A DNA stretch of 57,815 bases from a virus. Shown piece after piece: positions 1 through 57,815 of the stretch; within the stretch, counting starts at the first letter, position 1; each line of letters begins with the position of its first letter. The translations under genes were made by a program, and so were the position numbers. Under the pieces are notes generated by a model. It was given only the letters and a program-made list of their open reading frames with translations. It did not search any database and was not told where the DNA came from. The stretch covers positions 1 to 57,815 of IMG/VR virus record IMGVR_UViG_3300047564_006062. One strand, 5' to 3'.

Positions 1-450
1 GAGTTTGATCGTTATGTCTTCTTCGTTTTGATAAGGTCCACAAAATTGATATCTGGTGATAGTGATACGTTTTGGACAAAAATGTTTGCTCCATACGTTA
101 TTAGAAAGTATCAAGTAATAACCGGCCCAATATTGACTCTTACTTTTTTCTGTTTTTGTATAAATGGGTATACGATTTTTAACATCATAAACCACGTTAT
201 AACTTTTACCTGAGATAGGAAATCCGTAAACTTTACTGGTACTATTTTTTTGTGATTTGGCTGTTGATGAAAATTTTATATTATATTTTTGTTTTAGAAC
301 TTTAACACTCGGGAAAAATTCTCTTTGTTCATTGTGAACGTAAACAACACCACCATGATTAACTGCCTGTATGGTTGCTATTTTTTCACCTTGGTTTTCA
401 ACTACCCAAAATTTATTTTTAACTACTGGTTTGGCGATTGGGGTGGTCAT
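1..450 (-). CDS. Conserved phage hypothetical protein, partial at window edge
   Basis: An open frame of 150 codons starts at an ATG at 448-450 and runs off the left edge without a stop, so the C-terminus is not visible. The protein is basic and soluble-looking, with an HGGVVYVHNEQ stretch near residue 32 and many Lys, Tyr and Ser residues. Its ATG overlaps the stop of the next upstream gene (ATGA), which indicates translational coupling in the same minus-strand operon. I do not recognise a family. The frame is clearly coding because it is long and joined to its neighbour; the function is unknown. Confidence 0.8.
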   Translation of the reverse strand, partial: MTTPIAKPVVKNKFWVVENQGEKIATIQAVNHGGVVYVHNEQREFFPSVKVLKQKYNIKFSSTAKSQKNSTSKVYGFPISGKSYNVVYDVKNRIPIYTKTEKSKSQYWAGYYLILSNNVWSKHFCPKRITITRYQFCGPYQNEEDITIKL

Positions 451-728
451 TTTTTTGCTAATGTATGATGTGTTACAATTTTTCCTAATTCTTGACCGAG
501 ATCCTGACTGTCTCCTATAACATACATATCATCCTCGTTGCCGTAACCTTGCGATACCCTAATCACATATCCGCCATGGGCGGTATGTACATCAAAGGAT
601 ATTTTTTTGTTTGGTAATTTTTTATCTATTCCGTATGCACCCGCACCTAAATCAATTTGTGATATTTGTCCTATACTTAAAGGACCTAAAGTTGCTGCCG
701 ATGATCCTGCCATGGTGTATGTGCTCAT
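447..728 (-). CDS. Small conserved phage protein, paralogue of the next gene
   Basis: A 93-residue protein whose ATG overlaps the stop of the upstream gene by four bases. The second half (ISFDVHTAHGGYVIRV, then YVIGDSQDLGQELGKIV) aligns by eye with the C-terminal half of the neighbouring 89-residue protein: both have a beta-strand, an H-x-A-x-GG turn, a short strand and a D-Q-D helix. The N-terminus is Gly/Ser/Ala-rich. No signal peptide or membrane segment is visible. This looks like a widely shared small T4-like phage protein without known function. Confidence 0.8.
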   Translation of the reverse strand: MSTYTMAGSSAATLGPLSIGQISQIDLGAGAYGIDKKLPNKKISFDVHTAHGGYVIRVSQGYGNEDDMYVIGDSQDLGQELGKIVTHHTLAKK

Positions 729-994
729 ATCTTCATTTGTTCCAACATGATTGCCTGTGCTACTTGTTTTGCAAAGTCTTGGTCTTCGTGAATCATGTAC
801 AAGGTATTTTCGTGTCTATCTGTTTTTTCGTTGTATTTTCTTGATTCAAAAATGTGACCGCCCACTGCTCGATGCAATGTAAAGTTTAATCCCTCATTTC
901 TTAAATGATCTCTTGATGATACTACTGTTTCTTTAAGCATTATAGGTTCTTCTTGTTGCAACCAATTGCGTATGATTCGTCGTAACCAATTCAT
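725..994 (-). CDS. Small conserved phage protein, paralogue of the previous gene
   Basis: An 89-residue protein with the core LNFTLHRAVGGHIFESRKY followed by an acidic DQD helix near the C-terminus. The same arrangement is present in the adjacent 93-residue protein, so the pair looks like an ancient tandem duplication. The ATG at 992-994 overlaps the stop of the upstream gene. The N-terminus (MNWLRRIIRNWLQQEE) is an amphipathic helix. Function unknown. Confidence 0.8.
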   Translation of the reverse strand: MNWLRRIIRNWLQQEEPIMLKETVVSSRDHLRNEGLNFTLHRAVGGHIFESRKYNEKTDRHENTLYMIHEDQDFAKQVAQAIMLEQMKI

Positions 995-1335
995 TGTTTA
1001 TTTTCCTGTTGTTGACACAATACCTTCATCATTTCAAACTTGTCATTTAATTCTTTTAGTCCAGGGTGTCTGGCCATTAGTGATTGTAATCGTGATTCTT
1101 CTTCCATTTTTTTAATAGACCAATCCATGGCTTGTTGTGCCATTGGACTCAACAAGATATCGGCGGTAGTTTCAACAGAGAACCATGCCACTCCATTATA
1201 CACTTCCATGGTATTCGAGCTGGTATTGTACCGCAACATCCCGGCACTTTGTGCACCTGGACTCATTGGAGGTACATTACTGTAGCCAGCGCCAATTTGA
1301 ATATGATTGCTACTACTGTGAATATTTTTTATCAT
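991..1335 (-). CDS. Possible virion-associated protein with a fibre-type motif
   Basis: I chose the ATG at 1333-1335, which gives 114 residues and an ATGA overlap with the upstream gene; an upstream in-frame ATG would overlap that gene by about 90 bases. The segment GMLRYNTSSNTMEVYNGVAW (about residues 45-65) is the 'RYN-x-EVYDG-x-W' strand pair common in phage fibre and tail-tip proteins. The C-terminal half is a charged helix rich in Met, Glu, Lys and Gln. A structural or assembly role is an inference from this motif; no specific family is recognised. Confidence 0.7.
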   Translation of the reverse strand: MIKNIHSSSNHIQIGAGYSNVPPMSPGAQSAGMLRYNTSSNTMEVYNGVAWFSVETTADILLSPMAQQAMDWSIKKMEEESRLQSLMARHPGLKELNDKFEMMKVLCQQQENKQ

Positions 1336-1706
1336 ATGTATTCCGCTAACAAAATTGCAACCACAAATCCAATAAGTAGATAAGTGATAGCGTGAATCAA
1401 TTGATCCACACCAATCCAGAACCAAAAAGCATCTGCATCAGTGGATAATCTAACTGTTACTCTACGATGTGCTAAATCTACTGTATAGTGAATTACAGCA
1501 TCAAATACTGCTAACATAACGCAGGCTTGCAACCCCAAAAAATGCATAAGGATCACATAAGTTAAAGCACCATGTAGACCAGCATGTTGCAATCCGCCCA
1601 GTCTACCAAAGTGTCCTTTGTCCTTGAGCATTCTATCGCTTTGCCAGCAAAAGTCTGCCAAGAAATGTTTTACAAACAACAAGGCCAATATGAGCCATGT
1701 TGTCAT
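1332..1706 (-). CDS. DUF3307 family integral membrane protein
   Basis: A 124-residue hydrophobic protein with about four membrane segments. It has the DUF3307 pattern: an early KHFLADFCWQSDRM (His, Asp and Gln in the first helix), a central LQHAGLHGALTYV, then HYTVDLAHRR and a late GVDQLIHA. This family occurs in bacteria and phages; its biochemical role is unknown. The ATG overlaps the stop codon of the RNase H gene, and the stop is joined to the downstream gene, so it is an inner member of an operon. Confidence 0.85.
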   Translation of the reverse strand: MTTWLILALLFVKHFLADFCWQSDRMLKDKGHFGRLGGLQHAGLHGALTYVILMHFLGLQACVMLAVFDAVIHYTVDLAHRRVTVRLSTDADAFWFWIGVDQLIHAITYLLIGFVVAILLAEYI

Positions 1707-2692
1707 CCGGGATACTCCGCGCCCAATAGTTCAGCGTAGTTTGAACTATGTTCACTAAGTCTGTTTAGTTCATATTTGCCGCAGAACTTCAAGAATTGAG
1801 CACCTACCATTGGTCTACTTTGCTTGACTGCACCTACTGCTATAGTCTCTGCGATTTTTGCTTTAATCTCTGCAGGTTGTGCAGAGAGATCAACAAGCAC
1901 TCTATTACGTTCGTAGTCATCTAACACTCGATGTTCCACACCGTTATGGTCTGTCCATCGCTGAAGCATAAGGTTATTCCAAGCATATCCTTTTTTATGT
2001 TGGTCAGCAAAAGCTTCAGTGAGACCAATTTTGTTCTTGCTACCCTTGGTCCTAACACCCGGATAAGCGGAAAAGATATTATCTGTTGGATCGCCGCGCA
2101 TACACTTCTCAAACAGGATCCACTGCGGATCAGGGATACGCTTGGGTTCCTTAGTCTTTTTATCAATTACTGGCTTACCTTTCTTGTCAAGAATGCCCTC
2201 TAACGTGTGGAGTTCGTCGGCAACACCGTTATATTGCTGGACGTTCGGCGCAAGAAGTTGATAGAAGTCAGTGTCTGAGGATATGATAACATGGTCGTCA
2301 TTGGGGTGGGCTTGTATAAAGCCGGCAATAAGATCATCTGCTTCAAGTTCCGGGTGTTGAAGAACTGTGCAATTAGTCTTTTCTGCGAGGAACGTTTTAA
2401 GGTTATCAAACGCTTCCCAAAATAGTTTGTCCTCTTCCTGCTCTGATTCAGTGAGGGCCGCACGAGCGACTGCACGATTCTTTTTGTACGGCTCGTAATA
2501 ATCTTTTCGCCATGACCGTCCTTCCAAACAAAATACCACGTGATCGGCTTTCTGATCCCGCCAAGCCTTATTAACCGAACCAAGGGTAACATGAATAGCG
2601 AATCCTAATTTATCCCAGGTGTCCGATTGACGGTGAGCTGAATGACGAGCACGAAAGAATGTGTTTGCGGTGTCTACAATTAGATATCTCAT
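1703..2692 (-). CDS. rnh: RNase H / 5'-3' exonuclease of the T4 Rnh (FEN) family
   Basis: A 329-residue flap-endonuclease-type nuclease that removes RNA primers and trims 5' flaps during phage lagging-strand synthesis. Metal-binding acidic motifs are visible: VDTAN at residue 6, ELEADDLIAGF near 118, SSDTDFYQLL near 139 and RGDPTDNI near 199, the last leading into a helix-hairpin-helix region. Length is close to T4 Rnh (305). A sigma70-like promoter lies directly upstream with only six bases between its -10 box and the ATG, and no Shine-Dalgarno sequence is present, so the gene is probably read from a leaderless early mRNA. Confidence 0.95.
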   Translation of the reverse strand: MRYLIVDTANTFFRARHSAHRQSDTWDKLGFAIHVTLGSVNKAWRDQKADHVVFCLEGRSWRKDYYEPYKKNRAVARAALTESEQEEDKLFWEAFDNLKTFLAEKTNCTVLQHPELEADDLIAGFIQAHPNDDHVIISSDTDFYQLLAPNVQQYNGVADELHTLEGILDKKGKPVIDKKTKEPKRIPDPQWILFEKCMRGDPTDNIFSAYPGVRTKGSKNKIGLTEAFADQHKKGYAWNNLMLQRWTDHNGVEHRVLDDYERNRVLVDLSAQPAEIKAKIAETIAVGAVKQSRPMVGAQFLKFCGKYELNRLSEHSSNYAELLGAEYPG

Positions 2693-2698
2693 GCAGTA

Positions 2699-2727
2699 AT
2701 ATTAGCATATTATAACAACCGTGTCAA
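2699..2727 (-). promoter_or_regulatory. Sigma70-like early promoter of rnh
   Basis: Read on the minus strand: -35 TTGACA (2722-2727), a 17-base spacer, -10 TAATAT (2699-2704) preceded by an extended TGC. Six bases separate the -10 from the ATG at 2690-2692, so the predicted +1 is about the first base of the start codon. The -35 lies inside the end of the upstream SGNH gene. Confidence 0.8.
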
Positions 2728-3393
2728 GTGCGGTAAAAGAAATTCTGCCCATTTTCTGTGGGCATCTGCTCGAAAATGATAGCTTGGTAAACTGATAAAG
2801 CCATTATTGGTTAACCATTGCCAATATGTCATATCTGGGTCGTATGGTTCAATATAACTGTTTTTCCAATCAACCATCGGTTGATTTACAAAATCGCTGT
2901 AAGTGTTAAAAAATAGGTGAGGTATTTTAAGGTTTTCAAGTTCATTGTGAAAATTATAAATCAACTCGTGTGCTTTTCGTTCACATGCCTCTCTATTAAT
3001 ATTCAACACGTAATTTTTGTATCGAGTTATAATTGCTTCGGGCCAGTCATGACCTACACCGCCGGCATTTACTTGCCACCAGACACCATCCAAAAACCAT
3101 TCTTCTCTTTCCCATGTGCTCCATCCTATTACTATAAAATCGGGGGAGCCGGTTTCTTTTATATATTGTCTGGTTGTCCTAATTATTCTATCATTACTGC
3201 TGGCGGCTTCGGCATCACAGTGAAATATAGCATTTAATTCATTAGCAAGCAAACAACCGTAACTGGCACGTTCATTTTCTGGGTGCGGAATTCGGCCTAA
3301 ATTTTTGTATAACGGATCATCTTGAGCAAAACAATAATTATTTACAGCTTCTGCTCCTGCACTATGACTATCGCCATTTACATATAGAATCAC
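2710..3393 (-). CDS. SGNH/GDSL-type hydrolase-like protein
   Basis: A 227-residue protein with the SGNH block I motif GDSHSAG at residues 7-13 (nucleophile Ser), an SSNDRIIRTT segment near 65, an IVIGWSTWEREEW strand-loop, and a C-terminal D210-x-H212 pair in YHFRADAHRKWAEFL that fits the catalytic Asp/His block. The family hydrolyses ester or acetyl groups; in T4-like phages such proteins recur without an assigned substrate. An O-acetyl-glycan substrate would fit the glycan genes nearby, but that is inference. No signal peptide is seen, so it acts in the cytoplasm or virion. Confidence 0.8.
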   Translation of the reverse strand: MILYVNGDSHSAGAEAVNNYCFAQDDPLYKNLGRIPHPENERASYGCLLANELNAIFHCDAEAASSNDRIIRTTRQYIKETGSPDFIVIGWSTWEREEWFLDGVWWQVNAGGVGHDWPEAIITRYKNYVLNINREACERKAHELIYNFHNELENLKIPHLFFNTYSDFVNQPMVDWKNSYIEPYDPDMTYWQWLTNNGFISLPSYHFRADAHRKWAEFLLPHLTRLL

Positions 3394-3776
3394 GATATTT
3401 CGGCTCTTCCATTGCCAAGATCGTTCCTATCTACTCTTCTTGGTCTTGAATCAATGGGCTGATTAGCTTCCCATTGTTCAAAATTTTCGTTTAGTATGTT
3501 ACGGCAAATGCTCTGAAACCAACGGTCCACTATTTCAGCATCAGAATCATCTTTTTTTTGCATATAACCTGCTTTGACCAGTCTTGCAACAAATACCTCA
3601 TTCCAGTCTAACTCAAATGCACCGTTGCCTACATCATCAGGATCAAGCTCAACACTTACTACACTGATATACGGTTCGCCGGCTTCTGTAGCCATCTCTT
3701 TAGCCGTTTTAGCTTTAACTTTAACTTTTGGTTTTTCTTGTTTTATTTCTGGCTTTTTCTTTAACCAATCAAACAT
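3390..3776 (-). CDS. Conserved T4-like hypothetical protein
   Basis: A 128-residue protein with a strongly basic N-terminus (Lys/Val/Ala repeats to about residue 27) and an acidic globular remainder containing SVVSVELDPDDVGNGAFELD and WNEVFVARLVKAGY. The stop overlaps the downstream ATG and the start lies within the upstream DUF1289 gene. The N-terminal Lys-rich tail could contact nucleic acid, but no domain is recognised. Confidence 0.75.
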   Translation of the reverse strand: MFDWLKKKPEIKQEKPKVKVKAKTAKEMATEAGEPYISVVSVELDPDDVGNGAFELDWNEVFVARLVKAGYMQKKDDSDAEIVDRWFQSICRNILNENFEQWEANQPIDSRPRRVDRNDLGNGRAEIS

Positions 3777-3945
3777 AAGAATCTCCTTGAATTCTGTTTT
3801 GTAATTGTCTAATTATTGCACTTTTTTCTTCATCAGTATATTTGGCCCAGTTGCTTATTTCGGCAATTGTTCTAAAGCATCCTGTACAAATATCATTTGT
3901 ATTTAATTTGCAAATATTATTGCAAGGCGAAGTTACGTTCCCCAT
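3769..3945 (-). CDS. DUF1289-type small cysteine protein
   Basis: A 58-residue frame from the ATG at 3943-3945. It contains SPCNNICKLNTNDICTGCFR followed by TIAEISNWAKYTDEEK and a terminal QLQNR helix. This is the full DUF1289 pattern: four Cys as CxxxC and CxxC, then an aromatic W-x-x-Y/M motif. The family is common in proteobacteria and probably binds metal; its function is unknown. The start lies within the last codons of queE (13-base overlap) and the stop overlaps the next gene by eight bases, so it is tightly coupled to queE. Confidence 0.85.
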   Translation of the reverse strand: MGNVTSPCNNICKLNTNDICTGCFRTIAEISNWAKYTDEEKSAIIRQLQNRIQGDSYV

Positions 3946-4796
3946 TCGTTCTTGAATAATGGTACTTGCAATCTATCACTATAACGTAATCCATGTCGCA
4001 TAGCTAATTCTGCCACTCGCCTATTATTTAATGAATAAACACTTTCTACTCCACCTACGGGCATTAGATAAACAGATCCATGAAAGCCGGCATTGCGATA
4101 TTGTTCAACTGCCTTTAGCGCATCCTTTACATCTTCATCTGTGGCTACAACAAACTTAAGATATGTATGTCCAATAGTCTGATATTGACGTACAATCTCT
4201 GGACGAATAGCCTCGATCCACGATTCTCCACTGGCTGGTAACTTTGCACTTACACTAAAAGTTACCTCGCGAGAAAAATTAGGACCAGGCATTTGCCATT
4301 GTACAAGATAATCTGCAAAATCAGCAGTTAACTCTTGAGTACCGTTAGTTTCAAAAGTAATTTCTTTTAACTTACGCATACGTGGGTGGTTGAGCAAGTC
4401 TGGATAACTACGCTGCCATCCTAACAGAGGTTCACCACCAGTGATTACCAGATGTTCATCCTTCCATTTTCCGTGCGGAAGAATTTGCATGATGCGCTCT
4501 ACAATACCGTCAGAATCTATTACTGGGCTCAATTCCTTGAATGCAGGATGCCAGCTGGCATAACTGTCACATCCGGTTTTAACTAACGGAAGTTCTTCGT
4601 ACTTGTGAAATGATTCGATGTTTGCATGGGTGTATGCAACATCATCTGCTTCGATACTTATTTCACCTCGCGGCATTCCAAACCCACGGCATGTAAAGTT
4701 ACATCCAAATGTACGGAGAAACACACTGGGTACACCCATGTATCTGCCTTCGCCTTGAACACTATAAAACAATTCTGCTACTTTAATTTTGCTCAT
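3933..4796 (-). CDS. queE: 7-carboxy-7-deazaguanine synthase QueE
   Basis: A 287-residue radical SAM enzyme that converts 6-carboxytetrahydropterin to 7-carboxy-7-deazaguanine (CDG), the core step of preQ0 synthesis. Visible motifs are VQGEGRYMGVPSVFLR at 13-28, ITGGEPLL near 118, FETNGT and FVVATDEDV. The cluster cysteines are atypical: C32 and C36 are in place, but the third Cys with its Asp (GCDSY) is at C76, after an insert of about 39 residues. It lies directly downstream of queD with a two-base gap, so the two are co-transcribed. With FolE and DpdA it points to 7-deazaguanine DNA modification. Confidence 0.93.
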   Translation of the reverse strand: MSKIKVAELFYSVQGEGRYMGVPSVFLRTFGCNFTCRGFGMPRGEISIEADDVAYTHANIESFHKYEELPLVKTGCDSYASWHPAFKELSPVIDSDGIVERIMQILPHGKWKDEHLVITGGEPLLGWQRSYPDLLNHPRMRKLKEITFETNGTQELTADFADYLVQWQMPGPNFSREVTFSVSAKLPASGESWIEAIRPEIVRQYQTIGHTYLKFVVATDEDVKDALKAVEQYRNAGFHGSVYLMPVGGVESVYSLNNRRVAELAMRHGLRYSDRLQVPLFKNEWGT

Positions 4797-4798
4797 TG

Positions 4799-5314
4799 TT
4801 AACCTTCGTATGTGGCTGAGTTAGCACCGTGTTCAAATACTTCTACTGATTTAACACGCACTGTTGGATTGATTGGATAACGCATTTCTCCCGATGCTAA
4901 TAGTTCAGCCATTTTGTCATAACATAGTTTGGCAAACATTTCGCATCCTACACCCGGCACAATACGTAAATCACATAATGCGCCACGTTCATATGGAAGT
5001 TTACTTAAATGATCTTTGCTATCAATATCTACTATTTCGTTCATGTGTTTAAAAAAATCCAACATCGGATCATCTTCGGCGACTATCAAGGTGTGATCAA
5101 ACATGTGATCGGCCCATGCTTTGAATTCTTTGAGTCCACCAAAGTCCATACACCAGTTTTTGTCATCCAGTGTATCGCATTCAAAAATCAATTTAATGCC
5201 AATTGAGTAGCCATGTAATGTTGAACAATGACTGTGTGTGGCACGCCATTGTCTAAAACAACATGACAGTCCTCGGTCGTTACCATATGTTTTTGTTGAG
5301 TAAAACTTTGCCAA
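4799..5314 (-). CDS. queD: 6-carboxytetrahydropterin synthase QueD
   Basis: A 171-residue T-fold protein of the PTPS/QueD family that makes 6-carboxytetrahydropterin from dihydroneopterin triphosphate. The catalytic Cys is C30 in THSHCSTLHGY; MDFGGLK (56-62) and DHTLIV (73-78) are further family motifs. The usual HGH zinc pair reads H34-G-Y36 here, so one ligand is replaced or supplied elsewhere. I accept the TTG start at 5312-5314: a GGAG Shine-Dalgarno lies seven bases upstream and the protein starts at the usual place. It is the first gene of a queD-queE-DUF1289 unit with a possible promoter upstream. Confidence 0.92.
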   Translation of the reverse strand: MAKFYSTKTYGNDRGLSCCFRQWRATHSHCSTLHGYSIGIKLIFECDTLDDKNWCMDFGGLKEFKAWADHMFDHTLIVAEDDPMLDFFKHMNEIVDIDSKDHLSKLPYERGALCDLRIVPGVGCEMFAKLCYDKMAELLASGEMRYPINPTVRVKSVEVFEHGANSATYEG

Positions 5315-5332
5315 TTTGATTCTCCTATATTA

Positions 5333-5362
5333 ATATTAACATAGGCTTGCAGAATTTGTAAA
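5333..5362 (-). promoter_or_regulatory. Possible sigma70-like promoter of queD-queE
   Basis: On the minus strand: -35 TTTACA (5357-5362), then an AT-rich -10 that can be read as TAATAT with an 18-base spacer or TTAATA with 17. It lies in the 98-base gap 5315-5412, which holds no gene, and it precedes a GGAG ribosome binding site and the TTG start. Weaker than the rnh and gene 45 promoters. Confidence 0.5.
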
Positions 5363-5412
5363 GCGGGATGAATGCCAGAAAGGCCGCTGTGTGGAAAAAT
5401 ATTTATTTTATT

Positions 5413-5589
5413 TTATTTGGTAGGGATACAATTTGCTGTAACACGATACCGGTCAGATGCCCATGATTTTATTACCTGATCTCTCACTTTTTGACATTCT
5501 TCAAAATTTTGTGTAGCAAAACTAATTGAACCCTTTGATGGCGGAACGTTTGGAGAAACAGCATGTAACATTATAATTAAGGACCACAT
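5413..5589 (-). CDS. Small secreted or membrane-anchored phage protein
   Basis: A 58-residue frame starting at the ATG at 5587-5589. It begins with a short hydrophobic segment (MWSLIIMLHAVSP), followed by a polar domain with two Cys: FEECQKVRDQVIKSW and a C-terminal TANCIPTK. The layout (signal, conserved Phe/Cys pair, terminal C-x-P) recurs among tiny T4-like phage proteins likely exported to the periplasm. The ATG is four bases after a late-promoter-like CATAAATA. Function unknown. Confidence 0.7.
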   Translation of the reverse strand: MWSLIIMLHAVSPNVPPSKGSISFATQNFEECQKVRDQVIKSWASDRYRVTANCIPTK

Positions 5590-5593
5590 AAAC

Positions 5594-5601
5594 TATTTAT
5601 G
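5594..5601 (-). promoter_or_regulatory. T4-late-type promoter motif CATAAATA
   Basis: CATAAATA on the minus strand, overlapping the TAA stop of the upstream gene (5597-5599) and ending four bases (GTTT) before the next ATG. T4 late promoters carry TATAAATA at -10. If used, transcription would start about at the ATG, giving a leaderless late mRNA. Confidence 0.45.
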
Positions 5602-5935
5602 CTATTTCACGACTATACCGTTCCATTTGTTCTCTCAAATTGCTATTTGTTACATGTTCAAAAAATTTCATAATAAACATACTGGCAGCACTGGCATCGT
5701 CGCCATGAAAATGTAATTTAGTACCACCTGCGCCGTTTTGATGGTGGTGACATCTTTTACCTTTACCGTAACTTACATAATACACTGATTGTTCTCGACC
5801 TCGAGTATCGTACCATCGGTCTTGATATACTTCGCCATCTATTAGACGATACCACTCTACCATTTCGTCTGTAAGTTTATCTACATCAACCCAGACAGCA
5901 TAAGTTACTGTACAACCAGGCGGCAGGGCGATCAT
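5597..5935 (-). CDS. Conserved histidine-rich phage hypothetical protein
   Basis: I place the start at the ATG at 5933-5935 (MIALPPGCTVTY, 112 residues), which overlaps the upstream stop as ATGA and has a GGGAGAG ribosome binding site; a longer frame would overlap that gene by 40 bases. The protein has a KGKRCHHHQNGAGGTKLHFHG stretch, suggesting metal binding, followed by a helical C-terminus. No family is recognised. It follows a phosphoribosyltransferase in the operon. Confidence 0.75.
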   Translation of the reverse strand: MIALPPGCTVTYAVWVDVDKLTDEMVEWYRLIDGEVYQDRWYDTRGREQSVYYVSYGKGKRCHHHQNGAGGTKLHFHGDDASAASMFIMKFFEHVTNSNLREQMERYSREIA

Positions 5936-6483
5936 CTCTCCCACCACGCTTCCCAAGGAAATACTGCCCACATAGGATTTTCATGTTTGTTTATAGATGT
6001 TCCAACATAATCAACGTCTTTAAAATTACTTACTTCGTTGTTCACTAACACAGCAAATCGCGTTGTTTTATTCCAAACGCTATCCCACGCACTGTGGTTG
6101 GGCAAACATCCACTGGTCCAATCATTTTTTATCCATTCGAGAGTGGCACCAGTATCATTGATATCATCTACGATTAAGATTTTTTTTCTATATGCTGGAT
6201 CAACTTTGGTATCACTACCATTTCTTTCGTCGTCGGGTACATATCCAAACGCTTCTTCGGCCATCCATAAATTGCTTTCTGGGCCTAAATTACTATCTCT
6301 TAAACTAACATTCAGGGTATGCATAGGAACGCCTAAATATTGACTAATAAGGACGGCAGGTATAAGGCCACCACGGGTCAAGCCTACAACATAATCTGGA
6401 CGCCAATTTTGATTCGTCATTTCTCTTACGATAGAGTGTATCCACGATCTAACGTGTTTATTGGTGTAGTATACTTTGCTCAT
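5932..6483 (-). CDS. Type I phosphoribosyltransferase
   Basis: A 183-residue PRTase-fold protein. The PRPP-binding signature is ILIVDDINDTGAT at about 101-113, and the N-terminal VVGLTRGGLIPAVLISQYLG matches the hypoxanthine/xanthine PRTase layout. Such enzymes join a purine base to PRPP in salvage. Whether the substrate is guanine, hypoxanthine or a deazaguanine cannot be read from the sequence, but the latter is worth noting in a phage that makes deazaguanines. Overlaps with genes on both sides show it is within an operon. Confidence 0.88.
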   Translation of the reverse strand: MSKVYYTNKHVRSWIHSIVREMTNQNWRPDYVVGLTRGGLIPAVLISQYLGVPMHTLNVSLRDSNLGPESNLWMAEEAFGYVPDDERNGSDTKVDPAYRKKILIVDDINDTGATLEWIKNDWTSGCLPNHSAWDSVWNKTTRFAVLVNNEVSNFKDVDYVGTSINKHENPMWAVFPWEAWWER

Positions 6484-7271
6484 TCTTTACCTCTGAATTG
6501 TGTGTTAGCAGCGTCAACTGCTTCGATTATGCCTGCACTTACATTGTGCTTTTGCATGGAATGTATTATAGCACGAACATCCTTGGGAAAGCAAGCACCT
6601 CCGTATCCGTATTTGCCGTCTGGACCGGGAACTTGAGTATGACTCGATCCCATTCTATTATCTATTTCAATCATTTGAGTAAAATCATCCCAATTGGCAC
6701 CAATTGCGTTGCTCAGTTGACTGAACTGGTTTAGTACTGTTACTTTGGTAGCTAAAAAGGTATTCATAAAATATTTCACAAGACTTGCAGTGATTAGATC
6801 TGTATAATATATAGGAACGGCTGTGTTAACGGCACTTGAAGCAAGTAATTGTGAAACTTTATGAGTCTGACTTTTATTTCCACCAATAAAAATAAATTCA
6901 GGATTAAGATAATCTTGAATGGCCCGACTTGCTACTAAAAATTCAGGCACATGAAAGATGTTATCATGTGCGATATAAGCCTGCCAAAAATCTGGTGGTA
7001 CTGTGCTTTTGATAACAATCATACCTGAATACGTTGTTTTTATTTGATCTAATGTTGTTATTATAATACTAAGATCACATTCGCCAGTATCTATAGAAGG
7101 TGTAGGTACGCATATAAAAATCGCCGACGGATTACCACTAACTAATTCTTGTAAATCACTCACCGATCCGTCCACAGCAGGATCATAATATTTCACTTTG
7201 TGTTGAGAGCCCAACCACGATGCCTGAACTGCCCGCCCAACATAGCCCATTCCGACTATACCTATGTTCAT
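6480..7271 (-). CDS. Short UDP-glucose/GDP-mannose 6-dehydrogenase-like protein
   Basis: A 263-residue NAD-dependent sugar-nucleotide dehydrogenase. GMGYVG (7-12) is the Rossmann loop, CVPTP is at 54-58, K166-x3-N170 fits the catalytic pair and GYGGACFPKD (222-231) carries the catalytic Cys227. Full-length enzymes have about 390-450 residues; the UDP-binding C-terminal domain is missing, as in other phage versions. It would oxidise a hexose C6 to a uronate in nucleotide-sugar form. The start is divergent from the + strand glycosyltransferase-like gene, with TTTAGGAA as a weak ribosome binding site. Confidence 0.85.
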   Translation of the reverse strand: MNIGIVGMGYVGRAVQASWLGSQHKVKYYDPAVDGSVSDLQELVSGNPSAIFICVPTPSIDTGECDLSIIITTLDQIKTTYSGMIVIKSTVPPDFWQAYIAHDNIFHVPEFLVASRAIQDYLNPEFIFIGGNKSQTHKVSQLLASSAVNTAVPIYYTDLITASLVKYFMNTFLATKVTVLNQFSQLSNAIGANWDDFTQMIEIDNRMGSSHTQVPGPDGKYGYGGACFPKDVRAIIHSMQKHNVSAGIIEAVDAANTQFRGKE

Positions 7272-7278
7272 AATTTTC

Positions 7279-7291
7279 CTAAATAAATACC
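7279..7291 (+). promoter_or_regulatory. T4-late-type promoter motif upstream of the + strand gene
   Basis: CTAAATAAATACC on the + strand in the 45-base divergent gap 7272-7316, 26 bases before the ATG at 7317. It matches the recurring (N)TAAATA motif of this window. No sigma70 -35 box is evident at a 17-base spacing. Confidence 0.45.
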
Positions 7292-7316
7292 TATATATTA
7301 AAGCATTATTATTTAA

Positions 7317-8402
7317 ATGTCAAAGATTTTTCTCGAACACTTTTTTAGTGAAATTTTTGTTGATCATGATCACAACAAGATTTCAAATTATTGTCAATAC
7401 AATCTAACCAATTGGATAGAAACTTTACCAGATGATTGTGATGCTATTGGTATCAGTTTTTACACCAATTTTTATGCTTCGTACTTGCCTATAATAGATA
7501 AGTTGTTACCAAAAACAAAAAAATTGCTGTTAAACATCTCCGAACCTACTGATCCTTATATCCTAAAATTTATTAATATTATATCTAATAAAAAAATTAA
7601 AATTTTTACTGATATAGTAACCAACGACGAAAACAGTGATAACTTTAAAACTAAAATTTCTTGGTTTGTTGATTCTCGCAATTATTATGCCCAATATCAA
7701 TGGGCCAAAGACTTAACTACCAAAATAGAGTTACCAAGATCTTGGCAACCAAGATCTTACATGTTTGATTGTCTTCTTGGATCTCGTAAAAATCACAGGG
7801 ACATCGTACACAATTTATATCTCAAGAGTATTTACAAAAACAAAGTTTATTTTACATACTACAAAGATGATCCCGCACAGGGATCATGGGGAGATTATTA
7901 TGATAAAAAAAACACATTTAACAATCTATATAGATTTGTACCAGACATAAACTATGGTGGCGTCGTTGGTATGTCTCTATATGCAATAATTCCGTATTAT
8001 ATCTATAACGATTCATACTATTCAATTGTGGCAGAAACAACAGCGTTTAATAGTTATAATCAATACACTGAAAAAGTGATAAAACCAATATTGGCCCGTC
8101 GTCCTTTTGTAGCTTTTTGTGGACAATATTATCTACGTAATTTAAGATCCTTAGGATTTAAGACTTTTGGTGATGTTATAGATATTGATGGAAAGACTGT
8201 TATTGACGAATCATATGATGATGAGCCCAACGACAGGGTAAGATGGCAAATGGCATGGAATCAAGTTGAACAATTATGCAGTAAAGATCCTACACTTGTT
8301 TATGCTCAATTGCAAAATATTTTGGATTATAACTTGCATCATTTTCTGGAAACAAATTGGCATCAAGAAATTCTTAATGAACTTTTGATGCCCTTTGATT
8401 AA
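7317..8402 (+). CDS. Putative glycosyltransferase (GT10-like C-terminal motif)
   Basis: A 361-residue, Tyr/Asn-rich protein on the opposite strand to its neighbours. The C-terminal segment runs VAETTAFNSYNQYTEKVIK, then ARRPFVAFCGQYYLRNLR, GFKTF and an acidic DESYDDEPNDRVR. The E-x-TEK-x-KP-x-PF pattern resembles the nucleotide-sugar site of GT10 fucosyltransferase-type enzymes and recurs in large marine phages. Being an isolated + strand gene of low GC content, it may be a separately acquired cargo gene. The substrate is unknown; glycan or DNA decoration is possible. It ends directly against the convergent downstream gene, with no terminator space. Confidence 0.65.
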   Translation: MSKIFLEHFFSEIFVDHDHNKISNYCQYNLTNWIETLPDDCDAIGISFYTNFYASYLPIIDKLLPKTKKLLLNISEPTDPYILKFINIISNKKIKIFTDIVTNDENSDNFKTKISWFVDSRNYYAQYQWAKDLTTKIELPRSWQPRSYMFDCLLGSRKNHRDIVHNLYLKSIYKNKVYFTYYKDDPAQGSWGDYYDKKNTFNNLYRFVPDINYGGVVGMSLYAIIPYYIYNDSYYSIVAETTAFNSYNQYTEKVIKPILARRPFVAFCGQYYLRNLRSLGFKTFGDVIDIDGKTVIDESYDDEPNDRVRWQMAWNQVEQLCSKDPTLVYAQLQNILDYNLHHFLETNWHQEILNELLMPFD

Positions 8403-8645
8403 TTATTTCAAACCCTTCTTTTTCTTCGATTCTGCCATACCTTGAGCTATCATTTTTTTAAAAATTAGTAATACTCGACCTTTTTCCTTTTCAGTTAGGT
8501 ATTTTACTAACATAAGTTTATCATCGTAACTGTTGGCTCCTTTTAAAAACTCTTCCGGAACCGTAATTTTTGGTTTTTTAGGTTTAAACTTTTTTAAATT
8601 TGCTTTGACATCGTTGTCGTCATTATTATTGTTATTATCTGACAT
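8403..8645 (-). CDS. Small charged hypothetical protein with Asn/Asp repeat
   Basis: An 80-residue protein with a low-complexity acidic start (a run of Asn and Asp, from an ATT/GTT trinucleotide tract), a KKFKPKKPK basic patch and a helical C-terminus ending in Lys residues. The centre (ITVPEEFLKGANSYDDKLMLVKYLT) looks globular. Its stop is adjacent to that of the convergent + strand gene. No family is recognised. Confidence 0.65.
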   Translation of the reverse strand: MSDNNNNNDDNDVKANLKKFKPKKPKITVPEEFLKGANSYDDKLMLVKYLTEKEKGRVLLIFKKMIAQGMAESKKKKGLK

Positions 8646-8651
8646 TTATTA

Positions 8652-9329
8652 TTATTCTCTCCTACCTCCGAATAATTGTAATAGACTCAAGAACAAATTA
8701 ATAAAGTCTAAATACAATGTTAATGCGCCCATCGCTTCAATGGCCGGGCTTGAACTTTCCATAATTTGCTCTCGAATTTTTTGTGTGTCGTAGGCAGTTA
8801 ACCCTAAAAAGATTAAGACTGCTGCGGCACTGATGAACATCTGCAATGCAGACGATCCGATAAAAATATTAATAATGCTAACTATAATAATTGCAATAAG
8901 TCCTACTATCAAATATTTTCCAAAACTATCTAAACTTTTTTTAGTAAAATAGCCATAGAAACTCATTGTACTAAACAATACTGCTGCACCAAGAAATGCG
9001 TTCACAATACTTGCTGTTGTATAGATTACAAAAATAGTTGCGAAACTAAGGCCCATAAGTGCCGCAAAGCCGTGCAAACATAGTTGAGCGGTAACTTTGC
9101 TTGGATTATTTCCTAACACATAACCTACTGCAAAAATTGCCGCCAGTGGAGCAAAGATCACGATCCATTTTACAATTCCGGTAAAAAAGAAAGCCATTAA
9201 GTCTGCGTTAGATGCCACAAACATACTAACAATCATACTGGTAATAACTGCTAAAGCCATATTACCGTATACACGACCCATGGCACTGTTGATTTCGGTG
9301 GCTGTTCTATAAGGCAATGCGTATTCCAT
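8652..9329 (-). CDS. Bax inhibitor-1 / YccA (TMBIM) family membrane protein
   Basis: A seven-helix membrane protein of 225 residues from the ATG at 9327-9329, which has a clear AGGAGA ribosome binding site; an upstream in-frame ATG lacks one. The BI-1 pattern is present: an N-terminal TATEINSAMGRVYGNMALAV, a central GYFTKKSLDSFGKYL, and the late GLTAYDTQKIREQ and ALTLYLDFINLFLSLLQLFG helices. E. coli YccA, of this family, is a substrate and modulator of the FtsH protease. A phage copy could affect FtsH or host membrane stress, which is inference. It follows a small zinc-motif membrane gene. Confidence 0.9.
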   Translation of the reverse strand: MEYALPYRTATEINSAMGRVYGNMALAVITSMIVSMFVASNADLMAFFFTGIVKWIVIFAPLAAIFAVGYVLGNNPSKVTAQLCLHGFAALMGLSFATIFVIYTTASIVNAFLGAAVLFSTMSFYGYFTKKSLDSFGKYLIVGLIAIIIVSIINIFIGSSALQMFISAAAVLIFLGLTAYDTQKIREQIMESSSPAIEAMGALTLYLDFINLFLSLLQLFGGRRE

Positions 9330-9354
9330 TTGTTGTCTCCTATTAATAATTATC

Positions 9355-9603
9355 TTAAACAATCTCTTCAATAACACCTAATAATTCGGCTAACACAATA
9401 CATAAACCAGCTAACCAAATGTTACCGGCCATTAGTACGCCGCCTGCAAATATTCTAATAGCACTTTTTGCAAGACTAACATAAAAATGTCCTCTACTGG
9501 TATCTTTTGGTTGTACGTTTAGCAATGGCGGATGATGGGGGCAACGACCTTGATTCCAGTCGCAGGTCGTTGAGTATTCTCGATCGCAAGTGATACATTT
9601 CAT
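9355..9603 (-). CDS. Small membrane protein with N-terminal zinc-type cysteines
   Basis: An 82-residue protein. The N-terminus has C3-x2-C6, C14 and C21-P-H-H (CITCDREYSTTCDWNQGRCP), suggesting a small metal site. A hydrophobic C-terminal half (IRIFAGGVLMAGNIWLAGLCIVLAELLG) would form one or two membrane segments. The ATG overlaps the folE stop (ATGA). No family is recognised. Confidence 0.75.
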   Translation of the reverse strand: MKCITCDREYSTTCDWNQGRCPHHPPLLNVQPKDTSRGHFYVSLAKSAIRIFAGGVLMAGNIWLAGLCIVLAELLGVIEEIV

Positions 9604-10364
9604 CGCGGAGCAAACTCCTGTTGTAGTTTAATGTTGTCAAAGAACTCTTTCTTGGTGCTTTGATCATCCTTAAACGCACCTCTTAACACTGTGGTCTGGG
9701 TAAGACTACTGTGTGCCATAATTCCTCTATTCTCGCAGCATCCGTGCGTCGCCTGGATATATACAGCCACATCCTTACTTCCAGTTGCAAATTCAATTTC
9801 TCGTGCAATGTCCATGCAAAGTTCTTCTTGTAGCGTTCCACGACGAGCGCACCATTGGGCAATTCGGGTGTATTTAGAAAGCCCAATGAGTTTGGGACCA
9901 GCAATAATGCCAATATATGCAACGCCTGTAACAGGTTGGTGATGATGGCTGCAAACACTCTTAAGCTCAGAACGGACGACGAGCATGCCGTCGTATGCTC
10001 CTTCGGTGTCATTTGGAAACGCAGTTGCGTTAGGTGTTGGGTCATATCTTCCTGCCATCAATTCATTGAAGTACATTTTTGCAAGTCGGCGTGCAGTACC
10101 TTGGCTGTTAGGATCTGTTTCTCTATCAATTAGTAGCGTGTCTAACACCTTCTCAAATGCTTCGGTAGCCTCATTGATCAAATGTTCTCGATCGCTTTCG
10201 TGTAAGTAATCACTAATGTTGTCTCCGGCCCAATACCTTTTACCGTCACGTTTCATTCTGGCACGAATAGCAGCTGACAATGTTGATTCTTTGTAACCAC
10301 CGTCACCGGCCATTGCATCTAATCCTGTTTCGTCATTGCTTTCGTATACTTTGTTATAAACCAT
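9600..10364 (-). CDS. folE: GTP cyclohydrolase I FolE
   Basis: A 254-residue enzyme that converts GTP to 7,8-dihydroneopterin triphosphate, the entry compound for QueD. Zinc ligands are visible as C138 and H141 in SVCSHHHQP and Cys209 or Cys210 in HGCCENRG; GLSKYTRIAQWCARRGTLQEEL is the family core. There is an N-terminal extension of about 45 residues relative to the core. The stop-start junctions with both neighbours overlap. In phages, FolE together with QueD, QueE and DpdA usually marks a deazaguanine DNA modification route rather than folate synthesis. Confidence 0.95.
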   Translation of the reverse strand: MVYNKVYESNDETGLDAMAGDGGYKESTLSAAIRARMKRDGKRYWAGDNISDYLHESDREHLINEATEAFEKVLDTLLIDRETDPNSQGTARRLAKMYFNELMAGRYDPTPNATAFPNDTEGAYDGMLVVRSELKSVCSHHHQPVTGVAYIGIIAGPKLIGLSKYTRIAQWCARRGTLQEELCMDIAREIEFATGSKDVAVYIQATHGCCENRGIMAHSSLTQTTVLRGAFKDDQSTKKEFFDNIKLQQEFAPR

Positions 10365-10978
10365 TAAGTGTCTCCAATAATTTGTATGTTTCTAAGATCT
10401 GGATAGTCGTGATATTTAGGCGGTTCGTTAACAAAATACAATTTTTCTAAACCGATCCTTGCATCTTCAATAGTTGGCCTATAATGGTAACCCACCTTGA
10501 AAACCTGCTGGGCTTGCCATGGTTGGATACTAAGGTTCCGTCCATCATATCTCTGTTGTAATAAAACATCATATGCCTCTTTGTCATCTAATAGTATAGC
10601 ACCACCATGGCCTATTTGTAAAGGCTTGTTATGACCAAAACTCAAACATTGCATCATTCCTGGTCTATACATGTCGTCTTCTAATCTTCGAGCACTATCC
10701 CAAATGTTGGTGCCGTGAAATTGATATTCGCCCATCCAAGGTTCGTCGGTGTACATGTACATGATACCTAACTTGTGCATGAGCATGGGAATACTCAAAT
10801 AGGTATAGGCTGTAAAGGCCACTTGATTCACACGTTGATATCTCAAGCAAAGCTCTATTGCATGAGTGCAACAATCGGTCATGATGGCATAAGGTGCCCC
10901 AGTTTTCTTTGCTAATAGTTGTTCAAATTGTGCAATTTCTTCAAATGCCACGAGTGTACCATTTGTAGGCTGAATCAA
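10364..10978 (-). CDS. Short DegT/DnrJ/EryC1-type aminotransferase
   Basis: A 204-residue PLP-dependent sugar aminotransferase-like protein. The cofactor lysine is K118 in LSFGHNKPLQIGHGG, WDSARRLEDD (93-102) supplies the PLP aspartate and VAFTAYTYLSIPMLMHKLGI is the typical fold segment. Full-length enzymes have about 370 residues, so most of the C-terminal small domain is absent; this short form may depend on a partner or dimer. The start overlaps galE by 38 bases and is the only good Met. It would aminate a keto-sugar nucleotide next to GalE and Ugd. Confidence 0.8.
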   Translation of the reverse strand: MIQPTNGTLVAFEEIAQFEQLLAKKTGAPYAIMTDCCTHAIELCLRYQRVNQVAFTAYTYLSIPMLMHKLGIMYMYTDEPWMGEYQFHGTNIWDSARRLEDDMYRPGMMQCLSFGHNKPLQIGHGGAILLDDKEAYDVLLQQRYDGRNLSIQPWQAQQVFKVGYHYRPTIEDARIGLEKLYFVNEPPKYHDYPDLRNIQIIGDT

Positions 10979-11906
10979 CGATTTGATTCAAGGTTGAATG
11001 ATTTGGTTGCCATCCAAGAACGTTATTTGCCAGCGCAGCATCAGCTATCAATTGATCAGGATCCCCTGGTCTGCGAGGGCCTACGTGTATTTTTAACGGA
11101 CCATAATTTATAGAGATGTAATCTATAATTTGCTGATTGCTGATGCCACTATTAGTACCTAAATTGAATACTGCAAATTGTTGGTTCTTGTTCCAATGTA
11201 TAGCTCGATTATGTGCGTCAGCAAGATCCCACACATGAATATAATCTCGTACGCAAGTTCTGTCAGCAGTATTGAAATCTACACCATTTAATGTGAAATA
11301 CTCGTCACGTATTTTTGATTCTAACAGTCTTGCAATGATATGTCCCGCTCCTGCAGCTTGACCTAAATCATAGTTATTGGGTTCCGCACCTGCTGCATTA
11401 AAATATCTGAAACAAACTGCTGGTAATCCGTATGCTTGATTATAATTTAATAAAACTTGTTCTATTATATCTTTAGTGTGTCCATATGGACTAATTGGTT
11501 TTATCCGATCTGTTTCAACCAATGGAACGCGATCAGGATTGCCGTACACACTGGCACTGCTACTAAAAAGAATTTGCGGTTTCTTTTTATAATTTTTAAC
11601 ATGATTTAAAAAGGTAATTGTCCTTGCAACATTGTTGTCATAATATTTCGCAGGATCTTCTACACTTTCTCTAACAGATATGTCGCCGGCACAATGAACA
11701 ATGACGTCTGGTTGTAGTTCATCTAACCACAATAAAGTCTGTCGAGAAACATAATCGGTATGTAAGAAACCATCAACATTCTTTAAGGTATGGTCTCTAC
11801 GCTCACGATCAATAACGTACACACTACAATTTTCATTGTGTTGTTTGAGATAACGAGCGATATGACTACCAATGTAGCCACATCCTCCAGTAACTACCAC
11901 TTTCAT
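10941..11906 (-). CDS. galE: UDP-glucose 4-epimerase GalE
   Basis: A 321-residue extended short-chain dehydrogenase. GGCGYIG (7-13) is the NAD loop, SSSASVYG (115-122) and Y141-x3-K145 give the catalytic Ser/Tyr/Lys, and RYFNAAGA follows as in GalE. It interconverts UDP-glucose and UDP-galactose (or the N-acetyl forms). Length is normal. It stands between a small unknown gene and the DegT-type aminotransferase in a sugar-nucleotide block with Ugd and glycosyltransferases. Confidence 0.92.
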   Translation of the reverse strand: MKVVVTGGCGYIGSHIARYLKQHNENCSVYVIDRERRDHTLKNVDGFLHTDYVSRQTLLWLDELQPDVIVHCAGDISVRESVEDPAKYYDNNVARTITFLNHVKNYKKKPQILFSSSASVYGNPDRVPLVETDRIKPISPYGHTKDIIEQVLLNYNQAYGLPAVCFRYFNAAGAEPNNYDLGQAAGAGHIIARLLESKIRDEYFTLNGVDFNTADRTCVRDYIHVWDLADAHNRAIHWNKNQQFAVFNLGTNSGISNQQIIDYISINYGPLKIHVGPRRPGDPDQLIADAALANNVLGWQPNHSTLNQIVDSAYKWYTRGI

Positions 11907-11909
11907 TTA

Positions 11910-12101
11910 TTAATCGCGCTCTAATGTTGATGTTTCTTTAATTAAAGTAACTAAATCATCTAACGTGTTACAGATAATTTTTGCGGTAGCCCAATCTCCG
12001 TTATCGTCGCGACCACTAATTTCCATCATGTATCCATTATCGTACATGTATACATTAAAATTATCATTAATTTTTTCAAGTTTGTCTTTAATTTTTAACA
12101 T
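11910..12101 (-). CDS. Small acidic phage hypothetical protein
   Basis: I place the start at the ATG at 12099-12101 (MLKIKDKLEK, 63 residues) because AAGGAGAT lies six bases upstream; a longer frame would enter the upstream glycosyltransferase gene. The protein has a strand-rich core YMYDNGYMMEISGRDDNGDWATAKI and a helical C-terminus. Similar small proteins with a 'GYMMEISG-x-DW' core are common in T4-like phages. Function unknown. Confidence 0.75.
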   Translation of the reverse strand: MLKIKDKLEKINDNFNVYMYDNGYMMEISGRDDNGDWATAKIICNTLDDLVTLIKETSTLERD

Positions 12102-12111
12102 TTCTATCTCC

Positions 12112-13308
12112 TTAGTAGTATTTTGATTCATGCGTATGTTTTCTATAATCGGTGGTCATACGCAACCACTGTTCGCCTTTGCCTTCGATTATGTCACAGA
12201 CACGATCAATGGTACCATCATTCCACGCACTAAATTTACCCATGTTTGCATGCGGACGCTGGAGGAGGGGGACAAGTTTTTGTACAGCATCTCGTAACGA
12301 CCACGGGACATAAAGTCGTTCAGGATCATTTGCAAAAGCTTCGGGAAAGCTACGGTATGCGGGGTATAAGATATTAGCCCCAAGAGCGTCCGCCTCGCTG
12401 GCAGTATTTGACACCCAATCCTGAAGAGCACAATTAAAAAGCACTCGCGTATCGTTGAGTAAAGCGTAGTAGTCATTCTTTTCAAGATCTTCATATACAG
12501 TCAGTTTACCTTCTGCTTGTAGTCTACGTGTACGTTCCATATACGAACTATTATTGGAACGCAACTTGCTGCCACTAAACACACAGAATTCTACTTGAGG
12601 CCAATCGTTATACGGTAGTGCTTGCAGTTTATAATATTCTTCAATTAGATCCATGTAGAAGTCGGGCTGTTTCTCTTGATCCCAACGAGCAGCAAAGCCT
12701 ACACGAAATGCTCTTTCTACAAAAGGTTTTAGCATTCCTGGCACTCGACTGCGAACTTCATCCTTACCAAATGCCAGTCCTGAGATGTTATAGACGGGAG
12801 CCTTCCATCCTGCCACTTTCATGTGCATGACCATTTCTTCATTGGTAGCTAACACAATGTCGGCAAAGCTATCTACCATCTTTTCATAATGCCCCATCCA
12901 TTCCTGCATGCCCCAGACATGAACAAAGTCATCTGGGTCAATAGTTTGTGCAAGACAACGAACGGCAATGCGAGGACGCATGTTAGCAGACACTTGATCA
13001 AGAATGTAAGGTAAGCTCTCGATGCCGGGTTGAAACATGTCTTCAAAGTAGATAACATCTTCATTGGTAACTTCTCCTGCTTTCATTAGACGAATGAGAT
13101 TCATTAACTGACTCATGCCAAAATATGTACGACCATGTGCATCTAACACTTGGCCGGTTACAATAGCCTGATCATTACTAAGCGTTTCGCCAGGCACAAT
13201 CTCATAGTCAATACCTCTACGTTCAAATACAGCACGATTCCATTCTTGTAGTTGCAGGGTGTATCTTGCTTTGTAAGGCTCTAAGCCCATGTACCATAAC
13301 TTACGCAT
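12112..13308 (-). CDS. GT-B glycosyltransferase-like protein
   Basis: A 398-residue protein with a two-domain GT-B look. The N-terminal half has DVIYFEDMFQPGIESLPYIL and an LATNEEMVMHM loop; the C-terminal half has VGFAARWDQEKQPDFYMDLI (a glycogen-synthase-type segment), NDYYALLNDTRVLFNCALQDW and SNTASEADALGANILYPAYR, where the acidic nucleotide-sugar motif would lie. Phages use such enzymes to glycosylate DNA or surface glycans; the acceptor here cannot be read. The start overlaps the stop of the upstream gene by one base. Confidence 0.75.
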   Translation of the reverse strand: MRKLWYMGLEPYKARYTLQLQEWNRAVFERRGIDYEIVPGETLSNDQAIVTGQVLDAHGRTYFGMSQLMNLIRLMKAGEVTNEDVIYFEDMFQPGIESLPYILDQVSANMRPRIAVRCLAQTIDPDDFVHVWGMQEWMGHYEKMVDSFADIVLATNEEMVMHMKVAGWKAPVYNISGLAFGKDEVRSRVPGMLKPFVERAFRVGFAARWDQEKQPDFYMDLIEEYYKLQALPYNDWPQVEFCVFSGSKLRSNNSSYMERTRRLQAEGKLTVYEDLEKNDYYALLNDTRVLFNCALQDWVSNTASEADALGANILYPAYRSFPEAFANDPERLYVPWSLRDAVQKLVPLLQRPHANMGKFSAWNDGTIDRVCDIIEGKGEQWLRMTTDYRKHTHESKYY

Positions 13309-13772
13309 TATTTTTCTCCTGTATCTGCGGCGACCTTGATATTTAGACCTTGTAATGCGTTGTTAGAAATATTTTCTAATCCTTGTGGCTTTAGCATGTT
13401 TGTTTGTGCTATAGCCTTTTGCCAATATTCACTGGGAGAGACGCCTTGGGCTTTAAATCCAGGTTCACTTTGTACTTTAATTTGTGTTTCGTTGTACGCC
13501 ATTTGTTTTTTTAAACTCTCTAAGTCATTTTCAAGTCGCTGAATCCATCTGAACTGGTCACGCATGTCTTGTTGCATTCTACGCAGAGGACCATGACTGG
13601 CTCTTTGCTTGCCTTCGTGATCATCGGTATCGGTAAGAATAACCATCATCATCAGTTGACGTAAGGCGTTCTTTACCCTGGGATCATCACTGGTTATAGC
13701 CCGATCAAACATTTCTGTAAATTGTTCTAAATCAAAATCGGCCGCGTCTTTTTCTCTCAGTGCACCACTCAT
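13308..13772 (-). CDS. Conserved hypothetical protein with coiled-coil
   Basis: Start chosen at the ATG at 13770-13772 (MSGALREKDA, 154 residues), which overlaps the upstream stop as ATGA and has an AGGAGG ribosome binding site. The N-terminal half (LEQFTEMFDRAITSDDPRVK, then QLMMMVILTD) is helical. The centre (DQFRWIQRLENDLESLKKQM) is a likely coiled coil, and the C-terminus is Asn/Gln-rich. A structural or chaperone role is possible; no family is recognised. Confidence 0.75.
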   Translation of the reverse strand: MSGALREKDAADFDLEQFTEMFDRAITSDDPRVKNALRQLMMMVILTDTDDHEGKQRASHGPLRRMQQDMRDQFRWIQRLENDLESLKKQMAYNETQIKVQSEPGFKAQGVSPSEYWQKAIAQTNMLKPQGLENISNNALQGLNIKVAADTGEK

Positions 13773-14032
13773 AACCATCCTCCTGCTCTTGCAATGCCAA
13801 TGATACCAACCACAATCCAAAAAGCGTTTAGTAAGGTGTATGCACGATCTTGTTTAAGCATAGCACAATAAGTTAATAGTACGGCATCAACTGTATTAAA
13901 TATCCAAACAAACATAAACGGACTTGCAGACCCTAACCATGATACTAATGTAAAACTTATGATACGCATAATCACACCCAGCATTTCAAATGCCGGAATG
14001 TGATTTTTAATAAAGTTAAGAACTAATGTCAT
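13769..14032 (-). CDS. Small multi-pass membrane protein
   Basis: An 87-residue hydrophobic protein with about three membrane helices (MLGVIMRIISFTLVSWLG, PFMFVWIFNTVDAVLLTYC, LLNAFWIVVGIIGIARAG). The spacing and the YTLLNAFWIVVGIIGI end resemble small paired-helix transporter-like proteins of phages and bacteria, but the match is weak. It overlaps both neighbours by four bases. Function unknown. Confidence 0.75.
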   Translation of the reverse strand: MTLVLNFIKNHIPAFEMLGVIMRIISFTLVSWLGSASPFMFVWIFNTVDAVLLTYCAMLKQDRAYTLLNAFWIVVGIIGIARAGGWL

Positions 14033-14247
14033 GTACGTTCTTTTTTAACATACCACATATTACGTGGTTCGCGACCTCGTAAACTCCTCTGAAATTCGCC
14101 CCACGGACTACGCTCATTGTATAAATGACGCTCATCAAATGGATGTCCGTATTTGACACAAAATTCTCGATAACGATCAAGATCGTCAAAGATAGTTGAC
14201 ACTTCCGGCTTCATTACCAGATATTTTTTTAGCCATTTTGCGGCCAT
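14029..14247 (-). CDS. Conserved T4-like small hypothetical protein
   Basis: A 72-residue basic protein with the core DLDRYREFCVKYGHPFDERHLYNE followed by SPWGEFQRSLRGREPRNMW. AAGGAGA precedes the ATG. This Trp/Arg-rich core seems characteristic of T4-like phages of aquatic bacteria. The Arg-rich C-terminus may bind nucleic acid; function unknown. Confidence 0.75.
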   Translation of the reverse strand: MAAKWLKKYLVMKPEVSTIFDDLDRYREFCVKYGHPFDERHLYNERSPWGEFQRSLRGREPRNMWYVKKERT

Positions 14248-14257
14248 TTTGTTCTCC

Positions 14258-14692
14258 TTAAATTTTTATTGATAGAGAGGGTTGATGAGTGGCGTAAGTA
14301 ATCGTACAACCATTTTCATTGTCTTCACTTACGCTTATTGTAACATTTCTGTTGGGATATCTGTTAGCTATTTGGACGTATAAATCGTCAGCTATCATTT
14401 CACAGCTTTTATAATCCAGTTCTAAAACCGGGTTCCCACTATTATACAGGCTTTCCAGCCATCGTTTGAATTGGATGAACTCGATGTCCCGATCATTGTG
14501 GAACACATCAATTGACACCCTGAAGTGAAAGATGTGACGGTGAGGGTAACCAAGAAAATTAACATCCGCAAGACCGGGATCCTCCAATGCTGCCGGGTAT
14601 TTATGAATACCTTCTTTTTGGAAGGTTACCCATATTTGTCTTGCGGCAAATTGCATAATTCTATCCGCTGATTCTCTTTGTGTTTGATTCAT
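14258..14692 (-). CDS. Conserved phage protein, possibly T-fold-like
   Basis: A 144-residue protein. YPHRHIFHFRVSIDV, DIEFIQFKRWLESL, KSCEMIADDLYVQI and VTISVSEDNENGCT form a strand-helix-helix-strand order with a conserved His-x-His, a Cys-Glu pair and a terminal Glu, loosely like QueD/PTPS or other T-fold enzymes. That likeness is by eye only. Its position between queD/folE and dpdA makes a link to pterin or deazaguanine chemistry worth testing. The start overlaps the next upstream gene (ATGA). Confidence 0.7.
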   Translation of the reverse strand: MNQTQRESADRIMQFAARQIWVTFQKEGIHKYPAALEDPGLADVNFLGYPHRHIFHFRVSIDVFHNDRDIEFIQFKRWLESLYNSGNPVLELDYKSCEMIADDLYVQIANRYPNRNVTISVSEDNENGCTITYATHQPSLSIKI

Positions 14693-15201
14693 CTTATAAT
14701 CTCGTCACTTGTATATTTTGACCAATCGGTAAACTTTCTTCTACTTGCCAAGTCATGAACTTGATGACACCATACACCAGGATTAGTTGCAGCAAAATCT
14801 TTGTCATCAAGTTTAATTGTAGCATTATATCCTAATTGTTGTAAATAGGGTAATTTTACCGATATCATGGGAATAAATTTATAATGTTCGGTGAGTCCAC
14901 TTTCCAATAAACCTTCAACTTGATTTACATCAATATCCAATGTACACCAATAGCCTTGGCCAAGAAAAGGAAATATCATATTCTCCCAACGAGTCCACTC
15001 TGCACTATTAGTATTAATTTTAGGAAAGCTTTGATTGGCACCAAAATACACATGTGTACATTTATGAGCAACCGCGGCAGCTTCGATCAAGTCTTTATCC
15101 TGAATTCCTACAACAAACAAAGTTTTTTGACCATGTGCAGGGGTATGTTCCACTTCTTGTCCTACAAATAATTTTGTGTTAGTATGACCATTTCTGTTCA
15201 T
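14689..15201 (-). CDS. Conserved phage protein of unknown function
   Basis: A 170-residue soluble protein with highly constrained-looking segments: KTLFVVGIQDKDLIEAAAVA, GQGYWCTLDIDVNQVEGLLE, FIPMISVKLPYLQQLGYNA, TIKLDDKDFAATNPGVWCHQV. The alternating strand/helix pattern suggests an alpha/beta domain, and GVWCHQVH with an upstream DIDV could be catalytic or metal-binding. I do not recognise a family. It is joined to the T-fold-like gene by ATGA. Confidence 0.75.
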   Translation of the reverse strand: MNRNGHTNTKLFVGQEVEHTPAHGQKTLFVVGIQDKDLIEAAAVAHKCTHVYFGANQSFPKINTNSAEWTRWENMIFPFLGQGYWCTLDIDVNQVEGLLESGLTEHYKFIPMISVKLPYLQQLGYNATIKLDDKDFAATNPGVWCHQVHDLASRRKFTDWSKYTSDEIIR

Positions 15202-15202
15202 T

Positions 15203-15586
15203 TTATTCTTTCTTTGATAATAAAAAAGTTAGTAAATTTTGAGTAACTGCATTGCTGTGAAGATTTATTGTATATGTACCAAGTTCATCCATCCATCCGT
15301 AAGTTTTTTTAACTGTGTTTTTTACGCGATAAGTTGAAAATATGTCTAAATTATACAATGGTATTTTATTAAATTCAAGTTGTTTGATGTGTAAAAATGA
15401 ATCTTTATTCTTTTCAAGGTAGGTTACTTTGATTATATTGCGTTTTGTTATATCTAAATCTAATTCATAATAATTTATGGCTTCATTTGTGACTGGAATT
15501 AATTGTTCGTTTACAGTTATAACATACCTGTCGCAAAGATTATTAAGCTCGACTGAAAAAGAAAATTTTTTTATTTGATTGTTCAT
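15203..15586 (-). CDS. Beta-rich hypothetical protein (small beta-sandwich type)
   Basis: A 127-residue protein of alternating strands (FSFSVELNNLCDRYVITVNE, INYYELDLDITKRNIIKVTYL, FLHIKQLEFNKIPLYNLDI) ending in YGWMDELGTYTINLHSNA and a short helix. The order resembles two other window proteins (33210-33518 and 34453-34935) and carbohydrate-binding-type beta-sandwiches. The start overlaps the end of the upstream radical SAM gene by 44 bases; a later start cannot be excluded. Confidence 0.65.
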   Translation of the reverse strand: MNNQIKKFSFSVELNNLCDRYVITVNEQLIPVTNEAINYYELDLDITKRNIIKVTYLEKNKDSFLHIKQLEFNKIPLYNLDIFSTYRVKNTVKKTYGWMDELGTYTINLHSNAVTQNLLTFLLSKKE

Positions 15587-17090
15587 AAATTTGTTTTAAA
15601 CTTTCAAGTTCGTCTCGCCATTTTGAAAATAACAGAGCCATTCGCATATGGTAAGAATAACCTAATTCTTCGGATAAATCAATAAGCTGGTGCCATCTTT
15701 TATATCGTGATAAGAAATTGTTACCAGGATTTCCAGGAGTGACCCAAAAAAATCTTTCATGGTGATTACTATCTCCTTCGTGTGCCCAATTAAGTGTTGA
15801 TGTAAATTCTTCTTCTTGCATCAAAGGAGTATTTTGATTTAATTGAAACGGTTGTGTAATATTTAATGAAATCATACCGTTGTTATTATAATTCTTGTAT
15901 CTACGTAATAAATTTAGTGTTTCTTTAAAATCATCCTCAGTTTCAGTTGGATATCCAACCATTAAACACCAAGTTTGTCTTATATTGTTTTTGTGTAATT
16001 GTTTGACTCCAAAATCTAAGTCGTCGTTATTGAATTTTTTCCGCATGTGGTATCTAACAGTTTCGCTTCCTGATTCAACACCAACTCCCCATGCTTCGCA
16101 TCCTGCTAATGAGGCTAACCTAAAATCCTCGGCCGGCATTGATTCTTTTTGTCTAAAAATCGCATACCCACTATAGGCAATTTCTCTTGGAATAGTTTCT
16201 GCCAAGATAGTGTTCATTTTTCTGTAGTGAGAGATACTACCATTTATCAAATTATCTGTAAATTCAAAATTTTTAATTCCAGTTGTTCTGTAAGTGGTTA
16301 TTATATCTCTTGCTACATTTGCACCGTCTCGATAAATGTAGTTTGGCCAATAATTGGCAACATCACAAAATGTACATTTTCTTACACATCCTTTACTTGC
16401 AGTAATAGATATAGCCTGTGGATTAAATGTGGCGGCTAATCTATCAGCAGGTGCAAATTCGTCTGTAAGCGTACTATATAAAGAAAAATTATAGTGACTC
16501 CAGTCCGGAGCCGGAATATTATCAAGGTCTTGTTGATTTTGTTTTTTAGAAAAATATATGCCATCATGATTGGATTTAATAGATTCAATTATGGCTGTTT
16601 CGGCATCACCAACTACTATCAAATCTGCCAGACCGTGATCAAAATATTTCTGGTAATGTGGTTTTTTTTCTAAAGAGCAATCAGATTCTATACCTCGTCC
16701 GCCTACAATAATTTTTACATGGGGGAGATATTTTCGGATATAATGAATTAAAAGATAGCTAAAGTTAATACTTTCGTTTGTAAAGATAGACAAACCTAAA
16801 TGAGTTGGGTTATGCTCTAAATTAATTGCCAAAAGTTCTCTTTTTATAAATTTAAATAAATCAATTATCATTCTACGATAATTTAGTTGTTTATCTACAT
16901 ATCCATTTGACAAAAAAATCTTTAAATTACTCCAATAGGGTTTATTATAAAATTCTTGAATAAATTTTATATTTAAATCTAATCCAGCTGAGTCAATGCC
17001 TGCCTGTTGTAGACATTTACTTAATAATGCAGGCGCTACCAAAGGAAAAGCTTCACACCATGGGACGCTTAATATTACAACTTTGGTCAT
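15543..17090 (-). CDS. B12-type radical SAM protein
   Basis: A 515-residue protein with an N-terminal Rossmann-like domain (IIVGGRGIESDCS, LADLIVVGDAETAIIES) as in cobalamin-binding radical SAM enzymes, then the cluster motif C235-x3-C239-x2-C242 in SKGCVRKCTFCDV, followed by GVGVESGSETVRYHMRKKF and LMVGYPTETEDDF typical of the Elp3/MiaB-like core. The classic DxHxxG cobalamin motif is not obvious. Such enzymes often do methylations or C-C rearrangements. The target is unknown; its place immediately before YdcH-like and DpdA genes suggests base or cofactor modification. Confidence 0.85.
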   Translation of the reverse strand: MTKVVILSVPWCEAFPLVAPALLSKCLQQAGIDSAGLDLNIKFIQEFYNKPYWSNLKIFLSNGYVDKQLNYRRMIIDLFKFIKRELLAINLEHNPTHLGLSIFTNESINFSYLLIHYIRKYLPHVKIIVGGRGIESDCSLEKKPHYQKYFDHGLADLIVVGDAETAIIESIKSNHDGIYFSKKQNQQDLDNIPAPDWSHYNFSLYSTLTDEFAPADRLAATFNPQAISITASKGCVRKCTFCDVANYWPNYIYRDGANVARDIITTYRTTGIKNFEFTDNLINGSISHYRKMNTILAETIPREIAYSGYAIFRQKESMPAEDFRLASLAGCEAWGVGVESGSETVRYHMRKKFNNDDLDFGVKQLHKNNIRQTWCLMVGYPTETEDDFKETLNLLRRYKNYNNNGMISLNITQPFQLNQNTPLMQEEEFTSTLNWAHEGDSNHHERFFWVTPGNPGNNFLSRYKRWHQLIDLSEELGYSYHMRMALLFSKWRDELESLKQIYEQSNKKIFFFSRA

Positions 17091-17096
17091 TTAAGA

Positions 17097-17309
17097 TTAT
17101 TGGTCGCCGTAGCCCACTCGTTCATTTTCTTCTTCCCATTGTAATTTATTAAGTCTACTGATTTCATCTTTATAAAGCAATTTTTTCTTTTTTAATTCAG
17201 CAAGATGTTCAACTTCTACTCCTGGATGATTGGTTTGCATTTCGTTAATCTGTTTATCAAGTAAACGATGCATTTCTTCAAGATGTTTGATTTTTCCCTT
17301 ATATGACAT
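17097..17309 (-). CDS. YdcH/DUF465-like small coiled-coil protein
   Basis: A 70-residue helical protein. LEEMHRLLDKQINEMQ, then ELKKKKLLYKDEISRL match the DUF465/YdcH pattern (leading H-x-x-LD-x-I, then LKK-x-KL-x-KDEI). This family is frequent in proteobacteria and unassigned. The stop is just before dpdA's stop-distal junction, so it lies between the B12 radical SAM gene and dpdA with very short gaps. Confidence 0.7.
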   Translation of the reverse strand: MSYKGKIKHLEEMHRLLDKQINEMQTNHPGVEVEHLAELKKKKLLYKDEISRLNKLQWEEENERVGYGDQ

Positions 17310-18875
17310 TTAGGTCTCCTCAAATAAATTAGGCAATAAAATTGGTTTTGGTTGTTCTTTTTTAACTTTATCCACTTTAACTGATCCTTCTATCTCTAAG
17401 TGATGATTTGCCATTGTGAAAGAATTAGTAGTTTTTTCTCCTTTGAAACCTCTTGTGCCGACAATCTGTTCCCAATAACCTTTTGGTCTGGCATATTTGT
17501 CGGCATTGACTATATCTAATGCAGTTTGCTTTGTTGGCGCTGCAAATATACGTTCTACGATATCTTCAAAATATTCTGCTTCAATATGATCATGTCGCAT
17601 CATGGCAGGATGAAATCCAGCATCAAATTCTCTGTTGGCTCGTTGAACTGCTTCTATGTGGGTCCAAACATTATGCCCCATGAGCAGCATGTAACTAAAA
17701 CTATCCCAGCTGGTTCGACCTTCTTTGCCATTCTTGTTCAGATCTCCAGGTTTGTAAACACACACATCCTTCATCATCATATTTTTACTAATAGGACTTT
17801 CATCAAAAATATCAATAAGTCCATCTGCCAGCACAGCTTGGCCATATAGTCTGGTATCAGTAGCATATTTTTTATCATCTACTATAGGGCTCATACGGTA
17901 GCACCATTTACCATTGTGAGGTAAATCGATGTGGTGGTAAACTTGACCGTTGGCAGTAGCCAGAAAAGGACTTGCACAATCAAATGAAATGGTAAATTTT
18001 GGATTGACATATTTACGTACTGACCGCTGTATTACAGTAAGCAACACTGCCCATTCAAGTTTACTTGTGCCTAAAAAGTGCATCCAATCATGCACTCCTT
18101 CTTGTAACAGGTTGTCATATCTAAGTTCTACCAATCGTTTTAGAACAAGATGAACATCACACATGTTCTGTCCGCCCATGGCCCACCCATCAAAGTGTGT
18201 GTCTGGGTATTTATTAGGATCACAAAACTCTTTCATTTCTTGATACCACTCGTCGGCTGATGTATGATTATCGCCTTGCAGCACGTTTAAAAATCTTGCT
18301 CCGCCATTGTTCTTACCTTTGCGATGCTGCATAAAATATTGATTATTGTATTTGGTTGCAGCAACGGCTTCGTGTAATGTAGTTATTCCACATGCGATAC
18401 TTGCCTTTTTGTCGTGAATTACCCAAGTTGGAATATCTAAAATCATTCCATAGTCTGCAATACCATCCAACCATTTAAGTACTAATTCTCTTTTCTTTTG
18501 TGCCCGAGGACATCCTGAGTTGGCTTTCCAGTCGCCCTCCCACAAGCCTTTGGCAATTTGGAACCCGCCAGAGTCACCTAACATAAAAGTACCTGGTTCT
18601 CGCTTACGAACCATATCTTCCGAAGGGTCTTCTTTGGTTAGATCAAGGTTGGCGTGTCCTCCGGAGTAAAGACTCCATCGGTACGGAAAGAGAGCGTGAT
18701 GGCTGTTAAGCCAGTTGAATTGCTCCATGTCTTGTAATGCCTGCGGCATACGAGCAGGATCAACATAGTCATTGTTAACACGTTGTTTTCCTATAAAAGT
18801 TGCATAGAATCCAGATATAGCAGGCAAAAACACTGCATAGTCATTTTGTTTGGCTGTAAGATTGTCTTGAGTCAT
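17310..18875 (-). CDS. dpdA: DpdA: TGT-like DNA deazaguanine transglycosylase
   Basis: A 521-residue protein related to tRNA-guanine transglycosylase. DSGGFQIAKG (101-110) holds the acidic residue corresponding to the TGT base-binding/catalytic Asp; LNVLQGD (196-202), GWAMGGQN (230-237) and ISFDCASPFLATANG (296-310) follow, with D299 at the nucleophile position. Phage DpdA proteins exchange guanine in DNA for a 7-deazaguanine made by FolE, QueD and QueE. The classical tRNA zinc site is not apparent. The start overlaps the sulfotransferase gene by 35 bases; the next Met is too far inside. It is the key effector of the modification system. Confidence 0.85.
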   Translation of the reverse strand: MTQDNLTAKQNDYAVFLPAISGFYATFIGKQRVNNDYVDPARMPQALQDMEQFNWLNSHHALFPYRWSLYSGGHANLDLTKEDPSEDMVRKREPGTFMLGDSGGFQIAKGLWEGDWKANSGCPRAQKKRELVLKWLDGIADYGMILDIPTWVIHDKKASIACGITTLHEAVAATKYNNQYFMQHRKGKNNGGARFLNVLQGDNHTSADEWYQEMKEFCDPNKYPDTHFDGWAMGGQNMCDVHLVLKRLVELRYDNLLQEGVHDWMHFLGTSKLEWAVLLTVIQRSVRKYVNPKFTISFDCASPFLATANGQVYHHIDLPHNGKWCYRMSPIVDDKKYATDTRLYGQAVLADGLIDIFDESPISKNMMMKDVCVYKPGDLNKNGKEGRTSWDSFSYMLLMGHNVWTHIEAVQRANREFDAGFHPAMMRHDHIEAEYFEDIVERIFAAPTKQTALDIVNADKYARPKGYWEQIVGTRGFKGEKTTNSFTMANHHLEIEGSVKVDKVKKEQPKPILLPNLFEET

Positions 18876-19506
18876 AGAAGTTTACAGAGTTTATTAAGTC
18901 GTAATCTCTGAGAAAGTAGGATTTAATTCTATTATAATATGTTTTGTTATTGTATACAAGCTTCTTGAAATAAGCAACTAAGTTCTGATTATCAAACTGC
19001 GATGCACTTGTATTCACATAAGGCCTATTGGCGAATTTAAATTTATAATCAAAATAACTATCAAGATTTTGATTGAGATTTGCATCACAATAAAAAAATA
19101 CACCATCTTTAAGATCAAATGGTTCTAAAAACCATGATTGCTGTTCAGTATGATCATCAAATACTATTTGATCAAAAATCAAACGATCGACTAATTCATT
19201 ACTTTGTTCAAGATAATGTGTACTACCAAAATTTTCACCTAAGATGTTGGTTGTGATATGTTGCGCTATTCCCGTAATCCATCTTTCAACCGGATCACGT
19301 AATATTACTATGTAGTTTTCTATATCCATAGTCATTCCAAGATGCATGTGTTTCCAACCGGTATCTTTAAACACTTCCCTTAAAAAACTACTTGCATTTT
19401 TTGGAATGTTAATATAGCACTGTTTAAGTTCACTGTGATACATACACGTACCAGTTACGTAACCTCTTCGGGTCCAATAATTATTACGTAACGGATGTAC
19501 TATCAC
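18841..19506 (-). CDS. Sulfotransferase family protein
   Basis: A 221-residue protein with the PAPS-binding signatures of the sulfotransferase family: CYINIPKNASSFLREVF (30-46, P-loop-like) and IVILRDPVERWITGI (66-80). It would transfer sulfate from PAPS to a hydroxyl or amine, often on a glycan. The C-terminal half is Tyr/Asn/Phe-rich and less conserved. Its substrate is unknown. The start codon overlaps the gene 45 stop, so it is expressed after the clamp gene. Confidence 0.82.
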   Translation of the reverse strand: MIVHPLRNNYWTRRGYVTGTCMYHSELKQCYINIPKNASSFLREVFKDTGWKHMHLGMTMDIENYIVILRDPVERWITGIAQHITTNILGENFGSTHYLEQSNELVDRLIFDQIVFDDHTEQQSWFLEPFDLKDGVFFYCDANLNQNLDSYFDYKFKFANRPYVNTSASQFDNQNLVAYFKKLVYNNKTYYNRIKSYFLRDYDLINSVNFYDSRQSYSQTK

Positions 19507-20225
19507 TTAGTCTGTGCTGGCAAAATATAATTGTAGATCGCAAGACCTGAATCAACAGTGATTTGTGCAGCACCTTCGTCACTGAAACGAATCATTTTAT
19601 CTCCTGGTAGACTTAAAATACTAATTACCGCAGCTACCGGCCAATTCCATGCTTTGGTTAGCGATCCTGCTACATCGTGTGCAAACACAAAATTACCAGC
19701 ATGACTACTATGATCACCAAAATAAAATATCAAGTTGTTGTTTTCAATTTTGGCAATAAAAGTTGTTTCTTCGCTGTTTGCTTGTGCTTGAAATTTTAAT
19801 CTTTGAATGGCAGCTACACTTGGTTCAATTTCTACTCCCCACTTGACACCTTTGAATTTTACGGTCTTTAATTTATCGTTAACTACATTGGCAGTCATCA
19901 GTCGATAATCATTTTTAAAATCACCATTTTTATTTTTAAATGAAATTCCGTCAGGTTCGCCATCATTCTTTTGAGTCATTACAATAGAGGCATCTTCTTT
20001 GTATTCAGGAATGTTGAGAATGGTATTCAGTTTACCCAAGTTTGGCATGCCAAATGTGCCAATGAATTCTGGAACAGGATTGTGAAATTGAGCCTGAATA
20101 ATGGCAATTCTATCTTCGCTAACTGCATCAATAGTTGTTGTAGAGTCTGTGCCGGTAATTTTAATCAAATCAATAAAACCAAGACCGTGAGTGTGTTGTA
20201 CGATATCGTGTAAATAATCTTTCAT
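19503..20225 (-). CDS. 45: Sliding clamp gp45
   Basis: The 240-residue processivity factor of the T4-like replisome: it forms a ring that tethers gp43 and, in T4, activates late transcription. The start MKDYLHDIVQHTHGLGF at 20223-20225 has GGAGA six bases upstream; an upstream TTG would give five extra residues. Typical clamp segments are FIGTFGMPNLGKLNTIL, IAKIENNNLIFYFGD and the late VISILSLPGDKMIRFSDEGAAQI. A strong sigma70-like promoter lies directly upstream. Confidence 0.93.
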   Translation of the reverse strand: MKDYLHDIVQHTHGLGFIDLIKITGTDSTTTIDAVSEDRIAIIQAQFHNPVPEFIGTFGMPNLGKLNTILNIPEYKEDASIVMTQKNDGEPDGISFKNKNGDFKNDYRLMTANVVNDKLKTVKFKGVKWGVEIEPSVAAIQRLKFQAQANSEETTFIAKIENNNLIFYFGDHSSHAGNFVFAHDVAGSLTKAWNWPVAAVISILSLPGDKMIRFSDEGAAQITVDSGLAIYNYILPAQTK

Positions 20226-20248
20226 GTGTTTCTCCAATAATAGTTGTT

Positions 20249-20277
20249 AATATAACAAATCTATTTAGATTTGTCAA
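20249..20277 (-). promoter_or_regulatory. Sigma70-like early promoter of gene 45
   Basis: Minus strand: -35 TTGACA (20272-20277), 17-base spacer, -10 TATATT (20249-20254), then a leader of about 20 bases with GGAGA before the ATG. The spacer and the edge of the -35 box form a 20-base palindrome, listed separately. Confidence 0.82.
20255..20274. repeat. Palindrome in the gene 45 promoter (operator-like)
   Basis: ACAAATCT-ATTT-AGATTTGT: perfect 8-base arms around four bases, placed exactly between the -10 and -35 boxes. Its position suits a dimeric DNA-binding repressor; it could also be a weak hairpin. Confidence 0.6.
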
Positions 20278-21230
20278 TGGTTGATATTTTTTATTTCGCC
20301 AAGTGCCTGTGAAGCTTTGATAGTTTTCAGTTCGCCGGGTTTTCTAAATTCTACCCAGGATATGTTTGGATCGTAATCGCGATGATCAATCAACTCAAAT
20401 CCAATACTTTCACACATGGGTACCAACATGCTTCGAGGCACGTAACTCATGAAGCAACTTTCGGCATAGGCCGCTCCAACACCGATGTCGGAGTTATTGT
20501 AAGTAAAAAGAATTACTCCGCCTGGTCGTAACCATTGATACGCAGATAGCATCCACTGCTTGATACTATCAAAACTTAAATAGTTAAAAAAATTGTAGCT
20601 AAAAATAAAGTTAAATTGATTAAAAGGCAAATTGTCAATTTTATTATCTTTAATCAAATATTTCCTCACACGCGATTTGTATTGATCGTGATAATGTTCT
20701 ACAGCTGATGCCAAAAATTCTTGATGTACGTCAGCAATGTAGAGTGGATCACTGGCAATTAAATATTGAGTGTATTCACCATCTCTGCAACCAATTTCAA
20801 GAGCAGGGTATTTAAAGTTACTGTGTAAATATATTCTACTTAGTAAGTGTTTATCAGGGCTGTCGTCGATGTCCATTCTAATACGACGCCAGTGTCTATA
20901 GTTTCTGATGTTTTGTGGTAACATGTCGTTATCAGGAAAACTCATTTCAAGATCATAGTTTTTTTCAAAAAATTTAGAACTTAATTCTGTTATCTTTTTT
21001 TGTATTTCGTCTAACAATATTTTGGCATCAATTAACGGGGTAGATAAATCTTTTTGAATCTGATCATATTTACTAATAATGTTGTCTATGGATTTTTGAT
21101 ATTCTTCATTTACACCATATGAAACTGTTTTAAGATTTTGTTTGTTTTTTTCGATAACAGAAGCCATAGACTCTAAATCAATCGCTGTTTGTAAGCTGTT
21201 TCTGAAATTGATAAGTTCATGTAACTTCAT
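20274..21230 (-). CDS. SAM-dependent methyltransferase with coiled-coil N-terminus
   Basis: A 318-residue protein. Residues 1-90 are charged helices (coiled coil). A class I methyltransferase domain follows: ALEIGCRDGEYTQYLI (motif I, near 150), YIADVHQEFLASAVEHY, FIFSYNFFNYL and LRPGGVILFTYN. The first 90 residues may mediate oligomerisation or substrate binding. The target (small molecule, protein, nucleic acid) cannot be told. It lies between genes 43 and 45, with a late-type motif upstream. Confidence 0.8.
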   Translation of the reverse strand: MKLHELINFRNSLQTAIDLESMASVIEKNKQNLKTVSYGVNEEYQKSIDNIISKYDQIQKDLSTPLIDAKILLDEIQKKITELSSKFFEKNYDLEMSFPDNDMLPQNIRNYRHWRRIRMDIDDSPDKHLLSRIYLHSNFKYPALEIGCRDGEYTQYLIASDPLYIADVHQEFLASAVEHYHDQYKSRVRKYLIKDNKIDNLPFNQFNFIFSYNFFNYLSFDSIKQWMLSAYQWLRPGGVILFTYNNSDIGVGAAYAESCFMSYVPRSMLVPMCESIGFELIDHRDYDPNISWVEFRKPGELKTIKASQALGEIKNINH

Positions 21231-21246
21231 TGATTATCACCATTTT

Positions 21247-21258
21247 GGATATTTATTC
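21247..21258 (-). promoter_or_regulatory. T4-late-type motif overlapping the gene 43 stop
   Basis: GAATAAATATCC on the minus strand includes the TAA stop of gene 43 (21253-21255) and lies 17-28 bases before the methyltransferase ATG. It fits the recurring (N)TAAATA pattern of the window. Confidence 0.4.
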
Positions 21259-23913
21259 AAAGGTGAATAGCGTATCAAAAGTTGTTTTAATATCTGTATG
21301 ATTTGGAATGTCCCACTCCAATACCCCTAACAAGTTTTCTACTTTTTGGTCAACAATAGTGGCCTCCATTTCTGAATCATCAAATGGCAATTCTTTGAAC
21401 CATGCAGGAATATGACTTTCGTCTGTGGGATATCCTACGCTTGTGTACCCCAGTGGATTATCTTTAAGCTTGCACACAATAGTTTTCATGCCGTCCACAA
21501 TAGCCATACTGTAGTTGTCGCCATGCATACGACGCAAGTTATTCCAATTCATTGCAGCTCGTACATGACCGGGCATATTTGCACGACCCAGTCGTTCTTC
21601 TTCCTTGGTGTACTTTGTTAAATTGTTGACCCGCTTGGGTGTTCCTTTTTCCCATGCCGGTCTATCCTGAAAAGACAATTTAAATTCACGTACTTTGTCA
21701 TATATATGTTCTTGTCCTGATCCGGTCAGTACATCATGTAACAATTCGCTCAAAAAATCTTGCACAACTTTAGGAGTATCAGAACGCTTGAGATCGAGAC
21801 CCATGGCCTTGACTTTGCCTGGCTTACCATGTGTATCCAGTCTATTGCCTTCGAGATCGTAAATCAACACAGCATAGCGTTTTTTCTTTATGAATAATCC
21901 CTTAGAAGCAACAAGTTCCCGTCCTCCTTTGATGAGCGTACCCATTGATCTTGGTACATGACAAGCTCGCTCCATAAAGGCAGGAAAGGAATCATTGACT
22001 TGATCCGCGATGCTATCATATAGTTGGGCACAGATGTCTTTGTTCCATTCCATTCTACCCGCTTCAACCTCGCTTCTAACTGCAGACCAAGCTGTGAAAT
22101 AGCATGAGTCAGTGTCACCATAGATGATGGATTTGCCGACATGATCGTATTCTCCGAATATGCACTCATTGATATACGCATCCATGTGTCGGGCAATAAT
22201 GCGCCCGGTGAGAGTAGTACTTTGACCAATTCTTTTGTCGAAAAATCTACAACCTGGATTGAGAATTGCTCCGTAGAGACTGTTAAGATTAATCTTTTTG
22301 ACCAACTGTCTCTTATCCCAGAAAGCCTTGTCCTCATCAGTAGTTGCTTCTTTTTTCTTTGCTTGCAGTTCCTTGCGTTCTGCATACCACCTTTCTAACA
22401 GTCCAGGCACAACAGCCTTTTGTTCATAGCTAAAAATTGTACCATTGGCACTTATCATCCAAGGTTGATTGCTATCAAATACCATACGCCAAATGTCAGC
22501 TGCACTCATGACATCACTGCCGCCGGCTTCCCAGTCGATGGTAATTTCTGTTCCGGGTTCGCCGTTCATCACAGCAGTATATTCAAGACTACCAAACATG
22601 TTTTCCCAGGCATCTGCAAAGCTACTGCCCGAGGCCATTTTGTCTTGAATATATCTGTCGGTCATTATCGGTCTGAGTTGTCCAATAATCGACTCTTGTG
22701 CCATGTTAAGAGCGCGGATTGCTGACGGGTAGAGCGAGTTGATGTCAATTGCGCCGATCCAGTCGTGCATGCCTTTCTTGGGGAAAGCAACATAGGCACC
22801 TGCTGCTTGTGTGTCTCCTTGGTCATCTCTTCCTTTCCTATTAGGTACAACCATACCTCGTTGATGTGCTTCATTAATAATCGCCTGCTCGGTTACAGCT
22901 ACCGCTCCCATTGTAGTAGGAAGCAATACAGTATTATCATGTGCCAGTTCATTGGCCAAATCTAAAAATCTTAATTTCTTATCCAATTTGGCAACAAGCA
23001 TGGTATCCTGCCTGTTGTAATCAATGAACTTAGGAAAGTCTTTGTTGTATAGTTGATCCAGCGTACCTTCATATTGTGTTTTACGCTCATCGAGTTCGTA
23101 TTCGCCAATGGCATCCAGACTATAGCTGTGTCGTTCTTCATAAGTGTATTTGCGATACAGTTGCATATAGTCCATATGCACTCGGCCAATCAAGTCGAAA
23201 GTCAAGTTTTCTGCACCAAAGCGTTCAAATGTTCTTTGCTTGGGCAGTTGCCCCCAAAGACAAAATCTACGTGTATCGTCTTTGCTTAATACTTTAGTAA
23301 TACGCATGACCATGTAAGGAATATCAAAACCCTCTGAGTTCCAACCGCTTAGTATGTCTGCGTCGTCGATTATGTCAAGGAAAGTGTTAAGTAGATCTTC
23401 TTCGCGTTCAAACAAGAAACAGTTATCATATTGATTGCAAATTTCTTGTGCAGTCTCCCAACTATAACTTTTTGGAGGGACAACAAGCGTGACCATTTTG
23501 TCCATCCAGTCAAGATAGACACTAATAGCAGTAATTGGATTAAATGGATCTTCAGGTCGACTAAAGCCCCTTACTGGATCAAAGTCAACCTCAATATCGA
23601 AAAACGCAGTATGTAACTGGGGAGATGTTGCCCCCAGATAGTTTTCTTCGAGACAGCGAAATACCGGATTAATATCCGACTCCCAAAGTCGTTTGTTAGA
23701 ATTGATACGTAGTTCTTTTTGAAATTCTTTCTGCGAACGACTCGAAAACCTGCTAACAGGAGTACCATACACAGTACGAAATTTACCACGCGGGTCATCG
23801 TAGTAAAAGATATAGGTCGCGGGATATTCCTTGTATACACGTTCACTACCGACACGTTCAACAATGTGAATACGATCCTGACCCCGGTCATATAATGCAT
23901 CAACATAACTCAT
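21253..23913 (-). CDS. 43: DNA polymerase gp43 (family B)
   Basis: The 886-residue replicative polymerase, close to T4 gp43 (898). The 3'-5' exonuclease is seen in AFFDIEVDFD (near 106) and ILSGWNSEGFDIPYM (near 188). The polymerase motifs are DINSLYPSAIRALNM (near 391), KKINLNSLYGA (near 540) and IIYGDTDSCYF (near 597), followed by KKRYA. The C-terminus (ATIVDQKVENLLGVL, then TLFTFE) ends with a likely clamp-binding tail. The start ATG is six bases after a TAAAAT -10 box with no Shine-Dalgarno, so the mRNA is probably leaderless. Confidence 0.97.
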   Translation of the reverse strand: MSYVDALYDRGQDRIHIVERVGSERVYKEYPATYIFYYDDPRGKFRTVYGTPVSRFSSRSQKEFQKELRINSNKRLWESDINPVFRCLEENYLGATSPQLHTAFFDIEVDFDPVRGFSRPEDPFNPITAISVYLDWMDKMVTLVVPPKSYSWETAQEICNQYDNCFLFEREEDLLNTFLDIIDDADILSGWNSEGFDIPYMVMRITKVLSKDDTRRFCLWGQLPKQRTFERFGAENLTFDLIGRVHMDYMQLYRKYTYEERHSYSLDAIGEYELDERKTQYEGTLDQLYNKDFPKFIDYNRQDTMLVAKLDKKLRFLDLANELAHDNTVLLPTTMGAVAVTEQAIINEAHQRGMVVPNRKGRDDQGDTQAAGAYVAFPKKGMHDWIGAIDINSLYPSAIRALNMAQESIIGQLRPIMTDRYIQDKMASGSSFADAWENMFGSLEYTAVMNGEPGTEITIDWEAGGSDVMSAADIWRMVFDSNQPWMISANGTIFSYEQKAVVPGLLERWYAERKELQAKKKEATTDEDKAFWDKRQLVKKINLNSLYGAILNPGCRFFDKRIGQSTTLTGRIIARHMDAYINECIFGEYDHVGKSIIYGDTDSCYFTAWSAVRSEVEAGRMEWNKDICAQLYDSIADQVNDSFPAFMERACHVPRSMGTLIKGGRELVASKGLFIKKKRYAVLIYDLEGNRLDTHGKPGKVKAMGLDLKRSDTPKVVQDFLSELLHDVLTGSGQEHIYDKVREFKLSFQDRPAWEKGTPKRVNNLTKYTKEEERLGRANMPGHVRAAMNWNNLRRMHGDNYSMAIVDGMKTIVCKLKDNPLGYTSVGYPTDESHIPAWFKELPFDDSEMEATIVDQKVENLLGVLEWDIPNHTDIKTTFDTLFTFE

Positions 23914-23919
23914 GTGTGT

Positions 23920-23948
23920 ATTTTATTTTTTATAAAAAAGTAAGTCAA
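23920..23948 (-). promoter_or_regulatory. Sigma70-like early promoter of gene 43
   Basis: Minus strand: -35 TTGACT (23943-23948), 17-base A/T-rich spacer, -10 TAAAAT (23920-23925), six bases (ACACAC), then the ATG of gene 43. The predicted +1 is about the start codon. The promoter lies inside the end of the preceding 44-residue gene. Confidence 0.7.
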
Positions 23949-24057
23949 TTATTTGCTCGCAAACAATTGCAAATCGTAGCGCCAACCACATTAAACCAGC
24001 AATAAACACACCCATACCTATCCAATAGCCAAGTATAGATAAAAAGATATTAAGCAT
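23923..24057 (-). CDS. Tiny single-pass membrane protein
   Basis: A 44-residue frame from the ATG at 24055-24057, which overlaps the stop of the upstream membrane-protein gene by eight bases. It has one hydrophobic helix (MLNIFLSILGYWIGMGVFIAGLMW) and a short polar tail ending in Lys-Lys. Coupled translation with the neighbour supports it as a real gene. Function unknown. Confidence 0.6.
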   Translation of the reverse strand: MLNIFLSILGYWIGMGVFIAGLMWLALRFAIVCEQIIDLLFYKK

Positions 24058-24343
24058 TGGCAAGTATTCTTATATAACCTAAAGCGTCAATGGTAGTAAG
24101 CAAGAGGTAGTTAGCCAGCATGCCAAAACTACCACGACTATAAGCTGCCCAACTATAGATAGCGCAGCCAGTGATCCACATAGGGTAAAGAACCATGAAG
24201 GGAGGGTCTGGTACGGTGACAGCCATGATAACGCTACACCCAAGACTAATAGCCCAAGCAACCAGCTCGGCAATAAAGCGCAAAGGATGACTACGCCAAT
24301 CATCTCGTACCCAAGTAGCTATTCCAGATACAGAATCTATCAA
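24050..24343 (-). CDS. Conserved phage membrane protein
   Basis: A 97-residue protein with about three membrane helices. The N-terminus TWVRDDWRSHPLRFIAELVAW leads into IMAVTVPDPPFMVLYPMWITG and a SWAAYSRGSFGMLANYLLLT segment. Its composition (Trp-rich loops, Arg in a turn) looks strongly constrained, as expected of a T4-like core accessory gene. It overlaps the DsbA-like gene by four bases. Function unknown. Confidence 0.78.
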   Translation of the reverse strand: MIDSVSGIATWVRDDWRSHPLRFIAELVAWAISLGCSVIMAVTVPDPPFMVLYPMWITGCAIYSWAAYSRGSFGMLANYLLLTTIDALGYIRILANA

Positions 24344-24600
24344 AGAGTTTTGCCTACTGTTTGAAGAATGGTATTTAGTTCTTCATTATCAGCGTTCTCT
24401 TCACCAAGTTTTGATTTGAATGCAGTACGAATAGCTTTTTTAAGAATAGAAGGTTTAATCTCCATTTCCTCTGCTACAGCCTTAATTGTGTCACTCAATC
24501 CAGCGTTGAGGTCTTCGACTTCTTGCATAATAGTCATACCTTCGTTGATAATTTGTGTAAGTTTAGCTTTTTGTTCGGAAGAGAACATACGTGAGCTCAT
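24340..24600 (-). CDS. DsbA-like double-stranded DNA-binding protein
   Basis: An 86-residue helical protein (SSEQKAKLTQIINEGMTIMQ, EDLNAGLSDTIKAVAEEMEI, PSILKKAIRTAFKSK) of the type annotated in T4-like phages as DsbA, a small dsDNA-binding protein implicated in late-promoter activity in T4. Direct sequence likeness to T4 DsbA is limited, so the name is tentative. It has its own sigma70-like promoter and a TAGGAGA ribosome binding site. Confidence 0.65.
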   Translation of the reverse strand: MSSRMFSSEQKAKLTQIINEGMTIMQEVEDLNAGLSDTIKAVAEEMEIKPSILKKAIRTAFKSKLGEENADNEELNTILQTVGKTL

Positions 24601-24625
24601 AAAATCTCCTATGTGTAAAAATACT

Positions 24626-24654
24626 ATTGTATATGAATATATTTAGAATTGCAA
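24626..24654 (-). promoter_or_regulatory. Sigma70-like promoter of the DsbA-like gene
   Basis: Minus strand: -35 TTGCAA (24649-24654), 17-base spacer, -10 TACAAT (24626-24631). A leader of about 20 bases with AGGAGA follows. A late-type CTAAATAT lies inside the spacer. Confidence 0.65.
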
Positions 24655-24660
24655 GAAAAC

Positions 24661-24738
24661 TTTGCTCACTTTAATCCTCTGGGCACGACTCCTTTGGATA
24701 GCGCAGCAGCCGCGCCTTCACGGTCCTAAGGTGAAGAC
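24661..24738 (-). other. GC-rich, non-annotated island between two genes
   Basis: A 78-base stretch that is about 64% GC over its core 56 bases in an otherwise AT-rich genome. On the minus strand it offers CTTCAC/GTGAAG arms (6-bp hairpin), a GCGC/GCGC pair and a TCCAAAGGA turn. One frame is open for 18 codons after a TAG (DREGAAAALSKGVVPRGLK); another frame continues from the preceding gene if a -1 shift occurred at its A6 run. It may be a gene remnant, a structured RNA or a frameshift signal; I cannot decide. Confidence 0.4.
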
Positions 24739-24918
24739 TTATTTTTTGGGTTCACAGGTCCTGGTTCTTTGCATAGTGCCATCTGGTTGACGCTCTTCTC
24801 GCCACTCCGTACATACCTGTGTTTCTGTTTTTTCTGGCAACACTTGATCTACAGTCCAGTTAGCTGCCATCCAACCCATTGCACTAAAAAAGCCCCAGAC
24901 CAATATTTCTCCTATCAT
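24739..24918 (-). CDS. Small membrane-anchored cysteine protein
   Basis: A 59-residue frame from the ATG at 24916-24918, overlapping the alpha/beta hydrolase stop (ATGA). It has one hydrophobic N-terminal helix (MIGEILVWGFFSAMGWMAANW) and a charged tail with two Cys (VCTEWREERQPDGTMQRTRTCEPKK), which would lie in the periplasm if the helix acts as a signal anchor. It ends with an A6 run before TAA, next to the GC-rich island. Function unknown. Confidence 0.7.
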   Translation of the reverse strand: MIGEILVWGFFSAMGWMAANWTVDQVLPEKTETQVCTEWREERQPDGTMQRTRTCEPKK

Positions 24919-25490
24919 TTTGGTAATCTTCCTTGAATAATTTTGACTACTCGATCACTTAAAACCACTTCATAATGATTATATGCAATTTCAATAATAT
25001 CCATATCCTCGCCATGATGTTTTTGACTTGCAATAGTTACTACACCATCATTTTTGCCCATCACCCAGGGTGTATCACCGTTTATAGTTACGATGTTACA
25101 CCATGGATGTTTGACTTTGATTTTGCTTGCTTCTCTCATTGCCCAACTGTTCGGCCCTATATCTTTAAGCAATCTACTGTATGGTAGAAAATATTTTGCC
25201 ACATCAGCAACTTCTGCTCCACCATATGGCGTACTAATTGTAACTGCGCCTAATACATTTTTTGGTATACGATTGGCTAAATGTAAAGCATATATACCAC
25301 CAAGACTATGACAAATAAAAAATATATTTTGAATATCTTTTAATTGATTGTACATATCGTCTAAGTTGTGTTGAAAACCATTTCTACTGTCGTAGTTTAT
25401 AACTAAATCATTTCCGCCAATATGTTCTCTAAGATAATTAAAGCTTTCACTTGTGGCATTAGCTCCATGTATATAAACTAACTGTGTCAT
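24915..25490 (-). CDS. Alpha/beta hydrolase (lipase/esterase-like)
   Basis: A 191-residue protein from the ATG at 25488-25490, a TAATG junction with the upstream gene. It has the oxyanion loop VYIHGANAT near the start, the nucleophile elbow ICHSLGGIYALHLANRI (Ser in HSLGG), VTISTPYGG, a KNDGVV loop and a late NHYEVV that supplies the His. This is the lipase/PGAP1-like type of the fold. The substrate is unknown. Confidence 0.85.
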   Translation of the reverse strand: MTQLVYIHGANATSESFNYLREHIGGNDLVINYDSRNGFQHNLDDMYNQLKDIQNIFFICHSLGGIYALHLANRIPKNVLGAVTISTPYGGAEVADVAKYFLPYSRLLKDIGPNSWAMREASKIKVKHPWCNIVTINGDTPWVMGKNDGVVTIASQKHHGEDMDIIEIAYNHYEVVLSDRVVKIIQGRLPK

Positions 25491-26644
25491 TACGAATACT
25501 CCGACCAAAGATTAGAAAATTTGAGTGGACTGTTTGGCCAATACTTTGTTTCTTGATCCAAGTGCCATTTGTTGAGATCATCACAATTAAGCTTTGTTGG
25601 TTTTAAATTTTTTAAACTATTTGCCATATCTTGTAAAAATTGTTTTTGTACAGGCATTGAATTATGATACGATTCTGAAAGTTTTAATTCTTCGATAGCC
25701 TTATTGATATACGATTGGGGCAAACTTGAAACGCTAAGAATTTCTGGATAATGTAGTTCACTCCATCTAATAGATGGTAAGTTATTGTCTGCAAAATATT
25801 GATGTAACTCGGATAAATTTAATGCATTATAAACACTATATTGACTGGTAATACCAATATTATGTTTGGTGTTTTTTGTTAGCTCAATAAGATATTTGAT
25901 ATTTTTTCTAATTAAATCCCAACTACTGCCTCTACGCACATATTCAAAACGATCTTCTACAGTCTCGAAACTAATATCCCACATGACATTATGTTTTTCT
26001 AATAGTTTATTAAAGATTTTGTTATTTTCCAATGGTACACTTAAATTTGTAATCACATTGATATTAACATGATCTCCAATGACATCTAATAGACTGTCAT
26101 TTTCTTTTTGTAATAATGGCTCGCCGCCTAATAAAGCTAAGTTTTTTATTGTTGACTTGTTATTTTCTATTAGATTTAAAATACTTGGGAGTGTATTTGA
26201 ATAATCAAGTCTTGGCACTGGCTGTTGTTTCAACATAGCCCATTGACTGCTTGCTTCGTGATCACAATATACACAGCTTAAATTACAAGTATTTGACCAA
26301 CGGATGTCTAAATTTTGTAGATTGGTGGCATTGATATCTTTAACTTCAATGATTTCATGCTCTGCAATGTTGTTGTACCATGTACGTTCACTTACTGAGC
26401 TATGTTTTTCTTGTCGTAGGCATATGTTACAATTGCTGTGTTCCAAGTTATTGTGAACAGAATCTTTAATATTTGATAGTTTGTGGTTTTGTAGCAGATC
26501 GTTAATTGGTATTATTCTTAAATCACCAATTTCTTCTGTACCTGCACAACAGGTTTTATATGTTCCTGTTGTGTTAATATGGATATTTGTCCATGGAGCA
26601 TAGCAGAAATTTTTTCCAATTTCTGAGTGAAGTTTATAAGACAT
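25490..26644 (-). CDS. Radical SAM protein with SPASM/twitch-type cysteines
   Basis: A 384-residue protein. The N-terminus has CYAPWTNIHINTTGTYKTCC and CNICLRQE (C14, C32, C33, C72, C75), an auxiliary-cluster region placed before the core. The radical SAM motif is C120-x3-C124-x2-C127 in SNTCNLSCVYCDHEASSQW, with NLALLGGEPLL and DISFETVEDRFEYVRRG following. The family includes enzymes that modify peptides or small molecules; phage members of this layout have no known substrate. It sits between Dps and the hydrolase. Confidence 0.85.
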   Translation of the reverse strand: MSYKLHSEIGKNFCYAPWTNIHINTTGTYKTCCAGTEEIGDLRIIPINDLLQNHKLSNIKDSVHNNLEHSNCNICLRQEKHSSVSERTWYNNIAEHEIIEVKDINATNLQNLDIRWSNTCNLSCVYCDHEASSQWAMLKQQPVPRLDYSNTLPSILNLIENNKSTIKNLALLGGEPLLQKENDSLLDVIGDHVNINVITNLSVPLENNKIFNKLLEKHNVMWDISFETVEDRFEYVRRGSSWDLIRKNIKYLIELTKNTKHNIGITSQYSVYNALNLSELHQYFADNNLPSIRWSELHYPEILSVSSLPQSYINKAIEELKLSESYHNSMPVQKQFLQDMANSLKNLKPTKLNCDDLNKWHLDQETKYWPNSPLKFSNLWSEYS

Positions 26645-26647
26645 ACA

Positions 26648-27088
26648 CTATTTAAGTGTACTGCGTAACATCCAAGAATGTTTTGCATGAGCATCTTGTC
26701 GGCTGGCCAAGAAGTCACTTAATCCGTGCATGCCCAATTCTTCTGCGGCTCTGAATACAATTTTGAACATTTCTTCCATTTTTTCACTGTCTTGTAATAA
26801 TTCAAAAAGCATGGATTCAGCAGGAAGAACTTCAACATCGTCGTCTATTAAACTTAAAATACTGAACTTGGTAAATGATCCTGGTGTATAAGTACGAGTT
26901 GCTCTAATTTCTTCAGCAAAAGTGTCTATGCTTCCATAAACTTCTTCATAAATTTTACCAAAAAGTTCATGTAATTGTGGAAAACTTGGTCCTTCTACAT
27001 TCCAATGAAAGTAGTGTGCTTTCAAGTAAAAAGCATATTCACTTGCGAATGCTATCTTAAGTGCTCGTTGTAATTCATCCATAATCAT
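26648..27088 (-). CDS. dps: Dps/ferritin-like protein
   Basis: A 146-residue four-helix protein of the Dps family. AHYFHWNVEGPSFPQLHELFGKIYEE carries the ferroxidase His and Asp/Glu residues, and YGSIDTFAEEIRA supplies the next metal ligands. Dps proteins oxidise and store iron and protect DNA; a phage copy may guard phage DNA from oxidative damage or be packaged. Two start codons are six bases apart (27088 or 27082); I could not separate them. A GATAAATACT motif lies upstream. Confidence 0.85.
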   Translation of the reverse strand: MIMDELQRALKIAFASEYAFYLKAHYFHWNVEGPSFPQLHELFGKIYEEVYGSIDTFAEEIRATRTYTPGSFTKFSILSLIDDDVEVLPAESMLFELLQDSEKMEEMFKIVFRAAEELGMHGLSDFLASRQDAHAKHSWMLRSTLK

Positions 27089-27100
27089 TACCCTAATAAG

Positions 27101-27110
27101 AGTATTTATC
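27101..27110 (-). promoter_or_regulatory. T4-late-type promoter motif upstream of dps
   Basis: GATAAATACT on the minus strand, containing the TAA stop of the upstream 48-residue gene (27106-27108) and lying 13-22 bases before the dps start. Confidence 0.5.
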
Positions 27111-27252
27111 TGCCCTGTCCGCGATAGGCCTTGTGTGATCGCTTCTCACTTTTGTTTAGTGCGCTGGTTTTGGCTTTGCGACCACCTTGACTGGTGAGTT
27201 TGACTACGTGTTTAATTGTTTTTCTATTTGATGATGTTGATGGTTTTGCCAT
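27106..27252 (-). CDS. Small very basic conserved phage protein
   Basis: A 48-residue frame from the ATG at 27250-27252, with an AAGGAGA ribosome binding site. It is Lys/Arg/Ser-rich (SSNRKTIKHVVKLTSQGG, then KSEKRSHKAYRGQGR) and ends in the late-type promoter of dps. The composition suggests binding to DNA or RNA, like an internal head or histone-like peptide. Similar short basic proteins occur in T4-like phages. Confidence 0.75.
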   Translation of the reverse strand: MAKPSTSSNRKTIKHVVKLTSQGGRKAKTSALNKSEKRSHKAYRGQGR

Positions 27253-27270
27253 TTGTTTCTCCTTGAATAA

Positions 27271-27954
27271 TTATTTGAATTTTTGGCTTTTTCCGTAATA
27301 TTCGTCGTTGGGTTGAGATTTTTCATACATGACTGTATCAGTGTCACCCAATCGCCATTTAGGATTTTGTTCAACTACATACTTTCGAGTACAGACTTTA
27401 AAGTCTGGAAATTTCATATCTGTAGGGTTACTTGCTGCATCAAAGAATAGACAACGATTATTTGGTTGTGCTGCATATTGTCCATTATCTAATTCTATAA
27501 AATTAAAACTCTTATGATCTTCAGGCCATTCACTGTATCCAGTATCTATTGTAGAAGAATCAGGATGAGCATGATCTGCTGTAAAAAGATAATTTCCTGA
27601 ATACATGTTTTTGTTTTTGGCATAGAATTTGCAACTTAGATTTTTAAGAAAAGATTTTTGTATAATGGTAAAATCATAATCAAAACAATCCCAAATTTGC
27701 AATGTGTCTAAAGATAAAAACTGTGATGGATTAAGATCTTCTGTGCGTGATACAAACGCATGCAGAGGTAACTTGTCATAAAGTGCGCCATAATTTGGTA
27801 AGTATGCTTCAATTCTAAATGCCTGTCCTCTTATGCTTTTTAATGTTACCCATATACATGGCTCATATTCTCCATGTCCTTTTTGAAAATCATATAAAAA
27901 TTCTTTACGAATATAACAGTGTACAGGTGGTAGGTTGTGAGTTAGGAATGCCAT
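27271..27954 (-). CDS. Conserved T4-like protein, probably virion-associated
   Basis: A 227-residue protein beginning MAFLTHNLPPVHCYIRKEFL. It has conserved aromatic strands (YEPCIWVTLKSIRGQAFRIE, TLQIWDCFDYDFT, SGNYLFTADHAHPDSS) and a Tyr/Asp-rich C-terminus. It stands at the head of a block of virion-type genes and appears typical of the T4-like phages of aquatic bacteria. No enzymatic motif is visible; function unknown. Confidence 0.75.
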   Translation of the reverse strand: MAFLTHNLPPVHCYIRKEFLYDFQKGHGEYEPCIWVTLKSIRGQAFRIEAYLPNYGALYDKLPLHAFVSRTEDLNPSQFLSLDTLQIWDCFDYDFTIIQKSFLKNLSCKFYAKNKNMYSGNYLFTADHAHPDSSTIDTGYSEWPEDHKSFNFIELDNGQYAAQPNNRCLFFDAASNPTDMKFPDFKVCTRKYVVEQNPKWRLGDTDTVMYEKSQPNDEYYGKSQKFK

Positions 27955-27960
27955 TAAGTT

Positions 27961-28629
27961 TTATCGATTTTTATCTCTACCAAACAAACGATTGAGTATA
28001 CTTACGTTCCCACTACTGGCATCTTGGCCACCACGTACTATATTCATTAGTTCTTGATTGATTGCATTTTCAACATCGTAACGATCAACTTTTGACAAGT
28101 TTGTGCCTACACGAAGAGCACCTAAAGCTTGTGCTGCTGGGTGTGGTTGTTCTCTTGGACCGGTGTCTGTGATAGTTGGAATTTGTTCAGCCACTGGTTC
28201 TGGCGGCATCATGCGCTTGATGTCTGACTTGGTTAAATTAGGAGGACCATTGGCTGCACCGTACTCGTCCATTTTTCTTTTTGGCTTGGTAGCAACATTG
28301 ATTGCTGAGCCACGACGCTCAGGATTGGGATCTTCTCTGCGTTTTTTTGCTGCTGCTGTTTTACGACCTTTTTTTCCTAATGAGTGTGCTTTGCTGGACG
28401 GTAAACATTTTGGCTTACCTTCGCTTGAATCTCTGCCACCACACTCACCGCGGATCTTGCCGTCCGGACCAAATCTTACCCATTTTTCACGAAACCACTT
28501 TTTGAGATCTTCTTCTAATTCCTGTTCGGTCATCTTAACGCAGTTAGGGACCATACGATCACCTTTTTTCTTCATACCGCGCTGTTGGTATCCGTTCCAG
28601 CAAGCTTCTAAAAGTTCTCTATATTTCAT
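27961..28629 (-). CDS. Basic DUF5872-like protein, possibly capsid-internal
   Basis: A 222-residue protein. The N-terminus MKYRELLEACWNGYQQRG has a hydrophobic patch plus L-L-E, like a T4 capsid-targeting leader. The middle WVRFGPDGKIRGECGGRDSS, then PKCLPSSKAHSLGKKGRKTA and an Arg/Lys-rich stretch, matches the DUF5872-type pattern with paired Cys. The C-terminus (DRYDVENAINQELMNIVRGG) is helical. The very basic middle suits DNA contact inside the head. Role inferred from composition and context. Confidence 0.72.
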   Translation of the reverse strand: MKYRELLEACWNGYQQRGMKKKGDRMVPNCVKMTEQELEEDLKKWFREKWVRFGPDGKIRGECGGRDSSEGKPKCLPSSKAHSLGKKGRKTAAAKKRREDPNPERRGSAINVATKPKRKMDEYGAANGPPNLTKSDIKRMMPPEPVAEQIPTITDTGPREQPHPAAQALGALRVGTNLSKVDRYDVENAINQELMNIVRGGQDASSGNVSILNRLFGRDKNR

Positions 28630-29079
28630 TTATTTTTTTACTCTTGTAACTGGTTGTTTTAATGTGGTGTTACTTTTTGTACTTTGTGGTGTGACCTGTG
28701 GAGTATCTGAAGGTTGATCTACCATATATTTCACATCGCCCCAATTGTACCCGCCACCTTTTGGGCTATATTTGTCAACAGTATGTGGCACCTTTGGTCT
28801 TGAGTATTCGAACTTTGAATACTTTCCGCTACCCATATTAAAGTTTTGATCTTTATACCAAGGGTCGGCGGCTCTAACATCACGAGTTACACTATCATCG
28901 TCCAACCCTCTTTGTTGTAGTTCTCGCTGAATATCCCAGGCTTCGCTGCCTGGTGCATAGTCTGGTTCAGATATTGGATAAGAAGCCCCACCAGGACAAT
29001 CAAGTTCTCCTGTTGCTGGATCTTCAACACATCTCTCATTGATTATATCTAAATATCTTCTAAAAAATCTTGGGTCCAT
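28630..29079 (-). CDS. Phage virion-block hypothetical protein
   Basis: I place the start at the ATG at 29077-29079 (MDPRFFRRYLDIINE, 149 residues), which has AAGGG upstream; a longer frame enters the neighbouring gene. The N-terminus again carries a short helix with L-D-I-I-N-E, then CVEDPATGELDCPGG (two Cys), a Gly/Tyr/Pro-rich middle and a Thr/Ser/Gln-rich tail. Low complexity suggests a flexible structural protein. No family is recognised. Confidence 0.7.
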   Translation of the reverse strand: MDPRFFRRYLDIINERCVEDPATGELDCPGGASYPISEPDYAPGSEAWDIQRELQQRGLDDDSVTRDVRAADPWYKDQNFNMGSGKYSKFEYSRPKVPHTVDKYSPKGGGYNWGDVKYMVDQPSDTPQVTPQSTKSNTTLKQPVTRVKK

Positions 29080-29089
29080 TTTATTTCCC

Positions 29090-31516
29090 TTATTTCTTGC
29101 TCTTGTTGCCCCAGTTTTTAGCACCCTTCTTACGGCAGCGTACTAAGGCACCCGACGCATAGGCACTGGGCCACACTTTGTAGCGACTTTTTACTTTGTG
29201 ATAGCAAGCATCTTGTTTCTCTGCCAGCATCTCGTCTGCATATGCAGCACCGCCACATTCAGGGCAGGTCATACGTTTTTCATTAACAATCTCGTACCCA
29301 GCACGTTCAAGTTCTTCTACATATTTTTCTACGTCTTCGTTAGTAATGGTTGATTCACCAAATCTGCTACGATAGCTATTGGGATTCATGCTACGCTTGC
29401 TACCAATTACCTGGTGTCCTTCACCACTTAGTAACAAGTCATACATTAGCTTGATAATGCCCATTCTGCTGTCCATGCGATCAAGGGCAGCATCAAACCA
29501 TGCAACCTTTTCGGGCTTCATGGGTCTTTCGCTTGGCTTAGAAATAAGTGCCATTGCTTGTGCTTTGAGTGTAGGAAGATCGCGAATTTGTTCTAAACGC
29601 TTTAGATCCTCCACATCAAAATTGGCTTCGGCCTTGCGTGCTTCACTTACTTTGTATTTCTTCTTTAGTTCTGCTGCTTTTGCAAAACGCTCTTCATCGG
29701 GCAGATCGAATGTGGCCTTTAATTCTCTGTAGTATTCGGGATCCGGAGCACCACGCTTTTTACGTAGCTCTTGTTGACGCCGATGTAGTTTGTCTTGTAC
29801 TGAACCTTCACCTACTGCTTTATTCTTGGGTTCCGGTCTTGGTTGTGGTGCTCTGGGAATTTCGGGAATATCAAATCCACCTTCCGCCACATCTTCCGCC
29901 TCATAATCTTTGTAGGTAAGGTTAAGAGCATATTTGATATACTTAGGATTGTTCTTTAATACAGACTGTAGTTTTTCCATACCGGCGTCAGTAAATGTCT
30001 GTGCCTTGTGATCCCACATGCCTGGAATGTCACTCAAATCACTAACAACATTTTGTATACGGCCTTTGATTTTATCTTCAATACCAAACAAGCCTTCCGC
30101 CAAACCTTGGTACAAAGGTCCTTGGATATACCAACTCAATGAATCTCCGTCATCTCTAACATCAAGTACATTTACTCTATACCCACGATCTATTAACCAC
30201 GCTTCGGCTTCTTGTGCCAAGAACAATCTTGCTCGTTCGCCATTAAGATCAATGTTGCCTTGATCGCCGCTGACATCAAAAGCTTCTAACCAATCTTCAC
30301 CAATGATTTCGTACAGTTGGTCATCACTGTACCAACGGCCACCGCCACCACCACTGGGTGCAAATTCTTTAACAACTTTAGCAACGCCAACCCGTTGATC
30401 TTTAGGCTCTATAGGCTGCTGACCACGCTCTTGTTCTTTGCGTTTCTTTGCAGCAAGATCTGCCACACTACCTCGGCGTGGCTTCTTAGTACCGTAGCTG
30501 AATGGACCAGCCTCATCAACTTTTTTATCTTTGTTGTAATCTGATACTGCTTGTCTTATGCCTGCTTTTTGTTCACGGGAAGGAGCTGCAGGAGGCTGCT
30601 GTTGTTTGTTGTAATCAACAGCATCTACATCTTTGCGTAGCTGTGCTTTTTGTTCAGCAGAAAGACCTGTGCGCGGCTGATTGGTTGTTAGTTCTGTTTC
30701 TTTGGTGTTTGCACCAGATTGTTCGTAAGTTGCTTTTTTTCCTATAGGAACACCTTTAGGATTTGTCTGTTGCACTTCTCTATAACTCGGCATCAACTTC
30801 ATTAGGTTAGGGTCTGTAATTTTTTCTCCTGCTTTTAGTTGAGCATTTATTTTATCCAAGTCCTGATAAAATTCAGGTTGATGCTTGTAGGTTTCTTTAC
30901 TCCACTTATCTAACTTGACTCCTCTTTCTTGCCAAGTGCGACCAATGGTGGGTTGTATGGTTTTATCTACAGGATCAACATAAGTTGACTTGAGTCTTTG
31001 TCTTGCATCACCTTGAGCAACTGCACGTTTATCAAAATCTGCCCAGTACTGTTCATCACCTTTTGTTATGCTGTCTATTTGCGGTTGATCACCAACTGCA
31101 AACGTTTCTTGAAGATCACCAGTATCTGCATATTTGCCAAAGTGCTGTTGCTGTTGTTGTAAATTTGCTTGCCGCTCTGCATCAGTATATCCCTGTCCGG
31201 ACGCCATTCTTTGAGAATAATCGGCCATTTTTTCTGGAGTCCAGTTTTTGGCCTTATAGTCTGCCATGTTCTGTTTGTATTCGGCACTGGACATACTGCC
31301 TTGTTTGGATATGCGGGTGCTACCATCTGGTTGTGTTTTTGCTTCCCATCCTTGTGGTACATTAAGTGGCGCTGGTTGTTGTTTTAATGGAACTCCTTTT
31401 GGATTATATTGTGGAGCTTGTTCTTTGATGTTAGTTTTTTTATAACCAGACAACAATTCATCACCAACTTCGTCTAACTTTTTTTTGTTATCGCCAAATA
31501 TATCGTTTATAAACAT
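29090..31516 (-). CDS. Large low-complexity virion-type protein with terminal Cys module
   Basis: An 808-residue protein. The N-terminus MFINDIFGDNKKKLDEVGDE is leader-like. Long Gln/Lys-rich stretches follow, including two related copies (LSAEQKAQLRKDVDAVDYNK and SREQKAGIRQAVSDYNKDK). A central WYSDDQLYEIIGEDWLEAFD domain may be globular. The C-terminus has a CPECGGAAYADEML zinc pair and the module YHKVKSRYKVWPSAYASGAL, then CRKKGAKNW, which recurs at the ends of phage proteins. A head-internal or scaffold role is inferred from leader, composition and neighbours. Confidence 0.72.
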   Translation of the reverse strand: MFINDIFGDNKKKLDEVGDELLSGYKKTNIKEQAPQYNPKGVPLKQQPAPLNVPQGWEAKTQPDGSTRISKQGSMSSAEYKQNMADYKAKNWTPEKMADYSQRMASGQGYTDAERQANLQQQQQHFGKYADTGDLQETFAVGDQPQIDSITKGDEQYWADFDKRAVAQGDARQRLKSTYVDPVDKTIQPTIGRTWQERGVKLDKWSKETYKHQPEFYQDLDKINAQLKAGEKITDPNLMKLMPSYREVQQTNPKGVPIGKKATYEQSGANTKETELTTNQPRTGLSAEQKAQLRKDVDAVDYNKQQQPPAAPSREQKAGIRQAVSDYNKDKKVDEAGPFSYGTKKPRRGSVADLAAKKRKEQERGQQPIEPKDQRVGVAKVVKEFAPSGGGGGRWYSDDQLYEIIGEDWLEAFDVSGDQGNIDLNGERARLFLAQEAEAWLIDRGYRVNVLDVRDDGDSLSWYIQGPLYQGLAEGLFGIEDKIKGRIQNVVSDLSDIPGMWDHKAQTFTDAGMEKLQSVLKNNPKYIKYALNLTYKDYEAEDVAEGGFDIPEIPRAPQPRPEPKNKAVGEGSVQDKLHRRQQELRKKRGAPDPEYYRELKATFDLPDEERFAKAAELKKKYKVSEARKAEANFDVEDLKRLEQIRDLPTLKAQAMALISKPSERPMKPEKVAWFDAALDRMDSRMGIIKLMYDLLLSGEGHQVIGSKRSMNPNSYRSRFGESTITNEDVEKYVEELERAGYEIVNEKRMTCPECGGAAYADEMLAEKQDACYHKVKSRYKVWPSAYASGALVRCRKKGAKNWGNKSKK

Positions 31517-31517
31517 T

Positions 31518-32453
31518 TTACGCTTGCCCTCTTAGTCCTGCTACCTGTCGCATAAGGTCTTCTATTTGTCTGCCTAACGCTACTTTTTGTCCTTGCATCT
31601 GTTGCATACTCATTGTTTTCTCTACAGGATTGGCACCTTGAGGAAACTGCCTGTTAAGACCTGCCAATTCTGCTCGAGCGCCGTTAACTTGGGCTATCAA
31701 TCCAGCAATTTGATTTTGTTGATCTCGTTTGCCGGCCACTTGTTGTGCTCGTTGTGCAGCAATTTCAACCGGATCAGCATCATCATTGCCTGGCCCCACT
31801 GCTGTTCCGGCAGCGCCCCACTCGCTGATAGGAGTTTCGTTTTCGCCCCACTCTGGCCACCTTAGGTCTTTAGGATTTCTTTTATCCTTGGGAGGTACCA
31901 TTACATCTTGTGGTTTTTTTGGTTCTTCGGGTTTGAATTCTTTGGCAGATCCGGGTTGGTACGGATCGTTTTCCAAGTTGTGCTTCAACTGTTGAGCCAT
32001 TTTTTTCATCTTGGGATCCAGTGGAGCAAACCGTCCCGTGATGTTACGAACTTCGTCTTGCCATGGACCGCTGTACTTTTTAAGTTGTACAGGTTTATCT
32101 ACACCTGGAAAATGTCCGGCTGGAACGGTAATTTCCCATCCGTGAATATTTGTAGGGTCATTGGGGTCGGCGTGAATTTCAATGCCTTCATTGACTTCCG
32201 GTTCCTGTTTGTATTCCTGCCATTCTTGAAACAGATCTCTTTTGACAGGATCACTGTTGATTACTTGTGTCAGTTCTTTTAATAAATTGTCCGAGCTTTC
32301 ATTGGCGCCAACCAATCTACCTGCATAAGGATGTTTTTTGGTGCCTTTGCGGGGCATAGATTCACTGCCACGCACTTGATCACCAGGCTTCTGGCCAACT
32401 TTCTCGCCGGCAAACGTATTCATCTTTTCAAGTAAATGACGCATGTCGCTCAT
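31518..32453 (-). CDS. Virion/scaffold-type protein
   Basis: A 311-residue protein. The start MSDMRHLLEKMNTFAGEKVG is leader-like, then a conserved-looking SMPRKGTKKHPYAGRLVGAN, LLKELTQVINSDPVKRDLF, a Pro/Lys/Asp-rich middle and a helical Gln-rich C-terminus (coiled coil, QNQIAGLIAQVNGARAEL). The layout resembles scaffold or assembly proteins of T4-like aquatic phages. TAATG junctions link it to both neighbours. Confidence 0.72.
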   Translation of the reverse strand: MSDMRHLLEKMNTFAGEKVGQKPGDQVRGSESMPRKGTKKHPYAGRLVGANESSDNLLKELTQVINSDPVKRDLFQEWQEYKQEPEVNEGIEIHADPNDPTNIHGWEITVPAGHFPGVDKPVQLKKYSGPWQDEVRNITGRFAPLDPKMKKMAQQLKHNLENDPYQPGSAKEFKPEEPKKPQDVMVPPKDKRNPKDLRWPEWGENETPISEWGAAGTAVGPGNDDADPVEIAAQRAQQVAGKRDQQNQIAGLIAQVNGARAELAGLNRQFPQGANPVEKTMSMQQMQGQKVALGRQIEDLMRQVAGLRGQA

Positions 32454-33184
32454 TAGTAAACGCCTTTACCTACACTGATTTTTTTTGGCTTGTGTGCATT
32501 AGCAATCTTCTTTGGCTTGCCTGTTCCAGGCTTGCCAGCAGGACCTGCCATACTTGTTGCAATACCGCCTGCGCCACTCGCTCCTGCACTGGCTGTTTCA
32601 TTTACCTGTTCTGTGTCGTCTTTTGGTTGATAAGGAGTCTTGGTTGTTACATCAAATCCTATACCTTTATCTCTGCGTACAGTACCTGCAGGACCCATAT
32701 CGTACGACGCAGATTGCACAGTGCTCTGATCTGGGCGTTTGGTTTGCGAGATACTGAGATCGCCCACATTATAATTAGTAGTTGTTGTACCGGCCTTAGC
32801 ATCAGTAGTTTTACTCATCCCGCCTATAGTTGGTGTTGTAGTAGTTTGTTCTTTTACTTTTTTTTCTACGAGTAATCGATTAAGAGCATAGTTAGCAGCA
32901 CTTTCAGCAAACGGCATTAATTCTGCTTGTTCACTCGCTGCCTCATATTTCATATAATCTCGAACACTTTCCAAGTACTCACTGGCAAGTGTTAGTTTGC
33001 TTTGAACCCACCCTTCGAGACCTTCCATTTCGCTGATGTCTTTTAACAAGCGATGGATTTCAATTGCAGCTTGTGCTGCACTGTACATTTGACTACGAGC
33101 CATTTGGACTTCGTGATCGCGATGCATGTCATCGGCTTCTTGTGCAATAACGCTACTTTCTACTACAAATTCTGTTGTTTTCAT
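32453..33184 (-). CDS. Virion-type protein with helical core and flexible tail
   Basis: A 243-residue protein. The N-terminus MKTTEFVVESSVIAQEADDM closely recalls the T4 capsid-targeting leader (MKT-x-x-F-x-x-E). A helical domain follows (YSAAQAAIEIHRLLKDISE, EGLEGWVQSKLTLASEYLE), a module frequent in marine T4-like phages. After residue 115 it becomes Thr/Gly/Lys-rich and probably disordered. Packaging inside the prohead is plausible but inferred. Confidence 0.72.
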   Translation of the reverse strand: MKTTEFVVESSVIAQEADDMHRDHEVQMARSQMYSAAQAAIEIHRLLKDISEMEGLEGWVQSKLTLASEYLESVRDYMKYEAASEQAELMPFAESAANYALNRLLVEKKVKEQTTTTPTIGGMSKTTDAKAGTTTTNYNVGDLSISQTKRPDQSTVQSASYDMGPAGTVRRDKGIGFDVTTKTPYQPKDDTEQVNETASAGASGAGGIATSMAGPAGKPGTGKPKKIANAHKPKKISVGKGVY

Positions 33185-33205
33185 AACTTTACCTTACCAT
33201 ATTTA

Positions 33206-33213
33206 ATATTTAG
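33206..33213 (-). promoter_or_regulatory. T4-late-type promoter motif CTAAATAT
   Basis: Minus strand, overlapping the TAA stop of the upstream gene (33210-33212), 22 bases before the ATG at 33184. A second TAAATATGG follows in the gap. Confidence 0.45.
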
Positions 33214-33518
33214 TAGTTACAAGCAAAGGTCCACTGTTTGTTCTCATAACCGTCTTTACCAGGCTGTCTTGGCATTTCTACATTGTCCACAAGCAATCTT
33301 TGCAACTGAAAATTACCGTTGTCGGAACAATTTTCAATTCGTACACAATGCACGCCGGGTATTAAATCACAAACCATGTTTTCTTGTATGTAATAATCAT
33401 AACCGGCCCAACCAAATGTGCGTTCTACTATCATGTCGTTGTCTACATATATTCTGTATATTGGTGGATCCCCGCTCCAATGACATAATACATCAAAACG
33501 CATGTGCCTTTGAAACAT
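33210..33518 (-). CDS. Small beta-rich protein
   Basis: A 102-residue protein of short strands: FDVLCHWSGDPPIYRIYVDND, IVERTFGWAGYDYYIQE, HCVRIENCSDNGNFQLQRLL. The order (strand with x-Y-x-I-x-V, then R-x-F, then G-x-H/N-x-I-x-x-EN) matches the other beta-sandwich-like proteins at 15203-15586 and 34453-34935. Such folds often bind sugars or decorate capsids. No catalytic motif is visible. Its start overlaps the nucleotidyltransferase stop. Confidence 0.7.
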   Translation of the reverse strand: MFQRHMRFDVLCHWSGDPPIYRIYVDNDMIVERTFGWAGYDYYIQENMVCDLIPGVHCVRIENCSDNGNFQLQRLLVDNVEMPRQPGKDGYENKQWTFACNY

Positions 33519-34423
33519 TATTTTTTCCTGCCCTGGCAGTGTGCTCGCTGACTGAACCCTCGTGGATTACTGCAATTGATTGAACGCTTGTATTTGGCTG
33601 ACCATTTTTCCTTAAGTGTATCAATTTCTTCTTTGAGTTTTTTATATTTCTTAGTAAGATGATAACCTGCCATCATACGTGGTAACGTACTGGCATTAAC
33701 ATCATTATCATCACCCATGGTAGCCATCACATAACGCGGATCTTTGCTATTTTTTACCACTCCTACTCCGGCTGCCTCTTCATTTACAGTTTGTGGAATT
33801 TTGTCTAAGATTCTACCCAGTTCGGCATCATCTCTGCCGTACATTTGTAGCAAATATTCTGATCTGCCTTTGGGGTCATTTCTCACTGCGTTCCATGCAG
33901 CTCGAGCCGGGGTGCCGTGACTAACATCTACTGGTTGATTGTTTATTGTAATAACTTTTTGACGTTCATCTGCAATGACCACATATCCGTGCTTGTCAGC
34001 TGTAGTGCATTTGTCTAAACTTTCGAAAGTTTTGAAGTAGCCAGGATTACCATCTTTTTTAACACTGTCAGGACGAAGTCTATCTCGGTCTGGTGCACCT
34101 ACTGCTGCTATGAAAATAGTATTAGCAGGATTGAACTGAGGTTCTGGGAGTTTGTACGGATTTGTTACTTCGATGATACGATCGCTGGGTATACCAGCCG
34201 CATGCATGAATACTGTTTTGTCTGAAAAGTTAAATGGACTTTTAGGAAGTTCTACTTTGTTACTGGTAGCTATAAAAACATTATCTCTACCAAACTTACC
34301 CTGTAGACTATGAAATACTTCTCCATGCCCAAGATGGAACGGTTGAAAACGTCCAGGATATAGTACTACTAACCGAGGGCCGGCTTCTGCAACATAAGAT
34401 TCAAAAAGATCAGCAATGAGCAT
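33518..34423 (-). CDS. HxGH nucleotidyltransferase with leader and Cys tail
   Basis: A 301-residue cytidylyltransferase-like protein: VVLYPGRFQPFHLGHGEVF (19-37) holds the H30-x-G-H33 active site, as in NMN adenylyltransferases. The enzyme would join a nucleotide to a phosphate substrate, perhaps in NAD synthesis; the substrate-specific part is not decisive. Unusually, it begins with MLIADLFESYVAEA, similar to a capsid-targeting leader, and ends with INCSNPRGFSQRAHCQGRKK, a basic two-Cys tail. These additions and the virion-gene neighbourhood suggest a packaged enzyme. Confidence 0.85.
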   Translation of the reverse strand: MLIADLFESYVAEAGPRLVVLYPGRFQPFHLGHGEVFHSLQGKFGRDNVFIATSNKVELPKSPFNFSDKTVFMHAAGIPSDRIIEVTNPYKLPEPQFNPANTIFIAAVGAPDRDRLRPDSVKKDGNPGYFKTFESLDKCTTADKHGYVVIADERQKVITINNQPVDVSHGTPARAAWNAVRNDPKGRSEYLLQMYGRDDAELGRILDKIPQTVNEEAAGVGVVKNSKDPRYVMATMGDDNDVNASTLPRMMAGYHLTKKYKKLKEEIDTLKEKWSAKYKRSINCSNPRGFSQRAHCQGRKK

Positions 34424-34443
34424 GGAAAATCCATTATATTGCT

Positions 34444-34451
34444 GTATTTAG
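34444..34451 (-). promoter_or_regulatory. T4-late-type promoter motif CTAAATAC
   Basis: Minus strand, 20 bases before the ATG of the nucleotidyltransferase gene and one base after the TAA stop of the upstream gene (34453-34455). Confidence 0.5.
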
Positions 34452-34452
34452 C

Positions 34453-34935
34453 TTAAATGTTTTCGAGTAGCCAAATGTAGAATGGACTTGTGAACGGCAA
34501 TTTCCAAGTACCATTCCACCCTAAGTTAACACAGTTATTAACGGATTCCGGCAACGTTTCGCCCTTACGGAATACGTCAGATTTGTATCGTTCTGGGTAT
34601 TCTGGATAATATTCACTAAGCGACCACTTTAAAGGGCCTAACTCGATTTGATCAATTTCAATAGTATCTATATTAAGAAGTAAATCTTGGATAATATTAC
34701 CGTCAGAATCGATCACAGTATCGCCAAACCCTTTGTTTAAAAGTTCTATCTCTATGGTATTTGATTCTTGATCGATTTCCGCATCAAATTCAAAAAATTC
34801 AGTTTCGTTTACTTGGCCGCGAATTTTTTCATGTATAAATTTTTTGCCGTTGATACTTATTTTAAATTCTGGTTGTTTTTTAGTAGAAGACCCACTAAGT
34901 CCAAATTTAAAATTTAAAGTTTCTTTATCATGCAT
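34453..34935 (-). CDS. Beta-rich protein with conserved C-terminal motif
   Basis: A 160-residue protein: FKFGLSGSSTKKQPEFKISI, FIHEKIRGQVNETEFFEFDA and NTIEIELLNKGFGDTVIDSD are strands, with an acidic loop and a conserved end NNCVNLGWNGTWKLPFTSPF. It resembles the 127-residue protein at 15203-15586 (YGWMDELGTYTINLHSNA end) in order and length, so they may be homologous. A capsid decoration or sugar-binding role is possible; unproven. Confidence 0.68.
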   Translation of the reverse strand: MHDKETLNFKFGLSGSSTKKQPEFKISINGKKFIHEKIRGQVNETEFFEFDAEIDQESNTIEIELLNKGFGDTVIDSDGNIIQDLLLNIDTIEIDQIELGPLKWSLSEYYPEYPERYKSDVFRKGETLPESVNNCVNLGWNGTWKLPFTSPFYIWLLENI

Positions 34936-34946
34936 ATTATATCCTC

Positions 34947-35882
34947 TTACCCTGGCACTTTTTGAGCCATTTGAATTGCATCTTGAAGTGCTCGTGGTGC
35001 GCCAGAGGCAGCATCAGTAACTGGCTGACCAAATTGCGGCATTTTGCTCAGATCGCCTACAAACTCGTAATGTCCAATATGATTCAGCAACACTTTGCCG
35101 TGTGCCCAAATCTCACCACCCAACTTGCTCCATCTACGACAGAACAGCCAATCTTCACTCAAGTAGTGACCTTTTTCGTCAATGGCTACATCAAAGATAC
35201 TGAACATGGTTGGTTCGTACTGTTTGCCCAATCCTACATCATCAACATATTTGCATTCAGGATGTGCTGTACAAAGCTTTTCGTATACGTGCCGCTTGAA
35301 CAGCAAGAAACCTGTGCCCATGGTGTCTACAGTAAAGATGTCGCCTTGTACTTTTGTTTCTGGCTTGAGATTGATTACATAGTTAACAGGTAATGCTTTT
35401 TTAGGATACAGACCGCCAATTACATCCTTGTCACAAGCTATCATTTGTAGTATTGACTCAGGTTGAAATCTAATATCGGCATCAATGAACATAAAATGTG
35501 TTGCTGCTTGATTGGTCATCATTTTAGCCATAAGATTGTTACGTGCTCGGGTAACCAAACTCTCGTTCACCATTGTGTCTAATGACCAGTTTAAACCAAC
35601 TTGTTGAGCCATCAGAATAAATCTTAGCAAAGATGTCATTGTTGGTTCACTTACGTTGCCACCATAACACGGCATACCAATATGCAAGTGACATTTACTA
35701 AAATCAAAAGGTTGTCCTTGTGGTTGAGCCTGTTGGGCAGAACGTTGTGCAGCCGCTTGTTTGATTAACGACACAGCATCTTGCTGAGGTGTTGATTGTT
35801 GTTTTTGTTCAGCTGCTGCTTTGATAGCAGCTACAGCATCGGCTTGTGTGGATGCATTGTCTCCAATTACTTTTTTGGTCAT
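34947..35882 (-). CDS. GT-A glycosyltransferase-like protein with Gln/Ala-rich extension
   Basis: A 311-residue protein. Residues 1-58 are an Ala/Gln-rich extension with two related repeats (DAVAAIKAAAEQKQQ and DAVSLIKQAAAQRSA). From residue 65 a GT-A domain follows: LHIGMPCYGGNVSEPTMTSL, RARNNLMAKMMTNQA, HFMFIDADIRFQPESILQMI (the DxD-like metal site) and YLSEDWLFCRRWSKLGG. Such phage glycosyltransferases decorate glycans or proteins; the acceptor is unknown. A ribosome binding site GAGAG precedes the ATG. Confidence 0.8.
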   Translation of the reverse strand: MTKKVIGDNASTQADAVAAIKAAAEQKQQSTPQQDAVSLIKQAAAQRSAQQAQPQGQPFDFSKCHLHIGMPCYGGNVSEPTMTSLLRFILMAQQVGLNWSLDTMVNESLVTRARNNLMAKMMTNQAATHFMFIDADIRFQPESILQMIACDKDVIGGLYPKKALPVNYVINLKPETKVQGDIFTVDTMGTGFLLFKRHVYEKLCTAHPECKYVDDVGLGKQYEPTMFSIFDVAIDEKGHYLSEDWLFCRRWSKLGGEIWAHGKVLLNHIGHYEFVGDLSKMPQFGQPVTDAASGAPRALQDAIQMAQKVPG

Positions 35883-35908
35883 TGATTTCTCTCTTGGTTA
35901 AATTTTGA

Positions 35909-36079
35909 TTAGGCTTTGTTTACTTCGACAACAACACCGTTGCCAAACAATTCTTCTGCTACTGATCCTAAAGCTGCAATAATCTCGCTGTTGGCAAGAT
36001 CAGGTGCATCTACGGCATCAGAGTCTTTTACTAATTTGCTTATGGTAATAACAATTACCTCTTCATGTATTTTTGCCAT
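35909..36079 (-). CDS. Small conserved acidic phage protein
   Basis: A 56-residue frame from the ATG at 36077-36079. MAKIHEEVIVITISKLVKD opens with a beta-strand, followed by acidic residues (DSDAVDAPDLANSE), a helix (IIAALGSVAEELFGNG) and a final strand (VVVEVNKA). A CAAGGAAG ribosome binding site and a late-type promoter lie upstream. The pattern looks like a conserved T4-like gene; function unknown. Confidence 0.75.
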   Translation of the reverse strand: MAKIHEEVIVITISKLVKDSDAVDAPDLANSEIIAALGSVAEELFGNGVVVEVNKA

Positions 36080-36100
36080 TTGGGCTTCCTTGAATAATAG

Positions 36101-36113
36101 TATTATTTATTAT
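36101..36113 (-). promoter_or_regulatory. T4-late-type promoter motif ATAATAAATAATA
   Basis: Minus strand; it includes the stop codon of the upstream gene (36103-36105) and lies 22 bases before the ATG at 36079. Confidence 0.45.
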
Positions 36114-36825
36114 CCAAGCAAACCAGCTCTGAAACTTCTCTAATTATATCTGGATTAATAAGAGTAATAAATGTAGCCACATGTCGATCATTTGAATAAA
36201 AATACGAACCCCAAATCCAGTCATGAGGTCTGCTCAAACTTTCTGTGGTGTGTTGATTAATTCTTACCAGATCTCCCAAACTTTGTAGATAAGATAGAAT
36301 CTGAGTTCTGGTATCGTATGAGAACTGTTTTTCTTTAAACCATATTCTATACTTATATTTTGGAGGCTTTTTAACTAAGACAACATGTTTATCTAAAATA
36401 GCTTTGATTTCGTTGTTTTCAGGACCGGTAATAGATGTTATCTTACTCCTATTATCCGGATCAATTGAATGAGCAACTGATTTGATCATTAACTCATCTG
36501 TGGCATAAACAGATATTTTTGGTTCTTCAGTACGTATCTTTACGTCGGGGTACTCGTAGTAAAGATTACTGAGGCTATGTAGAAATCCGACATCTGCTTC
36601 TTTGAGGTATTTAAACAATTGCTTGTTATGCCACGAACCTTGTCTTTTATAGTCGCGCACCCACCCAAGACGTTTGCCAATGTCAATGGCTATATCATTA
36701 CACCTGATACTCTTGCAACCTGGAGCATAAATGTCCAGTCTGTAATAATATTGATTGTAAAATTGTTTAGTTGATGATAATACTTCAATACTTGGAGATA
36801 GGTTCTTCCAATACGATATATCCAT
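36103..36825 (-). CDS. Hypothetical protein following clpA
   Basis: A 240-residue soluble protein rich in Tyr, Lys and Ser. Segments of interest are YYYRLDIYAPGCKSIRCNDI, VRDYKRQGSWHNKQLFKYLK, EEPKISVYATDELMIKSVAH and WIWGSYFYSNDRHVATFITL. The start overlaps the end of clpA by 41 bases. I recognise no family. The neighbourhood suggests a role in late gene expression or proteolysis, but nothing in the protein proves this. Confidence 0.72.
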   Translation of the reverse strand: MDISYWKNLSPSIEVLSSTKQFYNQYYYRLDIYAPGCKSIRCNDIAIDIGKRLGWVRDYKRQGSWHNKQLFKYLKEADVGFLHSLSNLYYEYPDVKIRTEEPKISVYATDELMIKSVAHSIDPDNRSKITSITGPENNEIKAILDKHVVLVKKPPKYKYRIWFKEKQFSYDTRTQILSYLQSLGDLVRINQHTTESLSRPHDWIWGSYFYSNDRHVATFITLINPDIIREVSELVCLDNK

Positions 36826-39079
36826 TTTCGTCTATTCTATGGTGAAGGTTAGAAGTTTCTACTGTTTGAAATACGAATTCTTTGTTGGAAAAATCAACAA
36901 TTATAGTGCTACCTGATGTAATATTTTCAAATAAAATCTTTTTACTAAGTGGAACCTTAATTACATCGTTAATTTTACGTTGTAACGGTCTTGCGCCCAT
37001 TTTAGGATCAAACCCGTTAATTACCAATTCATCAACTGCCTTTTCAGTCAGTCGTACTCGTAATTGTTTATCTTGTAGTAAGTCGTTAAGTTCGTTAATA
37101 AACTTATTGACAATTTTTCTCATACTCAAATTATCAAGTTTACCAAATTTTACTACCCCGTCTAATCTATTTCTAAATTCTGGTTTAAAAAAGTCTTTAA
37201 CAGCTTTGTCATCTTCACCTTCGCGCTCCAATGCAGTAGTAAATCCAATGGTGTTTCTATCATTGTCAGCTGCGCCAAGATTACTTGTTAATATAATAAT
37301 TGAGTTTCTACAATCTGCTTTTTTACCATTACTACTGGTAATGGTGCCTTCGTCCATCATTTGCAATAGAATATTACTAACATCGGGATGTGCTTTTTCA
37401 ATCTCATCCATTAGGATAATGGAGTTAGGATTCTTTTCGACGTCCGAAATAAGCAATCCGCCGCCCAAATTACCATCATCATATCCAACATAACCCGGAG
37501 GAGCTCCGATAAGTTTGGCAACAGCATGACGCTCTTGATATTCACTCATATCGTAGCGTATTAACTTCATTCCTAAATTTTCCGCTAAAAGTTTCGCCAG
37601 TTCTGTTTTACCTGTACCAGTGGGTCCTAAAAATAGAAAATTACCAATTGGTTTATTGATTGATTTTAAACCTGCTCTACTTACATAAATTTTTTCTAAA
37701 ACAGATTCTACTGCATTGTCCTGACCAAAAAGTTTATCTTTGATTTTCACTTCAAGATTTTCTATGCCCTTGGTGTTTTCTGTGCTGCCAATTTGTTCCG
37801 CAGGAATCTTGGTCATTTTGCTTAATGCATCAACTATGTCCGATCTATTTACAACCCAACTTGATTGAGATAGTTTACGTTTTGCACAACATATGTCAAC
37901 AAGGTCAAGAGCTTTGTCTGGAAGTTTTTTATCTGTTTGATATCTTACACTCAAATCAACTGCTGCTTCAATGGCACTGTCGCTAATTGTTCCGTTGTGA
38001 AATTTCTCAAAATGAGATCTCAGTCCGTATAAAATATCTTTGGCCACTTGCGGACTTGGTTCATCAACTGTAATACGCTGGAACCTACGCATCAGCGCAC
38101 GATCTTTTTCGAATGTTGTTGTGTACTCTTCCCAAGTGGTGCTTGCTATAACTTTTATTTTTCCTTTAGCCAGTGCAGGCTTTATCATATTACTAAAATC
38201 AGGTCCACTGTTACTTCCTGATCCAGCACCGCGCATCTGATGAGCTTCGTCAATGAATAGTATTGCTTTGCCTTTTACTGTAAGAGCTGCGATTATTTCT
38301 TGAATCTTTTCTTCAAAGTCACCTCGGTACTTGCTTCCGGCAAGTATAGTGCCAATGTCAAGATTGTAAACTGTATAGTCGTGTAGATATGAAGGTACTG
38401 TTTTGAGAGTAATCGACAGCGCCAATCCTTCTGCTATAGCAGTTTTACCAACACCAGGATCTCCGATTAACAACACATTATTTTTGTTTCTACGTGCCAA
38501 TACTTCTACTATTTCATTTGTTTCATAATTTCTACCAATAACTGGATCAATTTTTCCGTCTGTGGCCAATTTATTTAAATTGGTGCAAAAGTGTTCCAGT
38601 ACTTTATCTGCCCTTGAAGTATCAGTAATTGTTTTACTGGAATCGCTTTTATAAGATTTATTATAAAGTTCTACAAGTTTGGCACGTTCTAACCCATACT
38701 TGACCATGAAATAGTGTGCATAACTATTATTTTCGGCATGGATACTAAGAAACAAGTCAATTAGTGTTATGTGAGTTCTGGCACTGAACAACACCTGCGT
38801 GAATGCCCGATTGAAAGTTCTTTCGAGAGCATGAGTTTTTTTTGGTTCTCCGTCAACACTGACCAGATCAATTTGTGAAAGTAGATAAGCATCTAAATCA
38901 TTTTCCAGTGCATCTACGTCGGCACCGTAATTAACAAGTAAATCTCTAAATGGTTCATATCTAAGCATGGATAAAAACACATGTTCGAGAGTCACATACT
39001 CGTGACTGAGTTTGATTGCCAATTGAGTCGCTTCTTCAATGACATGATCTATTTCTGAGTTAGTTTGTAACATATCCAT
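36785..39079 (-). CDS. clpA: ClpA-type AAA+ unfoldase
   Basis: A 764-residue double AAA+ ATPase, the length of E. coli ClpA (758). An N-domain (1-145) is followed by D1 with Walker A GDPGVGKT (206-213) and Walker B FIDE (275-278), then D2 with GPTGTGKT (485-492) and LMDEIEKAH (556-564). Pore loops KYRG (250-253) and GYVG (529-532) are present. IGF at 611-613 matches the ClpP-binding loop, and the ClpB middle domain is absent. It would unfold substrates and feed host ClpP. It is encoded three bases after dnaJ, so chaperone and unfoldase are co-expressed. Confidence 0.92.
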   Translation of the reverse strand: MDMLQTNSEIDHVIEEATQLAIKLSHEYVTLEHVFLSMLRYEPFRDLLVNYGADVDALENDLDAYLLSQIDLVSVDGEPKKTHALERTFNRAFTQVLFSARTHITLIDLFLSIHAENNSYAHYFMVKYGLERAKLVELYNKSYKSDSSKTITDTSRADKVLEHFCTNLNKLATDGKIDPVIGRNYETNEIVEVLARRNKNNVLLIGDPGVGKTAIAEGLALSITLKTVPSYLHDYTVYNLDIGTILAGSKYRGDFEEKIQEIIAALTVKGKAILFIDEAHQMRGAGSGSNSGPDFSNMIKPALAKGKIKVIASTTWEEYTTTFEKDRALMRRFQRITVDEPSPQVAKDILYGLRSHFEKFHNGTISDSAIEAAVDLSVRYQTDKKLPDKALDLVDICCAKRKLSQSSWVVNRSDIVDALSKMTKIPAEQIGSTENTKGIENLEVKIKDKLFGQDNAVESVLEKIYVSRAGLKSINKPIGNFLFLGPTGTGKTELAKLLAENLGMKLIRYDMSEYQERHAVAKLIGAPPGYVGYDDGNLGGGLLISDVEKNPNSIILMDEIEKAHPDVSNILLQMMDEGTITSSNGKKADCRNSIIILTSNLGAADNDRNTIGFTTALEREGEDDKAVKDFFKPEFRNRLDGVVKFGKLDNLSMRKIVNKFINELNDLLQDKQLRVRLTEKAVDELVINGFDPKMGARPLQRKINDVIKVPLSKKILFENITSGSTIIVDFSNKEFVFQTVETSNLHHRIDENGYIVLEEPISKY

Positions 39080-39081
39080 AT

Positions 39082-39948
39082 TTAGTGAAGGGAAAACAAG
39101 TTTTTTAGAGTTTGTTTTTGTTCATCATTGAGATGAGTTGGAATAGTTATTTTAACAGAAATCAAGAGTGAACCCCTAATATTTTGGTCCATTGCATATA
39201 ATCCTTGATTGCTTATTCTAAACTTGGTGCCATTTTGTGTACCTGGTGGTATTGTTAATTCAAACTGTCGATTGTCGATGCCATTTACAGTGATGTGCTC
39301 ACCAACCATGGCCCGCACACAATCAATCTCTACAGTGTGTATCAAATCTAAATTATCAACCTGGAACAGTGTATCATTCTCCACTTGAATTTTGATAAAC
39401 AAATCGCCTCTTGGTAAACTTTCAAAAAAGTTGTCTCCAAGATTGGGATATTTGATTGTGGTGTTTGCACGTACTCCTTTAGGAATACGTACATCAACAG
39501 CTTGTCGACCACCATTTGTGGTTTGTATGCTTATTGTTTTTTGTTGATCGTTTAATGTAGTCGACAGTGGTACAACAATATCAACCTGCATATCTTTATT
39601 ACGCCTTGGTTGTCTAAATGCACCAAAAGGATCCCCTCGTGTACCACCAAAATCTTGCCCAAAAGCGAATCCAAAGTTTCGAAGCATGTCCTCCATGCCC
39701 GGCGGCATACCGCCGCCAAAATCTTGGCCATTGATGTTAAATCTTATTCCGCTATGTCTACGCTCAGCATCATAATGAGCACGATGTTGTTCGTCACCTA
39801 TGACATCGTAAGCTGATTGAATTTCTTGGAATTTATTAGTGTCACCACCTTTATCGGGATGGTGCTGCATGGCGAGCTTGCGATAAGCTCGTTTAATTTC
39901 GTCTTGACTGGCTGTTTCGCTAACACCTAAAGTTGCGTAATGGGTCAT
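39082..39948 (-). CDS. DnaJ/CbpA-type co-chaperone
   Basis: A 288-residue J-domain protein. HYATLGVSETASQDEIKRAY and KLAMQHHPDKGG show the J-domain with HPD at 30-32. A Gly/Phe linker (GQDFGGGMPPGMEDML) follows, and C-terminal substrate domains (VDIVVPLSTTLNDQQKTISI, IPPGTQNGTKFRISNQGLYA) resemble CbpA; the DnaJ zinc finger is missing. It should stimulate host DnaK. A sigma70-like promoter ends eight bases before the ATG and no ribosome binding site is visible, so its early mRNA is probably leaderless. It is followed directly by clpA. Confidence 0.92.
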   Translation of the reverse strand: MTHYATLGVSETASQDEIKRAYRKLAMQHHPDKGGDTNKFQEIQSAYDVIGDEQHRAHYDAERRHSGIRFNINGQDFGGGMPPGMEDMLRNFGFAFGQDFGGTRGDPFGAFRQPRRNKDMQVDIVVPLSTTLNDQQKTISIQTTNGGRQAVDVRIPKGVRANTTIKYPNLGDNFFESLPRGDLFIKIQVENDTLFQVDNLDLIHTVEIDCVRAMVGEHITVNGIDNRQFELTIPPGTQNGTKFRISNQGLYAMDQNIRGSLLISVKITIPTHLNDEQKQTLKNLFSLH

Positions 39949-39956
39949 AGATTGCT

Positions 39957-39985
39957 ATTATATACTACAAATGAAAAACGGTCAA
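39957..39985 (-). promoter_or_regulatory. Sigma70-like early promoter of dnaJ-clpA
   Basis: Minus strand: -35 TTGACC (39980-39985), 17-base spacer, -10 TATAAT (39957-39962). Eight bases separate the -10 from the ATG. The -35 box is part of the 3' arm of a terminator hairpin. Confidence 0.82.
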
Positions 39986-40008
39986 CACTTTTAAGGCATT
40001 GACCGTTT
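39974..40008 (-). terminator. Rho-independent terminator after the lysis block
   Basis: Minus strand: a 10-bp stem AAACGGTCAA / TTGACCGTTT with a 13-base loop, running into a U run (CGTTTTTC). It follows the stop of the signal-peptide gene at 40026 by 17 bases and insulates dnaJ-clpA from it. Confidence 0.82.
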
Positions 40009-40025
40009 GATTAGACGAATTTCAA

Positions 40026-40220
40026 TTACTTTTTAGCGTCTTTGCTTGCGCCATCAATTTTGGTACCTTCCAGTTTTTTGTGCACCTTGATTGTTTTGCA
40101 AACTTCTTTTTCTTTCTTGGTCTTGTTGTCAAATTCTTTAACACAAACCTTTTTCTCCTCGGCTGCATAAACACTGGATAGTGCAAGTACACCGATCATT
40201 AATGCTATAAAATAATTCAT
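40026..40220 (-). CDS. Small secreted cysteine/lysine-rich protein
   Basis: A 64-residue protein with a clear signal peptide (MNYFIALMIGVLALSSVYAA, cleavage likely at AYA/E or nearby), then a charged EKKVCVKEFDNKTKKEKEVC stretch with two Cys and a Lys-rich tail. It would be exported to the periplasm. It is the last gene of the lysis module and precedes the terminator. Function unknown. Confidence 0.78.
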   Translation of the reverse strand: MNYFIALMIGVLALSSVYAAEEKKVCVKEFDNKTKKEKEVCKTIKVHKKLEGTKIDGASKDAKK

Positions 40221-40444
40221 TTTGGATTATCCTTTTTAGTAAATTTTTCTGATGCTGTAAATCCTAATCCACCCAATACAATATAACTTATTGCATCAAA
40301 TGTTTGCTGACTAACTTTCTTTTCAAAAAACAATTCTGAAAAGAATGCTACTGCTATTAGCAAGAAAGCCAAAAATGTTATGACTCTCTTGCTGCTTGGA
40401 TTACTCTCGCTTTCGCCTGAAAGCATTCGTACAATAAAGTGCAT
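40217..40444 (-). CDS. Small two-helix membrane protein, holin candidate
   Basis: A 75-residue protein. A polar N-terminus (SGESESNPSSKR) is followed by two hydrophobic helices (VITFLAFLLIAVAFFSELFF and ISYIVLGGLGFTA) and a Lys-rich end. Size, topology and position near the endolysin fit a holin. It overlaps its neighbours by four bases and one base. Experimental proof is lacking; other small membrane proteins next to it could be the holin. Confidence 0.65.
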   Translation of the reverse strand: MHFIVRMLSGESESNPSSKRVITFLAFLLIAVAFFSELFFEKKVSQQTFDAISYIVLGGLGFTASEKFTKKDNPK

Positions 40445-40917
40445 TATCGTTCCGGATGATCAGGCTGAAATGGTGCTTCTTTGCCACCGAATCCAGGCGA
40501 TACCGATGCGGCAAAACTTGGAATATCACCAATTGGTGCGGCTGCTACTGCTCCAGTGGTAGATGAAAAAGATGCACTAAAACCGCCACTTGGTGGTAAT
40601 GAAGGAGCTGGTGGAGGCGTATAAGGCTTGTTAGCGGCATCCAGTGCTTTAGCTCTCAGATCCTTGTCATCTCCGGCTAACATGATACCCGATAATGTAC
40701 CAGTTAAGAATGTAGCGATAGGAATAATGAGTTCAAAAAACTTGTTATCCACCGGGCTCATTCCGTTCATTGGTTGTGTAACAAAAATAAGGCTGTATAG
40801 AACTACAAATACAATTCCAAATAAAGTACAACCTAATACAATACCAATGAAGAATTTAAGTCTGGCGTTTAATTCTTCTGTAGTATATCTTTCTCCTGAC
40901 CATAGTTCATTAATCAT
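40444..40917 (-). CDS. Two-helix membrane protein with Pro-rich tail
   Basis: A 157-residue protein. RLKFFIGIVLGCTLFGIVFV and FFELIIPIATFLTGTLSGIM are two membrane segments, followed by a cytoplasmic or periplasmic Pro/Ser/Ala-rich tail (YTPPPAPSLPPSGGFSASFS). It lies between holin candidate and lipoprotein in the lysis block. A holin partner or antiholin is conceivable; no family is recognised. Confidence 0.7.
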   Translation of the reverse strand: MINELWSGERYTTEELNARLKFFIGIVLGCTLFGIVFVVLYSLIFVTQPMNGMSPVDNKFFELIIPIATFLTGTLSGIMLAGDDKDLRAKALDAANKPYTPPPAPSLPPSGGFSASFSSTTGAVAAAPIGDIPSFAASVSPGFGGKEAPFQPDHPER

Positions 40918-41159
40918 TTACAATCTCCTTTTCTTGGTGCTGGTGTCGGTGCTGATGGCGCAAAAGCGTTTCCTGGTAGTTGCCCAACTTTGTCCTTTTC
41001 ATACGGAGTTAAGTCTTCGGGACAAGTTCCGTTCGCGCTACAATAGGGTTTTTGGCATTCTTTCTTTTCCCAATTATCTGGGTCTTGACATGGATAACGA
41101 TAGTTTTCCGTACAAGCCACTAATAATGGTAACAATATTAGTAGTGACAAATATTTCAT
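40914..41159 (-). CDS. Small lipoprotein of the lysis module
   Basis: An 81-residue protein with a lipoprotein signal (MKYLSLLILLPLLVAC; Cys16 would be lipidated) and a Cys-rich, Pro-rich mature part (YPCQDPDNWEKKECQKPYCS, NGTCPEDL, APRKGDC). It would be anchored in a membrane facing the periplasm. It overlaps the endolysin stop by one base. Superinfection control or lysis are possible roles; unknown. Confidence 0.78.
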   Translation of the reverse strand: MKYLSLLILLPLLVACTENYRYPCQDPDNWEKKECQKPYCSANGTCPEDLTPYEKDKVGQLPGNAFAPSAPTPAPRKGDCK

Positions 41160-41776
41160 TAATGCACTCCTAACACATGCAATGCATGGTTGTAATGTTT
41201 GATGCGATCTTCAAGTCCAATGTAACCACCATTGATTTTTCTGGTCATTTTCTTGATATCACCTGCGTCTGCTTCCACATTCAACTTGTTAGTTTCCCAG
41301 AACCAGCAAGCACTTTGAGCTGCACCTTCAAATGTTTGTGTATATTCTGCTGCTTCTTGGGACGTGATTTCTAAACTGGCAGCAAACCATTGATAGTTTG
41401 TTTTACCAGTCAATTGAATCAAACCGCGACCACGGTAACGAAAACCGTCGCCTGACGCTTCGTCGCCGTTGCCCATACGATTGGCGTAGATTCTGTTTGC
41501 AATTTTTTCTGGCTTCTTTTCATATGCCTTTGCTAAACTCATTTCTGAAAAATATTTTGGAAATATTTTCATTAGGCTTTCGGCTTTGTAATTTAAGTTT
41601 TCAGTTAAGAAAACAAAACTACCAGATTCGTGAGCACACTGAGCAATAAATGATGCAATACGCTGAGGTGTATTAATTTCATAATCCGGTAATAGTTGAC
41701 TTAATGCTCTATGCCAATGATCAATGTATTGATTTTTAGGCAATAGTTGTTTGAGTTGGTCTTTAGTTAATTCCAT
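41159..41776 (-). CDS. GH19 chitinase-like endolysin
   Basis: A 205-residue glycoside hydrolase family 19-type lysozyme that cuts peptidoglycan to release virions. Start at the ATG at 41774-41776 (MELTKDQLKQ), with AAAGGA upstream. The catalytic glutamates would be E50 in FIAQCAHESGSF and E60 in FLTENLNY; GFRYRGRGLIQLTGKTNY is the conserved core. No signal peptide is present, so it needs a holin. Its neighbours are holin candidates, lipoproteins and spanins. Confidence 0.92.
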   Translation of the reverse strand: MELTKDQLKQLLPKNQYIDHWHRALSQLLPDYEINTPQRIASFIAQCAHESGSFVFLTENLNYKAESLMKIFPKYFSEMSLAKAYEKKPEKIANRIYANRMGNGDEASGDGFRYRGRGLIQLTGKTNYQWFAASLEITSQEAAEYTQTFEGAAQSACWFWETNKLNVEADAGDIKKMTRKINGGYIGLEDRIKHYNHALHVLGVH

Positions 41777-41786
41777 ATTTGATCCT

Positions 41787-41837
41787 TTATTTGTTATGTT
41801 TTCCGCCACATATTGGGCAACCTTCTTGCTCTTGCAT
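41787..41837 (-). CDS. Possible 16-residue CxxC micropeptide
   Basis: ATG at 41835-41837, stop TAA at 41787: MQEQEGCPICGGKHNK, a zinc-knuckle-like CPIC-GG-H. A GAGGAAC sequence is correctly placed upstream and it fits exactly between its neighbours. It may be a tiny gene or a chance frame. Confidence 0.35.
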   Translation of the reverse strand: MQEQEGCPICGGKHNK

Positions 41838-41846
41838 ATCTGTTCC

Positions 41847-42035
41847 TCATAGTACTGCCATTGCTACATTGCAAGCCTGATATATATGTCTTGCCAATTG
41901 TTCGTTACCTGCACATTCTTGTGCAGCTCTAATGTCTCTAATTTCGAGCAACAAATAATCTCTTTCGTTACGGTCGATGTCACCGTTTTCGTAAGCCTCA
42001 TTGAGAGCTTGTATCTCTTGTTCAAGTGGATGCAT
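41847..42035 (-). CDS. Small helical hypothetical protein
   Basis: 62 residues from the ATG at 42033-42035 (MHPLEQEIQALNEAYENG), at a TAATG junction with the upstream lipoprotein and with GGAGG upstream. It is an acidic alpha-helical protein (DIDRNERDYLLLEIRDIRAA, then RHIYQACNVAMAV). No export signal. Function unknown. Confidence 0.75.
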   Translation of the reverse strand: MHPLEQEIQALNEAYENGDIDRNERDYLLLEIRDIRAAQECAGNEQLARHIYQACNVAMAVL

Positions 42036-42400
42036 TATCTTCCCTCCCATGCTGATCGAGCAGCTTGTATACGTTGTGCCGCAGTTTTTGTTCCTAATTC
42101 ACAAAATGTTTTACTACCGCCTTTGCCCATACGCACAGTGTGAGCGTACAATCCTTCAATATTTTCTGCTTGTGGATCTTGTCTCCATTTAGTATATCTT
42201 GCTAAATGTGCCGAACCCATTTGCATTAGGTTCCAATCATCGCCCCAATCAGTTTTGTTGCAATCAACGGATTCCAGTATTCTATCCAGTTCTACCAAGT
42301 GATCGAACATGACAGGATCATGATCTCTTGGCCAATACTTTTTAATAGTAGTACAACCTGATAAAGAAAGTATTAAGAATAGTATCGCAAGATGTTTCAT
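42035..42400 (-). CDS. Lipoprotein of the lysis module
   Basis: A 121-residue protein with a lipoprotein signal (MKHLAILFLILSLSGCTT; Cys16 lipidated). The mature part is helical and aromatic: RDHDPVMFDHLVELDRILES, DDWNLMQMGSAHLARYTKW, then TKTAAQRIQAARSAWEG. Outer-membrane anchoring fits a lysis or superinfection-exclusion role. It follows a second lipoprotein gene, so it is not the obvious Rz1 partner. Confidence 0.78.
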   Translation of the reverse strand: MKHLAILFLILSLSGCTTIKKYWPRDHDPVMFDHLVELDRILESVDCNKTDWGDDWNLMQMGSAHLARYTKWRQDPQAENIEGLYAHTVRMGKGGSKTFCELGTKTAAQRIQAARSAWEGR

Positions 42401-42667
42401 TTATTTTACTTCCTCGAATATTTTTTTCTGTTTGGTGTGCCATGTATTCCATTCATCAACTTTAATAGAACATTCATAATAAGTTGTGTAGTTTTCAACT
42501 ACTGTTTTGTGTAAATCTACTATAGAAACAGCATCACCTTCAATTTTTTTAAGAGTTACACATGGTTGCTTGAGACTGGGTGGTGCTTCGGGAAATTTCA
42601 TTACCACAGGTACAGTAGTTGAGCACCCGGTTAATAACATCGCAAATAGTAAAGAATAAGTTTTCAT
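42401..42667 (-). CDS. Rz1-like outer-membrane spanin
   Basis: 88 residues from the ATG at 42665-42667, a TAATG junction with the i-spanin-like gene. A lipoprotein signal (MKTYSLLFAMLLTGCSTTVP) leads to a Pro-rich segment (FPEAPPSLKQPC) and a helical Tyr/Trp-rich end. Lipobox, Pro-rich linker and position directly after the i-spanin fit an Rz1 o-spanin, which joins the i-spanin to fuse inner and outer membranes. Confidence 0.78.
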   Translation of the reverse strand: MKTYSLLFAMLLTGCSTTVPVVMKFPEAPPSLKQPCVTLKKIEGDAVSIVDLHKTVVENYTTYYECSIKVDEWNTWHTKQKKIFEEVK

Positions 42668-43179
42668 TATTTCTCTGCCGCCTTGTTGTGTTCTTGGACT
42701 ATAATTCGTGGTACAGGACAATTTTTTAATGCATCTTGTAATTCTTTTTGTTTCTCAAGAAAAGCTTTTCGCTCTTCTTCACTCATGTCCTTAACAACTT
42801 CAACAGTATCACCTTTGATCAGGCGATTAACATATTCAATTTGTAATTTACCTTTTTCTCTAATAACCTTGGTCTTTTCAACCACTCGTGTTTCTATTTT
42901 GGTGTTTGCCTGCTGTGATTTTTGTTCAGCTAATCTTACTTTTTCTTCCATTTCTGCTACACGCTCACGCCATAGCATTTCATTGCTGTAACCACCATAC
43001 CAATATATACCAGTAACAAGTAGTAGGATACTGGCTAACTGTATCCATTTTCTGTATATATTAAGGAAAGGAATGAATGTTATAAGCCAGCTTGCTACAA
43101 GTCCGGCGGCGCCAATACCTATTAAACAATAGGTAAAGAATAGAATTAAGCTGTCGGGTAATAAATGTAATAGCCACAT
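42667..43179 (-). CDS. Rz-like inner-membrane spanin
   Basis: A 170-residue protein. Two to three membrane segments (FTYCLIGIGAAGLVASWLI, LASILLLVTGIYWYGGY) are followed by a long coiled coil (RERVAEMEEKVRLAEQKSQQ, then KTKVIREKGKLQIEYVNRL) and a C-terminal CPVPR. This is the i-spanin layout: inner-membrane anchor and periplasmic coiled coil, co-encoded with an Rz1-like lipoprotein. Confidence 0.78.
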   Translation of the reverse strand: MWLLHLLPDSLILFFTYCLIGIGAAGLVASWLITFIPFLNIYRKWIQLASILLLVTGIYWYGGYSNEMLWRERVAEMEEKVRLAEQKSQQANTKIETRVVEKTKVIREKGKLQIEYVNRLIKGDTVEVVKDMSEEERKAFLEKQKELQDALKNCPVPRIIVQEHNKAAEK

Positions 43180-43180
43180 A

Positions 43181-43207
43181 AAATACTGTTAATTGATAAC
43201 AGTATTT
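43181..43207 (-). terminator. Hairpin at the end of the DUF6492 gene
   Basis: A perfect 11-bp inverted repeat AAATACTGTTA / TAACAGTATTT with a 5-base loop, spanning the stop at 43189 and ending two bases before the i-spanin ATG. Its AT-rich stem makes it a weak terminator; it may instead control translation of the spanin. Its 5' arm overlaps the late-type motif CTAAATACTG. Confidence 0.5.
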
Positions 43208-44070
43208 AGTTCTTTTTGAGTATTTTGAATGTTGGTTATTAAGTTACGATTTTTTAAGAATTCCAAGTATTTGTCCTGCTGTTCAGGTCTAAGCAAAACC
43301 CATGCCTTACTTGCTATAGAAACAGTAAGAGTCAGAAACTTTTGCATATTGTTAAACAGTTGATCAAAATTATCAATTTCCCAGTCTGCAATGTTGACGC
43401 AGGTCCAGCGTTGTTTTTGAGCGTATAGATCATCAAACTTGCCAAACTTACGTTTTACATAACCAGAATAAAGATAAAATTCGGTTATAAGATTCGGAAA
43501 TCTTACATTCTCCTGGAAAAAATCTATGAAACTTTTGCCAGTAATTGATTCGGTTTCTTTTATCATTGATAACACTGTGGCAGTGTGAAAAAAGAATGGT
43601 ACGCCACCTGGACCTATAACGTAGTCCAATTCCACATTGTATAATTTTTCAATGCTGGTTTTAGCTGAGTCAAATACAGGCACTGGTTTGAGTAGATTTG
43701 TACAAGCTCGATTTTCTGCATCAAAAAGCAATTCTTTTTTACATGGTTTAGTAAAGAAAGTTTTAGCATCCAACACCAAAGTCCACTCGCAAGTAGAGCG
43801 CGAAGCAGCTAAAATTTTACAAAGTTGTTGATTTTCCCACCCTTCGATACGACTTACATATCCAAAAATTGAATAAGGATAAATTACCACCTTATCTGAA
43901 AATTTACCGTACCAAGATTTGTCAATCTCATTGGTCACACTATCTTCATCATTGACAACAATATAGATAGTTTTAATATCGTCATACGAAAAATTTTTAT
44001 CTAACGAACTTGCTTGTATTTTAATAAGAGGAACTTCGGGTTTATAAACAACTGTGATTAAATCTATCAT
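43189..44070 (-). CDS. DUF6492-type glycosyltransferase-like protein
   Basis: A 293-residue protein of the DUF6492 type: MIDLITVVYKPEVPLIKIQA start, IYIVVNDEDSVTNEI, WTLVLDAKTFFTKP (an acidic site such as DxD), YVIGPGGVPFFFHTATVLSM and FPNLITEFYLYSGYV. It has the features of a nucleotide-diphospho-sugar transferase. A CTAAATAC motif ends three bases before the ATG and no ribosome binding site is visible, so the mRNA may be leaderless. Confidence 0.78.
   Translation of the reverse strand: MIDLITVVYKPEVPLIKIQASSLDKNFSYDDIKTIYIVVNDEDSVTNEIDKSWYGKFSDKVVIYPYSIFGYVSRIEGWENQQLCKILAASRSTCEWTLVLDAKTFFTKPCKKELLFDAENRACTNLLKPVPVFDSAKTSIEKLYNVELDYVIGPGGVPFFFHTATVLSMIKETESITGKSFIDFFQENVRFPNLITEFYLYSGYVKRKFGKFDDLYAQKQRWTCVNIADWEIDNFDQLFNNMQKFLTLTVSIASKAWVLLRPEQQDKYLEFLKNRNLITNIQNTQKELNTVIN
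43201..43209 (-). promoter_or_regulatory. T4-late-type promoter motif CTAAATACT
   Basis: Minus strand, 22 bases before the i-spanin ATG, overlapping the hairpin. It could start late transcription of the lysis genes. Confidence 0.45.
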
Positions 44071-44073
44071 AAA

Positions 44074-44081
44074 GTATTTAG
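44074..44081 (-). promoter_or_regulatory. T4-late-type motif fused to a stop codon, 3 bases before an ATG
   Basis: CTAAATAC on the minus strand contains the TAA stop of the upstream gene (44078-44080); the sequence is CTAAATAC-TTT-ATG, which would give a leaderless late mRNA. Confidence 0.5.
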
Positions 44082-44635
44082 ATTATTCCTGCCAGTGTCC
44101 TTACCAAGTTGGTGTGATCATTTTTTGGCGCTACTGTACTAACAGATACCCCTGCTGCTAATTTCATTTCGTCTAACGCTTTATTACCGTATCTACGTAA
44201 ATAGTCCTCAGTGGTTAATGGTATCAGTAATCTTATAGCATCAGCAGTAACAGGATGTTCTTCAGGATTTGATCTTGCAATTAGACGCCAATTAGTCAAT
44301 TTTTGATCAGTCAATCGCATGATATCTTCCATCATTAGAATGATATTTTCTGCCAAGTCTGGAATTCTATCTGCTTCTACAAAAACTATAAAATCGCCAT
44401 CGTCGAGCTCACCTGCACTGATATCTGCATCAATTACCCAATCGTAGCCTTTTTCAATAAAGTTGACCAAGTCAGCTGCTGGTTCGCGTCCGATAATTTT
44501 AAAACTGACAACCACAACGTCCTCATCCTTGCCCATTTTACTTTTGTATTCGTCAATGTGCAATTCATCATGAACTAAACGTTTTAGATCATTACTTTCT
44601 AAACCTTCGGTAATATTAATATGGTGCTGGCCCAT
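44078..44635 (-). CDS. Conserved T4-like hypothetical protein
   Basis: I choose the ATG at 44633-44635 (MGQHHINITEGLES, 186 residues), which has AAGGAC upstream; it overlaps the upstream gene by 20 bases. Segments LKRLVHDELHIDEYKSKMGK, VSFKIIGREPAADLVNFIEK, DWVIDADISAGELDDGDFIV and VEADRIPDLAENI are acidic and look strongly constrained, as in core T4-like genes. No catalytic motif is apparent. The acidic DADIS-x-GELDDGD region could bind metal. Confidence 0.78.
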   Translation of the reverse strand: MGQHHINITEGLESNDLKRLVHDELHIDEYKSKMGKDEDVVVVSFKIIGREPAADLVNFIEKGYDWVIDADISAGELDDGDFIVFVEADRIPDLAENIILMMEDIMRLTDQKLTNWRLIARSNPEEHPVTADAIRLLIPLTTEDYLRRYGNKALDEMKLAAGVSVSTVAPKNDHTNLVRTLAGII

Positions 44636-45194
44636 TTTGCTGTCCTTGTGGTGTATTTTCTTGTCCTTGACTTGCTGAAGTTGGGGCATCGCTTTCTGTT
44701 TTATACATGTTATCATCAAGTCCTTCTTCGTAACTTTGTTCAATATCTTCTGCGTCAACTTTACCTGTTTCTAATTCTACGCTTCCTTGATTTATTTCTT
44801 GCATAAGCTGTTTTGGCATGACTATTTCGACCAACCATATCGGAACTCTTGCCATTTTTGGTACTTTGGTTCCGGGTAAAAAATCTTCTGGATCTTTAAT
44901 CTTGACAGGATATTGTAAATGATCCTTTTTGTACTTGATTTCGCATCCGTAATCAAGGAGTCGTTGTCCGCCTCTTGGGTCTGGCATTAATTTATACGGC
45001 CACATGAATGTGCAAGTTACAAAATATTTTTCATATTTTGGACCTACAACAAGCTCGCCTTTTTTCCAATTGGCAAACGTGTAAACATCAAGCTCATCGA
45101 TCACACGCTCAAAATCCAGCAAAGTATTTACTGCGCTGTCTGTTAGCGAAATAGTTTTTGTGTTTTCTAATACATCTTTTATATTTGTTGGCAT
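44616..45194 (-). CDS. Conserved T4-like structural-type protein
   Basis: A 192-residue protein. SLTDSAVNTLLDFERVIDEL, VYTFANWKKGELVVGPKYEK and MWPYKLMPDPRGGQRLLDYG form a constrained core; the C-terminus is acidic and then Gln/Pro/Thr-rich. The pattern is typical of T4-like aquatic phages next to head/neck genes, but no specific T4 counterpart can be assigned. A late-type GGTAAATAAC lies upstream. Confidence 0.78.
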   Translation of the reverse strand: MPTNIKDVLENTKTISLTDSAVNTLLDFERVIDELDVYTFANWKKGELVVGPKYEKYFVTCTFMWPYKLMPDPRGGQRLLDYGCEIKYKKDHLQYPVKIKDPEDFLPGTKVPKMARVPIWLVEIVMPKQLMQEINQGSVELETGKVDAEDIEQSYEEGLDDNMYKTESDAPTSASQGQENTPQGQQNGPAPY

Positions 45195-45422
45195 AGAAAT
45201 TGTATTTCAATAATAGTTATTTACCTATTATTTGCTTGAATATTGTAGGAAGTGATACTGTGTAAACTGCCTGGTCTAATACTTAGCTTAGAAAATTCAA
45301 TATTAACAACAGTTTTAGCTATCAATTGAGCCGTGTAAATAATTACGTGGACTTGATAAAAAAGCCAAGCCCACTTCAGGGTAAAGGCTATGACAGATCC
45401 ACCAATTCTAAAGGAGGTAGTC
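45195..45422. promoter_or_regulatory. Divergent intergenic region before phoH
   Basis: This 228-base gap contains a late-type GGTAAATAAC on the minus strand (45216-45225) for the upstream gene, a + strand GTGTAAATAATTACG near 45335, and an imperfect + strand hairpin AGCC-CCC/GGG-GGCT just before the phoH ribosome binding site. I see no convincing sigma70 promoter and no RNA gene. A 76-codon minus frame here overlaps the phoH start and is probably not a gene. Confidence 0.5.
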
Positions 45423-46139
45423 TTGAGTAAGCGCCGTAGAAGCGAAGTCACACAATTACAAGTAGTGCAATTTGATTCATACCAAAAACAACGCCGTACA
45501 ATTCAATTAATACCCAAGAGTCTCAATCAAGAAACTTATATAGATCTTTTACAAAATCCACAACGTTTAATAGTTTATGCCACAGGCCCGGCAGGAACAG
45601 GCAAAACTATGCTGGCTGTGTTGGCCGCACTAAAAGCATTTAGAGCCGGAGAATGCTCTAAGATTGTTATTACCAGGCCCGCAGTAGGCGTTGATGACGA
45701 GCAACACGGATTTTTGCCAGGCACACTAAATCAAAAGATGGAACCTTGGACAAGGCCCATATTTGATATCGTAGAGGAGTATTATAGACCACAGGAGGTT
45801 GCACGTTTGCTGGAAGAAAAATATATTGAGATTGCTCCACTGGCATACATGCGGGGACGGACATTTAAACAATCGTGGATTATTGCAGACGAAATGCAAA
45901 ACGCGACACCAAGTCAGATGAAAATGCTGTTAACTCGTTTAGGTGAAAACTCCAAGATGGTCATCACAGGTGATACGCAGCAGGCCGACCGTAGGGCCAA
46001 AGACAACGGACTATTGGACTTTCAAAGCCTCATGAAGAACTTTGATAGCCAATATATTGCTGGCGTAGAATTCGCAGTTAAAGATGTTCGTAGACATCCT
46101 GCTGTGACTGAAGTTCTTAAACTTTACGGGGAGGTATGA
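45423..46139 (+). CDS. phoH: PhoH-like ATPase
   Basis: I prefer the TTG start at 45423, because AAGGAGG lies five bases upstream; an ATG at 45390 has a poor site. That gives 238 residues. The Walker A motif is GPAGTGKT (about 55-62), and IITRPAVGVDDEQHGFLPG, MRGRTFKQSWIIADEMQNAT (Walker B) and LGENSKMVITGDTQQADRR are the PhoH core. PhoH is common in marine phages; its role is not settled. It leads a two-gene + strand island. Confidence 0.92.
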   Translation: MSKRRRSEVTQLQVVQFDSYQKQRRTIQLIPKSLNQETYIDLLQNPQRLIVYATGPAGTGKTMLAVLAALKAFRAGECSKIVITRPAVGVDDEQHGFLPGTLNQKMEPWTRPIFDIVEEYYRPQEVARLLEEKYIEIAPLAYMRGRTFKQSWIIADEMQNATPSQMKMLLTRLGENSKMVITGDTQQADRRAKDNGLLDFQSLMKNFDSQYIAGVEFAVKDVRRHPAVTEVLKLYGEV

Positions 46140-46143
46140 TATA

Positions 46144-46152
46144 GTTAAATAC
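46144..46152 (+). promoter_or_regulatory. T4-late-type motif 3 bases before an ATG
   Basis: GTTAAATAC on the + strand, then TGA and the ATG at 46156. No ribosome binding site is present, so a leaderless late transcript is possible. Confidence 0.4.
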
Positions 46153-46155
46153 TGA

Positions 46156-47151
46156 ATGCTTAAATATACCGACATCCGCAGCGTTCACTTGGAAATTTCA
46201 ACAAGATGTAACGCTGCGTGTCCTGAGTGCCCAAGAAATTTCAGAGGTGTTGATACCATTGATGCCTATCCTATCTGTGATATGTCACTCGATCAAGCTA
46301 AAAAAATATTTTCGCCACAATTTTTAAAACAAATTCATCATATTTTGATAAATGGAAATTACGGTGATTTTATTACTGCACGAGATGGGTTAGAAATAGT
46401 AGAATATTTTAGAAGTGAAAATAAAAATTTAGAAATCGAAATCAGCACTAATGCCAGTGGCAAACCTAACGTTTGGAGTAAATTGGGGGAATTAAGAACC
46501 AAAGTTCATTTTAGATTAGACGGCTTAGCAGACACACATCATTTGTATAGACAATACACCGACTTTGATCTCATTTTAGCAAATGCTGCCAAGTTTATTG
46601 CGGCAGGAGGATACGCAATATGGGCTTTTATACTCTTCAATCACAATGAGCATCAAATTGAGCAAGCTAAAGAACTATCCAAACAGCTTGGGTTTAAAGA
46701 ATTTCAAATTGTAGATGCAGGACGTAATGTGGGACCAGTATTCAAAAGAGATGGCACCTACAGTCATAGTTTAGGTAATTACAACGGTAGTAAAAATTTT
46801 GAAGAGTTATATTCTCAGCATCTTCATTATGTAGATAAACCAGAAATAACTATTTTGAACTCCGATCACCCTAATAGGAAAATTGACTGCTTTGCTAAAA
46901 AACAGAAAGAAATATATATTACTGCGAATGGTGAATTGTATCCATGCTGTTGGTTAGGATTTTATCCCAAAAGTGAAACTGGAAATCCAAGTAACATACA
47001 GTTGAGACCAATCATTAAGAATAATAATGCCCTTGAATACGGATTGGAAACAGCCATTGAATGGTTTAATAAAATCGAAGAGTCGTGGACGAAGACTTCG
47101 GTGCGTGAAGGTAAAATTTATACTTGTAACGAAACTTGCGGCATTAAATGA
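46156..47151 (+). CDS. Radical SAM protein with SPASM-type C-terminus
   Basis: A 331-residue protein with the cluster motif C18-x3-C22-x2-C25 (STRCNAACPECPRNF), the SAM-binding strands IHHILINGNYGDF, ISTNASG and HFRLDGLADTHHLYRQYTDF, and a C-terminal Cys set (KIDCFAKKQ, LYPCCWLGF, YTCNETCG) that suits an auxiliary cluster. Such enzymes modify peptides or small molecules; the target is unknown. It converges with and overlaps the nucleotidase gene by 34 bases. Confidence 0.85.
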   Translation: MLKYTDIRSVHLEISTRCNAACPECPRNFRGVDTIDAYPICDMSLDQAKKIFSPQFLKQIHHILINGNYGDFITARDGLEIVEYFRSENKNLEIEISTNASGKPNVWSKLGELRTKVHFRLDGLADTHHLYRQYTDFDLILANAAKFIAAGGYAIWAFILFNHNEHQIEQAKELSKQLGFKEFQIVDAGRNVGPVFKRDGTYSHSLGNYNGSKNFEELYSQHLHYVDKPEITILNSDHPNRKIDCFAKKQKEIYITANGELYPCCWLGFYPKSETGNPSNIQLRPIIKNNNALEYGLETAIEWFNKIEESWTKTSVREGKIYTCNETCGIK

Positions 47152-47621
47152 GCAAGCTGTTCTACTGTTGTACTAAAATCTTTATGATGAATGGCTGTAC
47201 CGCCTGCTGCAAACCACTCAGAAATATTACTTAAACGATCGTCTATTAAAATATCTCCTGCCCGGCAGTGAACATGTTTGTCTTTGCTGTAAGGACCAAA
47301 CATAACAGGGATACCAGGAAAAAAATCCTGTGCCCATATTACTTTATCAAAAAATGCCCAAGGCACATCGTTACCCTTGGGCACAGCAGTAAGAAATTTT
47401 AAATCGTATCCATATTGTTTTGCATATCTGCTGCACTGAAATACCAATTTGTCAGCATATGAAGTTTTCAACAGATCTCGATACAGTCTTGCATTACTGG
47501 CCAATTTGTACCAAACTTCGTCAGGATAAATTCCAGCGGAAGGTGGTACGCCCAATGTTCTTGCCGCATATTCATCAAAATCAGCAACAACACCATCCAT
47601 GTCCAAATACAAAGTTGGCAT
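47118..47621 (-). CDS. HAD-type 5'(3')-deoxyribonucleotidase
   Basis: A 167-residue HAD-fold phosphatase: LYLDMDGVVADFDEYA (nucleophile D7, acid D9), FLTAVPKGNDVPWAFFDK and DILIDDRLSNISEW (metal-binding Asp pair). It resembles the small deoxyribonucleotidases that remove phosphate from nucleotides, which could balance dNTP pools or clear a modified nucleotide. The 3' end overlaps the converging radical SAM gene. Confidence 0.87.
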   Translation of the reverse strand: MPTLYLDMDGVVADFDEYAARTLGVPPSAGIYPDEVWYKLASNARLYRDLLKTSYADKLVFQCSRYAKQYGYDLKFLTAVPKGNDVPWAFFDKVIWAQDFFPGIPVMFGPYSKDKHVHCRAGDILIDDRLSNISEWFAAGGTAIHHKDFSTTVEQLAHLMPQVSLQV

Positions 47622-47624
47622 AAT

Positions 47625-47861
47625 TTATTTTTTGTTTATTCGATTATGCAACAGTTGCAGATATTGTGTTTGATATCTTAACTTAGACTCTAAACTTTGA
47701 ACTCTATCTTTAAGATATGCAACTGATACCATGAGACTGTGTACAGTGTTTTCGTGCTCACGAATTTTTACATCGTGTGTCATTAAATTAGGGCGAGGAG
47801 GAGCGTCAGGATTAACAGCTCTTTTCTTTTTAGCCTTCATTACTTTGAATATATTACTCAT
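47625..47861 (-). CDS. Small coiled-coil phage protein
   Basis: A 78-residue protein with a basic N-terminus (MKAKKKRAVNPDAPPRPNLM) and a helical end (VAYLKDRVQSLESKLRYQTQ, YLQLLHNRI) forming a coiled coil. It is linked to the cupin gene by ATGA. Function unknown. Confidence 0.72.
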   Translation of the reverse strand: MSNIFKVMKAKKKRAVNPDAPPRPNLMTHDVKIREHENTVHSLMVSVAYLKDRVQSLESKLRYQTQYLQLLHNRINKK

Positions 47862-48181
47862 ACATAATATTTATCATCAGGGATGCTTGGAAATTTAACG
47901 GCTAAAACTTCGGTATCCTCGACATAGTGGGCATGATACTCTTCTCCGGGTTCACTTACATAAATATCCCCAGGACCAAATTCCTCCCCATTTATTACCA
48001 TTTTGCCTTTAGTAATCAATTGCACTTCAGTTATAATTTTATGCATATGTGGACGGTCACGAGTACCTGCTTGATTGGATTGCCAGCATACTTCAAAATC
48101 TTTGGTTCTTACTACTGCTTCCGGAAAGTCTCCGATAAACCAACCTCGTGCACCTGATTCTTTATGCCGAAATTTCTTCAC
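47858..48181 (-). CDS. Cupin-domain protein
   Basis: A 107-residue protein with a single cupin fold: FPEAVVRTKDFEVCWQSNQ, RPHMHKIITEVQLITKGKM (the G-x5-H-x-H-like metal motif and a later Glu) and GDIYVSEPGEEYHAHYVEDT. It probably binds a metal and may act as a small isomerase, dioxygenase or binding protein. It overlaps the preceding gene by 20 bases. Substrate unknown. Confidence 0.82.
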   Translation of the reverse strand: MKKFRHKESGARGWFIGDFPEAVVRTKDFEVCWQSNQAGTRDRPHMHKIITEVQLITKGKMVINGEEFGPGDIYVSEPGEEYHAHYVEDTEVLAVKFPSIPDDKYYV

Positions 48182-48536
48182 TGGTTTTGTCCTTATCTAT
48201 TTCTGCTTGCATTTCGTCCAAAATTTGATTAAAATACTCAGGATCAAGTTTTGCCATTACTTCTGTAATGTATTTGTGATAACCTTTAAAAAAATATTTA
48301 AATAGTTCATCAAAGTCTTTTTTATCATTGAAACTGTTTTGCTGCACACATTTTTCACTCAAATTTATAATAATCTTGGCATTAACATCTTGTTTGCGTA
48401 ATCGTGTACTTATTTGCACCTGCTCATCGTATTGATGATTGGCTGGATCCTTCATATACCCGGGTATATGTGTTTTTTTAGGATCACGCGGTCTGGTTAC
48501 ATAGTGTGCTACCAGATAAATGTTTTGTTTTTTCAT
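48162..48536 (-). CDS. Conserved T4-like protein in the gene 62 position
   Basis: A 124-residue protein immediately downstream of gene 44 with an ATGA overlap: NIYLVAHYVTRPRDPKKTHI, QYDEQVQISTRLRKQDVNAK, IIINLSEKCVQQNSF and LFKYFFKGYHKYITEVMAKL. In T4 this position is held by gene 62, the small clamp-loader subunit, but I see no sequence likeness to gp62. It may be a functional partner of gp44 or an unrelated insert. Confidence 0.75.
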   Translation of the reverse strand: MKKQNIYLVAHYVTRPRDPKKTHIPGYMKDPANHQYDEQVQISTRLRKQDVNAKIIINLSEKCVQQNSFNDKKDFDELFKYFFKGYHKYITEVMAKLDPEYFNQILDEMQAEIDKDKTSEEISA

Positions 48537-49456
48537 GATATTTGACTAAGTTCAACTAAGGTAGCGGAAAGATTAATTTCATGATCGGCTACCAATGAGT
48601 GTGTTGCTGCACCTTTGCGAATAATTTTTATTGCTTCATCTTGCCCTTCGACTGTATCCGACCAAAGGTCTAAGTTTTGATGCATCCATGTAAATAGTTG
48701 TTCGCATTCGTCGGCGGCAGTGTGCGAACATAGCAGTGTTCTTGCTTCTCTAATTTTTCCTCGCTTGAATAATTCTACTGCATCTAATTTGTAATCAGTG
48801 GTACTTGAGTTAGATGCACTTCGAGCCATAGATAACGTACCACTGATACTGTTTGCTTGAAGTAGTTTTAGACAGCTACGCAAGTCGGGATAGGTGGCTT
48901 TGACAAAACTATCTAAAGTATCAAGTTCAAATTCTACGCCTTCAGTTATAAGTACTGTGGCAGCACGGCCGGTAAATTCAGTTTGATCAGTCTTGTCAAT
49001 TACTATTTGTGTGCAACGACTCTTTAATGGGTTTATTATTTTGTGTGCAAGATTGGCTGTGAGAATAAATCTTGCTTGACTTTGATAGGTTTCCATCAAG
49101 CCACGCAATAGTGCTTGGGCGTTGTGTGACAAATAATCTGCCTCATCCAATAACACAATTTTCAAATCGCCAAACGGCATTGTGCTAACAAAACCTTCAA
49201 TTTTGTTTTTTAAAAAATCTACACCATTGTCTCGGCTGGCATTGACTTGAAGGAAATCGTATGGATCAATTTCTAAACTGTTTACAAGGATTTTAGCCAA
49301 AGTTGTTTTACCTGTGCCAGCTGGACCTGTAAACAACAAATGCGGAATACTTTTTTCTTTAACAAAGTATTCAATCTGTTCTCGCTGGTTGGGATCAGTA
49401 AACACGTACCCATCAATGGTTTGTGGGCGATACTTTTCAGTCCAAAGTTCTTTCAT
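48533..49456 (-). CDS. 44: Clamp-loader large subunit gp44
   Basis: A 307-residue AAA+ ATPase that loads the gp45 clamp. WTEKYRPQTIDGYV opens the protein; GPAGTGKTTLAKIL (44-57) is Walker A, IVLLDEADYLSHNAQALLRG Walker B, and LKSRCTQIV carries the arginine finger. The C-terminal collar domain follows. The ATG overlaps the small upstream gene (ATGA). Confidence 0.93.
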   Translation of the reverse strand: MKELWTEKYRPQTIDGYVFTDPNQREQIEYFVKEKSIPHLLFTGPAGTGKTTLAKILVNSLEIDPYDFLQVNASRDNGVDFLKNKIEGFVSTMPFGDLKIVLLDEADYLSHNAQALLRGLMETYQSQARFILTANLAHKIINPLKSRCTQIVIDKTDQTEFTGRAATVLITEGVEFELDTLDSFVKATYPDLRSCLKLLQANSISGTLSMARSASNSSTTDYKLDAVELFKRGKIREARTLLCSHTAADECEQLFTWMHQNLDLWSDTVEGQDEAIKIIRKGAATHSLVADHEINLSATLVELSQIS

Positions 49457-49650
49457 TTAATTAGTGTACGTAAATTGTTGAGGGCGTCAGGAGACAATAT
49501 CATAGTAAATCTTGTCTGCTCTGCTCCTGGGTCTTTGGCAGTCTCCCATTGACTTGTTAACTTTAAGGTATGATAACCTTCTGGATGATTCATTGGCTCA
49601 AAATATCCATACGTATGATATCCGTCGACATTGCTTAGTTCTAATTTCAT
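49453..49650 (-). CDS. Small conserved phage protein
   Basis: 65 residues from the ATG at 49648-49650 (MKLELSNVDGYHTYGYF), at an ATGA junction; upstream in-frame codons would enter the methyltransferase gene. It is strand-rich (LTSQWETAKDPGAEQTRF) with a helix at the end (DALNNLRTLI). Function unknown; its location next to gene 44 suggests a replication-linked role. Confidence 0.75.
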   Translation of the reverse strand: MKLELSNVDGYHTYGYFEPMNHPEGYHTLKLTSQWETAKDPGAEQTRFTMILSPDALNNLRTLIK

Positions 49651-50435
49651 AAATTGTCCTTGTGTAAACAAACTAAATCTTCACTTCTTTGATCAGGATG
49701 CGCTGGTTCCATTGTTTCTGGATAAAAAGCCACATACCCAGCTTCTTCGATTACTCGAAATAGTTCATTTGTATCAGCTTGGCTGTACGCAACGAACCAC
49801 TCAGTAAAAAGCACAGGTTTATATTTTACAAGAATATCTCTTGAACTCCTAATGATTTCTATGTCATGTCCTTCTGTATCTGTTTTCACAAATCCAATTT
49901 TGGCTATTTCTTCTAATGTAAGATATTTGTTGCACATATCCAGTAGAGTCATACCAGATACAGTGATACTTTCCCCGCTCATTCCTGCAACTCTTGCAGC
50001 AGTTTCGGCATCCCATGATTCACCAACAAGACCACCGTTGCACATACTATTTTGGTGATCTTTAAAAGTTAAATTATCTGCTGTACAATTGGTTACTGCT
50101 TCGTTGGCAATAACAAAACGTCCCAGATGTTGATTGACACTACAATTGAATTTTAAGTATGGAAGTATTACAGGATTTGGCTCCACAGATAGAACAGTGG
50201 CTCTACATCGACTCATCATGGGAATAGCAGTATCTCCTGAATGCCCGCCAATATCAATACAGGTCATTCCAGGTTTGATCCACAGCTTCCAAAAGTTTTT
50301 TTCAATGTAGTAATCATATATGGTTTGAAAGTCGGGCACCTTTTCTCTTGGGTGATCCATTTCAAACCAATAGCAGCTTTCGCCGCCGGGTAAATCAAGT
50401 TGATACCCGTTGCGTAATTTAACAGAAGTTTGCAT
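49647..50435 (-). CDS. FkbM family methyltransferase
   Basis: A 262-residue class I methyltransferase: KPGMTCIDIGGHSGDTAIPM (motif I), ATVLSVEPNPVILPYLKFN (acidic loop), GFVKTDTEGHDIEIIRSS (motif characteristic of FkbM) and PVLFTEWFVAYS. FkbM enzymes methylate sugar or polyketide hydroxyls. In phages with many glycan genes, a sugar O-methylation is plausible but unproven. Confidence 0.87.
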   Translation of the reverse strand: MQTSVKLRNGYQLDLPGGESCYWFEMDHPREKVPDFQTIYDYYIEKNFWKLWIKPGMTCIDIGGHSGDTAIPMMSRCRATVLSVEPNPVILPYLKFNCSVNQHLGRFVIANEAVTNCTADNLTFKDHQNSMCNGGLVGESWDAETAARVAGMSGESITVSGMTLLDMCNKYLTLEEIAKIGFVKTDTEGHDIEIIRSSRDILVKYKPVLFTEWFVAYSQADTNELFRVIEEAGYVAFYPETMEPAHPDQRSEDLVCLHKDNL

Positions 50436-50665
50436 TATCGTGATATAATTTTCCAGATTTTTTCTTTAGCTCTTTCATTGAGCCATTCTTGCTCGCCTAC
50501 GTAAGTGGGGGCGTTTTCAATTATTTCATCAAGAATAAATTTAATATTGTAAAGATCTTGTTTACAACCCCACGTAACAAAACCATCCATTCTTGGATCG
50601 GTTATGGCATAACCGCAAGAATGAAGTTGAGTTACAATGTTTTCAACATTCCAATGTTTTATCAT
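50435..50665 (-). CDS. Small conserved phage hypothetical protein
   Basis: A 76-residue protein: NVENIVTQLHSCGYAITDPR, FVTWGCKQDLYNIKFILDE, EQEWLNERAKEKIWKIIS. Two Cys and a helical C-terminus are visible. It overlaps both neighbours by one and four bases. Function unknown. Confidence 0.75.
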   Translation of the reverse strand: MIKHWNVENIVTQLHSCGYAITDPRMDGFVTWGCKQDLYNIKFILDEIIENAPTYVGEQEWLNERAKEKIWKIISR

Positions 50666-51084
50666 TCGTACTGTTCGCGAGTTTTACGCTCAGCATGTAC
50701 TGCGGTTGAAATAGTATCTATATTTTCAGGTTCATCATCTGATACGAAAATAACAGCTTCGGGATCTGCTCGGCGTATAGTAATCTCTTCTCCGTCCTTG
50801 ACTATCTTAAGACCGCGGCTCCATCTTCCGTGTTCAACAAGCACCCATTGTCCGACCCGAACATCTTGTTGTTCGGGTCCAATTGCGTACACTCTTGCCC
50901 ACCGTGGACGAATACCGTCAGTTTTTCCATCATCTCCTAATAATAGTATACCGCTACTTAATTGTCTACCTTCAAAACTCATTTCAGTAACAATTATGCT
51001 GTTTTTTAATGGACGTATTTCGCCATCTATTTCTACACCAAATTGATATCCACGTTTTTGATCAAACGGATTGGTAACTGCCAT
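50662..51084 (-). CDS. 31: Co-chaperonin GroES/gp31-like
   Basis: A 140-residue co-chaperonin cap. PLKNSIIVTEMSFEGRQLSS (mobile loop), GILLLGDDGKTDGIRPRWAR (roof and core) and VYAIGPEQQDVRVGQWVLVE show the GroES fold, with an added acidic C-terminus. T4 gp31 replaces GroES so that host GroEL can fold the major capsid protein. GAGGAGA precedes the ATG. Confidence 0.88.
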   Translation of the reverse strand: MAVTNPFDQKRGYQFGVEIDGEIRPLKNSIIVTEMSFEGRQLSSGILLLGDDGKTDGIRPRWARVYAIGPEQQDVRVGQWVLVEHGRWSRGLKIVKDGEEITIRRADPEAVIFVSDDEPENIDTISTAVHAERKTREQYE

Positions 51085-51096
51085 CTTTCTCCTCGC

Positions 51097-51501
51097 TTAA
51101 ATTCTTGTTGGACCTGTTTTTCGAACAGGTGTTTTTGTCGTTGGTTGATTTTTTGCAACGGTATCTGCCAGACTACCTCGTAGTTTGGGTTGAGCAATTT
51201 CTTCTTCAATTGGTGCAGTAGATTCAAATGCCACTATTGGTTCTACCCATTCATCAGTCAAATCTTTTTTGACTTCTTTACGACGAGGCTGTGGTGGTTG
51301 ATCAATGGCCATTGGTGTGTTTAATTTATAATGTTCCTGCATAATACGGTCTCTCGGAGTTTCTATTTTTCCACCTGGGCCCAATTGATCTCCACGAGCA
51401 TTAACTTTCATATTGCCTACTGCAATGGCGTCGTCGTTTTGTGCTATAATGGCATCCATATTAACTCTTTTGCCATTCGCTGTTGTATACACTCTTTTCA
51501 T
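51097..51501 (-). CDS. Conserved T4-like hypothetical protein
   Basis: A 134-residue protein. The N-terminal half (KRVYTTANGKRVNMDAIIAQ, NDDAIAVGNMKVNARGDQLG) looks strongly constrained and recurs in T4-like phages of aquatic bacteria. The C-terminal half is Pro/Lys/Thr-rich and probably disordered. AAGGAGA and a late-type GATAAATA lie upstream. A virion or assembly role is likely but unproven. Confidence 0.77.
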   Translation of the reverse strand: MKRVYTTANGKRVNMDAIIAQNDDAIAVGNMKVNARGDQLGPGGKIETPRDRIMQEHYKLNTPMAIDQPPQPRRKEVKKDLTDEWVEPIVAFESTAPIEEEIAQPKLRGSLADTVAKNQPTTKTPVRKTGPTRI

Positions 51502-51520
51502 GTGTGTCTCCTTGTGCGGT

Positions 51521-51528
51521 TATTTATC
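51521..51528 (-). promoter_or_regulatory. T4-late-type promoter motif GATAAATA
   Basis: Minus strand, containing the TAA stop of the upstream gene (51524-51526) and lying 20 bases before the ATG at 51501, with AAGGAGA between. Confidence 0.5.
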
Positions 51529-52042
51529 GTAAGAATTCTGTTATATCTAAATCATAATACATGCTGTTTATTCTATGCACGCCAATCAAATATAACACAT
51601 AACTGGCCACACTTGATCCTCTACCTACACCCCATACTATGTTGTTAGACCTCCATGTGTCAATCACATATTTTAGTTGCCTAAGCAAAGGAAATAAATC
51701 GCGTTCTTGATATAGCAACAATTCTTGGCCTACTCGCTGTAATTCTTCTTGAGTTCGGCATTGATCCAGTAGCCACTGTGCAATGTTCATGTTGGCATAT
51801 TCGGCTGGCATATGCCATTGTTTTTGTTTTGTTTGATGAAAAATGTCGACTGAATAATTTTCTGGATAAGGACGATACTCTTTAACCTGGGCAAAATCAG
51901 AAAAAGTTGTTCTCACTGCTGCATTGTATTGATCATAATCATCTACCCAAAATTCACCTATATCAAGATCTGGATTCTTATACAATAGTTCGCACAGGTC
52001 TGTGCTACTTACGTAAGCTTGTCCAAAATTGTCGTACTTCAT
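51524..52042 (-). CDS. DNA polymerase III alpha-like fragment
   Basis: A 172-residue protein whose C-terminus, IVWGVGRGSSVASYVLYLIG, then VHRINSMYYDLDITEFL, matches the DnaE GxGRGS-x-AxS element plus the following 'PixyxLxFExFLN' part of the alpha-subunit palm. The PHP domain and the catalytic Asp motifs of a full polymerase (over 1,000 residues) are missing. It is a free-standing mini-DnaE of the kind seen in T4-like phages. The ATG overlaps the small downstream-read gene. Role unknown. Confidence 0.78.
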   Translation of the reverse strand: MKYDNFGQAYVSSTDLCELLYKNPDLDIGEFWVDDYDQYNAAVRTTFSDFAQVKEYRPYPENYSVDIFHQTKQKQWHMPAEYANMNIAQWLLDQCRTQEELQRVGQELLLYQERDLFPLLRQLKYVIDTWRSNNIVWGVGRGSSVASYVLYLIGVHRINSMYYDLDITEFLR

Positions 52043-52278
52043 TTTTTAATGTCTATTAAATCTTTGAACTTGTCGTTTTTTGCTTCCATTTCTTCCATAA
52101 GTTTCCTATTACGAGTATCCATTTCGTAACGATAATTTTCTAATATCATTTGCATTTGTGGAATAACACTGGTAGGTCCGAATCTGTGAGCCTGATTCAT
52201 TTTTTGAGTTAGTTCGTTGTATTTTTTGTGTAACTCTTCGTTGGATAATTCTGAAAGATTGGAAACCAATGGGTGCAT
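52039..52278 (-). CDS. Small helical conserved phage protein
   Basis: Start at the ATG at 52276-52278 (MHPLVSNLSELSNEELHKKY, 79 residues), with AGGAGAT upstream; longer frames read through the terminator-like repeat at 52290-52344 and are unlikely. The rest is helical and charged (QAHRFGPTSVIPQMQMILEN, MDTRNRKLMEEMEAKNDKF). It looks like a conserved T4-like gene; function unknown. Confidence 0.77.
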   Translation of the reverse strand: MHPLVSNLSELSNEELHKKYNELTQKMNQAHRFGPTSVIPQMQMILENYRYEMDTRNRKLMEEMEAKNDKFKDLIDIKK

Positions 52279-52289
52279 GATATCTCCTA

Positions 52290-52344
52290 TAAAAAAGCTG
52301 GGCCAATTCCATAAATTCAATGGAGGAAAGTAGTCGACCCAGCT
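52290..52344 (-). terminator. Terminator-like two-tier hairpin after mazG
   Basis: Minus strand: AGCTGGG ... CCCAGCT arms (52338-52344 and 52296-52302) enclose an inner TCCAT/ATGGA hairpin and are followed by six Ts. It starts six bases after the mazG stop (52350) and precedes the ribosome binding site of the next gene. Confidence 0.65.
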
Positions 52345-52349
52345 ATTCA

Positions 52350-52784
52350 TTAAATGTCTCCTACAGTTCTGTTTTCAGAAAAGTGTACGTCAAATTCACC
52401 ACCGGGGTAGCGAGCTTTAAGTTTATTTACATTTTCCTCAATCACGTCGTTGGGATCTAATCTTAAAGCTCTACAGGCATTGATCCAATACCACATAATA
52501 TCGCCGAGCTCACGTTTCATATGAAATACATTTTCTTCGCTAAGTGCTTTTCCTTGAAAATATATCTTTTTAGGTATTTCACAAAACTCGCCAGTTTCTG
52601 CTGCAAGACCCAATGCTGCGGTTAGTAATAGCGGTACATTAATATCTGGGCCATGTGTGTCTGTTTCAAAGTTGAAGTTACCGTCTAAATAATCCAAACG
52701 GGACATGAAAGTAGTTAAATCATTGGAAGGTTTGGAAGTTACTGCTTCTACAAATTCTTTGTATCGATTCAAATCAATGGTCAT
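52350..52784 (-). CDS. mazG: MazG-like nucleotide pyrophosphohydrolase
   Basis: A 144-residue protein from the ATG at 52782-52784, preceded by AGGAG; an upstream in-frame ATG is unlikely. The metal-binding E-x-x-E ... E-x-x-D pattern appears in ALGLAAETGEFCEIPKKI and FHMKRELGDIMWYWINACRA, with NVNKLKARYPGGEFD after it. MazG-type enzymes hydrolyse nucleoside triphosphates and, in marine phages, are thought to alter nucleotide pools or (p)ppGpp signalling. Expression seems controlled by the inverted repeat and promoter directly upstream. Confidence 0.9.
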   Translation of the reverse strand: MTIDLNRYKEFVEAVTSKPSNDLTTFMSRLDYLDGNFNFETDTHGPDINVPLLLTAALGLAAETGEFCEIPKKIYFQGKALSEENVFHMKRELGDIMWYWINACRALRLDPNDVIEENVNKLKARYPGGEFDVHFSENRTVGDI

Positions 52785-52788
52785 AAAA

Positions 52789-52830
52789 ACTCCTGGTTTG
52801 CACAATTATAAACTATGCAAAGCCAGGAGT
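52789..52830 (-). repeat. 14-bp inverted repeat: terminator and RBS-sequestering hairpin of mazG
   Basis: ACTCCTGG/CCAGGAGT plus TTTGCA/TGCAAA arms around a 13-base loop with one bulged base. On the minus strand the 3' arm contains the mazG Shine-Dalgarno AGGAG and runs into TTTTTATG. A hairpin would form only in read-through transcripts from the upstream structural gene, since the local promoter starts inside the 3' arm. Confidence 0.75.
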
Positions 52831-52833
52831 CAA
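52805..52833 (-). promoter_or_regulatory. Sigma70-like early promoter of mazG
   Basis: Minus strand: -35 TTGACT (52828-52833), 17-base spacer, -10 TATAAT (52805-52810), inside the inverted repeat region. Predicted +1 near 52798, about 14 bases before the ATG, so its transcript lacks the 5' arm of the repeat. Confidence 0.82.
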
Positions 52834-52848
52834 ATAATATTGTTTCTT

Positions 52849-53922
52849 TTAACTTAATAGCCAGTCGGTGTTGGCTTGACTCCAGGTCAAACGAACCACG
52901 GTATTACCAGTACTGGCAATACTATTTGCTACCCATTTTACTTTTGCAGCATTTCCGGCACCGCCTTTGTTTACAAATACGGTCGTTATTGGCGCAAGGA
53001 AACTCAAAGTAATTCGTCGCCCATCCTCAGCGCCGCTTGGTAATGTGACATATGCATTAGCAATAGTTGCAGAACTTGCTGTATCTAAAAATAGATTATT
53101 GTAAAGAATATTAGCTGCAAAATCTTGATTATTGACCAATGTGACATAAGCATAATTGGAGTTGATAGTGCCACCTGCTTGTGCCACGTTACCGCCAATC
53201 CATGCATTACCAGCTATACCTGCTCCGCCCTTGGCCACAAATGATCCTGTCGTAACTGAATTACTTATAGTGGTGCTGTTGGCTACTACATTACCACCTG
53301 ACACGGTTAAACCACTAAAGTTAAACGCACGATTTCTTGTTAGGTCTTTGATTGCTATGGCTGAGCCATAATCCACGGTACTGAACTCAAAAAAGTAATC
53401 AGTGGCATTAGCAAGTTCTATTGCACTAAAAGTAACAACACTTCCGCTTAGACCAGCAATGGTATCTTTATCGCCGAGAGACACGTCACCGGGCAGAGTT
53501 AGAGTATAAAGTGGATTATTAACACTGACCCAAACTACAATTTTAGCGTTTTGATTAGCAGCATTACTTGGAAAATTAAATGCAAGCGTGGTCGCGCCTG
53601 CCAGTGTTATTTTTTGGAAATTACCGTTTGTAAAATCTATAGTGATTGAGCCACTTACCGCGCCAATGTTGTTATATGTTTCTCTGTAGCCGGTAAAGCT
53701 CGGATTGAGCATGATGTTACCTGCTAAATCGTTACTTAATGTTGTGTTTGTAAGAGCTGATTTAAAAACTGCTTTATTTTGAATATCTTCTAATTCAGCT
53801 TTTACATATGTAAAATTGTTACGAATGTTGGTAAAATTATCACGGAAACCTTGACTGTCATTGTCTTGGCCTGCAACAGGATATGTACCATCAATATTAT
53901 TTGGATTAACTTGGCTTGTCAT
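52849..53922 (-). CDS. Virion structural (fibre-type) protein
   Basis: A 357-residue protein. The N-terminal VNPNNIDGTYPVAGQDNDSQ, then GFRDNFTNIRNNFTYVKAEL is a motif of structural proteins in T4-like aquatic phages. The rest is Ala/Asn/Thr/Ser-rich with many short strands (LAGNIMLNPSFTGYRETYNN, GNAWIGGNVAQAGGTINSNY), as in trimeric fibres. It follows the 1,250-residue structural gene with a TAAATG junction. Confidence 0.82.
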   Translation of the reverse strand: MTSQVNPNNIDGTYPVAGQDNDSQGFRDNFTNIRNNFTYVKAELEDIQNKAVFKSALTNTTLSNDLAGNIMLNPSFTGYRETYNNIGAVSGSITIDFTNGNFQKITLAGATTLAFNFPSNAANQNAKIVVWVSVNNPLYTLTLPGDVSLGDKDTIAGLSGSVVTFSAIELANATDYFFEFSTVDYGSAIAIKDLTRNRAFNFSGLTVSGGNVVANSTTISNSVTTGSFVAKGGAGIAGNAWIGGNVAQAGGTINSNYAYVTLVNNQDFAANILYNNLFLDTASSATIANAYVTLPSGAEDGRRITLSFLAPITTVFVNKGGAGNAAKVKWVANSIASTGNTVVRLTWSQANTDWLLS

Positions 53923-56900
53923 TTATACGAATACTCCATTTTGTGGGAACTTGATATATTTATCCTCAGATTCTGGAATGATATATTTGTCTCTATTGTT
54001 ACTGAACGCTGTACCGCCGCGAACGCCACCTTTTCCTGGATCCCCTTCGCGACATTGGCAACTGCCTCCGTCAAATGTAGTTTCTTCACTTGCGAGTGAT
54101 CCTGTAAATATTCTATATCTTGGAATTGATTCACCTGCATTTGATCTATATTGTAAGGTGCTTGCAGGAAAGGTTTTACCAGTACGTACTTTGACAGTTT
54201 GATTTAAATTTATTTCGTTTTGGAATTCAAGCTTGATTTCTGCATCTTCTCCTTGCTCAAACCTTGAATATGCAAATCCCGGGCTGGCTTCATCAAAACC
54301 CGCTTCATCGCTATCAAATCCCAATGGTATCAACGGTTCCCAAGTGAGTTGCCATGCTCCTCCTCGTTGGTTAACATTTGATTGCTCTGATAATTTTTCT
54401 AAATATCCGGGCACCGTTGTTATACCGTCAGTTAAAATCCACCCGTCGTTGACGTATTCAGGACCAAAGTTTTGTTGGTTTACAAATATTATCAGCTCGT
54501 TCTCTACAAAATTTGTAACTCCGTCAATTAGACCTAATCTTTTACAATTTTCAACAGTGTTTCCATTTATTTGACTAAAAGGGCCAGACACAGCATAGTC
54601 GACTCGTGCAGTACCATCAAATTTTAAAACTGCACCAACTGATGCTGTTATATTAGAATTAAGAACCATGTTTAATGCTCTTATTCCGTTTACTGAAGTT
54701 AATTCCACAGAACGTACTACGGTATTTGCTGCCACAGTGGATAAAGTATCAATGCCTGTGCAAATCCATCCATAACCAATTTTTAAATTGTCTGTGATAG
54801 TAACAGCATTTGAATTAGTTACCGGAAAAATCATTGATCCTGTAATTACATCACTTCCTGCACCCAAGTTTGGAAATTTGTCAAATGTTGTATCTCTACT
54901 TGGTAAAAATCTCGCTGCATTAATGTCATAAAACTTGGATAGATAATTATCCCATTGGTATCTGTCCACTACAAAGTCAATTGAATTTAATTTGAATCCA
55001 CTATTTTTTAATCTATACGCTACAAGTTTTGAAGATCCTGGTTTAGTGTAAGCCACAACTACTGCTCTTGTTAAGCCTAACACATATCCGTTTTCCTGTA
55101 CACTCGTCATCCAACGAGGTAATGCTCCTCTATTGGTATAGCCTAAACCTTGTTCGACTCTATTCTGCATGTTGTTAAAACTGTTAGGATATATTGTGTC
55201 GTATTCAGACGCACCGAACTTAAATTTATTTTTATTATTAAGAGAAACGCTTAATGGAGGACCTTTAGTATCAAACTGTTGGCTATCAATAACATCTGCA
55301 TAAACTACTTCGTAATCTATACTGCCATCTTTGCCTATAGCTCGGGCAGTTTTTATTTCTCCAAAATTTAAATTTTTTGTATAATGATTTAAAGCAATGG
55401 AATTGACAACAGTATCAACTCTCGAGGCACTTAGTCCAGGAAGAAATAAAAATTTTAAATTTTTTTGTAGACCAAAAAACGCATCATCGGATCTATATAA
55501 TAACTCTTTAGGTATTATATTTGGATCTTCTAATACATTTTTTAACCCCAAGCGTTGTTCTTCTTTAGGCAATGCTTTCAGATACAGATTTTCATATGGT
55601 GCTAAATTTCTTGGTCTTATATGAACAACAAAGTTTTTCACTGCAGATATTGATTTATCTACTGATTCTGCTTTAACACTAAATCTTGCGTCTTGATCGA
55701 ATGTTGTATCCCCGCCATCAATTACAGTAGAAATTGCATTTGCTCTGGTAGAAACCACTATAGTATTGGTATCATTACTAAAGGTCAAAGGTGTGCCTTG
55801 AACAACATAAATTGCCGGTCTTATTTCAATGGTATTATTTTCAATTATGTCTGTAACTTCACATCCTGCTGCTACACCAACACCCTGCACACTCATGCCA
55901 ACTTCGATACCATCGGTAGTAGTCAGTGGTAAAAACCCACGTGCGCCATCAAGACTAAAATATCTAAAAGTCACTTTACCAACAAAATTTCCGGATCTCA
56001 ACATTTTGAGTCCTTGTGGAACTCTTCTATACGGTTGGTAAACAATGCTATATTCTAATTCTTTTCCAACGGTATTAGTAGCACTTATTGTTAACTCACT
56101 AATTGATCCATTGTCGATGAAGCCCAGATCGGTAGGTGTATTCCAAATAATTTCTTCGTTTCTGGTTCTTTTGACTGTAAGTTTAAACGTAACCGGATCA
56201 CTTAAATAATCAACAAATAGTGTCCTGTAAGCTCTGATTGTTACATCATAAGTTTTTGTGTCTTCGGGTTGTGTGGGCAGTGTGCCAAATAGCCAACCAG
56301 TGGCTTGATTTATCTGTAAACCTAAAGGCAACCCTTCTGCACCCTGATCAAAACGTATGGTGTCAAAACCAGTAACGCTGCTTATAAACAATACTTCAAC
56401 TACATCAGTTGGACTTGGAGCTCTTGTTGCCAGCGTTCCGGTGCTGTCGCTGGCATCGGTAGCACCTTGATTGTACTTTAAAACAGTGTCAGATACTACT
56501 TCACTCACAGTGAAACGACCGTTAAACGTGATATTAGTCACTCCATATACATCGATGATGTCACCGGTCACGTAACTGTGAGGGTTTGACAAGGTTACTA
56601 CAACTTCGTCGTTGGTTCGTACTATAGTTGATATAGCAAAATTAGTAAAACTAAAAATGTTAGGAGTTGATACGGTGTAATCATCAATAGCTGTGAGTAA
56701 TATGTCATTTACTCTTACGCAGATTTCGTTAGCTGCTGCCGGTTGACTTAAAATATAAGGACCAGCTGTACCATTTCCTACCAGGATTTGATCATCGGCT
56801 GCGTCCAGATCATCCATACCACTGAATGCCAATTCATCAACTTTCCATGAAATATCTTCGTCTTCAGGATCATACGCTAAAAATTTGTATGCAAACATGT

Positions 56901-57675
56901 CTCCAGACACTCGCACTGGTAGTGAATCCGGAGCATTTAAAATTACTGGCCTATATCTATTGTCTTGATCAATGCTTAAGAATGTATTGTTAATTAAAGT
57001 TATATCGTTGTCACCAGTAAAGTTTGATTTACTGACTACTAACACTCTAACATTTAATGTATCGTATTTTGTACCATCAGAAACTTGTATAGTGAAGTTA
57101 TAATTTCGATCTGTACTTTCAGGTAATACATCATATACAACAGATTCAATTCCTGTGGCTTCATAACCAAGCAGGTCAGTATTTGATGCTACAACATCAA
57201 GATAACCAGATAGTTTACCGTCTGCAGACAGGCTGGTACCTGGAGGTATATTACCAGCCAACAATGACCATGTTTCTGTAGCAGCAGGATTGGCATTTAT
57301 AGAGTCAAATTGATATTCCAAGTATTCTCCATCGAAGAATGCACCTATCAAATTGGGTCTTGGAAATATTTCTGGACCAGCTACATTGCTTACTGTTATA
57401 AAAAATGATCTATCTGCAACCTTGCCCTGAGGATTAATGGCCCTAATCGTAAATGAATACGAAGCAGTTTGTCCAACCGGACTTAGTATAACTGGTACTC
57501 CACGTAATTCGCCAGATCGTGTAAGATACATACCTCCCGGAAGTTCACCAGCAATGAAATTATAAATTAGAGGCTGTTCATCACTGTCCACTGCAGAGAA
57601 CTGCTGTGAAAAAAAGCGAGCTTCAGGAACAGTGCCTAAATCTCCTTTTGATGTGATCCAGGTTATTGTGCTCAT
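53923..57675 (-). CDS. Large virion adhesin/fibre protein with Ig-like repeats
   Basis: A 1,250-residue structural protein. It carries repeated putative Ig-type (He_PIG-like) domains: QPLIYNFIAGELPGGMYLTR, WSLLAGNIPPGTSLSADGKL, IRFDQGAEGLPLGLQINQAT with G-x-L-x-G turns and Y-x-F-T-I-x-V strands (YSFTIRAINPQGKVADRSFF). The C-terminus is Gly/Cys-rich (GGSCQCREGDPGKGGVRGG) and ends in a hydrophobic strand. Such proteins form long tail or baseplate fibres that touch the host. The stop lies directly before the next ATG. Confidence 0.85.
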   Translation of the reverse strand: MSTITWITSKGDLGTVPEARFFSQQFSAVDSDEQPLIYNFIAGELPGGMYLTRSGELRGVPVILSPVGQTASYSFTIRAINPQGKVADRSFFITVSNVAGPEIFPRPNLIGAFFDGEYLEYQFDSINANPAATETWSLLAGNIPPGTSLSADGKLSGYLDVVASNTDLLGYEATGIESVVYDVLPESTDRNYNFTIQVSDGTKYDTLNVRVLVVSKSNFTGDNDITLINNTFLSIDQDNRYRPVILNAPDSLPVRVSGDMFAYKFLAYDPEDEDISWKVDELAFSGMDDLDAADDQILVGNGTAGPYILSQPAAANEICVRVNDILLTAIDDYTVSTPNIFSFTNFAISTIVRTNDEVVVTLSNPHSYVTGDIIDVYGVTNITFNGRFTVSEVVSDTVLKYNQGATDASDSTGTLATRAPSPTDVVEVLFISSVTGFDTIRFDQGAEGLPLGLQINQATGWLFGTLPTQPEDTKTYDVTIRAYRTLFVDYLSDPVTFKLTVKRTRNEEIIWNTPTDLGFIDNGSISELTISATNTVGKELEYSIVYQPYRRVPQGLKMLRSGNFVGKVTFRYFSLDGARGFLPLTTTDGIEVGMSVQGVGVAAGCEVTDIIENNTIEIRPAIYVVQGTPLTFSNDTNTIVVSTRANAISTVIDGGDTTFDQDARFSVKAESVDKSISAVKNFVVHIRPRNLAPYENLYLKALPKEEQRLGLKNVLEDPNIIPKELLYRSDDAFFGLQKNLKFLFLPGLSASRVDTVVNSIALNHYTKNLNFGEIKTARAIGKDGSIDYEVVYADVIDSQQFDTKGPPLSVSLNNKNKFKFGASEYDTIYPNSFNNMQNRVEQGLGYTNRGALPRWMTSVQENGYVLGLTRAVVVAYTKPGSSKLVAYRLKNSGFKLNSIDFVVDRYQWDNYLSKFYDINAARFLPSRDTTFDKFPNLGAGSDVITGSMIFPVTNSNAVTITDNLKIGYGWICTGIDTLSTVAANTVVRSVELTSVNGIRALNMVLNSNITASVGAVLKFDGTARVDYAVSGPFSQINGNTVENCKRLGLIDGVTNFVENELIIFVNQQNFGPEYVNDGWILTDGITTVPGYLEKLSEQSNVNQRGGAWQLTWEPLIPLGFDSDEAGFDEASPGFAYSRFEQGEDAEIKLEFQNEINLNQTVKVRTGKTFPASTLQYRSNAGESIPRYRIFTGSLASEETTFDGGSCQCREGDPGKGGVRGGTAFSNNRDKYIIPESEDKYIKFPQNGVFV

Positions 57676-57815
57676 TACGTTTTTATAATAAATTGTATAC
57701 CCAAATACGGAGGCATGTTTGCATCCGTCCCTGATGAACCTGTGCTACTTATGCTTACACTTACGTTAGTAAATGAACTCGATGTGGGTGTTGCAGTGGT
57801 GGCACTTGACCTCGC
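57675..57815 (-). CDS. Partial tail-fibre/collar-type protein (C-terminus)
   Basis: Only the last 46 residues are in the window. They are Ser/Thr-rich and end in NMPPYLGIQFIIKT, the hallmark C-terminus of phage tail-collar/microcystin-dependent-type fibre domains. The stop at 57675-57677 overlaps the next ATG (TAATG). The rest of the gene lies outside. Confidence 0.75.
   Translation of the reverse strand, partial: ARSSATTATPTSSSFTNVSVSISSTGSSGTDANMPPYLGIQFIIKT

Follow-up and report, generated by a model that had tools for sequence, protein, structure and literature searches.

Early promoters of phage T4 are of the host sigma70 type, as is the promoter described below, and T4-type late promoters have ATAAATA or CTAAATA as their core. 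In IS10/Tn10, protection against read-through is provided by an inverted repeat that spans the resident promoter, and in RNA entering from outside, the transposase start is concealed by folding. In T4, RNA from upstream promoters folds into a hairpin over the ribosome site of the genes e, soc, 49 and I-TevI, and a late promoter within the hairpin frees the site by starting RNA past the 5' arm, with an approximately 100-fold effect of this control in the case of e (PMC3014915). According to a review, the T4 genes and homing endonucleases under hairpin control are all late genes (PMC2988022), and the comparison made in the earlier note, i.e., that the present locus is the reverse of T4 soc/e/49, is therefore apt. 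An early gene under such control was not found in the literature searched, which is weak evidence of absence.

The locus is a composite of promoter, hairpin and mazG start on the minus strand at 52782-52833 in an uncultured T4-like phage; the window, i.e., the whole stretch of DNA analysed, comprises 57,815 nucleotides (Table 1). In the 5' to 3' direction, the stop codon of the upstream gene U0 is followed by 15 nt and then by TTGACTCCTGGCTTTGCATAGTTTATAATTGTGCAAACCAGGAGTTTTTATG, the final three bases of which are the mazG start. The 14-bp inverted repeat that the earlier note had described around the promoter was recovered at this position, with 14 pairs and a single bulged C, the bulge being the reason why a gapless repeat finder missed it. 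The predicted promoter, TTGACT-17-TATAAT, agrees with the sigma70 consensus at 11 of 12 positions and is the top promoter-like site within 50000-57815; the promoter is thus present as claimed, and calling it 'perfect' was slightly too strong. In RNA folding, the stem continued through part of the -10 hexamer. The hairpin had a minimum free energy of -26.1 kcal/mol (z -6.9), which was equalled in 0 of 200 shuffles, and ranked as the most stable among the 50-nt folds of both strands of the 57.8-kb window. Next in stability within the window was a fold (GACCCGAACAACAAGATGTTCGGGTC, -25.1 kcal/mol; 50841-50890, minus strand) located in the coding sequence of a GroES-like gene (50662-51084). None of the Rfam 15 covariance models matched 52000-53500 at E values of up to 1, and the exact 40-nt hairpin sequence had no match in viral contigs. 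A tolerant pattern search of the record returned no second copy, the fixed gap of the pattern misfitting even the first one.

Table 1. Features of the U0-mazG junction and its surroundings (window coordinates)
Feature	Position	Strand	Remark
T4-late-promoter-like motif GATAAATA	53957..53964	-	42 nt before U0
U0, 357 aa, probable virion (tail or fibre) protein	52849..53922	-	judged from homologues
-35 hexamer TTGACT	52828..52833	-	overlapped by start of 5' arm
5' arm, ACTCCTGG-C-TTTGCA	52816..52830	-	wholly upstream of predicted transcription start
-10 hexamer TATAAT	52805..52810	-	within loop and upper stem; spacer 17
3' arm, TGCAAACCAGGAGT	52789..52802	-	
Predicted transcription start	52797..52799	-	inside 3' arm; inferred from promoter position
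mazG Shine-Dalgarno AGGAG	52790..52794	-	in 3' arm
Five-T run, possible intrinsic terminator	52785..52789	-	after stem; from sequence
mazG, MazG nucleotide pyrophosphohydrolase, 144 aa	52350..52784	-	Pfam PF03819 E 2.6e-9; PHROG MazG E 7e-45
MHPL-family gene, next in downstream operon	52039..52350	-	overlaps mazG stop

The transcription start was predicted to lie 5-8 nt past the -10 hexamer, implying a leader of approximately 14 nt. Since this position is within the 3' arm, both arms would be present in read-through RNA and only the second one in local RNA. For isolated RNA without ribosomes, the predicted cost of opening the mazG start region was 14.4 kcal/mol in the long (read-through) RNA versus 3.2 kcal/mol in the short (local) RNA, a difference of 11.3 kcal/mol before rounding. 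This prediction supports the proposal that the hairpin hides the AGGAG of mazG in read-through RNA. Folding might be slowed by ribosomes halted on the stop codon of U0, which precedes the stem by 15-20 nt.

We read the element, with a probability of about 0.78, as a translational insulator that has a promoter embedded in it and stands between a late and an early gene. A sigma70-type early promoter would be placed such that its transcription start lands in the 3' arm of the hairpin; local RNA would be devoid of the 5' arm and have a free mazG Shine-Dalgarno sequence, resulting in translation of mazG and the overlapping genes behind it. RNA arriving from U0, behind the T4-late-type motif, would carry both arms, fold and hide the ribosome site, rendering mazG silent, and in this phage it may also end at the T run. 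With only the RNA of the junction promoter being translatable, mazG and its overlapping neighbours would therefore be expressed early and be silent in late read-through. The occurrence of read-through and the size of its effect on translation belong to the inferred part of this proposal, as does the timing, because 'early' and 'late' were assigned from the promoter types, the late-type motif and the description of mazG in phage S-PM2 given below.

The mazG start codon was assigned to the ATG at 52784-52782, with relatives supporting the ATG at 52784; a mechanical list of open reading frames puts the start at a TTG (52805) inside the -10 hexamer. MazG of the window phage shares only about 56-60% identity with the best phage records. 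Since the MHPL-family gene overlaps the mazG stop, the two genes are probably translationally coupled, and an overlapping stop and start is common to most relatives. An extra N-terminal stretch, NSWVDYFPPLNLWNWPSFFIGDI, precedes MHPL at 52278-52350 (minus strand); it is also found in loci L027 and L028, and most relatives are without it. The adjoining 172-aa gene (51524-52042, minus strand) has a match limited to a short part of a DNA polymerase III alpha NTPase domain, and similar genes come after the MHPL gene in relatives. Elsewhere on the minus strand, a QueE-like radical SAM gene (3933-4796) and a ferredoxin-family gene (27271-27954) were noted as auxiliary metabolic genes. For phage S-PM2, a putative early promoter has been reported ahead of mazG, which is proposed to be early, as here; the part of that publication considered describes no hairpin arrangement (PMC2297514).

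U0 itself was without a family match. Long U0 homologues matched a PHROG structural-protein family weakly (4e-6), and the homologue in Agrobacterium phage Atu_ph07 adjoins a tail fibre gene. No close cultured relative was found, the only matches of U0 being weak ones to Agrobacterium phage Atu_ph07 and Sinorhizobium phage Phosso. Of 113 distinct sequences upstream of U0, 107 contained ATAAATA or CTAAATA in the last 70 nt, versus 12 of 565 random 70-mers, and the motif lay within 36 nt of the U0 start codon in 62 sequences. In many cases the motif coincides with the end of the preceding coding sequence, and its conservation may thus be partly at the protein level. The T4 late promoter TATAAATA was absent from the window, and the junction promoter is of the form TTGAC-17-TANNNT.

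Relatives were collected by searching viral contigs with MazG, yielding at least 80 loci, and with the N-terminus of U0, yielding a second locus set; neither search made use of the promoter or the hairpin. Pooling these with U0 matches in other loci, partly from a promoter-hairpin pattern scan, gave at least 135 distinct places downstream of U0. A promoter of the form TTGA(C/T)-N16-18-TANNNT followed by the next gene was present in 61 of the 135 places among the matches listed, and in most of the remaining cases the next gene overlaps or abuts U0, or something else comes after it. The junctions with a measurable leader numbered 58, most of them from searches without promoter or hairpin and some from the pattern scan. 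Among the matches listed, opening was costlier in the long than in the short RNA by 11.2 kcal/mol on average for these 58 distinct junctions, and by more than 5 kcal/mol in 53 of them, distinct sequences not being equal to independent events. Of the five junctions with little or no effect, two (L267, L253) are genuine exceptions; the other three (L109, L146, L114) fold well and were scored from a start codon further downstream. About two dozen MazG loci have the same composite, some of them with wholly different yet complementary arms (L011, L033, L039, L044, L059). A spacing of 17 nt was common to the relatives read by eye.

In the window and five whole records, six in all, hiding at junction promoters amounted to 8.8-11.8 kcal/mol versus a mean of 2.2 kcal/mol at 56 other early-type promoters with a start codon (Mann-Whitney p 3e-8), 6 of which exceeded 5 kcal/mol. 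Weaker versions at other early promoters (G008:C1 82390, 69113, 59750 and 30340; G002:C1 26311; G001:C1 120688) show shorter pairing of the -35 region or the spacer with the ribosome site, e.g., TTGACTC...GGAGTC. Upon swapping the upstream parts among a diverse set of 29 junctions of less than 75% identity, the blocking dropped from 12.2 kcal/mol in the native combinations to 5.5 kcal/mol in 812 swapped pairs (p 1e-12). Covariation of the arms, the lack of which the earlier note had named beforehand as speaking against a switch, was detected in the 29 aligned leaders: the score was 0.250 versus 0.120 (sd 0.012) after shuffling, with 0 of 500 shuffles as high, and slid pairings scored at most 0.078. 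The pairs just inside the Shine-Dalgarno complement occurred as five and three pair types, with 22 of 22 and 21 of 22 sequences paired, respectively, and TTGAC was invariant across the 29 relatives. Taken together, the comparative evidence argues strongly for reading the element as a switch.

The gene after U0 varies among relatives and encodes MazG, an MHPL/MEHPL-family protein or others. Where mazG lies directly behind U0, promoter and hidden site were present in 18 of 18 distinct leaders among the matches listed; where it lies behind other genes, 33 of 37 were without any promoter, again among the matches listed. A second group has the same composite ahead of an exonuclease gene or a small membrane peptide. 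In a search restricted to the exonuclease, 18 of 54 distinct leaders among the matches listed had the promoter, and 15 of these 18 hid the site by more than 5 kcal/mol; the remaining leaders were without a promoter and mostly stood directly after another gene. In L330, L374 and L388, the exonuclease gene is immediately preceded by a tRNA-like sequence instead of the promoter and hairpin. In ten records carrying the composite, a search with the promoter pattern revealed a single clear hairpin promoter per record, alongside several early promoters of the ordinary kind. As judged from these gene neighbourhoods, the element belongs to the late-to-early junction after a structural gene and not to mazG; the composite placed at mazG by the earlier note does exist there, and its assignment to that gene has to be given up, considering that other genes take this place in relatives and that mazG inside operons is without the element.

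Besides the TTGACTCCT...AGGAGT form, stems ending in AAGGGCTTTTT or containing the start codon occur. In L214, L220 and L269, the 3' arm contains the start codon and the 5' arm the -10 or -35 hexamer. Terminator-like stems of the type GCCCTT...AAGGGCTTTTT were found in L226, L242 and L256, with AAGGG inside the stem in L226 and L256. In L069 and L071, mazG is preceded by the promoter, and the promoter by a terminator-like hairpin of its own, CTCCTTTTAAGGAGG-TTTCTTTTT, the two jobs being arranged in tandem. In L244, L250, L238 and L240, the U0 homologue is followed by the promoter and then directly by ATGGAACATCC without a Shine-Dalgarno sequence; with the start codon approximately where the transcript should begin, this suggests leaderless early mRNAs. 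A leaderless start would, as a suggestion from these few sequences, likewise favour only RNA begun there. The different architectures and the 29-member set point to repeated evolution of the element.

The hairpin might mainly be an intrinsic terminator for the structural-gene transcript, its overlap with the next promoter and ribosome site being incidental to a compact genome and the hiding a by-product. A GC-rich lower stem followed by five T in the window, the terminator-like stems of L226, L242 and L256, the separate terminator-like hairpin before the promoter in L069 and a T run of at least four in 40 of the 58 junctions are in line with this explanation, and the locus resembles a terminator overlapping a ribosome site in that a T run comes after the stem, both in the window and in approximately half of the diverse relatives. 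It differs in that hiding of the start region is conserved and the T run is not: the start region is hidden by more than 5 kcal/mol in 27 of the 29 diverse junctions, and a T run of at least four is present in only 14 of them. Several loci (L033, L044, L214, L220, L231, L269) are without a T run, some having the start codon itself in the stem, and the promoter sits inside the stem-loop. We consider a mainly terminating role unlikely; as to the earlier claim of an end at TTTTT, the five T after the stem are present in this phage, where they may add termination, and this component is not conserved among its relatives.

Operators often lie where a palindrome is centred on the -10 hexamer, and a phage or host repressor binding to the palindrome found here could shut the promoter off. 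The arm sequences are, however, almost completely different among relatives while the pairing is kept, and L214, L220 and L269 have their pairing partners elsewhere. On the mRNA strand, mismatches in 41 diverse elements were G.U in 37 cases versus A.C in 12 (p 2e-4), and the sense strand folded better than the antisense strand in 49 of 56 junctions, a bias that is not expected of a protein-bound DNA palindrome and that other early promoters did not show. The preference for G.U marks selection for pairing of the arms at the RNA level and not a DNA operator, which, with its conserved and strand-symmetric arms, was rejected in view of the compensating arm variation and is the least probable of the explanations considered. 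Scarcely more probable is a processing or stability structure, such as an RNase site or a 3' end protection of the structural mRNA, with the promoter serving mazG independently. Hairpins at gene ends often protect the upstream mRNA, but such a function explains neither the choice of the next gene's ribosome site or start codon as the hidden segment nor the position of the 5' arm ahead of the predicted start.

Returning to the translational insulator, its closest counterparts are the T4 genes. As in T4 e, soc, 49, I-TevI and mobE, the start region pairs with RNA upstream of the local start site, and as in e, soc and I-TevI, the local promoter resides in the DNA of the 5' arm and loop, with -35 and -10 inside the hairpin and the start being predicted. 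In contrast to these T4 cases, in which a late gene with a late local promoter is kept silent in early or middle read-through, the promoter here is of the sigma70 type and the late-type motif lies before the upstream gene. Judged from its sequence, the junction element would correspond to T4 e/I-TevI control with reversed timing. It shares with IS10/Tn10 the inverted repeat over a promoter and differs in gene, element and purpose; no transposon is involved, and the genes downstream of the element encode MazG, MHPL-family proteins, exonuclease and others, with no transposase guarded.

For the large group of uncultured T4-like phages, we lean, with less confidence than for the locus itself, towards a general insulator at late-to-early junctions that permits translation only of RNA started there. 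It would have evolved repeatedly, with hairpins over the Shine-Dalgarno sequence or the start codon, with terminator-like stems and possibly with leaderless starts, and would keep early genes silent in late read-through, with a polarity opposite to that of the documented T4 cases. In a tightly packed phage genome, an early gene could thereby stand directly behind a late one without a clean terminator, translation depending on the origin of the RNA. A control known from late T4 genes would be extended to early genes with its timing reversed, and a search rule for temporal boundaries in uncultured phages would be provided by promoters lying within hairpins over the start of the following gene. 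MazG-like enzymes are thought to aid the early takeover of host metabolism, and their late shut-off may matter for infection.
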